A DNA stretch of 64,000 nt from Gammaproteobacteria bacterium (GTDB taxonomy: Bacteria > Pseudomonadota > Gammaproteobacteria > Pseudomonadales > JAUIET01). Numbering within the stretch: position 1 is the first letter of the stretch; each line of letters starts with the position of its first letter. Below, piece after piece: positions 1 to 64,000 of this stretch. Under the pieces are notes generated by a model that ran no database searches, had not been told where the DNA came from, and saw nothing but the letters and a program-made list of their open reading frames with translations. A program made the position numbers and the translations under genes. The stretch covers positions 62,001-126,000 of the forward strand of contig JAUIET010000003.1 of assembly GCA_030429735.1 (NCBI GenBank). Reading direction: 5' to 3'.

Positions 1-228
1 GCCATGCGCCAACACAAGCTCGGTCATACGCGCAACGATATAGGGCTGCGAGAGGGTTTGCTCAAAGCCTATTGGCAAGGCGCAGTCTTCATAGGCTCTG
101 TGCGCCAGGGCCTCATCTAGAAATATATGCCTGGGTGTAACCCGCAAGGTATCCAGAACTTTCTCATTACTTATGCCCTGCTCACGCAAACGCTGAATCA
201 GCCTTTCGCGCGTGCGCTCAGACGTCAT
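1..228 (-). CDS. pcm: Protein-L-isoaspartate O-methyltransferase, N-terminal part (runs off the window)
   Basis: The first 76 codons of a SAM-dependent enzyme that methylates L-isoaspartyl residues so that damaged proteins can be repaired in the cytoplasm. The N-terminus reads [20 protein letters not shown], followed by the family block with [26 protein letters not shown] just before the SAM-binding core, which lies outside the window. The ATG at 228 has AAGGA about six bases upstream. A GTG ten codons earlier in frame is possible but has no better ribosome site. The gene follows truD on the same strand after 88 bases. surE, which usually sits between these two genes, is missing here. Confidence 0.93.
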
Positions 229-316
229 CCCGATTCCTTTGAGGTTAATGCTATTCACTCAGCCACGGGCTCCTGTTGTTCTTTGCCGCAGCATTATACG
301 CAGCAACAGCTTATTG

Positions 317-1390
317 TTAACGCGCGGTTGCTTGCACAATTTCACGTATCAGGCTCGTTGCGTAACTACCTCGGCGCAAACCAAACTCCAATCGCAAGTC
401 CGTCCCACTTATACGCCACGATAAATCGATGGCCAGGGCCCGTAATGCTCGCCTCGCGGCGCGCATCGATACATCTTCCAGGCCGTCCACGAGCAGGGAG
501 TCATGACTCATTGCCTTGCGCTCCAGTGCCAGCGCTGCACCTTGCGGTTGCAGACCACCGTTTCCATGCAAGGGTCCAGTTGGATGCAACTCGCCTGCTA
601 TAACGCGGTTTTGCAGCGTGTCATCAAGCGGCTGACTGAACACGCTGTTACTGGCCTCCAGCTGCAAAACGTCACCATCAATGGCCCTGTTCCACAGGCC
701 GGCCTCAATACGGTCTGATAACGCGCGATTAAACAGCAAGGCACGGCTTGCCGACAGCAGAAAGCCATCTTTGCCGCGAGCCTTGAACGTGCGCTTGCGA
801 CGTTTTTTAAGCCGCTCGAACATTGAATACGCCGCCGCAATATTCGAACCATTGTAGCCAAAGCGCTGCTCGCCGAAGTAATTGGGAAAGCCACCCGTTT
901 TGATCTGCTGCAGTCGAGCTTCAAGCTCGGTAGGCGGACAGGACAACTCACAGAGATTGATACTGAAATAATTCGCACGGTGCGAGCCAATACGCAACTT
1001 CTTGCTGTGCCTTTTGCTGTCTATAACGCGCAAATTCTCTGCTTCAAGCTGAGCCCAATCCGGCGTCATGTGCACACCGCAATGCACGCTAAACCATTGC
1101 CGCGTAACGGCCCGCCGATCTTTTAAACCGCAATAGCCGATACCCGCAGAATTCACCTTTGTAAGCCGCTGCAGGGCAAGCGCAATGTCAGCCGTGTTCA
1201 GGTCCCGCTTCTCAATGTACACACAGACATGCTCACCGTGCCCATCCAACTGAAAGCCAAGGTCCTCGTGAACGATAAAGTCCTCGCATGTGGCTTTAAG
1301 ACACGCTGTTGCATCAGGAGTACCGTACGCGTATCGAAATGCTGGAATAGCGGAAGCAGTCGCTTGATCTTGCCGCGACGGATCAGACAT
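317..1390 (-). CDS. truD: tRNA pseudouridine(13) synthase TruD
   Basis: Converts uridine 13 of tRNA to pseudouridine in the cytoplasm. The 357-residue protein is of usual TruD length. The catalytic motif GLKDRRAVTRQWFS is present with the nucleophilic aspartate near residue 91, and the family block NYFGEQRFG follows near the centre. The ATG start directly abuts the ispF stop codon with no gap, so translation is probably coupled. The order ispD-ispF-truD-pcm is the conserved gammaproteobacterial one apart from the lost surE. Confidence 0.96.
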   Translation of the reverse strand: MSDPSRQDQATASAIPAFRYAYGTPDATACLKATCEDFIVHEDLGFQLDGHGEHVCVYIEKRDLNTADIALALQRLTKVNSAGIGYCGLKDRRAVTRQWFSVHCGVHMTPDWAQLEAENLRVIDSKRHSKKLRIGSHRANYFSINLCELSCPPTELEARLQQIKTGGFPNYFGEQRFGYNGSNIAAAYSMFERLKKRRKRTFKARGKDGFLLSASRALLFNRALSDRIEAGLWNRAIDGDVLQLEASNSVFSQPLDDTLQNRVIAGELHPTGPLHGNGGLQPQGAALALERKAMSHDSLLVDGLEDVSMRAARRALRALAIDLSWRISGTDLRLEFGLRRGSYATSLIREIVQATAR

Positions 1391-1882
1391 TCAAGAGGTG
1401 AGCTCTATCAAAACCACAGCATGCGCAGCCAAACCCTCACTGCGACCAAGATAGCCGAGTTTCTCGGTGGTTGTTGCTTTAACATTAATGCACTCAACGG
1501 CACATCCGCACACCGTCGCGATGCTTGTTCGCATACTGTCTTTGTGATTCTGCACCCGGGGTTGCTGAGCGACAATTGTTACGTCGGCATTCACCAATGC
1601 AAAGCCGCACTGCTGCAGCTTGTTCACGGTTTGCTTAAGCAGCTCTTTGCTATCAATCCCGCGTAATGATGGATCGCTGTCTGGGAAATGCTCACCAATA
1701 TCACCAAGGCCAGCAGCACCAAACAGCGCGTCGCATAGCGCATGCAGTACAACGTCGCCATCGGAATGCGCTTTAACGCCACGTTCGTGGGGTATAGGCA
1801 CGCCACCCAGCATCACATGGTCGCCGTCACCGTGATTGTCTTTAAATGCGTGAACGTCATAGCCATGGCCTACGCGAATCAT
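1391..1882 (-). CDS. ispF: 2-C-methyl-D-erythritol 2,4-cyclodiphosphate synthase
   Basis: Fifth step of the non-mevalonate isoprenoid pathway: forms the cyclic diphosphate and releases CMP. The start [13 protein letters not shown] carries metal ligands D9 and H11, and [15 protein letters not shown] supplies the third (H46). At 163 residues it is the standard length for this homotrimeric enzyme. It follows ispD by two bases and abuts truD. Two more genes of this pathway (ispD, dxr) and uppS lie in the same gene block. Confidence 0.97.
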
Positions 1883-1884
1883 TT

Positions 1885-2619
1885 TTACGCCTCTTTCAGC
1901 CGCTGACGCAGTGTCGCCTCAATGTAGGCAAGGTCTGCATGATAGGTTAACTTGATATTGTCACGCCGGCCAGGGTGCAACATCACCTTGTATCCCAGGC
2001 GCTCAACTGCTGAAGACTCATCACTGACCGCTACACCGGCTGCGGTGGCCGATGTTAAGGCTTCATACAATACGCCGTAACGAAACACTTGAGGGGTCTG
2101 CGCTTGATGCAATGCGTTTCTATCAACGGTTTGCTTTACATGGCCGGTGCTGTCTGCTCTTTTCAGGGTATCAACTACCGGAATACTGAGCAAACCTCCT
2201 GCGTCATGACCCTTTAGTGCCGCCAGCATCAGACCAATATCGTGCGCGGCAACACAAGGTCGCGCTGCGTCGTGAACCAGAACCCAATCCTGTGCGCCAG
2301 CACGGCCTTGTAAGGAATTCAGGCCGGCAAGAACCGAATCCGAGCGCTGGGCACCGCCGCTAACAGCGTGTATCTGTGGGTGGGATGATATTTCAAGCCT
2401 TGCCCAATACGGGTCGTTGTCCGCAATTGCCACCACGATATGTACGCCCGGACAGGCGCGCAAAATGGCATACAATGAGTGTTCTATAACACTTTTGCCA
2501 AGTATCGAAACATATTGTTTTGGTACACTTTGGCCAGACGATTTGGCTACAGGGTCGGCAAAGCGCTGCCCAAAGCCGGCGGCCGGAATGACCGCCCAGT
2601 GGCACTGATCAGTTGTCAC
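1885..2619 (-). CDS. ispD: 2-C-methyl-D-erythritol 4-phosphate cytidylyltransferase
   Basis: Transfers CMP from CTP to methylerythritol phosphate in the isoprenoid pathway. The nucleotide-binding motif [10 protein letters not shown] is at residues 11-20, and VHDAARPCV and SDESSAVE are the other conserved blocks. The 244-residue length is normal, slightly long. The start is a GTG at 2619; no ATG lies near it. Linked to ispF (2-base gap) and downstream of ftsB, the usual order. Confidence 0.96.
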
Positions 2620-2651
2620 ACGTCAACCCCGGAAGGTAGTCAGAGAAAAAC

Positions 2652-2939
2652 TCAGTCTTGGGGTTCATCAACAAACAAGTAAAAGGTTTCACCGCGTTTG
2701 ATCATGCCCAGTTCCTCTCGAGCACGCTGCTCAATGGCGGAAGGGTCGTTTTTCAGACTGTAAATCTCGCGTTCGAGACGATTGTTGCGTGCACGGTGCT
2801 CAGCCACACGTTGCTGTTGCCTGTCGATTTCAGCTTTGAGGCTGTGCACATGCGCGAGGCTTCCTTCACCAACCCACAGACTGTGTTGCAGCGCCACCAG
2901 CACGGCCAGCAATACCAGACTGAAGAGTTTATCGATCAT
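2652..2939 (-). CDS. ftsB: Cell division protein FtsB
   Basis: A small bitopic division protein that bridges FtsL and FtsQ in the divisome. The 95-residue protein starts with one membrane helix (about residues 4-20) followed by a coiled coil rich in R, E and Q (about 30-65) and a short C-terminal part with the typical REELGMIKRGETFY signature. It sits between eno and ispD, the standard position. Confidence 0.95.
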   Translation of the reverse strand: MIDKLFSLVLLAVLVALQHSLWVGEGSLAHVHSLKAEIDRQQQRVAEHRARNNRLEREIYSLKNDPSAIEQRAREELGMIKRGETFYLFVDEPQD

Positions 2940-2954
2940 CCAGGAATGAATTCT

Positions 2955-4253
<1,299 letters not shown>

Positions 4254-5093
4254 TCATTCAACGTCCAGGCCATCCAGTTGTTTGACCAGTGAATCCAATT
4301 TAGCCAACTGTGCCAGAAATGGCTGCAGCTTATCCAGTGGTAACGCACACGGCCCATCGCATTTCGCCTGCGACGGGTCGGGGTGTGCTTCGAGAAACAG
4401 GCCAGCCAAACCTTGGGATATTCCGGCCTTGGCCAATTCAAATACCGCGGCCCGTCGACCATCTGCAGAATCTGCCCTGCCGCCCGGCATTTGTAAAGAA
4501 TGGGTAACATCGAAAATTACCGGGCAGTTCAATTGCTTCATTATGCCGAAACCCAGCATATCAACTACCAGGTTGTTGTAACCGAACATGGTGCCACGCT
4601 CGCAAAGTATCAGATCGGAATTACCCGCTTCCTGGCACTTTCTCATAATATGCTGCATTTCCAGCGGCGCCAGAAATTGCGCTTTCTTGATGTTTATCGG
4701 TTTGCCGGTACGCGCCATGGCAACCACCAGGTCCGTCTGGCGCGACAAAAATGCGGGCAGCTGGATAACGTCAGCTACTTCTGCAACGGCTTCAGCCTGC
4801 TCAACTTCATGCACATCGGTAATTACCGCCACAGAATACTTGCTCTTGATATCAGCAAGAATTTGCAGCCCGGATTCCATGCCAGGTCCTCGAAAAGAGT
4901 GCATGGAAGAGCGATTCGCTTTGTCGAAAGAGGCTTTGAATACGTAGGGAATGCCCAAACGCCCACAGACATCAACATAATGACTGGCAATCTCATCGGC
5001 GAGTGCGGCTGATTCCAGCACATTCATGCCACCAAAAAGAACCATCGGCAGATTGTTCGCCAGGCGAATAGAGTTGAACTCTATCGTTTTCAC
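4254..5093 (-). CDS. kdsA: 3-deoxy-8-phosphooctulonate synthase (KDO-8-P synthase)
   Basis: Condenses phosphoenolpyruvate with arabinose 5-phosphate to make KDO-8-phosphate for the lipopolysaccharide inner core. Family blocks seen are [62 protein letters not shown] and FDVTHSLQ. At 279 residues it is full length. It lies between pyrG (19-base gap) and eno (9-base gap). Its substrate PEP is the product of the neighbouring enolase. Confidence 0.97.
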
Positions 5094-5112
5094 TATCGCG
5101 TCTCTTCTGTTA

Positions 5113-6843
<1,731 letters not shown>

Positions 6844-6907
6844 CTACCAGAAAGCGTGGCCGGCCTCCAGAGGATTGACACACACAGCGTGTATTTTCTG
6901 CAAGTCA

Positions 6908-8215
6908 TCAACACGGTAATCGCTCCAGGCGAATATTCTCTACTTGCCAATCGTTCGACCTACTGACGCAGCGCTCACCGACGGCGACCAGTTGCTGCTG
7001 CACAAACAGCAACGGTGTTCGCTCACGCAACCAGGGCGGCACGCGGTGTTCCTGAAACCACTGTTTCAGGGGCTTGCTGCTGCGCCCGGACTCACGAACT
7101 ATTTCACCGCCGCGGCGAAATCCTACCCGCACAGAAACGTCCATCAGTGGTGGACGTGCCCAGCTAACATAAAGTCGCCCGACACCCTCAAGCGCGGCCT
7201 CAAACACCTGGTCATCACTGCCCGTTCTTTGCCAAGCCACTTCAGTAGAAGAACAAACGCGTGGTAGTTCACGTAGCAAGTACAAACGGGTATTAAACCG
7301 CCTTGCTTCTCCGCCAGACCAGCTGACCTTGGGCTGCCCATCTTGCCTGGCATCAATCAACTCGCCCATGATCGCCTTGAATGCCTTGCGTGGCATTGCA
7401 GCTATCGAGAAGTGGTCACAGGCGTGGCGCACTGCGCCGTGCACCCGTAGAGGCGGCAAGCGCATAAGGTCACTCAGGTGAAGACTGCAACCATAGATCT
7501 CTTCCCGCAAGCCGCTGGCTTTCGCATCGAGCTGTGCCAAATCCTCCAGTGTATCGGCTGTGCTTGCCAATATTTCCGCAGAATGCGCCCAATTGCCCGC
7601 AAACCCTGGCCAGCGTGCCTCCAGCAATGGCAGAACCTGGTGGCGCAGGTAGTTGCGATCCAGGTTCAAATCGTTGTTGCTATCGTCCTGGATATAGTGA
7701 AGCTGATGCTGCTCCGCGTAGTGCTGTAGCTCCGCCCGGCCGTATTTAAGCAAGGGACGCAACAGCCATGCCTCACCAAGTGCCCGCTGCTCAGGCATGC
7801 CGGATAAGCCGCGCGCACCCGCGCCCCGCAGCAAACGCAACAACATGGTTTCAATCTGATCGTCTTGGTGATGTGCCATCATCAGCACATCTCCCTTCAA
7901 TAAAACTGACTCAAATGCCAGATACCTCGCCTTCCTGGCCGCGTCTTCCAGGCCCTTGCCTTTGGCCTCGGGTGGCGCGAGCTTTACGACCGTCAATGGC
8001 ACGGTCAGCTCATCGCAGAAAGCCTGCGCATGCGACTGCCACGCATCCGAATGAGCGCTCAATTGATGATTCACGTGCACAGCGTGCAATGGCGGATGCT
8101 CTGGCAATGAGGCCAATTGGTGTAGAAGAACCGTTGAATCCAACCCGCCACTGTAGGCGATCACCCAACGCTGACTGTGCTGACAGGTCGCAATTGCCTG
8201 CAGAAACTTTTTCAA
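6908..8215 (-). CDS. tilS: tRNA(Ile)-lysidine synthase
   Basis: Attaches lysine to C34 of the tRNA-Ile that reads AUA, using ATP. The PP-loop SGGLDST is at residues 22-28; HVNHQLS, ARYLAF, AHHQDDQIET and RGAG(A)RGLSGM are the family blocks, and the C-terminal substrate-binding domain follows. Length 435 residues is normal. The start appears to be TTG at 8215, seven bases after the accA stop; there is no strong ribosome site, so translation may depend on accA. The accA-tilS-pyrG order is conserved in gammaproteobacteria. Confidence 0.95.
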   Translation of the reverse strand: MKKFLQAIATCQHSQRWVIAYSGGLDSTVLLHQLASLPEHPPLHAVHVNHQLSAHSDAWQSHAQAFCDELTVPLTVVKLAPPEAKGKGLEDAARKARYLAFESVLLKGDVLMMAHHQDDQIETMLLRLLRGAGARGLSGMPEQRALGEAWLLRPLLKYGRAELQHYAEQHQLHYIQDDSNNDLNLDRNYLRHQVLPLLEARWPGFAGNWAHSAEILASTADTLEDLAQLDAKASGLREEIYGCSLHLSDLMRLPPLRVHGAVRHACDHFSIAAMPRKAFKAIMGELIDARQDGQPKVSWSGGEARRFNTRLYLLRELPRVCSSTEVAWQRTGSDDQVFEAALEGVGRLYVSWARPPLMDVSVRVGFRRGGEIVRESGRSSKPLKQWFQEHRVPPWLRERTPLLFVQQQLVAVGERCVSRSNDWQVENIRLERLPC

Positions 8216-8222
8216 CGTCGTG

Positions 8223-9176
8223 TTAGTTGCCGATCGCCATCAAGCGGTTATAACGACGTTCAAGCAGGGCCTCCGTGTCCATCGCACACAGTGCCTCGAG
8301 TTGTCCACCGATGTGATCACCGATGCGCTGCGCCATAAGATCCACGTCACGGTGCGCACCACCCAATGGCTCTTCGATCATCTCATCGACGATGCCGAGA
8401 TCGGTCAGCACGTCAGACGTTAGCCCCATAGCTTCGGCGGCTTCGGGGGCTTTCTCGGATGTTTTCCAAATAATATTCGCACAGCCCTCGGGCGAAATCA
8501 CAAAGTAGGTAGAGTATTGCAGCATACACAAATGATCGCCCACACCGATTCCCAAAGCGCCGCCGGAACTTCCCTCACCGATCACAGTGCACAGGATGGG
8601 CGTTTTCAGGTGCGACATCACCGCCAGATTTCGCGCAATCGCTTCGCTGATACCACGTTCCTCGGAATCGATACCGGGGTACGCCCCTGGGGTGTCAATG
8701 AAGGTGAGTACCGGCAACTTAAAACGCTCGGCAAGCTCCATTAATCGCTTGGCTTTGCGGTAGCCCTCGGGTTTTGGCATGCCAAAATTACGCTGCACCT
8801 TTTCACTGACACCGCGCCCCTTCTCCTGACCAATGGCCACCACAGGCTTGCCTTGAAAGCGGGCAATACCACCGATAATTGACTTGTCGTCACCAAACTG
8901 CCGGTCGCCGTGTAACTCGTCGAATTCAGTGAACAGGCGGGAGAAATAATCTTTGCTGTACGGCCGCAGAGGGTGGCGGGCAACACGCACAATATCCCAA
9001 GGCTTCAGATTTGCGTATATTTTTTCGGTGAGCTTGCTGCTTTTTTCCTTCAGGCGAGCCACTTCGTCGCCCAGATTCACGCCGATGTCGTCGTCCTGGC
9101 TGACCAGGCTTAGCTCATCGATCTTAACTTCCAGCTCCGCAATGGGCTGCTCAAAGTCGAGATAATTAGGATTCAT
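8223..9176 (-). CDS. accA: Acetyl-CoA carboxylase carboxyltransferase subunit alpha
   Basis: Half of the carboxyltransferase that makes malonyl-CoA, the first committed step of fatty acid synthesis; the beta subunit (accD) is not in this window. Recognised by the N-terminal coiled region [16 protein letters not shown], the block RHPLRPYS, and the crotonase-like core with [18 protein letters not shown] and [11 protein letters not shown], and [11 protein letters not shown]. The 317-residue length is standard. The ATG at 9176 is clear. It is followed by tilS after seven bases. Confidence 0.97.
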
Positions 9177-9290
9177 TGCTGCTGCACACCGAGAAACATC
9201 ACAGGCGCCTAGTGTAACCTACTGCCGCTTTAAACGCCCACGTAAGCCATGAATGCGTGCATAATTTGTGCAGCTTTTACCTTGCCGCGC

Positions 9291-12200
9291 TTAATGAGTA
9301 TCGCCAAACTCCAGCTGTACATTGTCTGACCCATATTCTGCCCGCAGCCGCTGCAGAAACTCATCGCTGGGAGCCACTGACCATTGCGGGTCAAAGTTCA
9401 CCCGAGCTCGCGCCGTTGCCGACTGGTATTGAACACTCACGGGCACGGTGCCCCTGTCGGCCGCGCTCAGCGTACTGCGTAAATTGGCAACACTGTTGTC
9501 CGGCAGGCTGCCGGCGTGCAGGTTGATACGCACGGCTTTTGCGTAGGACTGCCGTGCCTGCAGCATGGTATCAACACCCTTTGCACGCATTTTGAAACCA
9601 TCAGTGTAGTCATCAACACTCACCACACCTTCCACGCAAATTAACGCATCCTTAACCAGCAGGTCGCGTACGCTTTGGTAGAGATCCGCGAATACAGATA
9701 CTTCTATGCGCGCCGACTTGTCATCCAACGTGATAAACGCAATGGTGTCGCCTTTCTTGCTGCGCATGGTACGCTGCGCCACCAATAGCCCCACTACCTT
9801 TTGGGCTTTGCCGTCCGGTCTCACATCGGCAATACGAACCGTATTGAACCGGGCGATCTCTGCTTGATACTCATCGATCGGATGACCACTTAAGTAAAGC
9901 CCCAGGGTTTCCTTCTCACCGGCCAGCACGTCCTTTTTTCGCCAGGGCTTAACCGAGCGAAATTCTTCATACACGTCCTGGACTTGCTTATCCATCTCAC
10001 CGAACAAATCGACCATACCGGCCACTGCATTTCGCGACTCTTGCTCAGCCGATTTCTGCGCCTTGTCCAGCGCCGCCATCAATACGGCTCGCGACTCGCC
10101 AAGGCTGTCAAACGCACCCGCTCGAATCAAGGCTTCTATGGCGCGGCGGTTTACTTTGCGAGCATCGGTTCTATTGCAAAAATCAAACAAGTCAGTAAAA
10201 GGGCCTGATTCCCTGGCAGCAATAATGCTGTCAACAGGCCCCTCGCCCAAACCTTTAATGGCACCAAGTCCATAGACAATTTGCTGCTTGTCATCCACCG
10301 TGAATGACAGCACACCAATGTTGACATCTGGCATGACCAGATCGAGGCCCATGCTGCGGCATTCCTCGATCAGAAGTACCACTTTGTCGGTGTTTTGCAT
10401 ATCAGCGGATAAAACCGCCGCCATGAATTCTGACGGGTAGTGTTGTTTTAACCAGGCAGTCTGGTAGGAGACCAGCGCATACGCGGCAGAGTGCGATTTG
10501 TTGAAGCCGTAGCCCGCAAACTTCTCCATCAGATCAAATACGTGCGTGGCCAGTTTGACATCAATGCCGTTTTGTTCCGCGCCGGAGCAGAAAATCTCTT
10601 TCTGGCGCGCCATTTCCTCCGGTTTCTTTTTGCCCATTGCCCGGCGCAACATATCCGCCTGGCCCAGTGTGTACTTCGCCATCACCTGGGCAATCTGCAT
10701 TACCTGCTCTTGATAGAGAATAACGCCGTAGGTATTTTCCAGAATCGGTTGCAGCGAGGGGTGGTCATACACCACTTTGGCGCGCCCGTGTTTTCGATTT
10801 ATAAAATCGTCCACCATACCTGACTGCAAGGGGCCAGGCCTAAACAACGCAACCAAGGCAACAATGTCTTCAAAGTTACTTGGCAGTAAACGCTTTATCA
10901 GGTCTTTCATGCCGCGCGATTCAAGCTGAAATACAGCCGTGGTCTGGGCATTCTGTAATAGCTTAAATACCTCAGCGTCATCTAACGGGATGGCATTGAT
11001 ATCAATTGAGGGTGGACCGGGCTCCTTGTTGCGATCGATAAGCTTCAGCGCCCAATCAATAATGGTTAAGGTACGCAGGCCCAAGAAGTCGAACTTGACC
11101 AGGCCTACCGATTCAACATCGTCTTTATCAAACTGGGTAACCAGCCCCCCGCCATTTTCGTCGCAATACAGCGGTGCGAAATCTGTTAATTCTGTGGGGG
11201 CAATGACCACACCACCCGCATGCTTGCCTACGTTTCGGGTAACCCCTTCCAGTTGAAAGGCCATGTCCATGATTTCGGCCACATCGTCACTTTCTTCAAC
11301 GAACTCGCGCAAGCTTTGTTCCTGCTCCATGGCCTTGCTGAGTGTCATTCCCACCTCAAAGGGAATCATCTTCGACAACTTATCGGCCAATCCATACGGT
11401 TTACCCTGCACTCTAGCAACGTCTCTAACCACCGCTTTGGCGGCCATGGTGCCAAAAGTGATGATTTGCGAGACCGCGTCGCGACCGTAGCGATCGGCAA
11501 CGTACTGAATCACCTCGTCACGGCCATCCATGCAAAAATCTACGTCAAAGTCCGGCATGGACACGCGTTCAGGGTTTAGAAAGCGCTCAAACAGCAAATC
11601 GTATTCCAGCGGGTCCAGATCGGTAATCTGCAAGGCATACGCAACGATCGACCCTGCACCAGAGCCACGGCCAGGACCCACCGGTATGCCTTGCTCTTTG
11701 GCCCAACGAATGAAATCCATTACGATTAGAAAGTAACCCGGAAACCCCATCTGGATAATTACGTCAAGCTCAAAGTCCAGCCGATCGAAATACTCCTGCC
11801 GACGGGACGCTATCTCAGGGTTCAGGCTCTGCAGTTTTTGCAGCCGTTGCTCAAGACCACGTCTGCTTTCCTCACTGAAAAACTCCTCCAGAGTACTGCC
11901 TTGCGGGATCGGGTAATCTGGAAGAAAGTACTCACCTAATTGCAAGTCCAGATTGCAGCGCTGCGCGATGGCCACTGTGTTCTCAATCGCGTCCGGTAAG
12001 TCGGAAAACAGCTCCTGCATTTCAGCCTGCGAGCGAAAATACTGTTGCTCGCTGTACACACGCGGTCGACGGGGGTCATCGAGAGTACGGCCTTCATGGA
12101 TACAGACGCGCGACTCATGCGCTTCAAAATGCTCGGCACTGATAAACCGCACGTCGTTACTTGCAACAATGGGGCAATCGAGTTCGTCTGCCAGAGCCAC

Positions 12201-12755
12201 GGCCGCTTGCAAATAGGCGTCTTCATTTTCACGATTGGTACGCTGCAACTCGACATAAAAACGATCAGGAAAAATCGCCATCCAGTTTTTCAACCGCTGT
12301 CGTGCTTCTTCAGCACGCCCGCCAACCAGAGCGCGACCAACGTCACCCTCTCGGCCACCCGAAAGCACCAGCAAACCTTCGCTGTGTTCGCTCAGCCAGC
12401 TTTCACGAATAGCGATTAATCCCCGCCGCTGCCCCTCAAGGTGTGCACGAGAAATCAGTTGGGTGAGATTTTTATAACCCGCGTTATCCATCACTATCAA
12501 GGTAAGCAGGCTGGCAGACTCTGGTTCTTGTGCGGCTTTCTCATCGTCAACAACACTCACGTCACAGGCACAAATGGGCTTTACGCCCTCGGCATGACAG
12601 GCGCGCACAAACTTGACAAGCGCGTACAGATTGAAGCGATCGCTGAGTGCAACGGCCGGCATGGCGTCGCTGGCCGCCTGTTTGGCAAGCTCCTTGACAC
12701 GCACCAGCCCATCAACCAGTGAAAACTCGGAATGGACCCTAAGGTGTACAAACAT
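9291..12755 (-). CDS. dnaE: DNA polymerase III subunit alpha
   Basis: The replicative polymerase subunit. At 1154 residues it matches the Gram-negative DnaE type. The N-terminal PHP domain begins FVHLRVHSEFSLVDGL, and the palm carries the active-site aspartates in PDFDVDFCMDGRDEV. The YGFNKSHSAAYALVSYQ region belongs to the fingers, and a helix-hairpin-helix and OB-fold region lie near the C-terminus (around EVSVFADLYQ). It starts two bases after the rnhB stop. The polymerase genes lpxB-rnhB-dnaE-accA keep the classical order. Confidence 0.98.
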   Translation of the reverse strand: MFVHLRVHSEFSLVDGLVRVKELAKQAASDAMPAVALSDRFNLYALVKFVRACHAEGVKPICACDVSVVDDEKAAQEPESASLLTLIVMDNAGYKNLTQLISRAHLEGQRRGLIAIRESWLSEHSEGLLVLSGGREGDVGRALVGGRAEEARQRLKNWMAIFPDRFYVELQRTNRENEDAYLQAAVALADELDCPIVASNDVRFISAEHFEAHESRVCIHEGRTLDDPRRPRVYSEQQYFRSQAEMQELFSDLPDAIENTVAIAQRCNLDLQLGEYFLPDYPIPQGSTLEEFFSEESRRGLEQRLQKLQSLNPEIASRRQEYFDRLDFELDVIIQMGFPGYFLIVMDFIRWAKEQGIPVGPGRGSGAGSIVAYALQITDLDPLEYDLLFERFLNPERVSMPDFDVDFCMDGRDEVIQYVADRYGRDAVSQIITFGTMAAKAVVRDVARVQGKPYGLADKLSKMIPFEVGMTLSKAMEQEQSLREFVEESDDVAEIMDMAFQLEGVTRNVGKHAGGVVIAPTELTDFAPLYCDENGGGLVTQFDKDDVESVGLVKFDFLGLRTLTIIDWALKLIDRNKEPGPPSIDINAIPLDDAEVFKLLQNAQTTAVFQLESRGMKDLIKRLLPSNFEDIVALVALFRPGPLQSGMVDDFINRKHGRAKVVYDHPSLQPILENTYGVILYQEQVMQIAQVMAKYTLGQADMLRRAMGKKKPEEMARQKEIFCSGAEQNGIDVKLATHVFDLMEKFAGYGFNKSHSAAYALVSYQTAWLKQHYPSEFMAAVLSADMQNTDKVVLLIEECRSMGLDLVMPDVNIGVLSFTVDDKQQIVYGLGAIKGLGEGPVDSIIAARESGPFTDLFDFCNRTDARKVNRRAIEALIRAGAFDSLGESRAVLMAALDKAQKSAEQESRNAVAGMVDLFGEMDKQVQDVYEEFRSVKPWRKKDVLAGEKETLGLYLSGHPIDEYQAEIARFNTVRIADVRPDGKAQKVVGLLVAQRTMRSKKGDTIAFITLDDKSARIEVSVFADLYQSVRDLLVKDALICVEGVVSVDDYTDGFKMRAKGVDTMLQARQSYAKAVRINLHAGSLPDNSVANLRSTLSAADRGTVPVSVQYQSATARARVNFDPQWSVAPSDEFLQRLRAEYGSDNVQLEFGDTH

Positions 12756-12757
12756 AG

Positions 12758-13372
12758 TCAGGCTTTGTTGTTGAGTAAGCGTTTAACCGGTCCGAAACTT
12801 GTTCTATGTATTGGCGCCGGACCATGCTCGGCCAATTGAGCCAGGTGCAGTTTAGTCGGATAGCCCTTGTGCCTGTCAAGACCATACTGCGGATACAAGT
12901 GATGCAGACGCTGCATCTCGCGATCACGGCTGACTTTGGCCAGAATGCTGGCAGCCGCAATCTCTTCCACCAGGGCGTCACCACCCACAATGGCCTGGGC
13001 ACGATAAGACCACTGCGGAAGGCGGTTGCCGTCGACCAGCACTTTGTCAAAATGAATTGTCAATGCATCAACCGCCCTGTGCATGGCCAGCATGGAAGCA
13101 TGCAATATATTTAGTTGATCAATCTCGGCAACACTGGCTGAACAGATAGCCCATCCTGCGGCGTATTCCTGAATCTGTTCGAACAGTTGTTCGCGACGCT
13201 TTTCGCTTAGCTTTTTCGAATCGTTTAGCCCGGCGATTGGCCTGTCCGGATCAAGAACAACAGCCGCCGCGAACACATCCCCAGCAAGCGGCCCGCGCCC
13301 GGCTTCGTCAGTGCCTGCAATGACCTCTGGCTCGCTATTGTTCAACGACACGCCAGGCAGGACACTAGCCAT
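12758..13372 (-). CDS. rnhB: Ribonuclease HII
   Basis: Cuts the RNA strand of RNA-DNA hybrids and removes single ribonucleotides from DNA. The metal-binding acidic residues appear in [14 protein letters not shown] and in LVDGN, and the family block [12 protein letters not shown] follows. At 204 residues it is typical. The ATG at 13372 overlaps the end of lpxB by eight bases, so translation is probably coupled. Confidence 0.96.
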
Positions 13373-14507
13373 TAGGCGTCAGCAATTCTTCCAGCGCACA
13401 CGCCGCCTGTGCGCTGGCATCCATCCGCAACTGGTGGTGAATGTCGAGGAAGCGAGCCTGCAAGCTGGCTTTACGAGAGTCATTTTCCAGCTCGGCAAGA
13501 ACGGCAGCACCCAACACGTGTGGCTCGGCATCATCCTGGATAAACTCCGGCACCAAGGCGTCATCGGCCAGCAAATTCGGTAAAGCAAAAAACCGTGACT
13601 TTACCATGTGTTTGACGATGGCATACGTGGCGGCACTGACCTTATATGCCATAACCATGGGTGTTTTCAGCAGCATGGCTTCCAGTGTGCTCGTACCTGA
13701 GGCAAGTAATATTGTATCTGCCGCGCCCATAACGGCTTGCGATTGACCGTCGAATACGGTGATTCTTTCGCGCAACACATGGTTCGCCAGCAGCTCATCC
13801 AACATCGCACGAATCACCGCGTTTGCGGCAGGTACAACATAATGAATATCGGGCCTGCGTTCACTCAACCACAGCATACTTTGTAAAAACACCGGCATCA
13901 TGCGTGCGGACTCTCCACGCCTGCTGCCTGGTAACACGGCTACATAGGTGTCGTTTTCGTTCAGCGCTAATTGCCTTCTAAATTGCGCTCGATCAGGTTG
14001 CAGCGGCAGTTCGTCTGCCAGTGGATGACCAACAAAGCGCACAGGTACGCCATGTTGTTCGTAGAATGCGGCCTCGAATGGAAACAAGGTCAGCATCAAG
14101 TCCACTGACTGTTTGATTTTCAACACTCTTTTTTGCCGCCAAGCCCACACGCTGGGACTCACATAATGTACTGTTCGAACGCCTTGACGATGCAACTCCG
14201 CCGCCACCCGCAAGTTAAAGTCGGGTGAGTCAATGCCCACGAACAGGTCCGGGCGATTGGCCGTAAAGTAGTTTACGTAATTGCGCTTTATGCGCAGCAA
14301 TTCAGGCAAACGCTTCATGGGCTCGAACAGACCCATAACAGACAAGCGCTCCATATCCACTTGTGAATGCAATCCAGCAGCCGTCATTTTGCTGCCTCCA
14401 ATGCCCGCAAACCTGATATCGGCATTTCGATCTCGCAGGGCTTGCATCAGCGACGCGCCCAGCACATCGCCGGAGGCTTCCCCCGCCAGGACAGCGAGCG
14501 TATTCAC
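13365..14507 (-). CDS. lpxB: Lipid-A-disaccharide synthase
   Basis: Joins lipid X to UDP-diacylglucosamine to form the lipid A disaccharide at the inner face of the membrane. GT19 family blocks: [14 protein letters not shown] at the N-terminus, [38 protein letters not shown] and [11 protein letters not shown]. The 380-residue length is normal. The start is GTG at 14507 with AAGGTGG upstream. It lies nine bases after lpxA and overlaps rnhB. Confidence 0.96.
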
Positions 14508-14516
14508 AAGGCCACC

Positions 14517-15293
14517 TTAACGAGTAATGCCCCGCTCGGAGTTTTCAACCGACTTCAGCAAAGGCGCCAGGGCCGGCTCTGTTTCTGCCAACACACGAAT
14601 CTGCTCGATCGCTTCATCGAGCTTGTGGCCGCGCCGGTAGAGTATCTTATAGGCTCTCTTAAGCACCGAAATTGTGTCGGAACTGAAATTGCGACGTCGC
14701 AAACCTTCCTGGTTTATGGTCCGCACTTCAGCAGGTTGCCCATACACCATCATGTACGCAGGTATGTCCTTAATCACATGCGATGCCATGCCAGTGTAAG
14801 AATGCGCACCAACATTGCAATACTGATGGATCAGTGAGTAACCACTGATGATTGCCCAATCATCCACGCAGACATGGCCGGCCAGAGACGCGTTGTTTAC
14901 CAGAATAGTGTTGCTACCCACCACGCAATCGTGCGCGATGTGCACGTACGCCATAATCAGGTTATTGTCACCTATGCTGGTCAGTGATTTGTCCTGCACC
15001 GTGCCGCGGTGAATCGTGACGCCTTCGCGAATGATATTGTTGTCGCCAATCTCTAATCGAGTCGGCTCACCCTTGTATTTAACATCCGGCGTGTCTTCGC
15101 CGACCGTTGAAAACTGGTAAATCGTATTACCCGCACCAATCCGGGTCGGGCCCTTTATGACCACGTGCGAATGAATCTTGCAACCGGGCCCTATTTCAAC
15201 GTCTGGCCCAATTAACGTCCATGGACCAATTTCTACGTCGTCGGCAATCCGTGCTGTTGGGTCTATAGACGCTCGTGAATCTGTGGATGACAT
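14517..15293 (-). CDS. lpxA: UDP-N-acetylglucosamine O-acyltransferase
   Basis: First step of lipid A synthesis. The protein is a left-handed beta helix with repeated hexapeptides (IGPxxxIG pattern) through about residue 190 and a helical C-terminus. The catalytic histidine lies in AYVHIAHDC, and GEPTRLEIGDNN and IREGVTIHRGT are family blocks. I use the ATG at 15293 (258 residues); a GTG two codons upstream is equally possible. It follows fabZ by 15 bases. Confidence 0.96.
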   Translation of the reverse strand: MSSTDSRASIDPTARIADDVEIGPWTLIGPDVEIGPGCKIHSHVVIKGPTRIGAGNTIYQFSTVGEDTPDVKYKGEPTRLEIGDNNIIREGVTIHRGTVQDKSLTSIGDNNLIMAYVHIAHDCVVGSNTILVNNASLAGHVCVDDWAIISGYSLIHQYCNVGAHSYTGMASHVIKDIPAYMMVYGQPAEVRTINQEGLRRRNFSSDTISVLKRAYKILYRRGHKLDEAIEQIRVLAETEPALAPLLKSVENSERGITR

Positions 15294-15308
15294 GGGCACG
15301 CGGCTCGA

Positions 15309-15749
15309 TCAGGCCGGCCTGTCGGCGCACAGAATATTCGCTGCTGTCGCTAACTCACCGTCAACGCTGGCCTTGCACTCAAACTTCCAGATGCCGCGTC
15401 TGTTGGACACTATTTTTGCTTCCAGCTGCAATTGATCGCCCGGCACCACCATCCGCTTGAAGCGTGTGTTATCACAACCAACAAGATAGTAAATGGATCC
15501 ATCGGCAGGTTTTTTACCAACGGATTTAAAACCGAGTATGCCAGCGGCCTGGGCCAGCGCTTCAATGATCAGAACGCCGGGCATGATTGGCGAGTCGGGA
15601 AAATGGCCGTCGAAATAGGGTTCATTCACACTGACGTTCTTGTACGCCACTATGGACTCTCCAAGAACCAGGGAATCCACTCGATCAACCAACAAGAATG
15701 GATAGCGGTGCGGCAGGTACTCTTTAATTTCTTTTACATCCATTCTCAT
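15309..15749 (-). CDS. fabZ: 3-hydroxyacyl-[acyl-carrier-protein] dehydratase FabZ
   Basis: Removes water from 3-hydroxyacyl-ACP in fatty acid elongation. This hot-dog fold enzyme shows [12 protein letters not shown], the catalytic histidine in [14 protein letters not shown] and the catalytic glutamate in IEALAQAAG. At 146 residues it is of normal size. The ATG overlaps the lpxD stop by one base (TAATG), which suggests coupling. FabZ competes with LpxA for hydroxyacyl-ACP, and co-transcription with lpx genes is usual. Confidence 0.97.
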
Positions 15750-16771
15750 TACTCAGCCCTTTCCGCTACCTTCTTTTCCAATTCCGCCACTCGACGGAAC
15801 AATCGATCCAAATGCAAGAAGCGCACTGCGTTTTTCCTCCAGCTCGTATTGTCGCTCATGGTTGTGCCAGATGAATAAGTACCAGGCTTACTCACCGATT
15901 TGCTTACCAGGGTCATGCCGGTTAGATGCACGTTGTCACCGATGACCAGGTGCCCGGCAACCCCCACGCCGCCACCCATCGTACAGTTAGCGCCGATTTT
16001 GGCACTGCCGGCGATACCTACACAACCCGCAATGGCCGTATTGTTACCAATCACAACGTTGTGCGCGATGTGCACCTGATTATCAATAATCACGCCATCA
16101 CCGATCTGGGTGTCTGTGATTGCTCCCCGGTCAATTGCCGTGCTGGCGCCAATCGACACGTCATTACCAATCCTGACGGAACCCAGTTGGTAAATTTTTT
16201 GCCAACCGCCAGACGCTGGCGCATAACCAAACCCATCAGAGCCGATCACGCAACCACTGTGCAGCTCAACCCTGTCGCCTATGTGGACCTTATGATACAC
16301 AGTGACCTGCGCTTTTAAACGGCAATCTCTGCCCAGGCTGCTGCCATCGCCGATGGCGCAACACGCACCGATGGCGGTTCTATCGCCAATAGTGACGTTA
16401 TCACCAATGACACTGTTCGCGGCAATTGATACCTTGTCGCCCATACGCACATTCTGGCCAATTACAGCGCTTGGATGAATGCCAGGCACTGGCGTAGGCG
16501 CGTCGTTGAACAAGGCTGTCACTTTCGCATAAGCGAGATACGGGTCTGCAACCTGTATGCAGCTCACCGGACACTGTTCTGCGAATTCGCTTTTCAGCAA
16601 TACCGCACCAGCTCTGGTGTTCCTCAGGTGTTCAACGTATCTCGCGCCAGATAAAAAGCTGATATCAGTGCTACTCGCACTGTTCAGTGGTGCGATGCCG
16701 CTGATTGTGGCGTCATTATTACCACGCAGCTGACCGTCAACCGCGCGGCAAATGTCGGCCAGTGTAAGCAA
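15749..16771 (-). CDS. lpxD: UDP-3-O-acylglucosamine N-acyltransferase
   Basis: Third step of lipid A synthesis. An N-terminal uridine-binding domain (to about residue 100; [17 protein letters not shown]) precedes a long left-handed beta helix. Family blocks are [28 protein letters not shown] and [11 protein letters not shown]. The helix is followed by a C-terminal helix ending in the basic region [19 protein letters not shown]. The 340-residue length is normal. It directly follows the skp stop and overlaps fabZ by one base. Confidence 0.97.
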
Positions 16772-17296
16772 TTACTTTCCTGCGCCGGCGTTCAGCTTGT
16801 CGGTCACCTTGGACGTGATGTTATAGCTGGCATTGGCATGCATTACGGCTTCAGCGCGCAAGATAAGGCCAATTTCTTCTGCTTTAACCAATTCTTCGAC
16901 TATTTTTTGTACTCTCGGGCCAACTTCAACACCCAATTGCTGAATCACATCATTTTGTGCTGCCTGCAGCTTCTTCAGGTTGTGCTCGATGTCAGCTCGT
17001 AAGGTGGTAATTTTCTTTTGCGCTTCGGCTTGCTGCGCGGCTGACATAACAGCTGACTCTTTTTTAAGCTCTTCAACCAGGTCAGCGTAGTCTTTGCGTA
17101 ACTTGTCATGTTGGGTCTTGTTATCCACAAATTCCTTTTCTTCCTGGAGCTTCTGCAGACGTTGTTTGGCCAGCTCAGAGTTCAAGATGGCTTCCTGAGG
17201 GCTAAAAACGGCGATTTTGCCCGTCTGCGCCTGTGCATTGAGTGCGGCACTGCCAAAAAGCAGGCTCACCAGAATTAGTTGAATCAATCTGTTCAC
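16772..17296 (-). CDS. skp: Periplasmic chaperone Skp/OmpH
   Basis: Carries unfolded outer-membrane proteins across the periplasm to the Bam machine. I place the start at a GTG (17296) with GGAG seven bases upstream; the open frame runs to 17362 but would put 22 residues before the signal peptide. From the GTG the protein has a clear signal sequence (RLIQLILVSLLFGSAALNAQA) and then TGKIAVFSPQEAIL, and a long charged helical region (tentacles). The spacer to bamA is about 70 bases. 174 residues is usual. Confidence 0.92.
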   Translation of the reverse strand: MNRLIQLILVSLLFGSAALNAQAQTGKIAVFSPQEAILNSELAKQRLQKLQEEKEFVDNKTQHDKLRKDYADLVEELKKESAVMSAAQQAEAQKKITTLRADIEHNLKKLQAAQNDVIQQLGVEVGPRVQKIVEELVKAEEIGLILRAEAVMHANASYNITSKVTDKLNAGAGK

Positions 17297-17365
17297 TGTA
17301 GTTCTCCGTAGTTGACAGAATAGTGGTTTAGAGGGCTCTGGCAGTACCAGGTTTCTCAACAAATG

Positions 17366-20059
17366 TTAAAAGCTCCGACCGAGCGAGAATTGAAATACTT
17401 CGGTTTCATCTTCCGGTGTGTCATTCAAGGCCTTGGCCAGACTGAAGGTTAATGGCCCAAAGCCTGATATCCACGTCAGGCCAACCCCCACAGAATACCG
17501 CAATTCATCGGTATCGACATCAAAACAGTTGACTTGCGTTGCTCCACACTCGGTGTTAAAGACGTTACCCACATCCAGGAAAAACGCAGACCGCAGCGAG
17601 CGCCTGTCCTTAATAAAAGGCAGCGGAAACAGCAATTCCATGCTGCCCTCTATCTGCACATTGCCGCCGAATGGGTCAGGATCATCGTTGACAAACGCGG
17701 GTGCCACAGCCAGCTGGTTTAAAAATTGACCAGGGTTGTTCGGGTCGGCCAACAGCTCGTAGGCAAATCGTTGGTCACGCTGCGCTACGGTAGTGATTTG
17801 TTCACGATTAGTCGGGTCAATTTCATCAGTCGCGTAGCGCAGTGCCGGCGTACTTCGAGGCCCAAGCGTGTTGTTTTTAAAACCGCGAACCGAGCCAAAG
17901 CCACCTGAATAGAAATTCTCGAAGAATGGCAAACCCTGTGTACTTCCATATCCATCGCCATAGGCAAGCTGGGTTCTGAAACGCAAAGTCCAATTGTTGG
18001 TAATCGGCACGAATAGCTGCCCATCGTACTGCAGCTTGAAGTACTCGAGATCGGACCCTGGCACAGTAAATTCGAACGACAGGCTTTGTGACGATCCACG
18101 TGTGGCGAGCAAGCCCCTGTTTAGCTTGGACTGGCGCCACGATAGGGTAAACGGAAAGTTGGTAAATCGGGTGCCGTTTTCATCAAGAAAACCGGGAATG
18201 GGGTCAACAATAGCGCCGGGCACCATGCGCAAATCATCAATCAGGCCCAGCACCGGTGCAGTGACCACGGTATCCAGAATACCGTTGCCATCACTGTCTT
18301 CAAACACACCTTTTTCGATAAAGTAGCGTGCACTCGGATTGGCCAGATCTTCTGCACCAATATTGTCATTAATACGCGGGCTGCCAATAATCTCTCTGAC
18401 CGCAAAGTCGCCTGTCGTGATTTTAGTATTGTTGATACCCATGCTGAAGCCGAGTGATTCGGTTTCACTGATCGGGTAGCCAAAACTCATTGCCCCGCCA
18501 AAGGTGTCGGTCGAAAAGCGAGAGATATTAATTTCGTCCAAATCAGTTTTGCGATAAAAAACACTGAAACCACGACTCACACCATCCTCAGTGTAATACG
18601 GATCGGAATAGCTCAGGTTGTAGCTGGTTTGAAAACGACTGTTGCTGACCCCAATACCTACACGCTTTCCTGTGCCCAGAAAATTATTCTGCTGCAGATT
18701 GGCGCTGAGAAGCAGACCGGCATCTTGCGCATAGCCCAGGCTTGCTGAAATGCTGCCAGAGGTTTGCTCTTCTACCTCATACTCAACATCAATGAGGTCG
18801 TCGCTGCCCGGTACTTCGGGCGTTTCCACTTTAACTTCCTTGAAATAACCCAATCTCTCCAGGCGAATACGCGATTGTTCTATCTTGGCTCTCGCCGCCG
18901 GCGCAGACTCCATTTGCCGCATTTCACGCCGCAACACTTCATCTACCGTTTTGGTATTGCCGCGAAAATTAATGCGCCGCACATAAGTGCGTTTGCCAGG
19001 ATCAACAAAAAACTTGATCGCAACCGTGTTGTTTTCATCGTCAATTTCCGGAATACCGCTGACTTCAGCAAATGTGTAGCCCTCGTCGCCAAGCCGGTTG
19101 GTGATGAACTCTTCAGTGCGCGTGACTCGTATTTGTGAAAACGTTTGATCTTCGGCCACAATCAGATAGCGACGCATCTCGTCTTCTTCAAGAATAAAAT
19201 CACCACCCAGGGTAACCTCATTCACTTTGTACTCAACGCCTTCATTAACATTCACGGTGATATAGACAGCGTCTCTATCAGGCGTAATTGCTACCTGGGT
19301 GGAATCAATCGCAAAGCGAATATAGCCACGATCCTTATAAAAGGACTCCAGCGTTTCCAGGTCGCCAGACAATTTTTCCTTCGAATATTTGTCATTACCG
19401 CTGATGAATGAAAGCCAGCCGGTTGTATTCAGTTCAAACAGGTCTATTAAATCTTCATCGCTGTGCGCAGAATTGCCAACGATATTGATATGCTTGATTT
19501 TAGCAACAGAACCCTCGTTTACATTGATATTCACAGCAACGCGGTTCCGCGGTTGTTCAATCACCTCGGAATCAATTTTGGCATCATAGCGACCCTGGCT
19601 AACGTACTGGCGTTGCAGTTCAAGCCCCATGCCCTCCAGAGTCGACCGTTTAAACACTCGGCCAACCGCCAAACCGGCCCCTTTCAAGCCATCCAGCAAA
19701 GCTTCAGTCTCAATGGCCTTGTTGCCCTCTATTTCAATTTCACTAATTGAAGGGCGTTCAAAGACAGTAACCACCAAGATGTTCTCATCACGGGAAAACT
19801 GGATGTCGTCAAAATTCCCCGTTTTAAACAAGGTTTTCGCCGCCGACACCAGCATACCCTGCGACACGCGGTCGCCAACACTGACGGGTAAAGCATTAAA
19901 CACACTACCCGCCGTAATTCGCTGCAATCCTTCCACTCGAATATCATTTATCGTGAAAGGCTCCATACCTTGCGCGCGTAACGACCCGCTGAACAGGCAC
20001 AAACTGAGAACAAACAACAGCAGGGTTCTATATTGCATCGTCACTGAAACGCTCTTCAC
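17366..20059 (-). CDS. bamA: Outer membrane protein assembly factor BamA
   Basis: The central outer-membrane insertase of the Bam complex. A signal peptide (about residues 9-29) is followed by five POTRA domains (about 33-420; first one FTINDIRVEGLQRI) and a C-terminal beta barrel ending in phenylalanine. The loop 6 motif VRGF is near residue 721 (GSVRGFKNN). At up to 897 residues it is longer than the roughly 800 usual; much of the excess lies in barrel loops, one of which holds a calcium-site-like DSDGNGILD near residue 587. The start is uncertain: GTG at 20059, a second GTG at 20044 (GAAGAG seven bases upstream) or ATG at 20038. Confidence 0.95.
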   Translation of the reverse strand: MKSVSVTMQYRTLLLFVLSLCLFSGSLRAQGMEPFTINDIRVEGLQRITAGSVFNALPVSVGDRVSQGMLVSAAKTLFKTGNFDDIQFSRDENILVVTVFERPSISEIEIEGNKAIETEALLDGLKGAGLAVGRVFKRSTLEGMGLELQRQYVSQGRYDAKIDSEVIEQPRNRVAVNINVNEGSVAKIKHINIVGNSAHSDEDLIDLFELNTTGWLSFISGNDKYSKEKLSGDLETLESFYKDRGYIRFAIDSTQVAITPDRDAVYITVNVNEGVEYKVNEVTLGGDFILEEDEMRRYLIVAEDQTFSQIRVTRTEEFITNRLGDEGYTFAEVSGIPEIDDENNTVAIKFFVDPGKRTYVRRINFRGNTKTVDEVLRREMRQMESAPAARAKIEQSRIRLERLGYFKEVKVETPEVPGSDDLIDVEYEVEEQTSGSISASLGYAQDAGLLLSANLQQNNFLGTGKRVGIGVSNSRFQTSYNLSYSDPYYTEDGVSRGFSVFYRKTDLDEINISRFSTDTFGGAMSFGYPISETESLGFSMGINNTKITTGDFAVREIIGSPRINDNIGAEDLANPSARYFIEKGVFEDSDGNGILDTVVTAPVLGLIDDLRMVPGAIVDPIPGFLDENGTRFTNFPFTLSWRQSKLNRGLLATRGSSQSLSFEFTVPGSDLEYFKLQYDGQLFVPITNNWTLRFRTQLAYGDGYGSTQGLPFFENFYSGGFGSVRGFKNNTLGPRSTPALRYATDEIDPTNREQITTVAQRDQRFAYELLADPNNPGQFLNQLAVAPAFVNDDPDPFGGNVQIEGSMELLFPLPFIKDRRSLRSAFFLDVGNVFNTECGATQVNCFDVDTDELRYSVGVGLTWISGFGPLTFSLAKALNDTPEDETEVFQFSLGRSF

Positions 20060-20087
20060 ATTCTATTTATTGTCGGACCAATGCACA

Positions 20088-21473
20088 TCACAATCTGGCG
20101 ATGTCGTTGACCATAACAAGTACAAACACACCGATCAGCACAAACAAGCCAAGTTGCTGACCAATTATCTGGACACGCTCTGACACGGGGCTGCCCTTGA
20201 ATATTTCCACCACAAAGTACAACAAGTGGCCGCCATCAAGCATGGGTATCGGAAGCAAATTCATAATACCAAGGCTGATACTCAACAACGCCAGCAAATT
20301 CAACCAACTAAGCCAGCCCGCCGACGCTGAATCGTTGGCCACCTGTGCAATAGTAATCGGACCTGCCATATTCTTCGGTGACATTTGACCAAACAGCATC
20401 TTTTTGACGGCATTCACGGTGAGCACAGACAATTCCCAGGTGCGACTTACCCCGGCTTGCAAGGCTTCCACCGGCGAATAGCGATACTCTCGAATCATGT
20501 GTTCAGGCCATTTGCCCATGGAAGGTGCAATTCCCACCCGACCTATGTCCTCGCCCTGCTCATTCGGCACGCTCTGCGGAACAACCACGGTTATCCTGGT
20601 CTGTCCCTCACGCCTGTACTCGAGGTCGATTCCCACGGCCGGTCGCGCCTGGATGTAGCTCACCAGCTCAGTCCAAGACACAATCTGCTGACCATCAACA
20701 CGCAGCAGCTCATCGCCGATGCGCAAGCCTGCCTGGTCCCCCGGGCTGTTTTCTTCCACCGCGCTCAACACCAGTTCGATGTGAGGACGATACATTTGCA
20801 GCCCGAGAGCACCCAGCACATCAGGCTCGGCCTCCCCTTTAAGCCAATTGTTCAGCTCGATCTCAGATTGATACACCAAGTCTGAATCGGGATAACGAAC
20901 ACTGAGCAGCAATGTGCCGCTCTCACCAAGGCGTTTAAATAATTGCAGCTGCAGTGCGCGCCGGGTTGGCGTTTCCGAGCCGTCTACTTCAACAATTTCC
21001 TGCCCAGCTTCCAGTCCTGCCTCAGCGGCCATGGATTGCGGTGCTACCTGCTCAATCACAGGCGCCAAACCACGTTCGCCGCCGAGATAAACACCCCACA
21101 ACACCAAAATTGCCAGCAACAGATTCGCAACAGGTCCAGCAGCAACAACAAATATTCTTGCCCATACCGATTTAGCAGTAAATTCCTGGGATTCTATTTG
21201 CTTGACCGAACAGTTAGCCTCATTGGCGTATTGCTCTAAATCGCAGTCCCGTTGGTCCAGCATCTTCACGTAACCGCCTAAAGGCAGTGGTGTGATCGCA
21301 AACTCCGTGCCACGCGCGTCATGCCATGTATAAAATGGTTTGCCAAAACCGACAGAAAAACGCAGCACCTTGATACCCATGCGCCGCGCTGCCCAAAAAT
21401 GGCCGTACTCATGAAAGGTGATGAGTACACCAAAGGTCGCCACAAACACCAATATCGTCGTCAGAAAGCTCAT
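20088..21473 (-). CDS. rseP: Regulator of sigma-E protease RseP (site-2 protease)
   Basis: An inner-membrane zinc protease that cuts the anti-sigma factor RseA in the envelope stress response. The zinc motif HEYGH is at residues 21-25 in the first membrane helix, two PDZ domains follow (around APVIEQVAPQSMAAEAGLEAGQ and VLSAVEENSPGDQAGLRIGD), and the third zinc ligand lies in NLLPIPMLDGGHL. Three further membrane helices are visible. Length 461 residues is close to normal. It is placed directly upstream of bamA, whose expression the pathway controls. Confidence 0.97.
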   Translation of the reverse strand: MSFLTTILVFVATFGVLITFHEYGHFWAARRMGIKVLRFSVGFGKPFYTWHDARGTEFAITPLPLGGYVKMLDQRDCDLEQYANEANCSVKQIESQEFTAKSVWARIFVVAAGPVANLLLAILVLWGVYLGGERGLAPVIEQVAPQSMAAEAGLEAGQEIVEVDGSETPTRRALQLQLFKRLGESGTLLLSVRYPDSDLVYQSEIELNNWLKGEAEPDVLGALGLQMYRPHIELVLSAVEENSPGDQAGLRIGDELLRVDGQQIVSWTELVSYIQARPAVGIDLEYRREGQTRITVVVPQSVPNEQGEDIGRVGIAPSMGKWPEHMIREYRYSPVEALQAGVSRTWELSVLTVNAVKKMLFGQMSPKNMAGPITIAQVANDSASAGWLSWLNLLALLSISLGIMNLLPIPMLDGGHLLYFVVEIFKGSPVSERVQIIGQQLGLFVLIGVFVLVMVNDIARL

Positions 21474-21527
21474 AGCTGTTCGCGCTGCCCGGGATGATTG
21501 TGTGTTATCGATAACTGCATGATCTGC

Positions 21528-22715
21528 CTAAACCTGAGTTGCTGCCAGGCACTGCCTGGCGCGAGCTCGTGCGGCTTTATCTACCTCTAGGACAGCATCA
21601 ATGCTGCTCAGTTCAACCGAGTTCGCCATGCCCAGACATTCCTCAACAATACGCGCTATATCCGTAAACCGGATATCATGTTGCAGAAACGCTTCCACCG
21701 CGATTTCATTGGCTGCATTCAGCACGCAGCTGAACGATCCGCCCGCCAGAGCAGCGTCAGTAGCCAGACGCAAACAGGGAAACCGTTCAAAATCCGGTCG
21801 TTCGAACGACAGCTTCGCGACTTCAACCAAATTCAGCGCCTGCACACCGGCAAATACTCGCTCTGGCCACGCAAGTCCGTGGGCTATCGGAGTACGCATG
21901 TCGGGATTGCCCATCTGGGCCAATACCGAACCGTCATTATACTGAACCATCGAGTGAATGACGCTTTGCGGATGCACCACTATTTCCACATCTTCAACCC
22001 GCGTGTTGAATAGCCAGACAGCTTCTATCAGCTCCAGCCCCTTGTTCATCATGGTGGCAGAGTCCACCGAAATCTTGGCACCCATATTCCAGTTGGGGTG
22101 ATTGCAAGCCTGTGCAGGTGTGACATTCTGTAGCTGTTCAATCGGCATTTGACGAAAAGGCCCGCCGGAACCAGTCAACAAAATCCGCTCTACTGCTTTG
22201 GCCTGCTGCCCGGCAAGATAGTTGTTTGGCATGCACTGGAAGATGGCGTTATGTTCACTGTCTATGGGCAATAGCTGAGCGCCCGATCGAGCGACGGTAT
22301 CCATAAACAACTGACCCGACATGACCAGGCTTTCTTTGTTCGCCAGCAGTACTTTCTTGCCTGTACGCGCTGCAGCAAGAGATGATGCCAAACCAGCGCC
22401 GCCGACAATGGCAGCCATTACGGTATCCACCTGATCCAGTGCCGCCACATCGACCAGCGATTGTTCGCCGGCCAGCACTTCGGTGGGCAATGAATGGGTG
22501 CGGCATTCGCTGACCAGCGCACTCGCTGACGCAGCATCACTCATTACGGCGTATTCCGGTCGAAACTCTTTGCACAGGGCCAGCATATCGACGACATTCG
22601 TGTTTGCGGTAAGCGCTGCAACACGCCATCGGTCGGGATGCTGTCGAATCACATCCAGTGTGTTTTGGCCGATCGAACCCGTGGCGCCCAATACGCAAAC
22701 CGCTTCAGTGTTCAT
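21528..22715 (-). CDS. dxr: 1-deoxy-D-xylulose 5-phosphate reductoisomerase
   Basis: Second step of the non-mevalonate isoprenoid pathway: NADPH-dependent rearrangement to methylerythritol phosphate. The NADPH-binding motif [16 protein letters not shown] starts near residue 8. [30 protein letters not shown] and [19 protein letters not shown] are catalytic and substrate blocks. The ATG at 22715 overlaps the cdsA stop (ATGA) and has GGGGTGG upstream, so I prefer it to a start nine codons earlier. 395 residues is normal. Confidence 0.97.
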
Positions 22716-23545
22716 CCAGACCACCCCATGCTCAGCAAGCACAAGGCGTACACAGGCGCTGCTGCTGTCCAGCCATCCATACGATCAAGCACACCACCAT
22801 GACCAGGCAAAATCTGACTGCTGTCTTTGATACCAGTGTGGCGTTTCAGCATACTTTCCAGCAAATCACCTAATACCGAGCTCAGCGCAACAATCAAACT
22901 GACCACTAACCACTGGCCCGCGCTCAGAGGGATAGCGGCCACACTAAAGACAATGAACGCCAGCAGCATCGCCGCCGTTATTCCGCCCGCCAGGCCCGCC
23001 CAGGATTTTCCAGGGCTGACTTTTGGCGCCATTTTTTTAACACCCCAGGCTTTGCCCGCAAAATAAGCACCTACATCAGCGGCAGCCACTAAAGCCACCA
23101 GATACAACACCAACCAGATGTAAGGGCCAGACGCTCGCAAATACACGAAGGCAAGCAAGGCAGGTAGCAGCACCAGTAAACCCATGATCGATCTTGTTAT
23201 CGGATGTTGCCACATCACGGAGCTGGCCGGATAACTTTGCACCCACAGCAGAGCGAGTGCCCACCACAGGCCGGCAACAGTGAACACTGTTAGCAAACGT
23301 TCGGGGTCTATCGAGCCTGGCAAGCCACTGTATAACAGCAAGGCGACTGCCAGTGCGGTATGGCCAACAACATAGGCACCGCGCGCCGCGCGGCCTTTAA
23401 AGCCGGCCAGCTGTGCCCATTCCCACGCCGCAATCGCAAACACGGCAAGAGCCAACACAGTGAAGCCAAACTCAGGCAATAACAACACTGGACCACCAAC
23501 GAAAACCACCAGCAATAACGCTGTTGTAATTCGTTCTTTAAGCAT
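22712..23545 (-). CDS. cdsA: Phosphatidate cytidylyltransferase
   Basis: Makes CDP-diacylglycerol from phosphatidic acid and CTP in the inner membrane, the branch point of phospholipid synthesis. About seven to eight hydrophobic helices are visible over 277 residues. The family signature is near the C-terminus ([25 protein letters not shown] and LDRMD), preceded by SPGKSWAG. It overlaps uppS by one base (TGATG) and dxr by four (ATGA). Confidence 0.96.
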
Positions 23546-24276
23546 CAGGAGCCACTCTCTGTGGACACCTGATCGGCTGATTTACCAAAGCGACGCTGCC
23601 TATTGGAAAAATCCTCAATCGCGGCGTTAAAATCTTCACGGCCAAAATCCGGCCAAAACTGTTCGCAAAAATACAGTTCGGAATAGGCGAATTGCCACAG
23701 AAGAAAGTTACTGATGCGGTGGTCACCGCCGGTGCGAATACACAGGTCTGGTGCCGGCAAATCATTGAGACAGATATGCTGGGCCAATTGCTGTGCGTCA
23801 ATCGAATCAACCGACAGTTCACCAGCCTGCACTCGTCTCGCTACCTGTTGTGCAGCTTGTGCAATATCCCACTGACCACCATAGTCTGCCGCAATAACCA
23901 AAGTTCGATCAAGGTTAGACGCTGTCTTTTGCTCGGCACGCTCTATCAGTCTCAGCAGCTCCGGGCTAAAGCGGGCGCGCGAACCGATAACACGCAAGCG
24001 CACACCTTTTTCATTGATCTCGTCAATCTCATTGCTCAAGTATGACTTGAACAAGCGCATCAAGGCGTCCACTTCTTTGGTAGGACGTTGCCAATTTTCG
24101 CTGCTGAATGCAAACAGCGTAAGCACTTCCACACCATGCTCTTCGCAGGATTTCAGAATAGTGCGGATTTGTTCCACGCCCGCCTTGTGGCCACTTGTCC
24201 CGGGAAGTTTACGCTTTTTGGCCCAGCGGTTATTGCCGTCCATAATAATGGCGACATGGCGCGGTACAGCGGTCAT
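23545..24276 (-). CDS. uppS: Undecaprenyl diphosphate synthase
   Basis: Builds the C55 lipid carrier for peptidoglycan and O-antigen from farnesyl and isopentenyl diphosphate. The catalytic aspartate D13 is in HVAIIMDGNNRWAKKR; SGHKAG, TLFAFSSENW(Q)RP, ADYGGQWDI and the C-terminal LCIRTGGDHRISNFLLWQ and AYSELYF are family blocks. 243 residues is normal. It follows frr by 31 bases and overlaps cdsA. Confidence 0.97.
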   Translation of the reverse strand: MTAVPRHVAIIMDGNNRWAKKRKLPGTSGHKAGVEQIRTILKSCEEHGVEVLTLFAFSSENWQRPTKEVDALMRLFKSYLSNEIDEINEKGVRLRVIGSRARFSPELLRLIERAEQKTASNLDRTLVIAADYGGQWDIAQAAQQVARRVQAGELSVDSIDAQQLAQHICLNDLPAPDLCIRTGGDHRISNFLLWQFAYSELYFCEQFWPDFGREDFNAAIEDFSNRQRRFGKSADQVSTESGS

Positions 24277-24307
24277 CGGAAATCCATCTGAGCGGCAAGG
24301 CGAATCG

Positions 24308-24865
24308 TCAGATTTCGCTCAGATCGGCTTCTTTCACCTGTAATAGCGCGTCGATCTCAGCAATTTTTGCATTGGTTAATTTTTGCATCAAGTCTTGCGC
24401 TTTGCGCTCTTCATCTTCGCTGATGTCTTTGTCCTTCAGCAATTCCTTGAAATCGCTCATGCCATCGCGTCGGATGTTTCGAATCGACACTCGAGAATGT
24501 TCAGCTTCCGCCCTCGCCTGCTTAACATAACCTTTTCGCGTTTCTTCAGTCAGCGGTGGCATGGGAATCCGGATCACGGTGCCGGCCGTCGAAGGGTTCA
24601 GGCCCAGATCCGACTTCATAATCGCCTTCTCGACTTCAGGCACCATGGACTTTTCCCAGGGAGTAACACTGAGCGTACGTGCGTCCTCAATATTGATATT
24701 CGCTACCTGGTTGAGCGGTGTGGAATTACCGTAATAGTCGACGCTCAACCCTTCCAACAAACTGGGGTGCGCGCGGCCTGTCCGAATTCTATTAAAAGCA
24801 TTTTGTAAAGCCTCAATGGTTTTACTCATACGCTGGCCGGCGTCTTCAAGGATATCGTCGATCAT
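24308..24865 (-). CDS. frr: Ribosome recycling factor
   Basis: Splits post-termination ribosomes together with EF-G. The 185-residue protein matches the family throughout. Visible blocks are [43 protein letters not shown] and [20 protein letters not shown]. The ATG at 24865 is 20 bases after pyrH. The rpsB-tsf-pyrH-frr order is one of the most conserved in bacteria. Confidence 0.98.
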
Positions 24866-24885
24866 CGTGAACTCCCGTATCGTAA

Positions 24886-25626
24886 TTAGGCAACTGAATC
24901 TATGAGAGTGCCTTCAGCGGCACCCATAGCAATGTTGAGCAAGGCACCTGGTTTGTCCATTTTGAACACCCGCAACGGCATTCCGTGGTCCTGACACAAA
25001 CAAATCGCGGTCAAATCCATCACGCCGAGCTTCTTTGCCAGAACTTCATCATAACTGAGATGTTGATATAGGGTCGCCGCAGGGTCCTTGACTGGGTCAG
25101 CAGAATAAACGCCTTCCACCTTGGTGGCCTTTAATACCAGCTCGGCTTCAACTTCAATCCCGCGCAGGCAAGCCGCAGAATCTGTTGTAAAGAAAGGGTT
25201 TCCTGTGCCGGCGGAAAATATGACTACGTTTCCCATTTCCAGAAAACGCATAGCATGGCGGCGGTCATAGTGGTCGACCACCCCGCTCATGGGTATGGCC
25301 GACATGATTCGGCTGGCGATATTTGCCCGTTCCAGTGCATCGCGCATCGCGAGACCATTCATAACCGTGGCCAGCATGCCCATATGGTCACCGGTCACGC
25401 GGTCCAGCCCCGCTGCATTGAGCGCCGCCCCACGGAACAGGTTACCGCCGCCAATCACCAGCCCAACTTGCACCCCAAGGTGTACCAGCTTACCAATTTC
25501 AGAGGCCATTTGGTCGAGAACTTTGGGGTCGATGCCAAAGCTCTCTTCACCCATCAGCGCTTCACCGCTGAGTTTGAGCAGAATGCGCTTAAAACAAGGG
25601 CTAGGGCCTGAGTCGGTTGCTGACAT
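24886..25626 (-). CDS. pyrH: UMP kinase
   Basis: Phosphorylates UMP to UDP; bacterial type, amino acid kinase fold, hexameric. Blocks seen: [13 protein letters not shown] at the N-terminus, [43 protein letters not shown] and the C-terminal KMDKPGAL. 246 residues is normal. The product feeds pyrG further along the same gene block. It lies 34 bases after tsf. Confidence 0.98.
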
Positions 25627-25660
25627 TGTCTCTCCTTTCCAGGCCGTCGTACCCCGAGGT

Positions 25661-26527
25661 TTACTGATTCAGTTGCTCGGCAACCTCAGCGGCAAAATCA
25701 ACCTGCTTCTTTTCAATGCCTTCACCCACTTCATAGCGCACGAAAGACACAATTTTCGCACCACCCTTGCCCGCCAGGTCACCCACTTTCACGTCGGGGT
25801 CCTTAACAAACGCCTGCTCGCTGAGGCTGATTTCAGCAAGGAATTTTCGGATGCGTCCTTCCACCATTTTCTCAATGATTTCAGCAGGTTTTCCACTGTC
25901 AGCGGCCTGCGCGGCAAAAATTTCACGTTCTTTTGCAACCACATCGGCTGGCACGTCTTCAGGTGAGACATATTGACTGTTCATTGCCGCGACATGCATC
26001 GCGATGTCTTTGGCCAAATCAACGTCACCACCACTGAGCTGAACCAGTACACCGATTCGCTTGTTGCCGTGCACGTAGCTGCCAATAACGCCGTCATTGC
26101 TACTCATCTGCTCGATACGGCGCACCGAAATGTTCTCGCCAATTTTCTGCACCAGGGCCTCACGTTTTGACTCCAGGCCAGCATCCATCAGCGCTTCAAC
26201 GCTGTCTGCCTTGGCTTCCGCTGCAGCGACAGACACCTCATCGACAAATGCAAGGAAGTTATCGTCGCGCGCAACAAAGTCGGTTTCGCTATTGACCTCA
26301 AGCATTGTCGCATTCTGATTGCTTGCATCCACACGAATGGCAACCACGCCGTCTGCCGCGGTACGGCCGGCCTTCTTGGCCGCTTTCATACCACTGCTCT
26401 TGCGCATATTTTCGATGGCTGTTTCCATATCGCCATCGGCTTCGGTCAACGCCTTCTTGCAATCCATCATTGGCAAGCCAGTGCGCTCACGTAGCTCTTT
26501 AACCATTGCTGCAGTAACTGCACCCAT
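25661..26527 (-). CDS. tsf: Elongation factor Ts
   Basis: Exchanges GDP for GTP on EF-Tu. The N-terminal UBA-like region reads [19 protein letters not shown]; the core contains [11 protein letters not shown](N)F and [15 protein letters not shown]. 288 residues, normal. It is separated from rpsB by an 81-base spacer with two potential hairpins, as expected for a site where transcription or mRNA is tuned between S2 and EF-Ts. Confidence 0.98.
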
Positions 26528-26549
26528 GACTATTCTCCAAGTATTTTTT

Positions 26550-26564
26550 GGCCCCCGTTGGGCC
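26550..26564 (-). other. Predicted hairpin before tsf
   Basis: GGCCC and GGGCC pair around a five-base loop on the minus strand, 23 bases upstream of the tsf start. It is followed by A residues, not U, on the sense strand, so it is not a terminator of the rpsB transcript in this direction. Confidence 0.35.
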
Positions 26565-26579
26565 GATATTGTCAGTATC

Positions 26580-26600
26580 GCAGTGCGCGGTGCGCACTGC
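26580..26600 (-). other. Strong predicted hairpin in the rpsB-tsf spacer
   Basis: A perfect nine-base-pair stem (GCAGTGCGC with GCGCACTGC) with a three-base loop lies just after the rpsB stop. No U run follows directly. It may act as a pause, processing or weak termination site that sets the S2 to EF-Ts ratio; that role is inferred. Confidence 0.5.
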
Positions 26601-26608
26601 TGCTCGGC

Positions 26609-27364
26609 TTATTGCTCGGCGGTGTCTTCCGGTTCCGCGCCATCGACTTCAACAAACTCGTCTTTCGCCTGAGCACCACTGGCATCCGCCTTGCCTTCGG
26701 CCACAGCATCCGCCATGGCTGACACAAACAGTTTCACAGAGCGGATGGCGTCATCATTGCCAGGAATAACATAATCGACGCCGTCGGGGTCACTGTTCGT
26801 ATCAACAACGCCAATCACGGGTATCCCCAGCTTATTGGCTTCAGTGATTGCAATGCGCTCATAGTCTACGTCGATCACAAACAAGGCATCCGGCAAACCG
26901 CCCATGTCCTTGATGCCGCCAATGCTGCGCTCCAGCTTGTCTTTGGCGCGACTGCGCATCAGAGCTTCCTTCTTGGTCAGCTTGGCAAAAGTGCCGTCTT
27001 TTTCCTCAGCTTCCAATTCACGATAACGCTTGATGGAAGCACGGATCGTCTTGTAGTTGGTTAGCATACCACCCAGCCAGCGATGGCTGACGTAGGGCAT
27101 GCCTACACGCTCGGCTTGCTCTTTAACGACCTTACTCGCGGCACGCTTGGTACCCACAAACAACACTTTATTGTTGTTTCGGGCAAGCTCGCGAACATGG
27201 TCTAGCGCCGCGTTTGCCGCTGGAACAGTGTGCTCGAGGTTGATGATATGGATTTTGTTGCGGGCGCCAAAGATGTATTGCTCCATCTTGGGGTTCCAAT
27301 AGCGGGTCTGGTGGCCAAAATGCACACCAGCCGCCAACATTTCACGCATGGTGATGCCGGACAT
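26609..27364 (-). CDS. rpsB: 30S ribosomal protein S2
   Basis: Component of the small ribosomal subunit. I choose the ATG at 27364, with AAGG eight bases upstream, because the family begins MxxxxMREML(A)AGVHFGHQ; an open extension to 27412 is not conserved in E. coli S2. Blocks: [44 protein letters not shown] and [12 protein letters not shown]. 251 residues with an acidic C-terminal tail. It is the first gene of the long minus-strand block and has a structured leader of about 160 bases. Confidence 0.97.
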
Positions 27365-27506
27365 AGTAATTACCTTGTATGGGTTAAGCCTCCACATACC
27401 CCATGTTTCCACCCTGTTCGGCGTTTACCGCGTCGAGCACCCAGAACCATGTGTCGGTATGTGTGTGTTTTAGTGGCAGAAATCAACGTTGTGACCTGCC
27501 TGTTAT

Positions 27507-27522
27507 CGGCTCTTATGAGCCG
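27507..27522 (-). promoter_or_regulatory. Hairpin at the 5' end of the rpsB leader
   Basis: A perfect six-base-pair stem (CGGCTC with GAGCCG) and a four-base loop lies immediately downstream of the predicted rpsB transcription start. In E. coli the rpsB leader is structured and S2 represses its own operon through it; this leader is of similar length, so the hairpin is a candidate part of an S2-binding element. This is inference from family knowledge plus the visible stem. Confidence 0.45.
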
Positions 27523-27528
27523 GCGCGC

Positions 27529-27557
27529 TTTATACCATAGTGCGCCGAAAACATAAA
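27529..27557 (-). promoter_or_regulatory. Candidate rpsB promoter
   Basis: On the minus strand an extended -10 (TG-G-TATAAA, hexamer at 27529-27534) is preceded after 17 bases by a weak -35 TTTATG (27552-27557). Transcription would begin near 27522, giving a leader of about 158 bases before the rpsB ATG. It fits a sigma-70 promoter driving the ribosomal operon. Confidence 0.5.
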
Positions 27558-27598
27558 GCAAAGCCCAACATCGACCGGCAATATTAATGATTTACGGG

Positions 27599-27604
27599 TA
27601 TAAT
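27599..27604 (+). promoter_or_regulatory. Candidate -10 element for map-glnD
   Basis: A consensus TATAAT lies 55 bases upstream of the map ATG, in the spacer shared with divergent rpsB. I see no good -35 at 16-18 bases upstream, so the site is tentative. Confidence 0.4.
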
Positions 27605-27659
27605 CGCGGGTTTAGCCTACGCTTTTGCTAGGAACACATCGCTAAGCACAGTAATCACC

Positions 27660-28439
27660 ATGAATGCACGCGCCAAAACTCCAGACGAGATAGCCAAAAT
27701 GCGGGTAGCTGGTCGCCTTGCGGCCGAAGTACTGGAAATGATTGGCGATCGAGTGGTGCCCGGTGTGAGCACTGGCGAGCTGGACAAAATATGCCACGAC
27801 TACATTGTTCACGAGCAACAAGCCATCCCGGCCTGCCTGAATTACAAGGGCTTCCCAAAATCCATCTGCACCTCGGTCAACCAGGTGGTGTGCCATGGTA
27901 TCCCAAGCGACACCAAAACCCTTAAAAATGGTGACATCATTAACATTGACGTCACGGTGATCAAAGACGGGTACCACGGCGATACCAGCAAAATGTTCGT
28001 CGTTGGTAAAGCGGCTCCGCACGCCGACCGGTTAATTAACATCACTCAGGAAAGCCTGTACAAAGCGATAGAGATTGTGCGCCCAGGCACTCGGCTGGGC
28101 GATATCGGCCACGTTATCCAAACCTATGCAGAGAGCAATTATTACTCTGTGGTGCGCGAATATTGTGGTCATGGCATTGGCAAGGTGTTTCATGAGGAAC
28201 CCCAGGTGTTGCATTACGGGCGGGCCGGTACAGGCATGGAGCTAAAGGAAGGCATGACGTTCACTATTGAGCCCATGCTCAACGCAGGCAAGCGGCACAC
28301 AAAGCTGTCCAAGAAAGACGGCTGGACGGTTGAAACCAGAGACGGTCGCCTTTCTGCGCAGTGGGAGCATACGATCGCCGTTACGGCCAGCGGCTGCGAG
28401 GTACTGACCGCGCGCAGCGAGGAACCCTTCGCTGGATGA
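27660..28439 (+). CDS. map: Methionine aminopeptidase, type I
   Basis: Removes the initiator methionine from new proteins in the cytoplasm. Metal ligands are seen in the order expected: two aspartates in INIDVTVIKDGYHGDTSK, histidine in YCGHGIGKVFHEEP, glutamate in FTIEPML and glutamate in QWEHTIAVT. 259 residues, typical. It is divergent from rpsB, as in E. coli, and its stop overlaps the glnD start (ATGA). Confidence 0.98.
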   Translation: MNARAKTPDEIAKMRVAGRLAAEVLEMIGDRVVPGVSTGELDKICHDYIVHEQQAIPACLNYKGFPKSICTSVNQVVCHGIPSDTKTLKNGDIINIDVTVIKDGYHGDTSKMFVVGKAAPHADRLINITQESLYKAIEIVRPGTRLGDIGHVIQTYAESNYYSVVREYCGHGIGKVFHEEPQVLHYGRAGTGMELKEGMTFTIEPMLNAGKRHTKLSKKDGWTVETRDGRLSAQWEHTIAVTASGCEVLTARSEEPFAG

Positions 28440-31108
28440 ATGCTATAGCGAGGGCGCTGGACAACTGCCGTTCGCTGCACACGTCACGCAATATTGCCGA
28501 TTACAAGCAAGCCATTGCGGCGCATCGCGCAGCGGCCGATGAGGCCTTTAGAGACCACGCTGACGTTAGAGAGCTGATTTCGTCTCGAGCCGATCTGATC
28601 GATGCCGTTCTGACGGCAGCCTGGCAGCAATTTGTTCCCAGCGAGCAGCATTATGCCTGCCTGGTCGCGGTCGGCGGCTACGGACGGGGCGAACTACACC
28701 CGCACTCGGATATTGATCTACTTGTGCTATTGCAACGTGCGAACGAGATTCCGGATGATTACAACATAAGCGGGTTCATCACCTTCCTGTGGGATATTGG
28801 TCTCAATGTTGGGCACAGCGTGCGCTCTATCCAGCAATGTCGCAGCGCCGCCAGACAAGACATCACCATCGTCACCAACCTGATGGAGTCTCGCCTGGTA
28901 TGCGGCGAAGCTCGTGTTTTTGAGGCGATGCGTAAACGCGTTGGCCCCGATAAAATCTGGCCTGACAAGGACTTCTTTGCCGCAAAGTGGGCGGAACAGC
29001 GTGAACGTCACGAACAATTCACAAACAAAGAATACAACCTGGAACCCAACATCAAGAGCTCGCCTGGAGGTCTGCGCGACATCCAGACCATTGGCTGGAT
29101 TACCAAACGGCATTTCGCTGCGGATGATATAAGCATGCTGCTGGGCCGCGGCGTGTTAACCGACAGTGAGTTCGAGCAACTCCGTGCCGGTGAAACGTTT
29201 CTATGGCGAATTCGCTACGGACTGCACATGCTGAGTGAACGTCCTGAAGACCGGCTACTGTTTGACCACCAGCGCGAATTGGCCACTATTTTTGGCTATC
29301 AGAATGACGGTGAAGGGCTCGCCGTTGAACACATGATGCAGGACTACTATCGCTGGGCCATGACACTGCACAGCTTGAACGACATGCTGATTCAATTTTT
29401 TGATGACGCCATCATTCGAGCGTGTGAAGCGGAAACCATCCGCGAAATTAATACCCGTTTTCGCGTGCGCAATGGTTATATCGAAGTGTGTAACCAGCGA
29501 GTGTTTGAAAAAAAGCCCTCGGCTTTGATTGAGATTTTTCAGATTTTGGCGCGGCGCGAATCCATTCAAGGCGTACACGCCAACACGCAGCGCTTAATTC
29601 GACAAAGCCTTCACCTGATTGATGACAAATTTCGCGCCGACCCAAAAATCCAGAAACGGTTTATTGACCTGTTGCGCTCCAAGAACAAATTAGCTCGTCA
29701 ACTGCGTAGGATGAACCGCTACGGTGTGCTGGGCCGGTACATCCCCGAGTTTGGAAAAATCGTGGGCAAAATGCAGCATGATCTGTTCCACGTCTATACC
29801 GTGGACGCCCACACAATGGAATTGATTCGGGTTTTACGCCGATTCTGGTACGAAGAGGAATCGAAGACCTTTCCCATTGCTGCACAGATCGTCAAGAAAT
29901 TACCCAAGGTGGAGTTACTCTACATTGCCGCGCTGTTTCATGACATCGCCAAGGGGCGTGGAGGTGACCACTCTGAGCTGGGCGCAGAAGATGCGCGCAA
30001 GTTTTGCCAACTGTTTCGGTTCGATGAAAACGATACTCAACTGGTTACCTGGTTGGTCAAACAACACCTGCTGATGTCGGCGGTTGCCCAGCGGCAGGAT
30101 TTGCAGGATCCAAATGTGATTCATAAATTTGCCGCCGAAGTGGGCAATCAAACATCTCTTGATTATTTATACGCATTGACGGTTGCTGATATCAACGCAA
30201 CCAACCCTACACTATGGAACTCCTGGCGAGCGTCGCTGATGCGACAGTTATACTTCGAAACCAAACGCGCCCTCAGGCGTGGCTTGGATCAACCTGCCGA
30301 CCGCCAGGCGGCAATTGACCGCACTCAGGAAGCAGCGCTGGCCAAGCTTGCCACCAAGGGTATTGGTCGCGAAGCCGCTCGGCAGATTTGGGGGCAATCA
30401 AACGACGAGTACTTTCTGCGCGAGCGCGCCAATGACATTGTCTGGCATGTTGAGGCAATCATTGCACATGGTGACTCCACCGAACCTTTGGTCGCAATCA
30501 AGGAATCCACCGGCGTTCAGCAGCAGGACGGAGGCACACAAATCTTTATCTACACACGAGACGAAGATCTGCTGTTTGCGGTGATTACCACGGCACTTGA
30601 ACTGCTTGAGCTGAGCGTACTGGATGCTCGGATTTTTACCTCAAGTCAAAACTACAGCCTCGATACGTTTGTAGTACTGGATGAATTTGGCAATAAGCTG
30701 GGTGATGATATAGAGCGCACTGAGCACATTCGCAGTACCCTGACAGAAATGCTGCGTGACGCAGCAAGCTACCCTGATGCGGTACGACGGCGTACACCAC
30801 GGCAAATGAAGCTGTTCGCTATTCCCACTATTGTAGAAATCGGGCTTGATGATGATAGCAGCCACACGGTCATCGAAGTAGTGACCGCGGATCGCCCGGG
30901 TTTATTGGCGGTGTTGGGCAGAATATTCTCAGAGTTCAAGCTGAAATTGATCTCTGCTAAGATCGCCACGCTTGGCGAACGCGTTGAAGACATATTTTAT
31001 GTTACTGACCATAACGACCAGGCTATTTTTGATACCGATTTATGCGAGCAGATTAAACAAGCGATAGAACGCCAATTGGACGAGGCGGTGCGCAGTAGCA
31101 GTCAATGA
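28436..31108 (+). CDS. glnD: Bifunctional PII uridylyltransferase / uridylyl-removing enzyme
   Basis: The glutamine sensor of nitrogen control: adds UMP to PII when glutamine is low and removes it when glutamine is high. Domains in order: nucleotidyltransferase (VGGYGRGELHPHSDIDLLVL near residues 79-98), the linker (SPGGLRDIQTIGWITKRHF), the HD domain (YIAALFHDIAKGRGGDHSELG) and two C-terminal ACT domains (the last containing VTADRPGLLAVLGRIFSE). From the ATG at 28436, which overlaps the map stop, it is 890 residues, the same as in E. coli. It overlaps dapC by four bases. An unusual PII-like protein is encoded at 43.4 kb, but nothing here shows GlnD acts on it. Confidence 0.97.
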   Translation: MNAIARALDNCRSLHTSRNIADYKQAIAAHRAAADEAFRDHADVRELISSRADLIDAVLTAAWQQFVPSEQHYACLVAVGGYGRGELHPHSDIDLLVLLQRANEIPDDYNISGFITFLWDIGLNVGHSVRSIQQCRSAARQDITIVTNLMESRLVCGEARVFEAMRKRVGPDKIWPDKDFFAAKWAEQRERHEQFTNKEYNLEPNIKSSPGGLRDIQTIGWITKRHFAADDISMLLGRGVLTDSEFEQLRAGETFLWRIRYGLHMLSERPEDRLLFDHQRELATIFGYQNDGEGLAVEHMMQDYYRWAMTLHSLNDMLIQFFDDAIIRACEAETIREINTRFRVRNGYIEVCNQRVFEKKPSALIEIFQILARRESIQGVHANTQRLIRQSLHLIDDKFRADPKIQKRFIDLLRSKNKLARQLRRMNRYGVLGRYIPEFGKIVGKMQHDLFHVYTVDAHTMELIRVLRRFWYEEESKTFPIAAQIVKKLPKVELLYIAALFHDIAKGRGGDHSELGAEDARKFCQLFRFDENDTQLVTWLVKQHLLMSAVAQRQDLQDPNVIHKFAAEVGNQTSLDYLYALTVADINATNPTLWNSWRASLMRQLYFETKRALRRGLDQPADRQAAIDRTQEAALAKLATKGIGREAARQIWGQSNDEYFLRERANDIVWHVEAIIAHGDSTEPLVAIKESTGVQQQDGGTQIFIYTRDEDLLFAVITTALELLELSVLDARIFTSSQNYSLDTFVVLDEFGNKLGDDIERTEHIRSTLTEMLRDAASYPDAVRRRTPRQMKLFAIPTIVEIGLDDDSSHTVIEVVTADRPGLLAVLGRIFSEFKLKLISAKIATLGERVEDIFYVTDHNDQAIFDTDLCEQIKQAIERQLDEAVRSSSQ

Positions 31109-32289
31109 AGCCAGAAATTTTACGTTTACAAGCTTATCCTTTTCAGAAATTAGCTGAATTGAAGGCGAACTCTGTGCCACCGGCACATCTCAACGCCGTC
31201 TCTTTATCGATTGGTGAGCCGCAACACGCCTCACCTGAATTTGTGCTGCAGACACTTCGCGATAATGAACTGCGATACGGAAGTTATCCGGCAACTCGTG
31301 GTCTGGAAGAGTTGCGGGAAGCCTGTGCACGATGGCTTGAGCTGCGGTTTTCACTCAGCAATGTTGACCCTAACCGGCACATATTACCTCTGGCAGGTAC
31401 CAGAGAGGGTTTATTTTCCATTGCGCAATGCATTGTAGACAGTGCTACAAAACCGCTGGTAATGATGCCCAACCCGTTCTACCAAATCTACGAAGGTGCT
31501 GCGCTGTTAGCCGGTGCGGAACCGTATTATCTGAATGCAGATGCGAACAATGCTTACTTTGCGGATCTCGACGGTGTGCCGCAATCAAAATGGGAGCAGT
31601 GCGCTTTGCTGTACGTTTGCTCTCCGGGGAATCCAACTGGTGCTGTGTGTTCAATAGATTATTTTGTAAAACTCATTGAATTAGCAGAACGATACAATTT
31701 TGTGATTGTTTCTGACGAATGCTATTGTGAAATCTATTTTGACCAGCCGCCGGTCGGCCTGTTACAAGCGTGCGAGCGTCTGGGTAATACGGAGTATTCT
31801 CGCTGTCTCGTCATGAACAGCTTATCCAAGCGTTCTAATCTCGCTGGGCTGAGGTCAGGCTTTGTCGCCGGCGACGCCAATATTCTTGAAAGCTATTTAC
31901 TGTACCGCACCTATCACGGCAGCACATTGCCGGTACCGGTGCAGCTGGCCAGCGCGGCCGCCTGGTCTGATGAACAGCATGTGCAGGACAACCGCGACAG
32001 CTACCAGCGTAAATTTACGCTGGCGAAGTCGATATTGGCACCGCACTGGGATATAGCCATGCCTGATGCCGCATTTTTTTTATGGGCCGCGACACCCATC
32101 GACGATCAGGCCTTCACAAAACAACTGTTTGAAGCCACTAATGTGACTGTATTGCCTGGCAGCTATCTGTCCAGAAAAACGGCTGAGGGAAACCCGGGTG
32201 CGGGCCATGTGCGCATGGCGCTGGTCGCCGATGAGCAACAATGCACTGACGCCCTGCATCGCATCGCCAATTTTATGCAAAAATTCTAA
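31105..32289 (+). CDS. dapC: Succinyldiaminopimelate transaminase (DapC type)
   Basis: PLP-dependent class I/II aminotransferase of the succinylase branch of lysine and diaminopimelate synthesis. Blocks seen: SLSIGEPQH, RYGSYPATRGLEELREA, LPLAGTREGLF, MPNPFYQIYEGAALLAG, SPGNPTGA, SDECYCEIYFD and the PLP lysine in NSLSKRSNLAGLRSGFV. 394 residues, normal. The ATG overlaps the glnD stop, and dapD and dapE follow, which supports the DapC assignment over other aminotransferases. Confidence 0.93.
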   Translation: MKPEILRLQAYPFQKLAELKANSVPPAHLNAVSLSIGEPQHASPEFVLQTLRDNELRYGSYPATRGLEELREACARWLELRFSLSNVDPNRHILPLAGTREGLFSIAQCIVDSATKPLVMMPNPFYQIYEGAALLAGAEPYYLNADANNAYFADLDGVPQSKWEQCALLYVCSPGNPTGAVCSIDYFVKLIELAERYNFVIVSDECYCEIYFDQPPVGLLQACERLGNTEYSRCLVMNSLSKRSNLAGLRSGFVAGDANILESYLLYRTYHGSTLPVPVQLASAAAWSDEQHVQDNRDSYQRKFTLAKSILAPHWDIAMPDAAFFLWAATPIDDQAFTKQLFEATNVTVLPGSYLSRKTAEGNPGAGHVRMALVADEQQCTDALHRIANFMQKF

Positions 32290-32346
32290 GCGAACCTCGT
32301 TTAGCGCTGTCGTACACAGCTCAGCCTCGTACCTGATCACGCTTTT

Positions 32347-32355
32347 TGCTATGCT
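32347..32355 (+). promoter_or_regulatory. Possible extended -10 upstream of the ArsC-like gene
   Basis: TG-C-TATGCT lies 32 bases before the ATG of the ArsC/Spx-like gene in the 97-base spacer after dapC. No clear -35 is present. It could start transcription of the arsC-like-dapD-dapE set. Confidence 0.3.
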
Positions 32356-32386
32356 GCGCTCCCCCAATGAATGAGTAGTATCCACA

Positions 32387-32734
32387 ATGATTACGCTGTA
32401 CGGAATCAAGAATTGCGATACCGTGAAAAAGGCCCGCAGATGGCTTGACGCAAATGGCTGCGAGCATCGCTACCACGACTTTCGTGTCGATGGACTGGAC
32501 GCGGCTACCGTGGATAGCTGGCTGGCGGTGTGTGATTGGAACACGGTGCTGAACCGGCGAAGTACAAGCTGGAAACAACTCAGTGAAAACGATCGAAATA
32601 CTGTAGATGAAACCAAAGTGCGCGATTTATTGCTTGGCAATCCTACTCTGGTAAAGCGTCCGGTAACGGTTAGCGGCGATACAATTTTGATTGGCTTTAA
32701 TGAAGACAGGTTTCGCGACGCATTGTTGACGTAA
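32387..32734 (+). CDS. ArsC/Spx-family protein, YffB-like
   Basis: A small thioredoxin-fold protein of the arsenate reductase/Spx family. It begins ITLYGIKNCDTVKKARRWLD with the single active-site-type cysteine near residue 10 and has the conserved LVKRPV block near the C-terminus. 115 residues fits the YffB group, which lies next to dap genes in many proteobacteria and whose function is not settled. Position between dapC and dapD is the usual one; real arsenate reduction is unlikely to be its main job. Confidence 0.88.
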   Translation: MITLYGIKNCDTVKKARRWLDANGCEHRYHDFRVDGLDAATVDSWLAVCDWNTVLNRRSTSWKQLSENDRNTVDETKVRDLLLGNPTLVKRPVTVSGDTILIGFNEDRFRDALLT

Positions 32735-32767
32735 CCACAACCAGCAGGAAATAAGGAGAGCAAACGA

Positions 32768-33808
32768 GTGACACATTTTTGTTTGGCCATCGGTATTGGC
32801 AGTTGTAATTCCAAAGGCGAACTACTTGACGTTTATTACCCATCGCCGGCATTCAAGCCAAGCGCTGAACTGGTCGATGCGGCGCGCAGCGCGCTCGCCC
32901 TGGATAACGGAAATCTGTACGTTGAGCTCAGCACTGAGCAGCTGCAACGCTTAAGCGGCGCTGTGTCAGACTACTGGCCACTCGGTGCGTCGCTTTGTAA
33001 TGACATGCGTGAATTGTCTGCCAACGCCAATAAAAAAGCAGTGCTGTGCGTACTCGATACAGATGCTGCACCGCAATCAGTTGCGGAGGCGTATCTGAAA
33101 CTGCACCTGCTTTCACTGCGCCATTGTAAACCCCACGGGGTGGACCTGACCGGCATTTTCGGGATACTCCCGAACAATGCCTGGACCAGTGAAGGCGCTA
33201 TCGATCCTGCCGAATTGGAACAGCGTCAGTGGCAAGCTCGCTTGCGTGGCGACGCATTAAGCGTTAACTCGGTCGATAAGTTTCCAAAAATGACCGATTA
33301 CGTTGTGCCAAGTGGGGTGCGAGTTGCACACACGGCACGCGTTCGGCTGGGCGCCTACCTGGGCGAAGGCACCACTGTGATGCACGAAGGCTTTGTGAAT
33401 TTCAATGCAGGCACCGAAGGGCCCGGTATGATTGAAGGTCGAATTTCGGCGGGTGTGTTTGTTGGTAAGGGTAGCGATCTTGGTGGTGGCTGCTCAACCA
33501 TGGGCACATTGTCGGGCGGCAATAATGTGGTTATCTCCGTTGGCGAAGAGTGCCTGATCGGCGCCAACGCCGGCTTGGGCATACCACTTGGTGATCGTTG
33601 CATCATCGAAGCCGGCCTGTATGTTACCGGCGGCTCACTGGTCAGTGTATTGGACGAAAAGGGCGACGTCGTGCAAACCTGCAAAGCCCGGGAACTGGCG
33701 GGCAAGCCGGACCTGTTGTTTCGCAGAAATTCCCTGACTGGCAAAATTGAATGCAAAACCAATCGCTCGGCAATCGAACTCAACGAAGAATTGCATGCAC
33801 ATAACTAA
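32768..33808 (+). CDS. dapD: 2,3,4,5-tetrahydropyridine-2,6-dicarboxylate N-succinyltransferase
   Basis: Succinylates tetrahydrodipicolinate in lysine/diaminopimelate synthesis. This is the longer DapD type found in Pseudomonas (346 residues). The left-handed beta helix is visible from about residue 185 (RVRLGAYLGEGTTVMHEGFVNFNAGTEGP and SAGVFVGKGSDLGGG), and the C-terminal block reads IGANAGLGIPLGDRC. The start is GTG at 32768, with AAGGAGAG about seven bases upstream. It precedes dapE by 12 bases. Confidence 0.96.
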   Translation: MTHFCLAIGIGSCNSKGELLDVYYPSPAFKPSAELVDAARSALALDNGNLYVELSTEQLQRLSGAVSDYWPLGASLCNDMRELSANANKKAVLCVLDTDAAPQSVAEAYLKLHLLSLRHCKPHGVDLTGIFGILPNNAWTSEGAIDPAELEQRQWQARLRGDALSVNSVDKFPKMTDYVVPSGVRVAHTARVRLGAYLGEGTTVMHEGFVNFNAGTEGPGMIEGRISAGVFVGKGSDLGGGCSTMGTLSGGNNVVISVGEECLIGANAGLGIPLGDRCIIEAGLYVTGGSLVSVLDEKGDVVQTCKARELAGKPDLLFRRNSLTGKIECKTNRSAIELNEELHAHN

Positions 33809-33820
33809 CAGGCCGTTGCT

Positions 33821-34957
33821 ATGAGCGACTCAGACGTACTGGCACTAAGCAAGTCACTTATCCGCCTGCCCTCTGTCACACCGGACGACAAAGGCTGTCA
33901 GGCACTTATGAGTGACCGCCTGAGGCGCGCTGGTTTCACCTGTGAGTCACTCCGCTTTGGTGAGGTTGACAACCTGTGGGCGGTGCATGGCAACAATGGG
34001 CCCTTGGTCGTATTTGCAGGCCACACAGACGTTGTGCCAACCGGCCCGGAAGCACAATGGAGCAGCCCACCGTTTGAACCCGAAGTACGCGACGGTCTGC
34101 TGTACGGTCGTGGCGCCGCCGATATGAAAGGTAGCCTGGCGGCAATGTTGCTGGCAGCAGAGTCTTTTGTAATTTCAAGCGCAGCAGCCTCGATTCGTTT
34201 GGGCTTTTTAATCACCAGCGACGAGGAAGGCCCGGCTACGGATGGTACAGTCAAAGTGATGCAGACCCTTGCCGAGCGCGGCGAGACTATCGACTATTGC
34301 ATTGTGGGTGAACCCTCAAGCACCGCACGGCTTGGAGACGTGATCAAAAACGGCCGCCGTGGCTCGCTAAATGGCCGGCTGACTGTGACCGGTACGCAAG
34401 GTCACATTGCTTACCCGCATCTGGCTGACAACCCTATTCATGCGGCCATGCCGATGCTGGATCGTTTATGCACTGAGCAGTGGGACAATGGTAATGAGTT
34501 TTTTCAACCCAGCAGCTTTCAGATTTCAAACATAAGTGCAGGCACCGGTGCCAGTAATGTGATTCCTGCCGAGTTACAGTGCGATTTCAATTTTCGATTT
34601 TCGCCGGAAACCAATGCCGATGAGCTGCAGGCACGAACAGAGTCGTTGCTTAGCGAGTTTGGGCAGCGTTTCCACATCGACTGGTCACTGAGTGGTAACC
34701 CTTTTATCACCGGGCATGGCCGGTTGTTGGCAGCCTGCGACAAAGCCATCAGCAAGGTAACCGGGCATGCCCCCGCGATCAGCACCGGCGGCGGCACGTC
34801 CGATGGTCGATTTATCGCGCCCTACGGTGCCGAGCTGGTCGAGCTCGGACCGGTTAATGAAAGCATCCATAAAGTGGACGAGCACGTGCGCGTCGCGGAT
34901 CTGGAAATGCTGCTTAGCTGTTACAAAGAACTACTAAACGAACTTGCCGCTGTATAA
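33821..34957 (+). CDS. dapE: Succinyl-diaminopimelate desuccinylase
   Basis: Dinuclear zinc hydrolase (peptidase M20 fold) that releases LL-diaminopimelate. Metal and catalytic residues are seen in VFAGHTDVVPTG, LYGRGAADMKGSLAAM, ITSDEEGPATDGT (EE pair), IVGEPSS and the C-terminal GPVNESIHKVDEHV. 378 residues is normal. It is last in the dapC-arsC-like-dapD-dapE set, so the window holds three consecutive steps of the pathway. Confidence 0.97.
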   Translation: MSDSDVLALSKSLIRLPSVTPDDKGCQALMSDRLRRAGFTCESLRFGEVDNLWAVHGNNGPLVVFAGHTDVVPTGPEAQWSSPPFEPEVRDGLLYGRGAADMKGSLAAMLLAAESFVISSAAASIRLGFLITSDEEGPATDGTVKVMQTLAERGETIDYCIVGEPSSTARLGDVIKNGRRGSLNGRLTVTGTQGHIAYPHLADNPIHAAMPMLDRLCTEQWDNGNEFFQPSSFQISNISAGTGASNVIPAELQCDFNFRFSPETNADELQARTESLLSEFGQRFHIDWSLSGNPFITGHGRLLAACDKAISKVTGHAPAISTGGGTSDGRFIAPYGAELVELGPVNESIHKVDEHVRVADLEMLLSCYKELLNELAAV

Positions 34958-35008
34958 CACGCGGTGGTCAAGGTCAGCTGTTACTAAACCATTATCAGGA
35001 GTAACCCC

Positions 35009-35902
35009 ATGAGCAATGACACACTCAATATCGCATTTATCGGCCTGGGCAATATGGGCGGCCCAATGGCACAAAATTTGGTTTCCGCCGGCCATAAGGT
35101 CACGGTATTTGACCTGGCGCCGGCCGCTGTTGCCGCTTTGGTGGATGTGGGCGCAGCAAGCGCAGACAGCGCCTTGGAAGCGAGTAACAATGCGGACTGC
35201 GTTATCAGCATGTTACCGGCGGGAAAGCACGTAGCAGGCGTGTACCTCGGCGAGGGAGGTTTACTTAACTCGCTGGCCGCCGGAACCGTTGTCATCGACT
35301 CCAGCACCATCGACGCTGAAACCGCTCGTGAGGTAGGCGCTGCCGCGGCTGCAAAAGGCGTGCATATGATTGACGCGCCGGTTTCCGGCGGAGTTGCGGC
35401 CGCGCAGGCGGGTACGCTGTCATTTATGTGCGGTGGTTCAGCCGAGGCCTTCCAGAAAGCACTGCCCATCTTGCAGGGCATGGGTAAAAACATATTCCAC
35501 GCGGGTGACGCAGGGGCAGGTCAAGTGGCCAAAATGTGCAACAACATGCTGCTGTCAGTAATCATGATCGGCACCTCAGAGGCCTTGCAACTTGGCCTTA
35601 AAGGCGGCCTGGACCCCAGCACCCTGTCAGACATTATGCAGGCGAGCACCGGGCGCAACTGGACACTGGAACTGTATAACCCCTGCCCTGGCGTAATGGA
35701 CACAGCGCCAGCTAGCAACGATTACAAGCCAGGCTTCATGGTTGACTTGATGTGTAAAGATTTACACCTGGCGATAGGCAATGCTGAGCAAGTTAACGCG
35801 TCAACACCTCTTGGCCGCATGGCCAAGCAGCTGTTTGACGCGCATGCAGCTGAAGGCAATGGACAGAAAGATTTTTCCAGCATTTTTACTACATTGGAGT
35901 GA
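35009..35902 (+). CDS. mmsB: 3-hydroxyisobutyrate dehydrogenase family protein
   Basis: NAD-dependent oxidation of 3-hydroxyisobutyrate to methylmalonate semialdehyde in valine breakdown is the likely role. The Rossmann motif IAFIGLGNMGGPMAQNL is at the N-terminus, the substrate motif MIDAPVSGGVAAAQAGTL and the catalytic lysine region GAGQVAKMCNNM follow, and NDYKPGFMVDLMCKDLHLA is near the end. 297 residues is typical. Related enzymes use other beta-hydroxyacids, but a 3-hydroxyisobutyryl-CoA hydrolase gene at 51.3 kb supports valine catabolism. A 146-base spacer without a gene follows; it holds only a short GAAGC/GCTTC hairpin. Confidence 0.88.
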   Translation: MSNDTLNIAFIGLGNMGGPMAQNLVSAGHKVTVFDLAPAAVAALVDVGAASADSALEASNNADCVISMLPAGKHVAGVYLGEGGLLNSLAAGTVVIDSSTIDAETAREVGAAAAAKGVHMIDAPVSGGVAAAQAGTLSFMCGGSAEAFQKALPILQGMGKNIFHAGDAGAGQVAKMCNNMLLSVIMIGTSEALQLGLKGGLDPSTLSDIMQASTGRNWTLELYNPCPGVMDTAPASNDYKPGFMVDLMCKDLHLAIGNAEQVNASTPLGRMAKQLFDAHAAEGNGQKDFSSIFTTLE

Positions 35903-36048
35903 AGCGTTGCTTCGCATTCCATCCTTCGTACCGTCGAACTTTACCCCGCGCTTTCATTGCGCTACAAGTCTCGGCCAGTGTAGCCATGGCAACCACGACA
36001 GAAAACCGACAAATAGGCGACACCGCAATAAAATTGCTAATTTAGGAG

Positions 36049-36810
36049 TTATAACTTCGCAATTGCGTAGCAGTCATAACGCACAAGTTTGCCTTTGTAA
36101 GCAAAACCGGGCTTGGGGCCTGGTAAGGGTTCAGCTCGCAATGGTCGCTTGACGACAACCCGATGGCTAGCGGTCTGCAGCGCAACATCAAGCAAACGTG
36201 CCTCGCCTTCTTCTGAGACGGCAGGTAACAACTCCTTCAACGCTTGTAATTGCTTACGCGCCAAACTGCTTTTTCCATGGCTTGGAAACATCGGGTCGAG
36301 ATACACAATGTGCGGGCGGCCTGCTGAAGCGAACGCTGGCAGGTGGTGCAAGGCATCGCCCTTGCACAATGCAAGCCCGGGCACAGGGTCCAGCAGCAGT
36401 GCATTCTCCAGTAATTCCGCGAGCACTGCGGATTGCTCAATCATCGTGACCTGATGCCCTGCGGCTGCCATCAGCAAGGCATCCGTACCCATACCGGCGG
36501 TTGCATCAACTATTCTGCGCACCGGACTGGCCAGGCCACCAATCGCTTTAACGAGTAACTCGTGGGCCAGTTTTTTCTGGCTGGAGAAGCGATGTCCATG
36601 GGCAGACAAGTCAGCATGAATGTGACTGAGGTGCGCTTTGCCAGAGTGCGACAGACACAGCCTGTCTGCCGAAAAGTGCAGCACCCAGTAATCACCTGCT
36701 AAGTCGAGGCGCTCTCGCGGAGTAATGTGGTCTATCGACAGTTTATCCGCAAGCCTGCGCAGAGGCGCTTCGGTGCCGATCGCTATGATGCGGGTGTGGG
36801 TTTCTGGCAT
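36049..36810 (-). CDS. rsmJ: 16S rRNA (guanine(1516)-N(2))-methyltransferase
   Basis: SAM-dependent methyltransferase that modifies G1516 of 16S rRNA. The family blocks are RIVDATAGMGTDALLMAAAG (SAM site near residues 98-117), ALLLDPVPGLALCKGDALH and IVYLDPMFPSHGKS. 253 residues, normal. It is convergent with mmsB and divergent, with a 40-base spacer, from the following membrane-protein gene. Confidence 0.93.
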   Translation of the reverse strand: MPETHTRIIAIGTEAPLRRLADKLSIDHITPRERLDLAGDYWVLHFSADRLCLSHSGKAHLSHIHADLSAHGHRFSSQKKLAHELLVKAIGGLASPVRRIVDATAGMGTDALLMAAAGHQVTMIEQSAVLAELLENALLLDPVPGLALCKGDALHHLPAFASAGRPHIVYLDPMFPSHGKSSLARKQLQALKELLPAVSEEGEARLLDVALQTASHRVVVKRPLRAEPLPGPKPGFAYKGKLVRYDCYAIAKL

Positions 36811-36850
36811 AGTCGGTATGATGCGCGAATAACGTTCTGATCGCGAGGTT

Positions 36851-37261
36851 GTGCTGAATAAAATTCTGTCTTCGCCGTGGCTTCGAGCCCTGGGTTCTGC
36901 GCTTGCCGGGTTTTTAGCCTATGGCGCGTGGGCCTGGCTTGCGAATATGAACCACGGCGGAGATATGGCCATGCGCGCCGCGCTGACACAGGGCAGCTAC
37001 AGTTTTGCAGTTACGCTGATTCTAACCGGGCTAATGGAATGCTTGTTCGCGCGTTTGCGTGACTGGCCGAAGCAACGCAGGCTCTACGGCAGTGCAATTC
37101 CAGTGTGTCTGCTGCTGTACCTGAGCTCCTATGGCGTAAATTACCTGGCGGGTACACCTAACATTTTGCTCACGATATTACCGGGCGCACTTATAAGCAC
37201 CGTGTACTCATTCAGTTATATTGGGGCACTTTCAAAAATTGAGAACAGGTCTGATGCCTAA
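36851..37261 (+). CDS. Small integral membrane protein of unknown function
   Basis: A 136-residue protein with about four membrane helices (roughly residues 9-31, 46-66, 79-100, 104-125) and the short charged segment RLRDWPKQRRLYG between helices two and three. I do not recognise a family. The start is a GTG at 36851 and has only a poorly spaced GAGG, so the N-terminus is uncertain. The stop codon overlaps the start of the next gene by several bases, so the two are probably translated together. Confidence 0.75.
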   Translation: MLNKILSSPWLRALGSALAGFLAYGAWAWLANMNHGGDMAMRAALTQGSYSFAVTLILTGLMECLFARLRDWPKQRRLYGSAIPVCLLLYLSSYGVNYLAGTPNILLTILPGALISTVYSFSYIGALSKIENRSDA

Positions 37262-38717
37262 AAACACCAAGCACCGCGGCTTATCCATCGTCTTATTGGC
37301 ATTAATGGCGTCGTTAAGTCTGTCACTTAATGCTGGCACACAGAATGCTGAGCGACATCAGCAGTACGACAAGGCCTGGGACGCCTTTATTGAGGGCCTT
37401 CAACGCGCCAGGCAAACTCTTATTGAGCAAGAGCAATTTGCGCCCCCCAATCAGGATGATCGCATAAGCGCCGAGGGTTATCGCTATTTGCTCGCTCACC
37501 TGGAGCGCATGATCGACATGAATTTTCGCATGGACCCAAAGTTTCCCGAGTTTCATGCGTCGATGAATATGTTGCGCAAATGGACCATTGAAAATCCCGA
37601 CACTCTGTATCTCAAAGCGCCCATTGATGCGACGGGGTATTACAAAGTTACTGGTCGAGCCGCGAATCATCAGGAATGGGATACATCGAAACGCGGTCTT
37701 AGTGGACCAAAAGCACCCCGCCTGGTGACTTTCCAAACCATTACCAATGTTCCAGGGGACAGTGGCGGGCTCGAGGAGATGGCCGATTGTACAAATGCGA
37801 CGCTTGATTTTAACAACAGCTTTTCACTGCAGGTCGAAAGCGATGGGCGCTTCGAGATACTGATTGGGGCCGAAAAACCAAAAGGCTACCAAGGCAACTT
37901 CCTGGTGTCTCAAAATGAAATGACCTGTGCAACCACCGGCACTACAGCCGTAAGAGAAGCCAATTACCTCGCAGTGCGCGAGATTTTTTCAGATTGGGAA
38001 AATGAAGTTCCACTGGACATGGAGATCCAGCGTTTAGACAGTATTGGTGCTCAACGTCCACCGATGACGCCCGCAGACGTTTCGAACACTCTGGAAACAA
38101 TAGCTACGCATTTGCCGAATCAAATCAGGTTCTGGAACCTGCTGCATGCGATACCGTTGGAGGTCTATTCTGACGAAAATCAGGATGGTCGACGCAACCT
38201 GCCATTAAATGGCATCAACCCACCGGCTCTGCCCTTCACCGCCGGCGGAGTAGCGGGTGCGAAACAACTGTATGCCGCTGGTTCTTACCAGTTGGCGGCT
38301 GACGAGGCATTGCTGGTGGTGGTTAAGGCACCGCTTGAACCACATTATGTTTCGTTTCAGCTCGGCACGCCCTGGGGCGAAGGACCGGATCAACGAAACT
38401 ATGTCAGCAGCCTTACCGGTCATCAAAACCCGGTGAGCAGCGATGGACAGCGATACTATATAGTGTCGCCAACAGATCCGGGGCTGCAAGGTTGGGTGGA
38501 CACTACGGGTGCCACGCGAGGTACACACTCCATGCGATTTGTGTTTAGAGATCATCCAGAAGAGGCCTCAATGCCAACCGCCACCGCCTCTGTGGTCAAG
38601 TTGTCTGAGCTGGCACAACGCTTACCAGCAGATCACCCGACAGTTTCGGCTGAGCAGCGAAGGTCAGAAATCGCTGTGCGCCAATCGCATATTAAGCAGC
38701 GCTGGCGAGGGCACTAG
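37254..38717 (+). CDS. Exported DUF1214-like protein
   Basis: A 487-residue protein. A signal peptide is visible (basic start, then LSIVLLALMASLSLSLNAGT). The middle and C-terminal parts resemble the DUF1214 family, which I know mostly from actinobacterial and proteobacterial proteins of unknown role: APIDATGYYKVTGRA, SDGRFEILIGAEKPKG and AVREIFSDWENEVPLDMEI. The ATG at 37254 overlaps the end of the preceding membrane-protein gene. The stop codon shares a CTAG palindrome with the stop of the convergent SnoaL-like gene. The function and substrate are unknown. Confidence 0.75.
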   Translation: MPKNTKHRGLSIVLLALMASLSLSLNAGTQNAERHQQYDKAWDAFIEGLQRARQTLIEQEQFAPPNQDDRISAEGYRYLLAHLERMIDMNFRMDPKFPEFHASMNMLRKWTIENPDTLYLKAPIDATGYYKVTGRAANHQEWDTSKRGLSGPKAPRLVTFQTITNVPGDSGGLEEMADCTNATLDFNNSFSLQVESDGRFEILIGAEKPKGYQGNFLVSQNEMTCATTGTTAVREANYLAVREIFSDWENEVPLDMEIQRLDSIGAQRPPMTPADVSNTLETIATHLPNQIRFWNLLHAIPLEVYSDENQDGRRNLPLNGINPPALPFTAGGVAGAKQLYAAGSYQLAADEALLVVVKAPLEPHYVSFQLGTPWGEGPDQRNYVSSLTGHQNPVSSDGQRYYIVSPTDPGLQGWVDTTGATRGTHSMRFVFRDHPEEASMPTATASVVKLSELAQRLPADHPTVSAEQRRSEIAVRQSHIKQRWRGH

Positions 38718-39127
38718 GCCGATGGCGGTCTTTGCCCACCGCAAAGTATGTCAGTCACTTTTTCCGTATCCATGTATTCCTTCAGCTCGAGTAGCTTGCC
38801 ATCTCGCATACGAAACAAAAAGTGATAAAACTGATGGTAGTGCTTGCCGGAGACGTGTTCACCCTGGGCTTCACATTCGCAGGCAACGGTGTCGCCCTCG
38901 GCGGTGAGTGTTTTGATGGTGTAATCAAGTCCGTTGGGAAACAACTCCAATACGCTGCCTGCAAACTCCCGAATTTCACTAACACCGCGTGAACCCGAGA
39001 TCAGAGTATTTCCCATGGTGGTCACTTTACCTTCCGGGTGATAACACCGGGCCAGCGCTTCGGCATCGCCACTGGCAATGAGCACCAGGAAGTCCCTGAC
39101 GAATTGCTTGTTGGTTTCAATAGACAT
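38714..39127 (-). CDS. SnoaL-like (NTF2-fold) protein
   Basis: A 137-residue alpha+beta cone-fold protein of the SnoaL/ketosteroid isomerase superfamily: helical start with FVRDFLVLIASGDAEALARCYHPEG, then ACECEAQGEHVSGKHYHQFYHFLFRMRDGKLLELKEYMDTEKV. Members are isomerases, dehydratases or simply ligand-binding proteins, so no reaction can be set. It lies five bases after the LLM oxidoreductase gene and is probably the last gene of that operon. Confidence 0.85.
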   Translation of the reverse strand: MSIETNKQFVRDFLVLIASGDAEALARCYHPEGKVTTMGNTLISGSRGVSEIREFAGSVLELFPNGLDYTIKTLTAEGDTVACECEAQGEHVSGKHYHQFYHFLFRMRDGKLLELKEYMDTEKVTDILCGGQRPPSA

Positions 39128-39132
39128 ATCAA

Positions 39133-39993
39133 TTACCGTAAATCAGGAATCAGTTTGGAAAATTTTTCAATCATCGGCATCACAATATCCGGCTTGTCCC
39201 AGTTTTCCATCCCTACTCCGATATTAACCCGTGCCACACCAAGGTCTTGATAGCGTTTCATCAAGTCAGTGCTCAGCTCGCCCATCGCCACCATGGTGAT
39301 TTCGACGTCTTCCGGCCTGCGTCCAAACTGTTCCACTTTCGCATGAAAATCCTTAATGCCCTGCTCCACGCTGGGCATCGCAACATCGACCGGCATCCAG
39401 CCATCGGCCCATTCTGCCGCGTGCCGAATACCCAAAGGCCCCATAACACCCAGGGTAATGGGCGGACCACCGCTCTGCACCGGTTTTGGCTCAAACCAAA
39501 CGGGGTCAAAATCGATTAGCTCGCCGTGATATTCAGGCGTTGCATCACTAAACAATTCGCGTTGGGCAAGCACCGTTTCCTTTAGTGCAAGATAGCGTCG
39601 TTTCCAGGGCAGAGACGTGGCATTTTCAAATTCCTCTTCATTCCACCCCACGCCAGTACCAATCAATACTCGTCCAGACGATAAACGGTCCAGTGTTGCT
39701 ATGGTTTTTGCCTGGGAAAAAAGTTCGCGCTCAAGCAGCAAGGCGATGCCGGTTCCCAGCTTCAAGGTAGTGGTGGCTTCAGCCGCCACCATTAATGACA
39801 GATACGGGTCCATCATGCGCTTGTACGGCTCTGGCATATCACCGCCTGGCGGATACGGCGTTTTTTGTGCGCAGGGGATATGGCTGTGTTCGCCATACCA
39901 CAATGATTCGAACCCTGCCTGTTCCAACGCTCTGGCCAGTTCCGCTGGCGGTGGGTCGTTGGGGTTGTTCATTGAGCTGAAACCAAGATGCAT
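39133..39993 (-). CDS. Luciferase-like (LLM class) flavin/F420-type oxidoreductase
   Basis: A TIM-barrel oxidoreductase of the luciferase-like family, 286 residues. Blocks: ESLWYGEHSHIP, DPYLSLMVAAEATTTLKLGTGI, ERELFSQAKTIATLDRLSSGRVLIGTGVGWN and PITLGVMGPLGIRHAAEWADGW. The closest type I recall is the F420-associated subgroup, but in gammaproteobacteria such proteins may use FMN; the cofactor cannot be told from sequence alone. The gene lies 57 bases after the carboxyltransferase gene and five before the SnoaL-like gene. Confidence 0.88.
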   Translation of the reverse strand: MHLGFSSMNNPNDPPPAELARALEQAGFESLWYGEHSHIPCAQKTPYPPGGDMPEPYKRMMDPYLSLMVAAEATTTLKLGTGIALLLERELFSQAKTIATLDRLSSGRVLIGTGVGWNEEEFENATSLPWKRRYLALKETVLAQRELFSDATPEYHGELIDFDPVWFEPKPVQSGGPPITLGVMGPLGIRHAAEWADGWMPVDVAMPSVEQGIKDFHAKVEQFGRRPEDVEITMVAMGELSTDLMKRYQDLGVARVNIGVGMENWDKPDIVMPMIEKFSKLIPDLR

Positions 39994-40050
39994 AGTGGGC
40001 GCTTCCGTTGGAGACCTTAAATATTTGACCTTACGCGCGCAACGATCACA

Positions 40051-41583
40051 CTAGGGGTTCACACCCACTGTTGCCACCGGTGCCGGGTTGAGCGAGACGC
40101 GCGAAGCACAAGTTGCCAAACCTTTCAGTAAGTAATTGCGGCACTCGCGCGGATCGATGATTTCGTCGTAGGCCATGGTATCACCGGTGGCCCAGGCACC
40201 GCTGCGTTCCGCTCGTTTTAGTAATGTGGCCGTGTCTTCGTCCACTTTTGCAGCTGACCCACCGCTCAAGGCCGGGATACCACCCAGGGTTATACCTGGA
40301 AATGCCAGGCTGAGTGTCTGCTGGTCGAAAGGATTCATGCCCATTAAGGAGCTGCCGAAGCCAAAAGCTTTTCGAATAGTGACGTGTAATTTTGGCGACT
40401 GCAAGGCTGATTGAGCCGCGTACATTCTTGCAGCAGCTCGTAAGGTGCCAGCGTGTTCTGCTGCTGACCCTGACATCACGCCAGGATTATCAGCAAGGAA
40501 GATAACAGGCAAGTGGTAGGCATTGCACAGGCTGATAAAGTGGCTGGCTTTCTCTGCCGCATCCGCGGTGATAGCTCCGGCCATGAAGGTAGGCTGATTC
40601 GCAACACAAGCAACCGCTTGACCACCAAGACGAAAAAAGCTGGTGATCAGAGAACGGCCGTAGTCAGGTTGAAACTCAAGGCATTGATCCGCTTCATCTG
40701 CCAACATTGCTATCAATTTGCGCATGTCATATGCGACTCGATCGTCTGCCGGAATTAAATCGAAGATACCATCCAGGCGTCGCTCAACCGTATTTGGACC
40801 CTGCATTACGGGTGTTGTATGCCAGGCGCTGGACGGCATGAAGCCGAGATAATGGCGCGCAAGCTCAAATGCGGCGGTGCAATCGCTGACCATGTTATGA
40901 GCCACGCCACTACGACTGGTGTGCATGCGCGCGCCGCCAAGGTCCTCCTTGGCGACCTTTTCGCCGAGTGCGGCCTCAACCAATGGCGGCCCGGCAGTAA
41001 ACATGCAGGCGTCTTCAGTCATGATAATAAAATCGGTGAGCATTCCGGTGAGTGCACCATGTCCAGCCGACGGGCCCGTAACAATCGCAATCGATGGCAC
41101 ATTGCCGGACAGCTTGGCCGATAGCTGCAAATCTCCCGGGGCATTCGCCCGCCGATCAAGCGCGTTGGTAGTGCGTTCGCCAGACCCTTCCAGAATGGTG
41201 ACAAAGGGGATTTTCTCCTGCAGTGCCAAGCTCGCCAGTCGTTGTTTTTTGGCGCTGGTGCCATGCCCGATGGACCCGCCCATGGTCGTGAAATCCTCAG
41301 CAGCTATAACCACCATCTGCTGATTGATCTGACCAAGCCCACCAACCAGTGCGTCTGCGGCGGCCGTTGTTTCACCGTGATAACTCATCCCGCCGACCAA
41401 GGTACCCAGCTCCATAAAGCTGCCTCGGTCCAGCAATTGTTCAATCATTTGCCGTACATTGGGTTTCCCGGCATCAGCGCGACGCTTCAGTTTGGCCTCG
41501 CCTCCCATGGCACGCCCTTCAGTCAACCGTCTTTGATGCTCTGCCAGTAACACCTGCCAGTCTTCGGGTATTGCGTCACTCAT
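40051..41583 (-). CDS. Acyl-CoA carboxylase carboxyltransferase (beta) subunit
   Basis: A 510-residue crotonase-fold carboxyltransferase of the propionyl-CoA/methylcrotonyl-CoA carboxylase type. Both halves are present: N-terminal (LLDRGSFMELG, DFTTMGGSIGHGTSAKKQR, GSGERTTN and GPSAGHGALTGML) and C-terminal (VACVANQPTFMAGAITADAAEKA, FLADNPGVMSG and RKAFGFGSSLMGMN). No biotin carboxylase or biotin-carrier gene lies nearby, so the partner must be elsewhere or the role is different. It overlaps the preceding DUF6491 gene by four bases. Confidence 0.92.
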   Translation of the reverse strand: MSDAIPEDWQVLLAEHQRRLTEGRAMGGEAKLKRRADAGKPNVRQMIEQLLDRGSFMELGTLVGGMSYHGETTAAADALVGGLGQINQQMVVIAAEDFTTMGGSIGHGTSAKKQRLASLALQEKIPFVTILEGSGERTTNALDRRANAPGDLQLSAKLSGNVPSIAIVTGPSAGHGALTGMLTDFIIMTEDACMFTAGPPLVEAALGEKVAKEDLGGARMHTSRSGVAHNMVSDCTAAFELARHYLGFMPSSAWHTTPVMQGPNTVERRLDGIFDLIPADDRVAYDMRKLIAMLADEADQCLEFQPDYGRSLITSFFRLGGQAVACVANQPTFMAGAITADAAEKASHFISLCNAYHLPVIFLADNPGVMSGSAAEHAGTLRAAARMYAAQSALQSPKLHVTIRKAFGFGSSLMGMNPFDQQTLSLAFPGITLGGIPALSGGSAAKVDEDTATLLKRAERSGAWATGDTMAYDEIIDPRECRNYLLKGLATCASRVSLNPAPVATVGVNP

Positions 41584-42083
41584 TGCGGATCAATACTGCC
41601 TTTTCCTCGAAGCCGTTTACCGCGTTTGTCGATACTGCCCTTCAGTAGGTCGACCGTTTCGGAATCAGTCGGATAGAACGTGCCCAGGCCACAACTGGCA
41701 CCGCGCATAAACCGCCCGCCAAACTCATTCAACACCGTGACCTGATCGAGATTGCACAAACGGCTCGAACGGGTTTCAAACATGATGGTATCTCTGCGCG
41801 ACAAACCTGGACAGCGAAAGCGCAGGCGATTGACATAAATTTCATCGCCGCGCATGTGAAACACAATCGACTGGTTACTAATCACTTCAGACCGGTCCAG
41901 GCGGCGCAAATTAATACAGCGCTCGCCGGCATCCTGATCAACAAACTCATTGATAAAATCACTTTCATTCAGCTCAGGTTCAGCTGATTCCTGAGCGGTC
42001 ACGAGGCTGGCCGTGAAGAGAAGCGGCAACAAGAAAAGGCGCGCGGTCACAAGCCTTAGATTGATCCTGTAATGATTTCGCAT
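41580..42083 (-). CDS. Exported DUF6491-family protein
   Basis: A 167-residue protein with a signal peptide (LVTARLFLLPLLFTASLVTA). The mature part resembles DUF6491 proteins of gammaproteobacteria: CINLRRLDRSEVISNQSIVF, YVNRLRFRCPGL, SRLCNLDQVTVL and ASCGLGTFYPT. The four cysteines could form two disulfides in the periplasm. It is the first gene of a probable operon with the carboxyltransferase, LLM oxidoreductase and SnoaL-like genes. The function is unknown. Confidence 0.8.
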   Translation of the reverse strand: MRNHYRINLRLVTARLFLLPLLFTASLVTAQESAEPELNESDFINEFVDQDAGERCINLRRLDRSEVISNQSIVFHMRGDEIYVNRLRFRCPGLSRRDTIMFETRSSRLCNLDQVTVLNEFGGRFMRGASCGLGTFYPTDSETVDLLKGSIDKRGKRLRGKGSIDPQ

Positions 42084-42183
42084 ACGGTAGAAGTGTATCA
42101 GCTAACAAGGGGTAACGCATAAACCCGCAACAAATGAATGTGCTCTCCAATCGACTGTTGCGATCGGCTGCGGCGGACAGGTC

Positions 42184-42197
42184 TTACTAATTAGTAA
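42184..42197. promoter_or_regulatory. Perfect 14-base palindrome, candidate operator
   Basis: TTACTAATTAGTAA reads the same on both strands. It is in the 216-base spacer between the divergent DUF6491 operon and the Rieske oxygenase gene, about 100 bases from each start. Its symmetry and AT-rich centre are typical of MarR- or TetR-type operators. No regulator gene is next to it. Confidence 0.45.
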
Positions 42198-42212
42198 CGC
42201 GAATACCCGCGT
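42197..42212. repeat. Short inverted repeat next to the palindrome
   Basis: ACGCG and CGCGT are separated by six bases and share one base with the palindrome at 42184. The two symmetric elements side by side make the centre of the divergent spacer the likely regulatory site. Confidence 0.35.
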
Positions 42213-42262
42213 ATATTGGCACCAGTACGGTACACATTGCTCGCGTAATCCGCCGTAGCAGG

Positions 42263-42268
42263 TAAAAT
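42263..42268 (+). promoter_or_regulatory. Possible -10 of the Rieske oxygenase gene
   Basis: TAAAAT lies 32 bases before the ATG at 42300. No convincing -35 is seen at the normal distance. If real, the palindrome at 42184 would sit upstream of the polymerase site, an activator-like position. Confidence 0.25.
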
Positions 42269-42299
42269 TAGGCTATTGGCAATCACCGGGAGCCAGAGC

Positions 42300-43397
42300 A
42301 TGGCAAAAGCAGCAGATTACAAACTAGGGCCTTCAACTTACCCACGCGGCTGGTTTATTGTCGCTGAAAGTTCGGAACTGAAAGATGGACCGCTGGCTGT
42401 TCGGTTTTTCGGCGAAGACTTTGCGCTGTACCGTGGAGAATCAGGCAAGCCCATAATGCTGGACGCCTACTGCGCTCATATGGGCACCCATATCGCGGCC
42501 AGCAAGAGCGCGATGATCGTGCAAACGGGAAAACAAATCGAAGGTGATTCGATTCGTTGTCCTTACCACGGCTGGCGCTATGGGCCTGATGGCCAGGTTG
42601 ACGACATTCCTTATCACGAAGGCGCCTGTCCAAAGTCCGCTGCAATAAAGTCGTATGAAGTACGTGATGTCATGGGTTGCGTGATGATGTGGTTTGATCC
42701 TGAAGGTGGAGCCCCCGACTACGAGCCACCTATGCTTGCCGAATGGAACGACCCACAGTGGATTCGTTGGGAATTGGATCACCTTGGCGAAATTAATCTG
42801 CATGGCCAGGAAATTCTGGACAATATGGCTGATGCGCAGCATCTCGGCCCCACTCACGGTGCACCTTGCGAATATTTTGAAAACGATTTTCGCGACCATT
42901 TGTACATTCAACGCCAGGGTGGTTTTCATCATGGGTATGGAAGCATGCTCACCAGTACAACATGGTATACGGGGCCAGGTATATTATTGTCCAAACAGAA
43001 CTTTGGTGGAGCACAGAGCTTTGAGTTGATTGCCAACACGCCGGTCGACGATGGAGTATCGAAAGTGTGGCACGCCGCGCTGGCAAAAGCGGCCAACAAT
43101 CCACCCAACGACGAAGATTATGAAATGGCCAAGCGAGTTCAAGCAGGTGCATTGCAAGCATTTGCGGCCGACTTCGACGTCTGGCGACATAAACGCTCAG
43201 CGGTACGCATTATTCAGTTACCCAACGATGGGCCCTTCAATAAAGGCCGCAAATGGTACCAGCAATTTTACGCCAACCGTGATCAAGCCAAACAGTTTCA
43301 TGATGACATCAATGGCGTGTATCACATTGACACCCTGGGCAAACCGCCTGCAGCAGAGACGGCAGAGCTGGAAGTCGGCCTGCAATGGAATAATTAA
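42300..43397 (+). CDS. Rieske [2Fe-2S] non-heme iron oxygenase, KshA-like
   Basis: Oxygenase terminal component of 365 residues. The Rieske cluster ligands are C58/H60 (CAHMGTH) and C87/H90 (CPYHGW). The spacing between the pairs (26 residues) is longer than the usual 15-17 of such oxygenases. The mononuclear iron site is N175-D178-H181-H186 (NMADAQHLGPTH). The overall pattern resembles 3-ketosteroid 9-alpha-hydroxylase KshA and cholesterol desaturase-type oxygenases. The ATG at 42300 has GGGAG seven bases upstream. No reductase gene is nearby. It is convergent with the PII-like gene with no spacer at all. Confidence 0.87.
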   Translation: MAKAADYKLGPSTYPRGWFIVAESSELKDGPLAVRFFGEDFALYRGESGKPIMLDAYCAHMGTHIAASKSAMIVQTGKQIEGDSIRCPYHGWRYGPDGQVDDIPYHEGACPKSAAIKSYEVRDVMGCVMMWFDPEGGAPDYEPPMLAEWNDPQWIRWELDHLGEINLHGQEILDNMADAQHLGPTHGAPCEYFENDFRDHLYIQRQGGFHHGYGSMLTSTTWYTGPGILLSKQNFGGAQSFELIANTPVDDGVSKVWHAALAKAANNPPNDEDYEMAKRVQAGALQAFAADFDVWRHKRSAVRIIQLPNDGPFNKGRKWYQQFYANRDQAKQFHDDINGVYHIDTLGKPPAAETAELEVGLQWNN

Positions 43398-44660
43398 TCA
43401 GTGCCGAACCTTGGCAGCTTGGGCAGGCTTCTCTGTTGCTGCCAGGAGTTGCTTACCAACCTTGTTGGCGATAGGTTCAGCGCGATAATTGCGATGCCCA
43501 GGCACATACGATGCTACCAATGGAACCGGCTGTAGAAACATGCATATGTCACAAAGGTCTGCTTCCTCAGCGGCCTGGCGAACATGTGCGGATATGGCTT
43601 GCGCTGTTTGTGCATCCCGAACCGACCGGACAATGGCATATTCCTTGTTGATTTTCGCACCCGCGAGTTCGCAGCCTTCTTCGTTCGCTGCGAAGCGGGC
43701 GTGGCTTATTTGCATGCCCGTAGCGCCGGCCGCCAACATCATCTCGATGAGTTGTTCCACATCGTCACGATCTACCACCGAACAAACACTTACCATGTCT
43801 TTGCGGTAGTTCTGCCGGCAACGCTTAGCCCGCGCCTGCTGGCGACTGCTTTGAACAGCGCTATACGCGCTTTGGTCGCGCCAGTGGGTATGCCCGGACA
43901 AATTGTCGATCGCCGTGATGATTTGCTGCATGTTCGCCTCATAGGCGTGTGCACTCGAACGGCTTGGCAGATTGAACATGCCTCGCGCCAGCGGCATCAT
44001 GAACATGTAGCCACGACCAGGCAGATGCATTTCCGCCGCATTGGCCATAGCGCTGAACACTTCTCTGGAGCGGCCTTCATCCACCAATACGGTAAGAATT
44101 TCCTTGTCGACCTGTTTTGTAATGCGCAGCCAACCAAGATGATCACGCAAACCATGCCCTTCCCCGTAGAAAACGATGGGGCCGTGCGCCCCGGCAGCGA
44201 TGGCCGCTTTGCTGACTGCTCGCGTCTGGTCACGCTCCACAACGCAATAAATCACGCTTAGATCTTCCTTCAAATCCAGCAGCCCAAGGTGCGATTGTTC
44301 TTGCTCGGGTAATGCATCTACAGGCCAGTCATGAAACGCGGACCCTGCCCACACATCGTCACAAGCACTGGCAAACACAGCGCCCGCACCTTGCTGATGC
44401 AACCGACCTTTCTCGATAACGATTGCAATCGCGGTATCCAGCTGCGCAGTCGGAATCAGTAATTGCAGCATTACTTTGGCAGGACTGATGGTCGGTAACA
44501 TTTGCCGATACCACTTATCATGCAATAGCGTTCCTCTCGCGTTCCATAACAACGCGCTGGTTCCTGGGGATTCGATCAAAGACGCAATCACCACGTCAGC
44601 GTATTGCTGCGGCAGGATTGCCGTGAGCTCAGACAATCCTTGTTCAGAATGCGTTTTCAT
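43398..44660 (-). CDS. Protein with three tandem PII-like domains
   Basis: A 420-residue soluble protein. I read three repeats of a PII/GlnK-like ferredoxin fold: about residues 10-105, 134-230 and 288-385. Repeats two and three show it best: a first strand ending in ER or DR (IYCVVERDQ, VCSVVDRDD), a helix to AAGAHG or AAGATG, a T-loop-like segment before ITKQVDKEILTVLVDEG or INKEYAIVRSVRD, a second helix, and a C-terminal strand (GRGYMFMMPLARG, ICMFLQPVPLV). Normal PII is about 112 residues and trimeric, so this may be a single-chain trimer. The start overlaps the DUF1538 gene stop (ATGA), which links the two products. Ligand unknown. Confidence 0.8.
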   Translation of the reverse strand: MKTHSEQGLSELTAILPQQYADVVIASLIESPGTSALLWNARGTLLHDKWYRQMLPTISPAKVMLQLLIPTAQLDTAIAIVIEKGRLHQQGAGAVFASACDDVWAGSAFHDWPVDALPEQEQSHLGLLDLKEDLSVIYCVVERDQTRAVSKAAIAAGAHGPIVFYGEGHGLRDHLGWLRITKQVDKEILTVLVDEGRSREVFSAMANAAEMHLPGRGYMFMMPLARGMFNLPSRSSAHAYEANMQQIITAIDNLSGHTHWRDQSAYSAVQSSRQQARAKRCRQNYRKDMVSVCSVVDRDDVEQLIEMMLAAGATGMQISHARFAANEEGCELAGAKINKEYAIVRSVRDAQTAQAISAHVRQAAEEADLCDICMFLQPVPLVASYVPGHRNYRAEPIANKVGKQLLAATEKPAQAAKVRH

Positions 44661-46591
44661 GACACCACCGCCTCAGCCACTGGCTCTTCTTCTGTATCAT
44701 CTGCTGATAACTCGTCGTTCTTACTGGTCATCAGGCCTACCGCTAACACCGTCATAATGGGGCCAACAGATGCCAGGGCAAGAATGCCAAAACCGTCGCT
44801 CACCCCCGGGATGTTGCCCCCAATTCCAAGGCCCATCGCAAGCACAAGCGGTACCGTGATCGGACCAGTAGTGACACCGGCACTGTCCCAGCCGAAATTA
44901 ACAAAGTCCTCTTTTGAAAACCAGGTGAGTAGCAACACAACCATGTAAGGTGGTACCAGCATCCAGATCAAAGGTAAGTTGTAGGCGATTTTGCAAATGC
45001 CAGCTGCAATACCGAAACCCACACCAATGGCTACGCATTGCATCAGCAATGGCTTGCGAAACGCACCGACCGTGATTTTTTCTACCGTATCACCCAGGGC
45101 ATTCAGCGCAGGCTCAGCCAGTGTGGCACCATAGCCCAGGAAGAACGCAAATAAGATAGCAACCAGCTTACCGGTGTGCTCTGACTCGAACAGTGGCCCT
45201 TCTGCATACTTCATCCCCCAGGGAGTTATTTCTGCGAAGCTTACTGGAACATTTCCGCCGAGTTGCCCCCCCAAAGGCATCAGACCCAGCGCAATACCCA
45301 GGCCAAATAAGCTCATGCCAATTACCGCAAACAAAATTCCGGCCTGCAGCTCTTCGGCACGGTGCAGTGGCTGCTTAAGTACGAAGCGCTGTACGAAGAA
45401 CAGGAAGAGGCACAGCGGTACAATCGCTCTTAGCGCATCGAAAACAGCGGTCTTGGCCTGCTCCGCCAAAGACAAATTGCGATCCCAGCTTTCGTCACTG
45501 AATGCGTGGAAGGTTCGTTCGGATTGCTTGAAGATTCGTACCTCCGGGTTCTGCAACACCAATGCGCCATCAACCAGTTCACTGTCACTGGCGCTAAAGC
45601 TAACGTCGTAGCCATCCGGCAGCTCGCCTGTTTCCAGGTAGCGTTGATACTCGGCCTCACTGACTTTTTCCGGTGGCCGACGTAGCAGTTGGCTGGCATT
45701 GTCATCGCCAACGAGTATTGCCTCACCCGCTGAACTTTCCAGCGAACTTATCAGCTCACCCCGATAGTGTTCCCCACCGTAATAATCCTCGACGTTGTAG
45801 TGGTACAAGGCCAGTAGCAGAACTGCAAGAATGGGAAACAAGGAGGCCAGCGTAACAATGCCAAATCCGGCGTTGTGATCTGAGCCGGAATTGACGATAC
45901 GACACACTCCGATACCCAGAGCAAGCACCAGTGGGACTGTCACCGGACCCGTGGTAACCGCACCACAATCCCAGGCCAAACCAAGAATATCGTTCAGTAA
46001 GCTTGTCTGGCTGAAGTATATGGACAGGCCCAACAGAAGACTGACCGCCGGTATCGCAAGGTATTTGAGAGACCAGCCATAGAAGAAACGCAGCACACCC
46101 AGCAGTACCGCCAACCCGACGCCGACACCAACGGCGCTGACCAGTTCACCCGAGAAGTCATTCAACAAACTGTACAGTAGCGGCGCGGCTTCGGGCTGTA
46201 CCCCGGCTCCCGCGGTTTTCAGAACAGCGATGGCAGGCTCGGCAAATGTGGCTCCGAGGCCCAGTAGAAAAGCGAAGCCGAGGATCAGTACCATGTTGCC
46301 GCTGCGCGGCAGTACCACACCAATGGCTTCGCCAAGTGGCATCAGGCCAACCCGCAGGCCTTCCATAAAGAACATCAGCCCAAGCGCAACAACACCGATC
46401 CCAACCGCAATCATCGCGGAGTAAACAAGTGGTAGATGCAGTACCAGCAATTGAAACAGTATCAGATACGCGACTATGAACCAGATGCTTTTTAACTGGT
46501 CAGTCAAATTACGCTTTGCGTAGGGCAGTAGTAGCCGGTAAGTGTCGCGCCAACCGAGCGTCAATCGGTTGGAATGGGAGTGTGTGCTCAT
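44657..46591 (-). CDS. DUF1538 integral membrane protein, tandem-repeat form
   Basis: A 644-residue polytopic protein with two DUF1538 repeats. Each repeat carries matching motifs: GLRVGLMPLGEAIG and LGIALGLMPLGGQLG, GLGATFAEPAI and GYGATLAEPAL, and WDCGAVTTGPVTVPLVLALGIG and WDSAGVTTGPITVPLVLAMGLG. A hydrophilic insert of about 110 residues (about 262-370) separates the repeats. From memory, two-gene DUF1538 proteins of Halomonas (UmpAB) were reported as sodium/proton antiporters; here both halves are fused. I use the ATG at 46591 (AAGGA upstream) over a TTG eight codons earlier. It is coupled to the triple-PII gene. Confidence 0.88.
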   Translation of the reverse strand: MSTHSHSNRLTLGWRDTYRLLLPYAKRNLTDQLKSIWFIVAYLILFQLLVLHLPLVYSAMIAVGIGVVALGLMFFMEGLRVGLMPLGEAIGVVLPRSGNMVLILGFAFLLGLGATFAEPAIAVLKTAGAGVQPEAAPLLYSLLNDFSGELVSAVGVGVGLAVLLGVLRFFYGWSLKYLAIPAVSLLLGLSIYFSQTSLLNDILGLAWDCGAVTTGPVTVPLVLALGIGVCRIVNSGSDHNAGFGIVTLASLFPILAVLLLALYHYNVEDYYGGEHYRGELISSLESSAGEAILVGDDNASQLLRRPPEKVSEAEYQRYLETGELPDGYDVSFSASDSELVDGALVLQNPEVRIFKQSERTFHAFSDESWDRNLSLAEQAKTAVFDALRAIVPLCLFLFFVQRFVLKQPLHRAEELQAGILFAVIGMSLFGLGIALGLMPLGGQLGGNVPVSFAEITPWGMKYAEGPLFESEHTGKLVAILFAFFLGYGATLAEPALNALGDTVEKITVGAFRKPLLMQCVAIGVGFGIAAGICKIAYNLPLIWMLVPPYMVVLLLTWFSKEDFVNFGWDSAGVTTGPITVPLVLAMGLGIGGNIPGVSDGFGILALASVGPIMTVLAVGLMTSKNDELSADDTEEEPVAEAVVS

Positions 46592-46667
46592 GACCCTGCA
46601 ATCCTTTGCGGGCAATCAGCGGAATGCCATTAGCCCAATACCTACTGGGCTTAACGGCAAGCTGAAG

Positions 46668-48614
46668 TTATTCTTTAATGCGCTGTATAAAATTCAGGCG
46701 GTTCATTAGCAAAGCCTGACCATGACGAGGCAGAAAACGCACATTTTGGATGTAGTGGCTGGCCTCTTCGCTGGCGCTGCGGACCTCATCTTTATTGCCT
46801 CGGCTCACAAACTCAACCTCCGCACTGCCAATCAAACGTGACGCTTGGTGGAAGTCCTGCATTGCGCGCTGCCTTCTTTCCGCCAACATACGCTCTGCCG
46901 TCGAGAAATAACGGGCGTAGCGCTCCTTGAACATGAGTTCAACATTTGCCTTTGGCAGGTCAGTGTCTGATAAATGCAAATCAGGTAGCAGAGCTTCAAA
47001 CTGCTTGCCGATTTCAGACACCGCTTCGCGCTGATCCAATAGTGCTTCGCCATCCAGTTCAGTCGCTTTCTCAACGTCCTCTATCAGTGATCGAGCGCGC
47101 TTCACGGCGGTGCGCTGACGCTGCAGATTATGAAGTTGCTGCTTTCTGTTCGCTACCGCAATGCGGGTCACATCGGCAAGTTGCTGTTTGAGCTCTGCCT
47201 TTTCCTCGCTTCGCATGACACCAATCACCTTCCATTGGTTTCTAATACCCAACATTGCTTCAAGTGAAGCAGACGACGCGGCTTGTCGGCTCAGACTTTC
47301 CATCAGTGCAATCAGTTTACGACCCTTGTCAGCATTGTGGTCGTATTGCTGATGCAGCATTGATTCAATGTTCTTGTAACTGCGTTCAAACAGCTCCTTA
47401 ACCGGTTTGGTCTGCTCCCGCTCCGTTGGTGCATGTGCCTGCCATTGTAGTCTAACAACACCCAGCATAGACTCTACACTTTTCCAATCCATGGCTTTCC
47501 AGTCAGACTCGGCGTAAAAATCTCTCAGCGATTCGGCCAGACTGGTGCGCTTGGCCAGGTTATCCGCCAACTTCTTCGCCAGCGCCGAAAAATACGCTCT
47601 ACTCGGTTCATACGCTTTATCACCAGCAACAGCAAAACGTTGATCAAGATTACTCAGATAGTGTTGGTCTGACAGACTAATGTCTTTCCATTGCTGCCTT
47701 AAGGCCTGAACCCGCTTCGCTCTCACCCGCGGGTCCAGCGTCTCAGCACACAGTTGCTCCATTGCGGCCAGCAAAGCTTCTTTGCGAGCGTTAAGGCTTG
47801 GAATCGGACGTTCACGGTTGCCCTGAGTTAGCGTTGGTACTAATTCAGCGCCCTGCGCGGCTAACTGCTCGGCAGTTGCAGCCGCAGGCAGGTGCGCGTG
47901 CAACGCTTTGGCCGCTGCTGTGACCGCAGTGGGTATTTCGTGCGCGCTCAGCAATCGTGCAGCATCCAACCTCAAGCCCAATTCTTTGACCAGGAACAAC
48001 TGCTGCTCGGCATCCGAGTCAGCGCATTTCAGAAGATGGTCTCTGAACGAGCCATGACGTTGGGTCTGATCGATATGGAAGCGTATCGAAGCGCCCAAGC
48101 GCATGAATAGCTCCCGGTCAGCTTTGTAAACCTGGCGACGGCTCGCCAGAAGCTGCCAGTATTTATCCTGATCATGCAGCGTCATTTGATACTCAGTCCG
48201 CAAGGAATCGGAGTAAGGTCTTTGGCCATAAAGGGCGATCAGCAATTGTTTGCGCGCGGCGATCAGCTCTTGTACGGATTCGAATGTTCTGGTGTCGGAA
48301 AGGATATCCGCCTGAGTGCGGCTTGGCGCGTCATTTGATTCTAAAGGTCCGACCGTTGATTGCGGCAAAGCACTGATTCCGGTGTTCACAGCGTGCACAG
48401 TGCCACTCCGTTGTGCAGCAGCTGGGGCGGCTTGAAACTGAGTTGGTTTCTGTAGAGAGCTAACGCGCGGTTTTGACAAGCGGGCATTGCCGTTGGACTC
48501 ACTGGCACGTTGCAGCTGACGCTGAATGGCGGAATCACGTCCACGGTGCAGTAAAGATACCTGCCCCTGCCTGCGCTCTGCTTCACCAGCACCGTGTGAC
48601 TGACCAATTTTCAT
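46668..48614 (-). CDS. DUF349 domain protein
   Basis: A 648-residue, highly charged, mostly helical cytoplasmic protein. DUF349-like repeats are recognised by the spaced pattern of tryptophan and basic residues: VQALRQQWKDIS, VVRLQWQAHAPT, MLGIRNQWKVIGVM, and the arginine-rich KERYARYFSTAERMLAERRQR near the C-terminus. The first 110 residues are low-complexity (Q, S, A, R). DUF349 proteins of proteobacteria have no firmly known role. It is a single gene with 158 bases upstream, which hold a GC hairpin (48640-48658) but no clear promoter. Confidence 0.82.
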   Translation of the reverse strand: MKIGQSHGAGEAERRQGQVSLLHRGRDSAIQRQLQRASESNGNARLSKPRVSSLQKPTQFQAAPAAAQRSGTVHAVNTGISALPQSTVGPLESNDAPSRTQADILSDTRTFESVQELIAARKQLLIALYGQRPYSDSLRTEYQMTLHDQDKYWQLLASRRQVYKADRELFMRLGASIRFHIDQTQRHGSFRDHLLKCADSDAEQQLFLVKELGLRLDAARLLSAHEIPTAVTAAAKALHAHLPAAATAEQLAAQGAELVPTLTQGNRERPIPSLNARKEALLAAMEQLCAETLDPRVRAKRVQALRQQWKDISLSDQHYLSNLDQRFAVAGDKAYEPSRAYFSALAKKLADNLAKRTSLAESLRDFYAESDWKAMDWKSVESMLGVVRLQWQAHAPTEREQTKPVKELFERSYKNIESMLHQQYDHNADKGRKLIALMESLSRQAASSASLEAMLGIRNQWKVIGVMRSEEKAELKQQLADVTRIAVANRKQQLHNLQRQRTAVKRARSLIEDVEKATELDGEALLDQREAVSEIGKQFEALLPDLHLSDTDLPKANVELMFKERYARYFSTAERMLAERRQRAMQDFHQASRLIGSAEVEFVSRGNKDEVRSASEEASHYIQNVRFLPRHGQALLMNRLNFIQRIKE

Positions 48615-48772
48615 GCCTATGCTCCGCCAAATCGTTGCCGACGGGTGGCAACCACGTCGGTTCTATTGCTGGAACAATTTACCGACTGCTAGCTGATCAA
48701 ACAATAAGCAGCAAAAACAATTAGATAAGTGGCATTAAAATGAGCCTTCCATCGCCAGCTCGGCACCGCTGG

Positions 48773-49762
48773 TCACGAGGTAATGTCAGCCAGGAATTCC
48801 AGCAAGCAGCGATTGACCGCCGCTGAACATTCCAGTTGGACCAGATGCCCAGCATTCGGGATCATTTCGATACGGCGCAAATCAGGAAATTGAGCCCTCA
48901 TCAACGAAATGGGATCATCGCCGTGAAAGTGCTCCAGGTCCACATCGTGCTCGCTGCCAATAAAATACGCAGGCACGGTGCTCTGCAGACCTTCAAATGC
49001 CTTGCGTTGCTGCCATTTCAAATCCATCGACCGGTACCAATTCAGACCACCTGTGAATCCGGACTGCGTGTAGGCCTGGACATAAACCTCAAAATCTTGC
49101 TCGGACAACCATGGCCAAGGCAGGGCCGGGGCTTCTGGCAAAGCGTCGAGATAGGTGACCCCCGGCGGGTGCGCCATAACCTGACCGAAATCATAATCAC
49201 CACTTAAGGCGAAAAACACTCTATGCAGAAACTCTCTGGGTGCGGCGGCCAGATCAGCATCCGCGGGCCCGACAGGACGGAAGTACTCGATATGCAGAAA
49301 GTGGTTCTTGGCCATTTCCGCGTATTCGGTCAGTGGCGGAATATCGGGGTTATGGGGTGCGGCCGGATTCTCAAGACCTATTATTGCCCTGACTCTGTCC
49401 GGCGCTTGCAGGGCCAGATCGTAGACCGCAAAAGCGCCAAAATCCAGGCCTGCAAAGATAGCCTGCTCACACTGCAGATGATCTAACAAGCCAAGCAAGT
49501 CTGCAGTAATCGCATCAACACCATATAAATCTGCACTCAGTGGTGCTTCTGTCTTGCCCATACCACGCATATCTGGCGCCACAACCCGGAAACCGGCTGC
49601 GGCCAATACGGGAATCTGTCGCGCCCAACTGTACCAGGTATGTGGAAAACCATGGCACAGCACTACCACAGGCCCGTTGCCCTGCTCTACGTAGTGCATT
49701 GAAATACCATTAATCGTTTCTTGATGATGCTTTAGCACATTGCTCTCCAAAGACAGTTTCAT
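48773..49762 (-). CDS. Epoxide hydrolase-like alpha/beta hydrolase
   Basis: A 329-residue alpha/beta hydrolase. The oxyanion motif HGFPHTWYSW starts at residue 37, the nucleophile elbow is AGLDFGA with aspartate D107 (aspartate suits epoxide hydrolase or dehalogenase), the acid is probably in IGSEHDVDL and the catalytic histidine in PNAGHLVQLE. The ATG at 49762 is four bases after the MFS exporter stop. A longer frame with a GTG start to 49795 would overlap that gene. Substrate unknown; it could also be a haloalkane dehalogenase relative. Confidence 0.85.
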   Translation of the reverse strand: MKLSLESNVLKHHQETINGISMHYVEQGNGPVVVLCHGFPHTWYSWARQIPVLAAAGFRVVAPDMRGMGKTEAPLSADLYGVDAITADLLGLLDHLQCEQAIFAGLDFGAFAVYDLALQAPDRVRAIIGLENPAAPHNPDIPPLTEYAEMAKNHFLHIEYFRPVGPADADLAAAPREFLHRVFFALSGDYDFGQVMAHPPGVTYLDALPEAPALPWPWLSEQDFEVYVQAYTQSGFTGGLNWYRSMDLKWQQRKAFEGLQSTVPAYFIGSEHDVDLEHFHGDDPISLMRAQFPDLRRIEMIPNAGHLVQLECSAAVNRCLLEFLADITS

Positions 49763-49766
49763 TTGT

Positions 49767-51170
49767 TTACCGATACGCTCTGTAGGCGAGCACACTGGCG
49801 GTTGCTGTAGCTAGCATCGCGAACACAAATGACAGAGTAACCACACTGCCTAACTGGGGATAATTGCTTGGGCTAATATCGGCGTTACCTATGAAGACCA
49901 CCATCAACAACATAACAATAGCCGTGCCCAGCATATTACCCAGGTACCTCGCCAGATTGAGTATTGCGGTAGCTGCACTCAGTCTTTGTGGATTTACCGC
50001 CCCCAATGCCGCGTTGTTATTTGGCGTGGTAAACAGTCCCATTCCGATACCATTGAGTATCATTGCAAACACGATAATACTCAACGCACTACTATTATCA
50101 ACAAATGCCAGTATGGCAAACCCGACAGATACCATACCGCAACCAAAACAAACCAGTGCTCGATCTGAGGTTTTTGAGCCGAGCTTCCCGACAAACAAGC
50201 TGACGGCTGCAATAGTTAGAGTTTGCAACAATATGATCAAGCCAGCTTGCGACGGTGTAAGCGCAAACAAAAACTGCAAAAAAAGGCTCATTAAAAACAC
50301 CATGGTGTAGTTTCCCGCATACACAAAAAAAGCGGAACTAAGGGAGCTCACAAATACCGAGTTTCCACGAATGGAATGCCAGCGTATCAGGGGCGTCGGC
50401 GACCGCTTTAAATGCTGCATAAAAATCCAGGCGGCAAGACAGGCTACCAGCATTAAGCCTGTTGGCACCAGTACTGTATGCAGTTGCGAACTCAGCTTTG
50501 CCGACTCTGCTATCGAGAACACAGCGCTAGTAAGTGCCACACCAAGAATGGCGACACCCGGCCAATCGACAGGCATTGGCTCCTCACTCTTCCACTCCGA
50601 CTTGAGGTAACGCAGTACCAGCAGCACGCAGATAAGTGAAACAGGCACCTGTGCAACAAACACACTTCGCCAACCAAAATACTCTGTTAGAAAACCGCCG
50701 GCGACAGGTCCAAACGATAAACCCAGATAGATCGAAGACGCCGCCAGCGCGAGTGCGGCCGGCCGCTCCTTATCCTGGTAAATACTCGCGATTATCGCCA
50801 TGCCCGTTGCATGCAGCATCGCGGTGGAAATCCCTTGTACAGCGCGGCAGAACACTACCCATTCGATACTGTCAGCGAAGCCCGCCAGTAGATTGCCGAC
50901 ACCAAACAGAATCATTCCAGCAAGATAGACTTTCTTTCGGCCTACCGAGTCGGCATAGCGCCCCATGGGTAGAATAAAGATTGCATTGACTAACAGAAAG
51001 GCCATCGGTATCCAGCTGAGCATAGTTGCGCTGGGACGCAACTCTCTGGCGATATCCGGGATGGCGATCTGAATTGAAGACAGGGTCATGGCAGATTGCG
51101 CACTGCCGAGGCAGACGACAATCAACGCAATCCGTTTGGCAGTATGCAATTGTCGATCGCCTAGTGTCAT
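49767..51170 (-). CDS. MFS transporter, DHA2 (EmrB/QacA) type
   Basis: A 467-residue drug-proton antiporter of the 14-helix group. The MFS loop motif GRYADSVGRKKVYLAG is at residues 70-85, motif C is GLSFGPVAGGFLTEYFGWRSVF, and hydrophobic segments continue to the end. The family exports many hydrophobic compounds; no substrate can be named. It lies four bases before the hydrolase gene and 85 after the hydrolase-family gene at 51256, so it may move a product of that cluster. Confidence 0.9.
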   Translation of the reverse strand: MTLGDRQLHTAKRIALIVVCLGSAQSAMTLSSIQIAIPDIARELRPSATMLSWIPMAFLLVNAIFILPMGRYADSVGRKKVYLAGMILFGVGNLLAGFADSIEWVVFCRAVQGISTAMLHATGMAIIASIYQDKERPAALALAASSIYLGLSFGPVAGGFLTEYFGWRSVFVAQVPVSLICVLLVLRYLKSEWKSEEPMPVDWPGVAILGVALTSAVFSIAESAKLSSQLHTVLVPTGLMLVACLAAWIFMQHLKRSPTPLIRWHSIRGNSVFVSSLSSAFFVYAGNYTMVFLMSLFLQFLFALTPSQAGLIILLQTLTIAAVSLFVGKLGSKTSDRALVCFGCGMVSVGFAILAFVDNSSALSIIVFAMILNGIGMGLFTTPNNNAALGAVNPQRLSAATAILNLARYLGNMLGTAIVMLLMVVFIGNADISPSNYPQLGSVVTLSFVFAMLATATASVLAYRAYR

Positions 51171-51255
51171 CTCAGCTTGCTCGCTGTGCGTGCCTGCAAG
51201 GCTCGGCCGTGAGCGAAACCCGGCTTCATCGCGCGTTTATAACATTCCGCGTAAG

Positions 51256-52359
51256 CTATGAGAGTAAATCAGCAAGTGGATTGTCTGACCAGGGTGGCTC
51301 AAAAAACTGATCAAGCAGGGGTGCCGGCACATCAGCAAGCGACTTGAACTGCCATTGAGGATTTCGGTCTTTATCAATCAGCAATGCACGTACCCCTTCC
51401 GCAAATTCGGGGTGACGTACAATATTGGTGCCCAACAGAAGCTCACTGTTAAACACTTCCGCGAGATTCATAGGCCTGGAAATCGTCAGCTGACGATCGA
51501 TCCAAAGCAAGGCCAACGGCGACCCATGCAATAATCCGTCGCGAGCCTTGGTAAGCCATTTATCCTCTGTGTCCAGTGCAACAAAATTCTGATACACCTG
51601 CTGAGTGCTGCCAGTGCACAGGGCGTTAATATCCGCTAGTCGTGGTTCAATAAACCCTGGGTCTGTCTCACAAACTTCCCGTGCCGCGATACCCTCGAGA
51701 CATTGGCTAACAAGACTAGCGCTGGAGGCATCGGCTGACCAACCGATTGCAAGCAGCGCATCGAGCACGGCCGGCTTGCTTGCCTGCGGCAGCATCACAT
51801 CAGCAAAACCGGCGTACAAGCCATCATTGCCATTAAAACTGGCAGCGGTAAGGCCTAAGAAACGGCCAATACTGCCAGGCATCCGATTCAAAAAATAACT
51901 GCCACCGACGTCTGGAAACAAGGCAATCGTTACTTCAGGCATTGCGAAGCGTGTTCGCTCAGTGACTATCTTGTGACTACAGCCTGCAAAAATACCCAGG
52001 CCGCCCCCCATAACAATACCGTGGCCCCACACTATGAGCGGCTTAGGGTATTGATGCAGAGTGAAATTCATCCGGTACTCGCGTTCGAAGAACGCTTCTG
52101 CGTAATCACACGGACCGCCAGGGTTCTCCACGGCCGACCTATACAGCGCCTGCACGTCACCACCGGCACAAAATGCCTTCTCACCGCTGGCGTCTATAAA
52201 TACCGCCTTTACACCCTCATCATCAGCCCAGCTATCCAGCGCGGATTGCAGCTGATCAACCATATCGAGAGTCAGTGAATTCAGGGTTGCCGGCGCTTCC
52301 AGGGTAAGCAAGCCAAGACTGCCACTACGGTTTACAACAACTCTTGCATGTTCATCCAT
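51256..52359 (-). CDS. 3-hydroxyisobutyryl-CoA hydrolase (crotonase fold)
   Basis: Frees 3-hydroxyisobutyrate from its CoA ester in valine breakdown. It belongs to the enoyl-CoA hydratase superfamily but at 367 residues has the long C-terminal part of the hydrolase group. Blocks: KAFCAGGDVQALY, FFEREYRMN, KPLIVWGHGIVMGGGLGIFAG, MPEVTIALFPDVGGSYFLNRMPG and LGLTAA. It starts 11 bases after the CoA-acylating aldehyde dehydrogenase gene. The dehydrogenase for the next step is encoded at 35.0 kb. Confidence 0.9.
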   Translation of the reverse strand: MDEHARVVVNRSGSLGLLTLEAPATLNSLTLDMVDQLQSALDSWADDEGVKAVFIDASGEKAFCAGGDVQALYRSAVENPGGPCDYAEAFFEREYRMNFTLHQYPKPLIVWGHGIVMGGGLGIFAGCSHKIVTERTRFAMPEVTIALFPDVGGSYFLNRMPGSIGRFLGLTAASFNGNDGLYAGFADVMLPQASKPAVLDALLAIGWSADASSASLVSQCLEGIAAREVCETDPGFIEPRLADINALCTGSTQQVYQNFVALDTEDKWLTKARDGLLHGSPLALLWIDRQLTISRPMNLAEVFNSELLLGTNIVRHPEFAEGVRALLIDKDRNPQWQFKSLADVPAPLLDQFFEPPWSDNPLADLLS

Positions 52360-52370
52360 AAACGCGGTCT

Positions 52371-53798
52371 CTAGGAGATTTTGCCAATTACACTGGCAAA
52401 CAACTCCTCATCAGGCGGCAACACTTTGGGCACCGGCAAGGGCTTGGCAATCCAGGTAACGTTAATCAGGTTACGCCAGTTAATATTGTCATTGGTGGAG
52501 TTTCCGCCCCATGTTCCGCAGCCCAGCGAAAATGTCTGGCGTAATCCATTCCACAAGTTGCCGCTATTGGAGGGCGCCTGGGGTTGATTCACAATCACCC
52601 TGGAGGTCTTGGTGCCCATTCCCAGCTTAAGTACGTTTTCCTCGCTGTTTGAGTAGATACCACAACTGTGCCCCATGCCTTGATAGGCTTGTATCTCATT
52701 GGTCAGAGCTACCGCCGCATCAATGTCCTTGACTTTGTAGAACGCCATAATGGTGGACAGCTTTTCGCCCGAGTAAGGATGCTCTGGCCCGGTACCCGTT
52801 TCGGGCATGATGATAAATAGGCGATCTTCCGGAATATCAACGCCAGCCATTGCACACAGAACCTGAGGCGTTTTTACAACCGCATTGGCGTTCAGATGCC
52901 CGTCTTCCCAAAGTACTGCAGCTATCTTCTTATAATCGTCCTGATTGGCCAGATATCCGCCTTGTGCAATCAGTTTCTCCAATAGCTCGTCGTAAATCGC
53001 TTCCACCGCAATAACCGAGTTATCAGAAGAACACGAAGCAGCGAGATCCAGTGTCTTGGATATTCGAATTTTTTCGGCGGCGTCATCCAAATCCGCTGTT
53101 TCATCCACTGTAATAACGGCATTGCCAGCGCCCACGCCCAGGGCCGGAGTGCCGCTGGAGTAGGCCGCTCTGACCATCCCGGGACCACCGGTTGCCAGAA
53201 TCAAATCACACTGAGCCATCAATTGCTCAGTGCTCTCCAGCGTGGGTGTATCAATACCAATCACAATATCAGCCGGAGCGCCCATCTTTTCAATCGCGGC
53301 GCGCATGCGATCTACAATCATTTTATTGGTGAGCTTTGCCCGTGGGTGCGGTGCGATAATGATTGAATTGCGACCTTTCACGGCATTGATTGATTTGATC
53401 ACCGGCGTTGCTTCCGGGTTTGTCGACGGTGACAGCGCACCGATAACACCCACCGGTTTGGCGATCTTGATAATGTTTCGTTCCAGATCCTCTTCAATAA
53501 CACCAACGGATTTGTCATCAATGATATCCATAAGAGACGCACGGGTCTTTATCGCAATCTTGGCATACTTGCCGTTATAGTCACCGAGTTGTGTTTCATC
53601 CAGTGTATGCTGCGCAATCTCCTCAGCAACACCCGGCTGACAACAAGACCACACCATTGCTGTAATCAATTCATCAATCTGTTCCTGCGAGTACTCGGCA
53701 ATTTGTGCCTGAGCTGCTCTGGAACGGGCCATCAACTCAGCAATATGCCTCTCAGCGTGGTCTTCGTGGTGTTTTTCAAGCGGATTATATTCAGACAT
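52371..53798 (-). CDS. CoA-acylating aldehyde dehydrogenase
   Basis: A 475-residue NAD(P)-dependent enzyme that oxidises an aldehyde to its acyl-CoA. The catalytic cysteine is in LDLAASCSSDNSV, the cofactor region in GVIGALSPSTNPEATP and ILATGGPGMVRAAYSSGTPALGVGAGN. The type matches the acetaldehyde/succinate semialdehyde/sulfoacetaldehyde dehydrogenase group, distinct from MmsA. The ATG at 53798 has AGGGA six bases before it; a second ATG two codons earlier is too close to that site. It precedes the 3-hydroxyisobutyryl-CoA hydrolase gene by 11 bases. Substrate not settled. Confidence 0.88.
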   Translation of the reverse strand: MSEYNPLEKHHEDHAERHIAELMARSRAAQAQIAEYSQEQIDELITAMVWSCCQPGVAEEIAQHTLDETQLGDYNGKYAKIAIKTRASLMDIIDDKSVGVIEEDLERNIIKIAKPVGVIGALSPSTNPEATPVIKSINAVKGRNSIIIAPHPRAKLTNKMIVDRMRAAIEKMGAPADIVIGIDTPTLESTEQLMAQCDLILATGGPGMVRAAYSSGTPALGVGAGNAVITVDETADLDDAAEKIRISKTLDLAASCSSDNSVIAVEAIYDELLEKLIAQGGYLANQDDYKKIAAVLWEDGHLNANAVVKTPQVLCAMAGVDIPEDRLFIIMPETGTGPEHPYSGEKLSTIMAFYKVKDIDAAVALTNEIQAYQGMGHSCGIYSNSEENVLKLGMGTKTSRVIVNQPQAPSNSGNLWNGLRQTFSLGCGTWGGNSTNDNINWRNLINVTWIAKPLPVPKVLPPDEELFASVIGKIS

Positions 53799-53845
53799 GA
53801 GCATCCCTAATTGGTATTACAACGCGTGACAGCCGCTCATAATAA

Positions 53846-53863
53846 CAGGCTGGAAGCAGGCTG
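53846..53863. repeat. Short direct repeat upstream of the aldehyde dehydrogenase gene
   Basis: CAGGCTG occurs twice with four bases between copies (11-base period, one helix turn) in the 90-base spacer between the HD gene and the aldehyde dehydrogenase gene. It could be a regulator half-site pair or chance. Confidence 0.3.
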
Positions 53864-53894
53864 AATATAATGTAGGGGGTTTGGAACTGGGGTT

Positions 53895-54794
53895 TTAGCC
53901 GAGGCCGGCAATCAACTCCGCATCCGAGCGCATCAACAGTCGTTCCAGTCTGCGCCGGTTCGCGTGAAGGGCTTCCATGTACGGGTTTTCGCCATCGAAG
54001 TGGGCTTCCACGTAGCGATAACGTCCCGCGAAATAGCCATCAAGTCGGTGCTCCACAATCGACTGCATAAAATGTGGCGTTTTGCGCAGTAACTCTTCGG
54101 CTGATGCATAGATTACTTCAACATCACCCTGCTCGTTAACACATTGCGTCACACCGGCGATTTCAAATTCGTTGTACAGGTTCTGGTAGCATTTTTTCAG
54201 ATAGGCATCGTCGGCCATCTGCGCTATGACATCCGCTGTGCCTACCAAAGCGCCTACTACATGATGCCTGTGATCCTGCAAGGCGATATGTTCCGGGCTC
54301 AGCTCATAGCCGGTGAAATGGACTATTCGCGTCGCCAGTTCCGCGTGATGTCCAAGACCAATAGAGGGAAGATACTCAGCCATAAACTGCGCACTTCGGG
54401 TCACGTGCACCTTGGTGTACTCGGCGCCATGGCTATGGGTTCGATCAGCAACGCGCCTTATGTATCCTGAATCGTGGAACAAGGCAACAATAATCCCCAG
54501 CAAGCTGAGTTCCGCGCCCAGGGACTGCTCGCCCCTATGTTCCTGCTCATAACCATCAGCCAAACGCGCGAACGCCAACGTGACATCAAGCACATGTTGT
54601 AAATCATGATAGTCGGTTTCACAGGGATGGTATCCAGGGTATTTACCACGATAAAGCCGGGCCAGATCCGTGAATAATCGATCAAGCACGCGGAATGGTC
54701 GGCCGGGGTAGCGTGCTTCCATAATGCCTTTTACGGCATTCAAAACGCTCTCCGGGTTTGCAACGTTGACGCTGTTGGTTACATCATTTGGCAC
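53895..54794 (-). CDS. HD-domain protein resembling cyclic nucleotide phosphodiesterase
   Basis: A 299-residue soluble protein with metal ligands in the order of class I phosphodiesterases: H63 and H67 in YHDLQHVLDVT, H107-D108 in ALFHDSGYIRR, further histidines at 120 and 122, and an aspartate in GTADVIAQMADD around residue 190. The spacing and the YH-x(3)-H-x(2)-DV motif suggest hydrolysis of a cyclic nucleotide rather than a general HD phosphohydrolase. The start is GTG at 54794. It is 29 bases after a class III cyclase-like gene, which strongly suggests that the two act on the same second messenger. Confidence 0.8.
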   Translation of the reverse strand: MPNDVTNSVNVANPESVLNAVKGIMEARYPGRPFRVLDRLFTDLARLYRGKYPGYHPCETDYHDLQHVLDVTLAFARLADGYEQEHRGEQSLGAELSLLGIIVALFHDSGYIRRVADRTHSHGAEYTKVHVTRSAQFMAEYLPSIGLGHHAELATRIVHFTGYELSPEHIALQDHRHHVVGALVGTADVIAQMADDAYLKKCYQNLYNEFEIAGVTQCVNEQGDVEVIYASAEELLRKTPHFMQSIVEHRLDGYFAGRYRYVEAHFDGENPYMEALHANRRRLERLLMRSDAELIAGLG

Positions 54795-54823
54795 TGGCAG
54801 ACTCTTTTATTCGCCAGCCAATA

Positions 54824-56116
54824 TTACCGTTCTTCAGTAATATCAGGACTTTGGCGGCTCTTTGGGTACAGTGTAGTGATCGCTTTTTCATCAGCAAGCG
54901 ACTTCCCCTGAGAACGTGAACTGCGTGGCAAATAGTAATCCTGAAGACCCATTATTATGGTCTTGGAGTTCTTGATGTGAATATTACAGCGCAAATTATA
55001 GGCGTATCTGGATCGACCATGTTTGTCGGTTATCTTGAAGCGCCGAGCTACTTGGCCAGCTGAAATCCCGGTTTCTCCGGTGAGATAGGCATGAATGGCA
55101 ACCACCTCTTCATCAGACAGCACCAGACCTTTGAAACCTTCCAGATTGCGGGTCACGCGCTCCAGAAATTTCTGCGCATCCACGTCAATCAGATACGCGC
55201 CATCACGATTGGATGTTGGAATCTGTGCTTTGAAATCGCCAACAAAAATTTGACCGGCTTGAGCCAAATCCAGCATTCTAGCCAGTTCAATGGTGACTTC
55301 ACCAACGATGTAACTGTTCATCGTCGGGTTCAGCGCTTCCGCCTGATAAAACTCATAGTGACTGCCTACATGAAACCCGGTCCGAATCACAGGTACCGTA
55401 TTCCCCACTGATTTGCGCTTGGCAATCGCGTTGTCAGCGATGGAAAGTAACATGAACTGAAACAAGTGAATCGTACTGATCGCTTCCAGCGAGCGCACCC
55501 ACACGTAAAAGCCATCGCCAGTGGTGGTGCGGCGAAAATCAATATCAATGCCCATTTGCTGCAGTTTGTTATAGGCGCTGTTGAGTGAATAAGAAAGACT
55601 GGTTAACTGGCTGGTTTGCTCGAACGGTGAAAACAGAGTGAAATCGACAATATCAAACAAAAGCACCGCTCGGCTCGGCACGAAACTGATACTGTGTCGC
55701 TTCACAATGTCTTCGACCTGGCTGACAATATGCGGCTCTTCAGACAGAGGAATGGGGAGCTTCAGCGAGGTTCGTTGCAGCTGCAGCTTTTGCTCGGCGC
55801 GCCTGAACTGCTCTGGCTTCATCTGCCTACGGTTACTGATGAGCTCGCGAATATAGTCGGAGTTCTCCTCGGCCCGGCGGTCAGCGTTAACGTCCTCACC
55901 TTGCGCTGCAGCGTACGCGCCCAGAAAATAATGTGGCGCCATTAACAGGTCTATGCCCGATCGACACGGGGCCCAGCACAGCACTATGTTCTGACCCAGC
56001 GCCCAGCGCTCATGGATTGCTTTCTCGAGAAAACGTAAATTCCCCTGCTGGGCATGACCGCGGCCGGTATTTTTCGCTAGCAGGTTCTTAGGCAGAATGA
56101 CTTCTTGTTTGGCCAT
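54824..56116 (-). CDS. Divergent class III nucleotide cyclase-domain protein
   Basis: A 430-residue protein in three parts. Residues 1-145 are unknown (EERW-like helical start, CWAPCRSGIDLLMAPHYFLG). Residues about 150-310 match a class III cyclase catalytic domain: metal aspartates D155 in AVLLFDIVDFT and D201 in RRTTTGDGFYVW, then TGFHVGSHYEF and GEVTIELARMLDLAQAGQIFV. The last 90 residues form an unknown C-terminal domain with SRYAYNLRCNIHIKNSK. An arginine (R195) replaces the lysine that reads adenine in adenylate cyclases, and the usual transition-state asparagine is not obvious. ATG at 56116 is chosen over a TTG 11 codons upstream. It is followed by the HD phosphodiesterase-like gene. 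Confidence 0.78.
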   Translation of the reverse strand: MAKQEVILPKNLLAKNTGRGHAQQGNLRFLEKAIHERWALGQNIVLCWAPCRSGIDLLMAPHYFLGAYAAAQGEDVNADRRAEENSDYIRELISNRRQMKPEQFRRAEQKLQLQRTSLKLPIPLSEEPHIVSQVEDIVKRHSISFVPSRAVLLFDIVDFTLFSPFEQTSQLTSLSYSLNSAYNKLQQMGIDIDFRRTTTGDGFYVWVRSLEAISTIHLFQFMLLSIADNAIAKRKSVGNTVPVIRTGFHVGSHYEFYQAEALNPTMNSYIVGEVTIELARMLDLAQAGQIFVGDFKAQIPTSNRDGAYLIDVDAQKFLERVTRNLEGFKGLVLSDEEVVAIHAYLTGETGISAGQVARRFKITDKHGRSRYAYNLRCNIHIKNSKTIIMGLQDYYLPRSSRSQGKSLADEKAITTLYPKSRQSPDITEER

Positions 56117-56209
56117 CAGGTAGTTCTTTATTATCGCTGCATGTCGCAAGCCATGGGCTTACCATAGAGTGTAGCCTAGTGCTTTACACTCGTCGCCGCA
56201 GGCTACGCC

Positions 56210-58441
56210 TCAGCCATTTAGCATGCGTTCAGCGCTGGACACATTCGGCAGCATATTAATCTTCGCCAGAAGGCTGCCCAAAGCCTCGAGGCTGTCCACT
56301 TCCACCGTGATTACAATACGGGCAATGTTTGATTGCTTGTCGGTATGCGTCTGCACCTGAGTAAGATTGCATTTTTCGGCCGCAAGCAAGCCGGTTACGT
56401 CGCTGAGCAAGCCACGCCGGTCGTAGGCTTCTATTTTTACTTCAACGGGATAGGAGCTCGAATCAGTGCCATCCCAATCCACCTCAATAATGCGCTTTGC
56501 ATCTTTTTCAAGCAGCGACAATATTCGTCCGCAATCCTGGCGGTGTATGGATACCCCTCGGCCTTGCGTCACATAACCGCGAATTGGATCACCCGGCACC
56601 GGTTTACAACACCCCGCGAGGTGACTGAGCAGATTGCCGATGCCACCTACCCTGACGCCACCAGCAACCGACCCACTTTCGCGTTGATTCAGCCGCGGTG
56701 CGAACTCTTTATCCTCGCTGCTTAGCAGGCTCTGCGCGGCATTGAGCACCTGACTAAATCCTATGTCACCAGCGCCAATTGCGGCGTACATTGACTCTAC
56801 TGACTGACAATTAACCTTGCGTGCCACATAACTGTAGTCAAGACTGGTCAATGCCAGGCGTTTAAATTCCCGCTCAACTAGTTGCCTTCCCGCAGCTACG
56901 TTCTCTTCTTGATCGAGGCGCTTGAACCACTGACGAATTTTGGACCGAGCACGAGCGGTTCGCGTATAGGCCAGTCCGTCTCGTAACCAGTCGCGACTGG
57001 GAGCAAACTGATTGCCAGTAATAATTTCTATCTGCTCCCCCGTGTTCAACTGATAAGTTAGCGGCACAATACGGCCGTCAATTTTTGCGCCTTTGCAGCG
57101 ATGCCCAATTTCGGTGTGGACATGATAGGCAAAGTCTATTGGCGTGGCGCCGCTTGGCAAATCAACAATATGTCCTTCCGGGGTGAACACATAAACGCGG
57201 TCGCTGACGATTTGGGAACGAATCTTTCGCCCCTGGCCTTCCGAGAGCCGCATGTCCGCGCTCCATTGCAGTACCTCACGCAACCAGGCAATCTTTTTTT
57301 CGTACGATGTATCGGAGCCTTTACCCGCGTCTGAACCCTTGTAAAGCCAATGCGCACACACGCCATACTCGGCTTCCATATGCATCGCTTCAGTGCGAAT
57401 TTGCACCTCCAGGGTGTTTCCCTCCGGGCCCAAAACAGCGGTGTGCAAACTTCGATAGCCGTTTTCTTTTGGATTAGCAATATAGTCGTCAAACTCGTTT
57501 GGAACACTGCGCCACATCAAATGCACAATTCCCAGCACTGCGTAGCAATCGTGTGGCTCCTTCACCAGAATTCGAATTCCCCGAATATCGTATACTTCCG
57601 AAAAGCTGATCGACTTGGCGCGCATCTTTCGCCAGATACTGAATATGTGTTTCGCGCGACCGGATATCTTCGCGTCGATCCCGGCATCTGACAGCGCCGT
57701 ACCCAGTTGCTCTGTAACTGCGTTGATAAATGATTCCCTATCCACCCTTTTTTCAGCGAGTAACGCAGCGATCTGTTGATAGACATCGGGTTCAAGGTAA
57801 CGAAATGACAGGTCTTCGAGCTCCCACTTCAGTTGACCTATGCCTAAACGATGCGCCAGTGGTACGTAGACATTGAAAACTTCACGCGCGATTTTAGTGC
57901 GCCGCTGCGGATACAGCTTGGCCACCCGAATCGCCGCTGTGCGTTCGACAAGCTTTAGCAGCGCGATACGAACATCGTCAACCATCGACACCAGCATTTT
58001 GCGAATCGCCTGCGCCTGATTTGCGCCCTGGCCTAACACCGACAAGGTCGGGTCGTCGCTGATCTGACTGATCATCGCCATGCGCTGAACCCCATAAATC
58101 AGGGCACTGACAGCTTCGCCAAACTCTGCCTGAACGGTGTCCAGGCTCAGTCGTTCCTTGCGCACCTGACGGTAAAGTAAGGCAGCCACAAAGGCATCAC
58201 TATCAACTTTGAAATCCACCAGAATCTCGGCCATCTGCAAGCCAATTCGAAAGCTGCTTTGCGGCTTTTCCAGGTAATCTGACTCGCCTGCGGCTAACTC
58301 CGCCTCGGCGCTCATCTGCACGGCCCGCTTCAGCAGCGATGAATCGTAGGCGTCAGAGGGGAGTTCCAGCTCCGCAAACCAGGTGTCAAACTGAAACTCG
58401 CTGCTCTGTGCAGACAGCCTGGCGCTACGAGTCTGAACCAT
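56210..58441 (-). CDS. relA: GTP pyrophosphokinase RelA
   Basis: Makes (p)ppGpp on stalled ribosomes when amino acids run short. Domains: degenerate HD hydrolase region (LLYRQVRKERLSLDTVQAEFG, no HD pair), synthetase (RGIRILVKEPHDCYAVLG, NPKENGYRSLHTAV and EVQIRTEAMHMEAE), TGS (VYVFTPEGHIVDLPSGATPIDFAYHVH), zinc-finger-like (LAGCCKPVPGD) and C-terminal ACT (AYDRRGLLSDVTGLLA). The ATG at 58441 (GGAG ten bases upstream) gives 743 residues, like E. coli RelA, and overlaps cysM by 17 bases. rlmD, often between cysM and relA, is absent. Confidence 0.96.
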   Translation of the reverse strand: MVQTRSARLSAQSSEFQFDTWFAELELPSDAYDSSLLKRAVQMSAEAELAAGESDYLEKPQSSFRIGLQMAEILVDFKVDSDAFVAALLYRQVRKERLSLDTVQAEFGEAVSALIYGVQRMAMISQISDDPTLSVLGQGANQAQAIRKMLVSMVDDVRIALLKLVERTAAIRVAKLYPQRRTKIAREVFNVYVPLAHRLGIGQLKWELEDLSFRYLEPDVYQQIAALLAEKRVDRESFINAVTEQLGTALSDAGIDAKISGRAKHIFSIWRKMRAKSISFSEVYDIRGIRILVKEPHDCYAVLGIVHLMWRSVPNEFDDYIANPKENGYRSLHTAVLGPEGNTLEVQIRTEAMHMEAEYGVCAHWLYKGSDAGKGSDTSYEKKIAWLREVLQWSADMRLSEGQGRKIRSQIVSDRVYVFTPEGHIVDLPSGATPIDFAYHVHTEIGHRCKGAKIDGRIVPLTYQLNTGEQIEIITGNQFAPSRDWLRDGLAYTRTARARSKIRQWFKRLDQEENVAAGRQLVEREFKRLALTSLDYSYVARKVNCQSVESMYAAIGAGDIGFSQVLNAAQSLLSSEDKEFAPRLNQRESGSVAGGVRVGGIGNLLSHLAGCCKPVPGDPIRGYVTQGRGVSIHRQDCGRILSLLEKDAKRIIEVDWDGTDSSSYPVEVKIEAYDRRGLLSDVTGLLAAEKCNLTQVQTHTDKQSNIARIVITVEVDSLEALGSLLAKINMLPNVSSAERMLNG

Positions 58442-59336
58442 CAGCAAATACTCCGGTGGATGTGTAGCGATCACCCCGATCACAGATGATGCAAACGATC
58501 ATCGCGTCCTGCAGCTCGGCATTGAGCTGTAAAGCAGCTGATACAGCTCCTCCGGAAGACACACCACAGAATATACCCTCTTGTTTTGCCAATTGGCGCA
58601 TCGTGCGCTCAGATTGCTGCTGACTGATATCAATCACCCTATCCACTCTCTGCTCATCGTATATATTGGGCAGATACGCCTTGGGCCAGCGGCGAATGCC
58701 GGGGATTGCCGAGCCATCCTGCGGCTGCAAGCCAATAATCTGAACCTTATTGTTTTGTTCTTTGAGATACCTCGATACGCCCATAATAGTACCGGTAGTT
58801 CCCATGGAACTGACAAAGTGTGTCACCCGGCCACGGGTCTGACGCCAGATTTCAGGACCCGTACTCAAATAATGCGCCTCTGGATTGTCGGCGTTCGAAA
58901 ACTGGTCCAGAACCAGGCCTTTGCCATCGGCCTGCATTGCCAATGCCAAATCTCTAGCCGCTTCCATACCGCCTTCCTGGCTCACTTCGATCAACTCTGC
59001 ACCGTAAGCAGACATGGCCTGCTTGCGCTCATCACTCATGTGAGCTGGCATAATAAGTTTCAGTTTATAGCCCTTGATCGCTGCCGCCATTGCCAAGGCG
59101 ATACCGGTGTTGCCACTGGTAGCTTCGATCAGCGTGTCACCTGCCTTAATCTCACCTCGCGACTCAGCAGCGCGGATCATGTTGAGCGCTGGTCTATCCT
59201 TTACTGAGCCTGCGGGGTTATTGCCTTCCAGCTTTAACAAAACTGTATTCGAACTGTCACCCTGCATACGCTGCAGACGGACCAGTGGAGTGTCGCCAAT
59301 GCAGGATTCGATGGTAGGAAAATCAATGTCTTGCAT
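58425..59336 (-). CDS. cysM: Cysteine synthase B
   Basis: PLP enzyme that makes cysteine (or sulfocysteine) from O-acetylserine. The PLP lysine is in NPAGSVKDRPAL, the phosphate-binding loop in EATSGNTGIALAMAAA, and GTTGTIMGVSRYLKEQ and FCGVSSGGAVSAAL follow. 303 residues is typical of CysM. It is divergent from the BarA/GacS kinase gene, the same arrangement as in Pseudomonas, and its end overlaps relA. Confidence 0.96.
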   Translation of the reverse strand: MQDIDFPTIESCIGDTPLVRLQRMQGDSSNTVLLKLEGNNPAGSVKDRPALNMIRAAESRGEIKAGDTLIEATSGNTGIALAMAAAIKGYKLKLIMPAHMSDERKQAMSAYGAELIEVSQEGGMEAARDLALAMQADGKGLVLDQFSNADNPEAHYLSTGPEIWRQTRGRVTHFVSSMGTTGTIMGVSRYLKEQNNKVQIIGLQPQDGSAIPGIRRWPKAYLPNIYDEQRVDRVIDISQQQSERTMRQLAKQEGIFCGVSSGGAVSAALQLNAELQDAMIVCIICDRGDRYTSTGVFADGSDS

Positions 59337-59340
59337 AGCG

Positions 59341-59346
59341 TATAAT
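59341..59346 (+). promoter_or_regulatory. Candidate -10 of the barA/gacS gene
   Basis: A consensus TATAAT five bases beyond the cysM start codon, 79 bases before the kinase ATG, on the plus strand. A matching -35 is weak because it would lie inside cysM. Confidence 0.35.
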
Positions 59347-59424
59347 GATATACAGCGGCGGGTATTGGCCGTTGCTGCAGCGCAACCAGGACCGGCATTT
59401 TAACATCATGAGAGCCATAATCGC

Positions 59425-62163
59425 ATGCCTGTATGGTCATTAAAACGGCGTATCCTGCTGATCAATGTCGGCGCACTTGGAGTCGTGCTGATATTATTCG
59501 GTGTTTATTTCGTCAATACCCAGCAAACCTTCCTGAGCAGCATGCTGATTGCCCGGGGCATGTCATCGACTGAGCAACTGTCAATGCTTGGTGCTCGCAG
59601 CGTCGCCAGGGCCGACAGCGGGGAGTCGCTGCAAGAATTGGCGGCGCTGATTCTCGAGCAACGGTCTGTCCGCGCGGTGCAGATTCATGATGCGATCAGC
59701 AACCAGCGATACAAGGCCGGGCCGTCCATGCTGCAGGTACTGCGCGAACGAGCGGACTTGCACCAAAGAGACGTGGTGGTCAGCGAGACCGATGGTTCCT
59801 ATCGCTTTGTTCGACCAATGACCATCACCGACGCGAATGGTCAACAGTCCGATTACGGTTGGGTGGAAATTGAGTATGCCAACCATCCCCTGATTATTCG
59901 CATGTTCCAGACGCTGCTTACCTCAGGCTTAATTATTCTGGGTATGCTTGTAACAATGATTGCGCTGAGCGTGTTTCTAACGAGCAAATATAGCCGTAAG
60001 GTACAGAAAATTCTGGAATCAGTGGACGCCGCGGCTGACAATTCCGCAGGCACTGAAATCATTCTCGACGGCGAGGATGACGAACTCGAACAGCTCGCGG
60101 CAAAGCTTAACCAAATGTGGCTGGATGTGTACTCGAATCAAAAGGAGACCGAACGTAGTGCGGCACAGACTACTCGCGACCTGCGCGAAACGCTGGAAAC
60201 ACTCGAGGTACAAAATATCGAACTGGATTTGGCGCGTAAAGAAGCGGTAAATGCCTCTCACGTAAAGTCGGAGTTTCTTGCCAACACCAGTCACGAAATA
60301 CGCACACCTCTGAATGGCATCATTGGCTTCACAAATTTATTGACTAAAACCCAGCTCACTGACAAACAAGCTGACTACGTCAACACAATTCGTCAATCCG
60401 CCAACGGCTTGCTGAGAATTATTAACGACATTCTTGACTTCTCCAAGCTTGAGGCCGGAAAACTGGTATTGGATTACATTCCAATTAATCTGCTCGACCT
60501 GCTGGAAGAAACACTGACACTGCTGGCACCCATGGCGAACGATCGCAACATCAGTCTCAGCATTGTGTATCAGCACAATGTGCCCGAACAAATCACCGGA
60601 GACCCGCAGCGTTTACAGCAGATCATGACCAACCTGGTGCACAACGCGATTAAGTTCACTACTGATGGCGAAGTAAAAATCGCGGTTCAGTTGCTGGACA
60701 ATCGCGAGCTGGAAATCAGCGTGACTGACACGGGCATCGGCATGAGCGAGGAACAGCAGCGGAGCTTGTTCAATGCGTTTAGCCAGGGCGACAATTCAGT
60801 GAGCAGAAACTACGGAGGCACTGGCCTGGGCCTGGTCATTGCCCAACGACTTGTAGAACAGATGGACAGTCGCATATCACTGCAGAGCGAGGCCAATGTA
60901 GGCTCAACTTTTCGCTTTAGTTTGCAGACCAAGTTTATTCAGCACGATGTACCTATGACAAACTTCAGCGACCTGACGGTATGTTTCTTCACTCGTTCTG
61001 ATGGTTTGACGCAATCGATGCAGCAGCTATTTCGGCGCTGGCGCATAAGCTCACAGCGTATTACCGATCTGCAGGCCGTTCCGGACGCGGAATCAGTTGC
61101 TGCATCAGCGGAAGTCACGGAAGTGATGCTTCTGTCACTTGATAACAGCTGCCTGGACGACAGCAGACAAGTCCAGCAAGTCGTACGCATCGCAAAACAA
61201 TACAAAACGGTGATCATGTGCGCCAGAGAAGTACAGAACCGTTTGCAATCGCTTTTGAGTGAGACAACGTTTGACACGCTTTTCGTACCGCTAAGACGCA
61301 CCGCACTGTACGACATATTGTGTTCAGCGATCGCACAACCTGGCCCGCAAAGTGGGCTAGAGAGCAAAACCATCGAGCCTGGCAATTTACCCTCGTCGCG
61401 GGTACTGATTGTTGATGACAATCAGGCCAACCTAAAGCTTCTGCGTCTAATGCTGGAAAATGAAGGGTTTAGATGTGAAGCCGTGGACAATGCCAAATCA
61501 GCGATAGAAGTGTGCGATACAGAAGTGTTTCAGCTGATTTTCATGGACATCCAGATGCCGGAAATTTCAGGCTTGGAAGCCACCCAGAAAATTCGCATGC
61601 ACAGTATTCTTAACCGGGCAACACCCGTGATTGCGGTAACCGCACACGCACAGACCGAAGATAGAAATGCGTTCATGCGGGCAGGGATGAACGACTACCT
61701 GGGCAAGCCCATAATGGAAGAGCAGCTTGCTCAGGTGTTAAATCGATGGGGACAAAACGGGCCGGGTTCCAGTGTTGAACGCACGGATCTGGAGCAGGAA
61801 GTGGCTGAAAACACGGCGCCGGTGGACCTGCAAATGTGCCTTACTGCAACAGGACAGAAGCCGGAGCTTGCCAGGGAAATGCTACAGGGCTTGCTGGATT
61901 GCTTACCCGCCGAGCGCCAAACAATCGCTGAACTGCGCCAGCAAGAGGCGTTGGAGTCCTATTCCATGGCAGTCCATCGCCTGCATGGACATGCCTGTTA
62001 CACAGGGGTACCTGTGCTCAGGCAAATTTGTCACTGTATAGAAGACGACGTTAAGTCGGGGCAGATTGAGAAGGCGTACGCCCGCGCTGATCAGCTGGAT
62101 GCGGAAATTGCTCGATTGCTTGCCTGGCATGAACAACACGACCTGGACGTATTGTTCGAGTAA
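59425..62163 (+). CDS. barA: Hybrid sensor histidine kinase BarA/GacS
   Basis: Inner-membrane kinase that phosphorylates the UvrY/GacA regulator and so controls Csr/Rsm small RNAs. Layout: membrane helix near 10-30, periplasmic domain, second helix near 168-190, HAMP, HisKA with H290 (TSHEIRTPLNG), HATPase (NAIKFT, DTGIGM, GGTGLGL), a pseudo-receiver-like segment, receiver with D708 (IFMDIQMPEISG) and an Hpt domain with H851 (VHRLHGHACYTG). At 912 residues it has the full GacS/BarA length. The response regulator is not in the window. It is convergent with recO. Confidence 0.95.
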   Translation: MPVWSLKRRILLINVGALGVVLILFGVYFVNTQQTFLSSMLIARGMSSTEQLSMLGARSVARADSGESLQELAALILEQRSVRAVQIHDAISNQRYKAGPSMLQVLRERADLHQRDVVVSETDGSYRFVRPMTITDANGQQSDYGWVEIEYANHPLIIRMFQTLLTSGLIILGMLVTMIALSVFLTSKYSRKVQKILESVDAAADNSAGTEIILDGEDDELEQLAAKLNQMWLDVYSNQKETERSAAQTTRDLRETLETLEVQNIELDLARKEAVNASHVKSEFLANTSHEIRTPLNGIIGFTNLLTKTQLTDKQADYVNTIRQSANGLLRIINDILDFSKLEAGKLVLDYIPINLLDLLEETLTLLAPMANDRNISLSIVYQHNVPEQITGDPQRLQQIMTNLVHNAIKFTTDGEVKIAVQLLDNRELEISVTDTGIGMSEEQQRSLFNAFSQGDNSVSRNYGGTGLGLVIAQRLVEQMDSRISLQSEANVGSTFRFSLQTKFIQHDVPMTNFSDLTVCFFTRSDGLTQSMQQLFRRWRISSQRITDLQAVPDAESVAASAEVTEVMLLSLDNSCLDDSRQVQQVVRIAKQYKTVIMCAREVQNRLQSLLSETTFDTLFVPLRRTALYDILCSAIAQPGPQSGLESKTIEPGNLPSSRVLIVDDNQANLKLLRLMLENEGFRCEAVDNAKSAIEVCDTEVFQLIFMDIQMPEISGLEATQKIRMHSILNRATPVIAVTAHAQTEDRNAFMRAGMNDYLGKPIMEEQLAQVLNRWGQNGPGSSVERTDLEQEVAENTAPVDLQMCLTATGQKPELAREMLQGLLDCLPAERQTIAELRQQEALESYSMAVHRLHGHACYTGVPVLRQICHCIEDDVKSGQIEKAYARADQLDAEIARLLAWHEQHDLDVLFE

Positions 62164-62170
62164 GCGCAGT

Positions 62171-62896
62171 CTATGTCTTACTTTTCCGGAATATGTCGCG
62201 GGAGTTCAAGGTTTTGCCTTTCAGCATATGTTGTAACGCTTGCTGGTTAACGTGCTTGAGAGTCTTCAGCACCATTGGCTCGCTCCATTCACCGCGAAGC
62301 ACTTGTTGCAATACCTCACCCGCAATCGGTAATACCTGTTTGTCTGCTGCGGCGCTGGAAACTGGCCGGAAGCCAAGTCCCGCTAGAAACTCGTAGTGCT
62401 TTGCCGCACTGATGGGGCTCAAACCATCAGATTCCCTGTCGAAGCTCAGACCATAACCCAGGCTGTCCATTAACTTCAGCTCAAAGTTGCGTAAATGGGC
62501 TTCGAAATTAGTGGTTTTGTGCAGGGCGAGTAATACATCCTCATAGGCCTGGAACACGTCCGCCTGTTGTACATGCGGCAATAGCAGATGGTACAACAGC
62601 TCGTTTAAGTACAATCCACTGAACAGCCTCGCGCCGTGTAATCGTTCAAAGCCAAACTGCGAATCGATTTCAAAGCTTGCGACCGATTTCAGATCACCAC
62701 GGCCAAACAACCCCAGATGATAATGCAGAAATGGCTCCGGGCGTGCCCGCGCTCGAGTGCCCTTACGCCCGCCTTTGAAGACGGCTGACACGCGACCTTG
62801 CTCACGAGTGAACAAGTCCAGCATCAAACTTGTTTCACGAAAAGCCCGAGCGTGCAAAACATACGCCGTATAGGTCTGTGTACGAGAGCGTGCCAC
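62171..62896 (-). CDS. recO: DNA repair protein RecO
   Basis: Helps RecA load onto gaps covered by SSB. The N-terminal OB fold reads AYVLHARAFRETSLMLDLFTREQGRVSAVFKGGRK, with the family block RARPEPFLHYHL and a helical region with LYLNELLYHLL. 241 residues is normal. The start is GTG at 62896, 14 bases after era. The rnc-era-recO order is conserved. Confidence 0.95.
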   Translation of the reverse strand: MARSRTQTYTAYVLHARAFRETSLMLDLFTREQGRVSAVFKGGRKGTRARARPEPFLHYHLGLFGRGDLKSVASFEIDSQFGFERLHGARLFSGLYLNELLYHLLLPHVQQADVFQAYEDVLLALHKTTNFEAHLRNFELKLMDSLGYGLSFDRESDGLSPISAAKHYEFLAGLGFRPVSSAAADKQVLPIAGEVLQQVLRGEWSEPMVLKTLKHVNQQALQHMLKGKTLNSRDIFRKSKT

Positions 62897-62910
62897 GCAA
62901 CACTTACCCG

Positions 62911-63807
62911 CTAATCGAAGCCCAGGCTTTTGAGCGCCCGCTCATCATTGGACCAACCCTGCTTGACTTTCACCCATAAACGTAACATGACCTTGGTCTC
63001 AAACATTGCTTCCATGTCGGCACGGGCCTGGCTACCAATTGTGCGCAGCCGAGAGCCCTGTTTACCAATAATGATTGCTTTCTGCCCCGGTCGCTCCACA
63101 TAGATAGTTGCTGCAACATCGAGTAAGCGACCATCGCTTTTGAATTGCTCGATTTCTACGGCGGTCTCATAGGGCAATTCCTTGCCTAACTGCCGCACCA
63201 GTTTTTCGCGAATCAACTCAGATACCAGGAAGCGCTCACTTTTGTCCGTCACTTGATCGTCAGGAAAATGAAATGGGCCCTCGGGTAATCGGGCTGTTAC
63301 TTCTTGTTGTAACTCGCTTAAGTACTCGCCATGCAAAGAGGCCACCGGCAAGAAGCTGGCGAAGCTGTAGTTGTTCTGCAAGTCTTGAATAAAGGGCAGC
63401 AGATCCCGGCGGTCTTTGAGTAAATCGATTTTGTTAATGACCAACAACACTGGAACCTTGCTGGCTTGCAGCATCTGTGCAATCCATTGTTCTTCCTCGC
63501 CCCAGTGAGTGCGATCGACAACAAACAACACCAAGTCAACGTCATCTATTACCGATCTTGCTGTTCGATTCATGTATCTGTTGACCGCACTGCTCGTGAA
63601 ATTTTTATGCAATCCCGGTGTATCCACAAACACACACTGACTGGTCCCCTCAGTTCGAATACCGAGGACACTGTGTCGGGTTGTTTGTGGTTTGCGCGAG
63701 GTTATGCTGAGCTTCTGACCCAACAGGTGATTCAACAGGGTGGACTTACCTACATTCGGTCGACCGATGATTGCCACATATCCACATCGCGTGGCCGTTG
63801 TAGTCAT
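62911..63807 (-). CDS. era: GTPase Era
   Basis: GTPase that binds 16S rRNA and assists 30S assembly. G motifs: GRPNVGKSTLLNHL, the switch block, DTPGLHK, NKIDLL, and the SLHGEYLSELQ region, followed by a KH domain with the GKQGSRLRTIGSQARADME block. 298 residues, normal. It sits 20 bases after rnc and 14 before recO. Confidence 0.97.
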   Translation of the reverse strand: MTTTATRCGYVAIIGRPNVGKSTLLNHLLGQKLSITSRKPQTTRHSVLGIRTEGTSQCVFVDTPGLHKNFTSSAVNRYMNRTARSVIDDVDLVLFVVDRTHWGEEEQWIAQMLQASKVPVLLVINKIDLLKDRRDLLPFIQDLQNNYSFASFLPVASLHGEYLSELQQEVTARLPEGPFHFPDDQVTDKSERFLVSELIREKLVRQLGKELPYETAVEIEQFKSDGRLLDVAATIYVERPGQKAIIIGKQGSRLRTIGSQARADMEAMFETKVMLRLWVKVKQGWSNDERALKSLGFD

Positions 63808-63827
63808 AACGAATGCGTCACAGTGGA

Positions 63828-64000
63828 TTAGTCATTGGATTGCAGCCGCTGCAGTACAGCCGCTGCGGCGCGCTGTTCGGCTTCCCGGCGGTTACCGCCT
63901 GTGCCAGATAACGGTGCTTGTAGCGATGTCACCTGACACTCCACTTCAAACAGCTGCTCATGCGCTTTTCCACTGGTTTTCTTCAAGCGATACTTTGGTA
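63828..64000 (-). CDS. rnc: Ribonuclease III, C-terminal part (runs off the window)
   Basis: The last 57 codons of the dsRNA-specific endonuclease, corresponding to most of its dsRNA-binding domain: PKYRLKKTSGKAHEQLFEVE and GTGGNRREAEQRAAAAVL. The stop TAA is at 63828. In most RNases III this block reads GxSRREAEQ; here the serine is asparagine. The catalytic domain lies past the end of the window. It is directly upstream of era, as usual. Confidence 0.93.
   Translation of the reverse strand, partial: PKYRLKKTSGKAHEQLFEVECQVTSLQAPLSGTGGNRREAEQRAAAAVLQRLQSND

Follow-up and report, generated by a model that had tools for sequence, protein, structure and literature searches.

A fused DUF1538 transporter and a triple PII-like protein as a candidate signal-gated cation/proton antiporter

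Introduction

PII proteins are homotrimers, and PII-type control of transporters is known from GlnK, which docks on AmtB, and SbtB, which docks on SbtA. The window studied here, a stretch of 64,000 nucleotides from a gammaproteobacterial genome (assembly GCA_030429735.1, contig JAUIET010000003.1), carries a gene for a DUF1538 membrane protein whose end overlaps the start of a gene for a PII-like protein, and this raises the question of whether a DUF1538 transporter is likewise under PII-type control, and if so what it carries and which signal its partner reads. The DUF1538 transporter family, the PII regulator family and the control of transporters by PII are all already known. In the open-licence literature we found no description of a DUF1538-PII operon as a general unit or of a single-chain triple PII, and no DUF1538 or UmpAB report that draws a link to PII; anyone looking through annotated genomes could see the co-occurrence itself.

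A previous sequence-only reading of this locus had called the transported species unknown, which at the level of the family is out of date, since work published in 2017 demonstrated Na+(Li+,K+)/H+ antiport by UmpAB of Halomonas zhaodongensis, a DUF1538 pair (PMC5484666). UmpA and UmpB are separate DUF1538 proteins of seven transmembrane (TM) segments that form a hetero-dimer, their antiport has a pH optimum of 9, and E. coli lacking its antiporters is rescued by umpA and umpB alone (PMC5484666). Moreover, DUF1538 is one of the top 20 gene families that a machine-learning study lists for growth pH (PMC13255231), in keeping with a role in pH balance.

Results

The ATGA in which the DUF1538 stop and the PII-like start had been said to overlap is present (Table 1), and a TTG 24 bases upstream of the DUF1538 start could serve as an alternative start, giving 652 aa. 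Because the upstream neighbour on the same strand encodes a DUF349 protein and the gene on the other flank, a Rieske oxygenase, is convergent, the DUF1538 and PII-like genes look like a two-gene unit. The four-base overlap is kept in three of the four other triple-PII loci measured (L086, L088 and L089), with a 97-base gap in its place in L087, and is also present at many loci with a single PII gene. Such an overlap suggests an operon and possible translational coupling of the two genes, but the earlier statement that the products are made in step goes beyond it where equal amounts are meant. At another triple-PII locus (L161, 3202-5090) a break between 4671 and 4704 splits the transporter reading frame, a result of either sequencing error or decay.

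Table 1. Features of the DUF1538-PII gene pair, in positions of the window
Feature	Position	Strand	Basis
Fused UmpA-UmpB-like DUF1538 transporter, 644 aa, 14 predicted TM segments	44657..46591	-	Pfam, NCBIfam, hydropathy
UmpA-like half, residues 29-262, invariant E118, R168, D208	45806..46507	-	NCBIfam, residue conservation
Acidic linker between the halves, residues 263-381, conserved DYYG	45449..45805	-	Charge count, TM count
UmpB-like half, residues 382-621, invariant E493, D569	44729..45448	-	NCBIfam, residue conservation
ATGA stop/start overlap of the DUF1538 and PII-like genes	44657..44660	-	Sequence; same in L086, L088, L089
Triple PII-like protein, 420 aa	43398..44660	-	Pfam P-II and singles-only profile
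PII-like domain 1, residues 8-112, conserved T-loop ARGT...W...P and GxG B-loop	44325..44639	-	14.3 bits; 11 triples
PII-like domain 2, residues 130-236, best conserved, motif EGRGLRDRLGWLRIT	43953..44273	-	64.9 bits; conservation
Connector of domains 2 and 3, residues 242-262, AIDxLxG...WRD	43875..43937	-	Conserved across 11 triples
PII-like domain 3, residues 286-392, degenerate loops, weakly conserved	43485..43805	-	18.4 bits; 5/107 positions conserved

To what extent the pairing reaches beyond this genome was read from 399 genomes that sample the phylum. DUF1538 is present in 126 of these and the PII-like subfamily in 129, with both in 122 and only one of them in 4 and 7, respectively (Fisher p ~4e-88, with genomes treated as independent and relatedness ignored). 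Positions were listed for 95 DUF1538 loci (with four of the PII positions read from the locus sequences instead), and at 90 of these a PII-like gene lies no more than 3 kb away, in most cases overlapping or separated by at most ~50 bases, whereas five have none nearby; the operon expected of a PII-gated transporter, a PII-like gene together with a transporter gene, was thus found at 90/95 loci and in 122/126 genomes. The sequence-only reading had stipulated beforehand that a pair confined to close relatives would tell against it, and the pairing proves to be conserved well outside them.

Three arrangements were observed. The first combines one PII gene (encoding a single PII of ~116 aa) with either a short fusion or separate umpA and umpB genes, the second is a longer fusion with a short linker and an N-terminal extension followed by two tandem PII genes, and the third, that of the window, a fusion with a linker of ~100 aa and one triple-PII gene. 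This last type is present in 11 genomes from 10 families of the class, the triple PII each time directly behind the fused transporter, and is sporadic within families (1/15 genomes in the family of G480 and 1/22 in that of G468). In the DUF1538 tree the split and short fusions fall on one side and the tandem and triple types on the other, the triples forming one group with support of 91/93; in the PII tree each domain of the triple proteins forms one group, as do the tandem B genes. The fused transporter with a single-chain triple PII is a derived form of a phylum-wide system. A scan of the genome contigs with the 420-aa protein alone returned one locus only. At one locus (L040, 2496-6687) two full DUF1538-PII sets adjoin, a fused transporter with its PII and then a PII ahead of a split umpA-umpB.

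The window transporter belongs to DUF1538 (PF07556), which matches two stretches of the 644-aa protein at 369.2 bits (cut-off 22.6). Its N-terminal half is matched by the NCBIfam model of UmpA (NF041627) at 235.9 bits and its C-terminal half by that of UmpB (NF041628) at 178 bits, which lie below the respective cut-offs of 490 and 500 and place the protein outside the UmpAB equivalogs as these models define them. None of 151 genomes sampled from a related family exceeded the UmpA cut-off either, and the UmpA/UmpB models are therefore narrow. Hydropathy predicts 7+7 TM segments, and the internal pseudo-twofold symmetry that had been proposed is supported. The N terminus is positively charged and seven TM segments precede the linker, which in the window protein has ~119 residues and counts 10 K+R against 24 D+E, so that by the positive-inside rule the acidic linker is probably on the periplasmic side. 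It is specific to the triple-PII class, where the linker is ~100 aa long versus ~20 aa in the tandem-PII class. Searches of the PDB with the single sequence and with a DUF1538 profile found no solved DUF1538 relative, and the viral contigs searched contain no DUF1538 relative; AlphaFold models of the two proteins reached pLDDT 37 and 33 from alignments with one homologue each, too low for use.

Among 34 divergent DUF1538 proteins from both clades, E118, R168, D208, E493 and D569 never vary. The E/D pair is present once per half, as expected for a pseudo-twofold ion path, and these invariant acidic residues may represent the ion sites. The window transporter is likely a sodium/potassium-proton exchanger of the DUF1538 (UmpAB) family, antiport by so divergent a protein being extended to it from UmpAB. 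Its substrate could differ from that of UmpAB, because it scores below both cut-offs and a very long branch separates it from the characterised type. In the alternative built on this, the regulated transporter is real and the divergent clade, in which the fused DUF1538 has a triple PII or a pair of PII genes as its partner, moves something other than Na+, K+ or Li+ and protons. The long branch between this clade and the UmpAB-like one and the scores well under the cut-offs favour it, as does the coexistence of both transporter types in one genome (L044/L078, L079), which suggests different jobs; however, the motifs AEPA and (W/Y)D..GVTT...VTVPL together with their acidic residues are invariant in both halves and across both clades, and we consider a change of substrate unlikely.

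As to the partner, Pfam P-II (PF00543) matches the 420-aa protein once, at residues 137-225 (38.3 bits, cut-off 25), so that domain 2 alone is a P-II member by Pfam; a PII-like partner encoded beside a pseudo-twofold transporter, as first described, agrees with these matches. A profile derived solely from the single-domain PII-like proteins that other genomes encode matches the chain three times in order, at residues 12-103 (14.3 bits), 133-225 (64.9 bits) and 291-366 (18.4 bits), while the best score among 200 shuffled copies of the protein was 6.7 bits. Domains 1 and 3 are detected only with this profile of close relatives, and the triple-PII architecture, also part of the sequence-only reading, is upheld by it. 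Searching the PDB with either single sequence yielded nothing useful, and a profile of the small PII relatives led to GlnB/GlnK. A solved 105-aa ‘P-II family’ protein present in 12 copies (PDB ID 9p1x, chain H) matches the profile of DUF1538-associated PII proteins with E 2e-8. Two other readings were considered and set aside: HisG_C scores 22.8 bits on domain 3, under its cut-off of 23.5, and we read this as a distant match of a shared ferredoxin-like fold rather than as HisG; and a descent of domain 1 from the second tandem PII gene (B) is not supported, since a profile of B fits this domain no better than that of the first gene (A). On the PII tree domain 1 groups with domain 2 with weak support.

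Few parts of the regulator are as well conserved across the 11 triples as the T-loops of domains 1 and 2, which keep 7/23 and 11/23 positions; the T-loop of domain 3 keeps 1/23, and for this reason domain 3 seems to serve as a filler, closing the ring. We read domain 3 as mainly structural, with domains 1 and 2 retaining the conserved loops. As PII proteins are homotrimers and this chain has three PII domains, the 420-aa protein would be a single-chain pseudo-trimer. One could suppose instead that domain 2 alone is functional and that the chain forms a homotrimer or a mixed oligomer through it, considering that domain 3 is degenerate and hardly conserved, that domain 1 scores low, and that the sister clade has two separate PII genes behind its transporter, which would allow mixed trimers. 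Against this, the number of domains equals the number of subunits in a PII ring and recurs in 11 proteins, and the loops of domain 1 are conserved across the triples; we consider it unlikely.

The residues Q39, K90, R101 and R103 and the T-loop tyrosine of canonical PII are absent from all three domains and from the single-domain relatives, as judged by PDB profile alignments and by alignment to the canonical PII that the genome of the window encodes. The T-loop itself is ~5 residues shorter than the canonical one and is without the tyrosine that is modified there. In canonical PII the missing residues hold 2-oxoglutarate and the phosphates of ATP, and with these ligand residues gone the signal of the PII-like protein probably differs from ATP/2-oxoglutarate.

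Members of the DUF1538-associated PII subfamily were also seen in other settings. At one locus (L103, 3716-8212), which has no DUF1538 in the vicinity, such a gene is flanked on either side by a Na+/H+ exchanger gene (PF00999), a context that hints at cation/proton exchange as the shared theme. At seven loci from several families (L118, L119, L120, L124, L131, L135 and L136, 9766-10128) its neighbourhood includes a glutamate-cysteine ligase gene and frequently an argB-like amino-acid kinase gene as well, and at another (L122, 554-3182) the tail of a malic-enzyme-like gene overlaps it, while in that genome the DUF1538 pair stands elsewhere without PII. The subfamily is thus not used only with transporters, as some of its members stand beside metabolic genes. 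The genome of the window (G000) holds two further arrangements of interest: on contig C2 an SbtA-like transporter gene (PF05982, 369 bits) is directly followed by one for a 98-aa PII-like protein (L005, 499-1785), apparently an SbtA-SbtB-type pair outside cyanobacteria, and on contig C17 an RND pump gene is followed by a DUF3240 PII-like gene (L007, 3-1791). With the pair of the window, this genome therefore has three PII-like proteins beside transporters, besides its canonical PII.

Discussion

We suggest, with a probability of about one half, that the pair is best explained as a monovalent cation/proton antiporter of the UmpAB type with a dedicated single-chain triple-PII regulator that docks on the transporter and restrains it. 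UmpA and UmpB, fused in one chain of 14 TM segments, would exchange monovalent cations for protons, and the three fused PII domains would fold as a cytosolic pseudo-trimer. This regulator would sense a cytosolic small molecule in pockets other than the canonical ATP/2-oxoglutarate sites, and the conserved T-loops of its domains 1 and 2 would dock on the transporter from its cytosolic side and keep ion exchange in check until the signal lifts the restraint. The gating, the ligand, the stoichiometry, the binding and the direction of control are what we infer here. More tentatively, and with somewhat less confidence than in the explanation just given, the single-chain pseudo-trimer with its three non-equivalent domains may be the dedicated gate of a fused UmpAB-type antiporter, and the DUF1538-PII operon a phylum-wide class of signal-gated antiporters whose signal is not ATP/2-oxoglutarate.

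We count in favour of a gated antiporter the co-occurrence in 122/399 genomes and adjacency at 90/95 loci, the persistence of the window form in 11 genomes of 10 families, the PII gene between Na+/H+ exchanger genes (L103), the SbtA-like/PII-like and RND/PII-like pairs in the genome of the window, the invariance of E118, D208, E493 and D569 in 34 proteins, the antiport shown for UmpAB, and the conservation of the T-loops in domains 1 and 2. On the opposite side we count the five DUF1538 loci without a nearby PII and the subfamily members beside metabolic genes. In E. coli UmpAB works with no partner co-expressed; transport therefore does not require the PII-like protein, and restraint is likelier than obligatory activation. 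E. coli has PII proteins of its own, GlnB and GlnK, which makes this argument a weak one. The least probable alternative is that the PII-like protein is a separate sensor or assembly factor merely co-transcribed with the transporter, or relays the ion or pH state to other targets, as the five lone DUF1538 loci, the heterologous activity of UmpAB and the relatives beside amino-acid kinase, glutamate-cysteine ligase and malic-enzyme-like genes might suggest, and it sits poorly with the tight phylum-wide adjacency and with architectures that change together, the long-linker fusion always being found with a triple PII and the short-linker, N-terminally extended fusion with tandem PII.

If the gated antiporter is real, cation/proton antiport, and hence pH and salt balance, would join the short list of transport processes under PII control, and DUF1538 would gain a regulatory side beyond the work on UmpAB. 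The single-chain triple PII is also a practical tool, as its three PII sites can be mutated one at a time, which is impossible in a natural homotrimer, and how many loops are needed to hold the transporter shut thereby becomes directly testable.

Compared with UmpAB, the window transporter similarly has two DUF1538 halves of seven TM segments each, UmpA-like first and UmpB-like second, with both models matched; however, its halves are fused in one chain by a long acidic linker and score below both cut-offs, and a PII gene follows it, whereas the UmpAB paper mentions no PII partner (PMC5484666). Similar to GlnK-AmtB, a PII-type protein is encoded beside a membrane transporter, and domain 2 is a Pfam P-II member, but the window protein is without the canonical Q39, K90, R101, R103 and T-loop tyrosine, carries three domains in one chain and goes with an unrelated transporter. 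As in SbtB-SbtA, the gene of a small PII-like protein directly follows that of the transporter, and the same genome has an SbtA-like/PII-like pair of its own (L005); by Pfam, however, DUF1538 is not Sbt_1, and the PII subfamily of the window is a different one. Lastly, the PII-like genes of the DUF3240 type behind RND metal pumps (PII-NG-like), of which this genome also has an example (L007), likewise follow the gene of a cation exporter, although both the PII subfamily (DUF3240) and the class of transporter differ from those described here.
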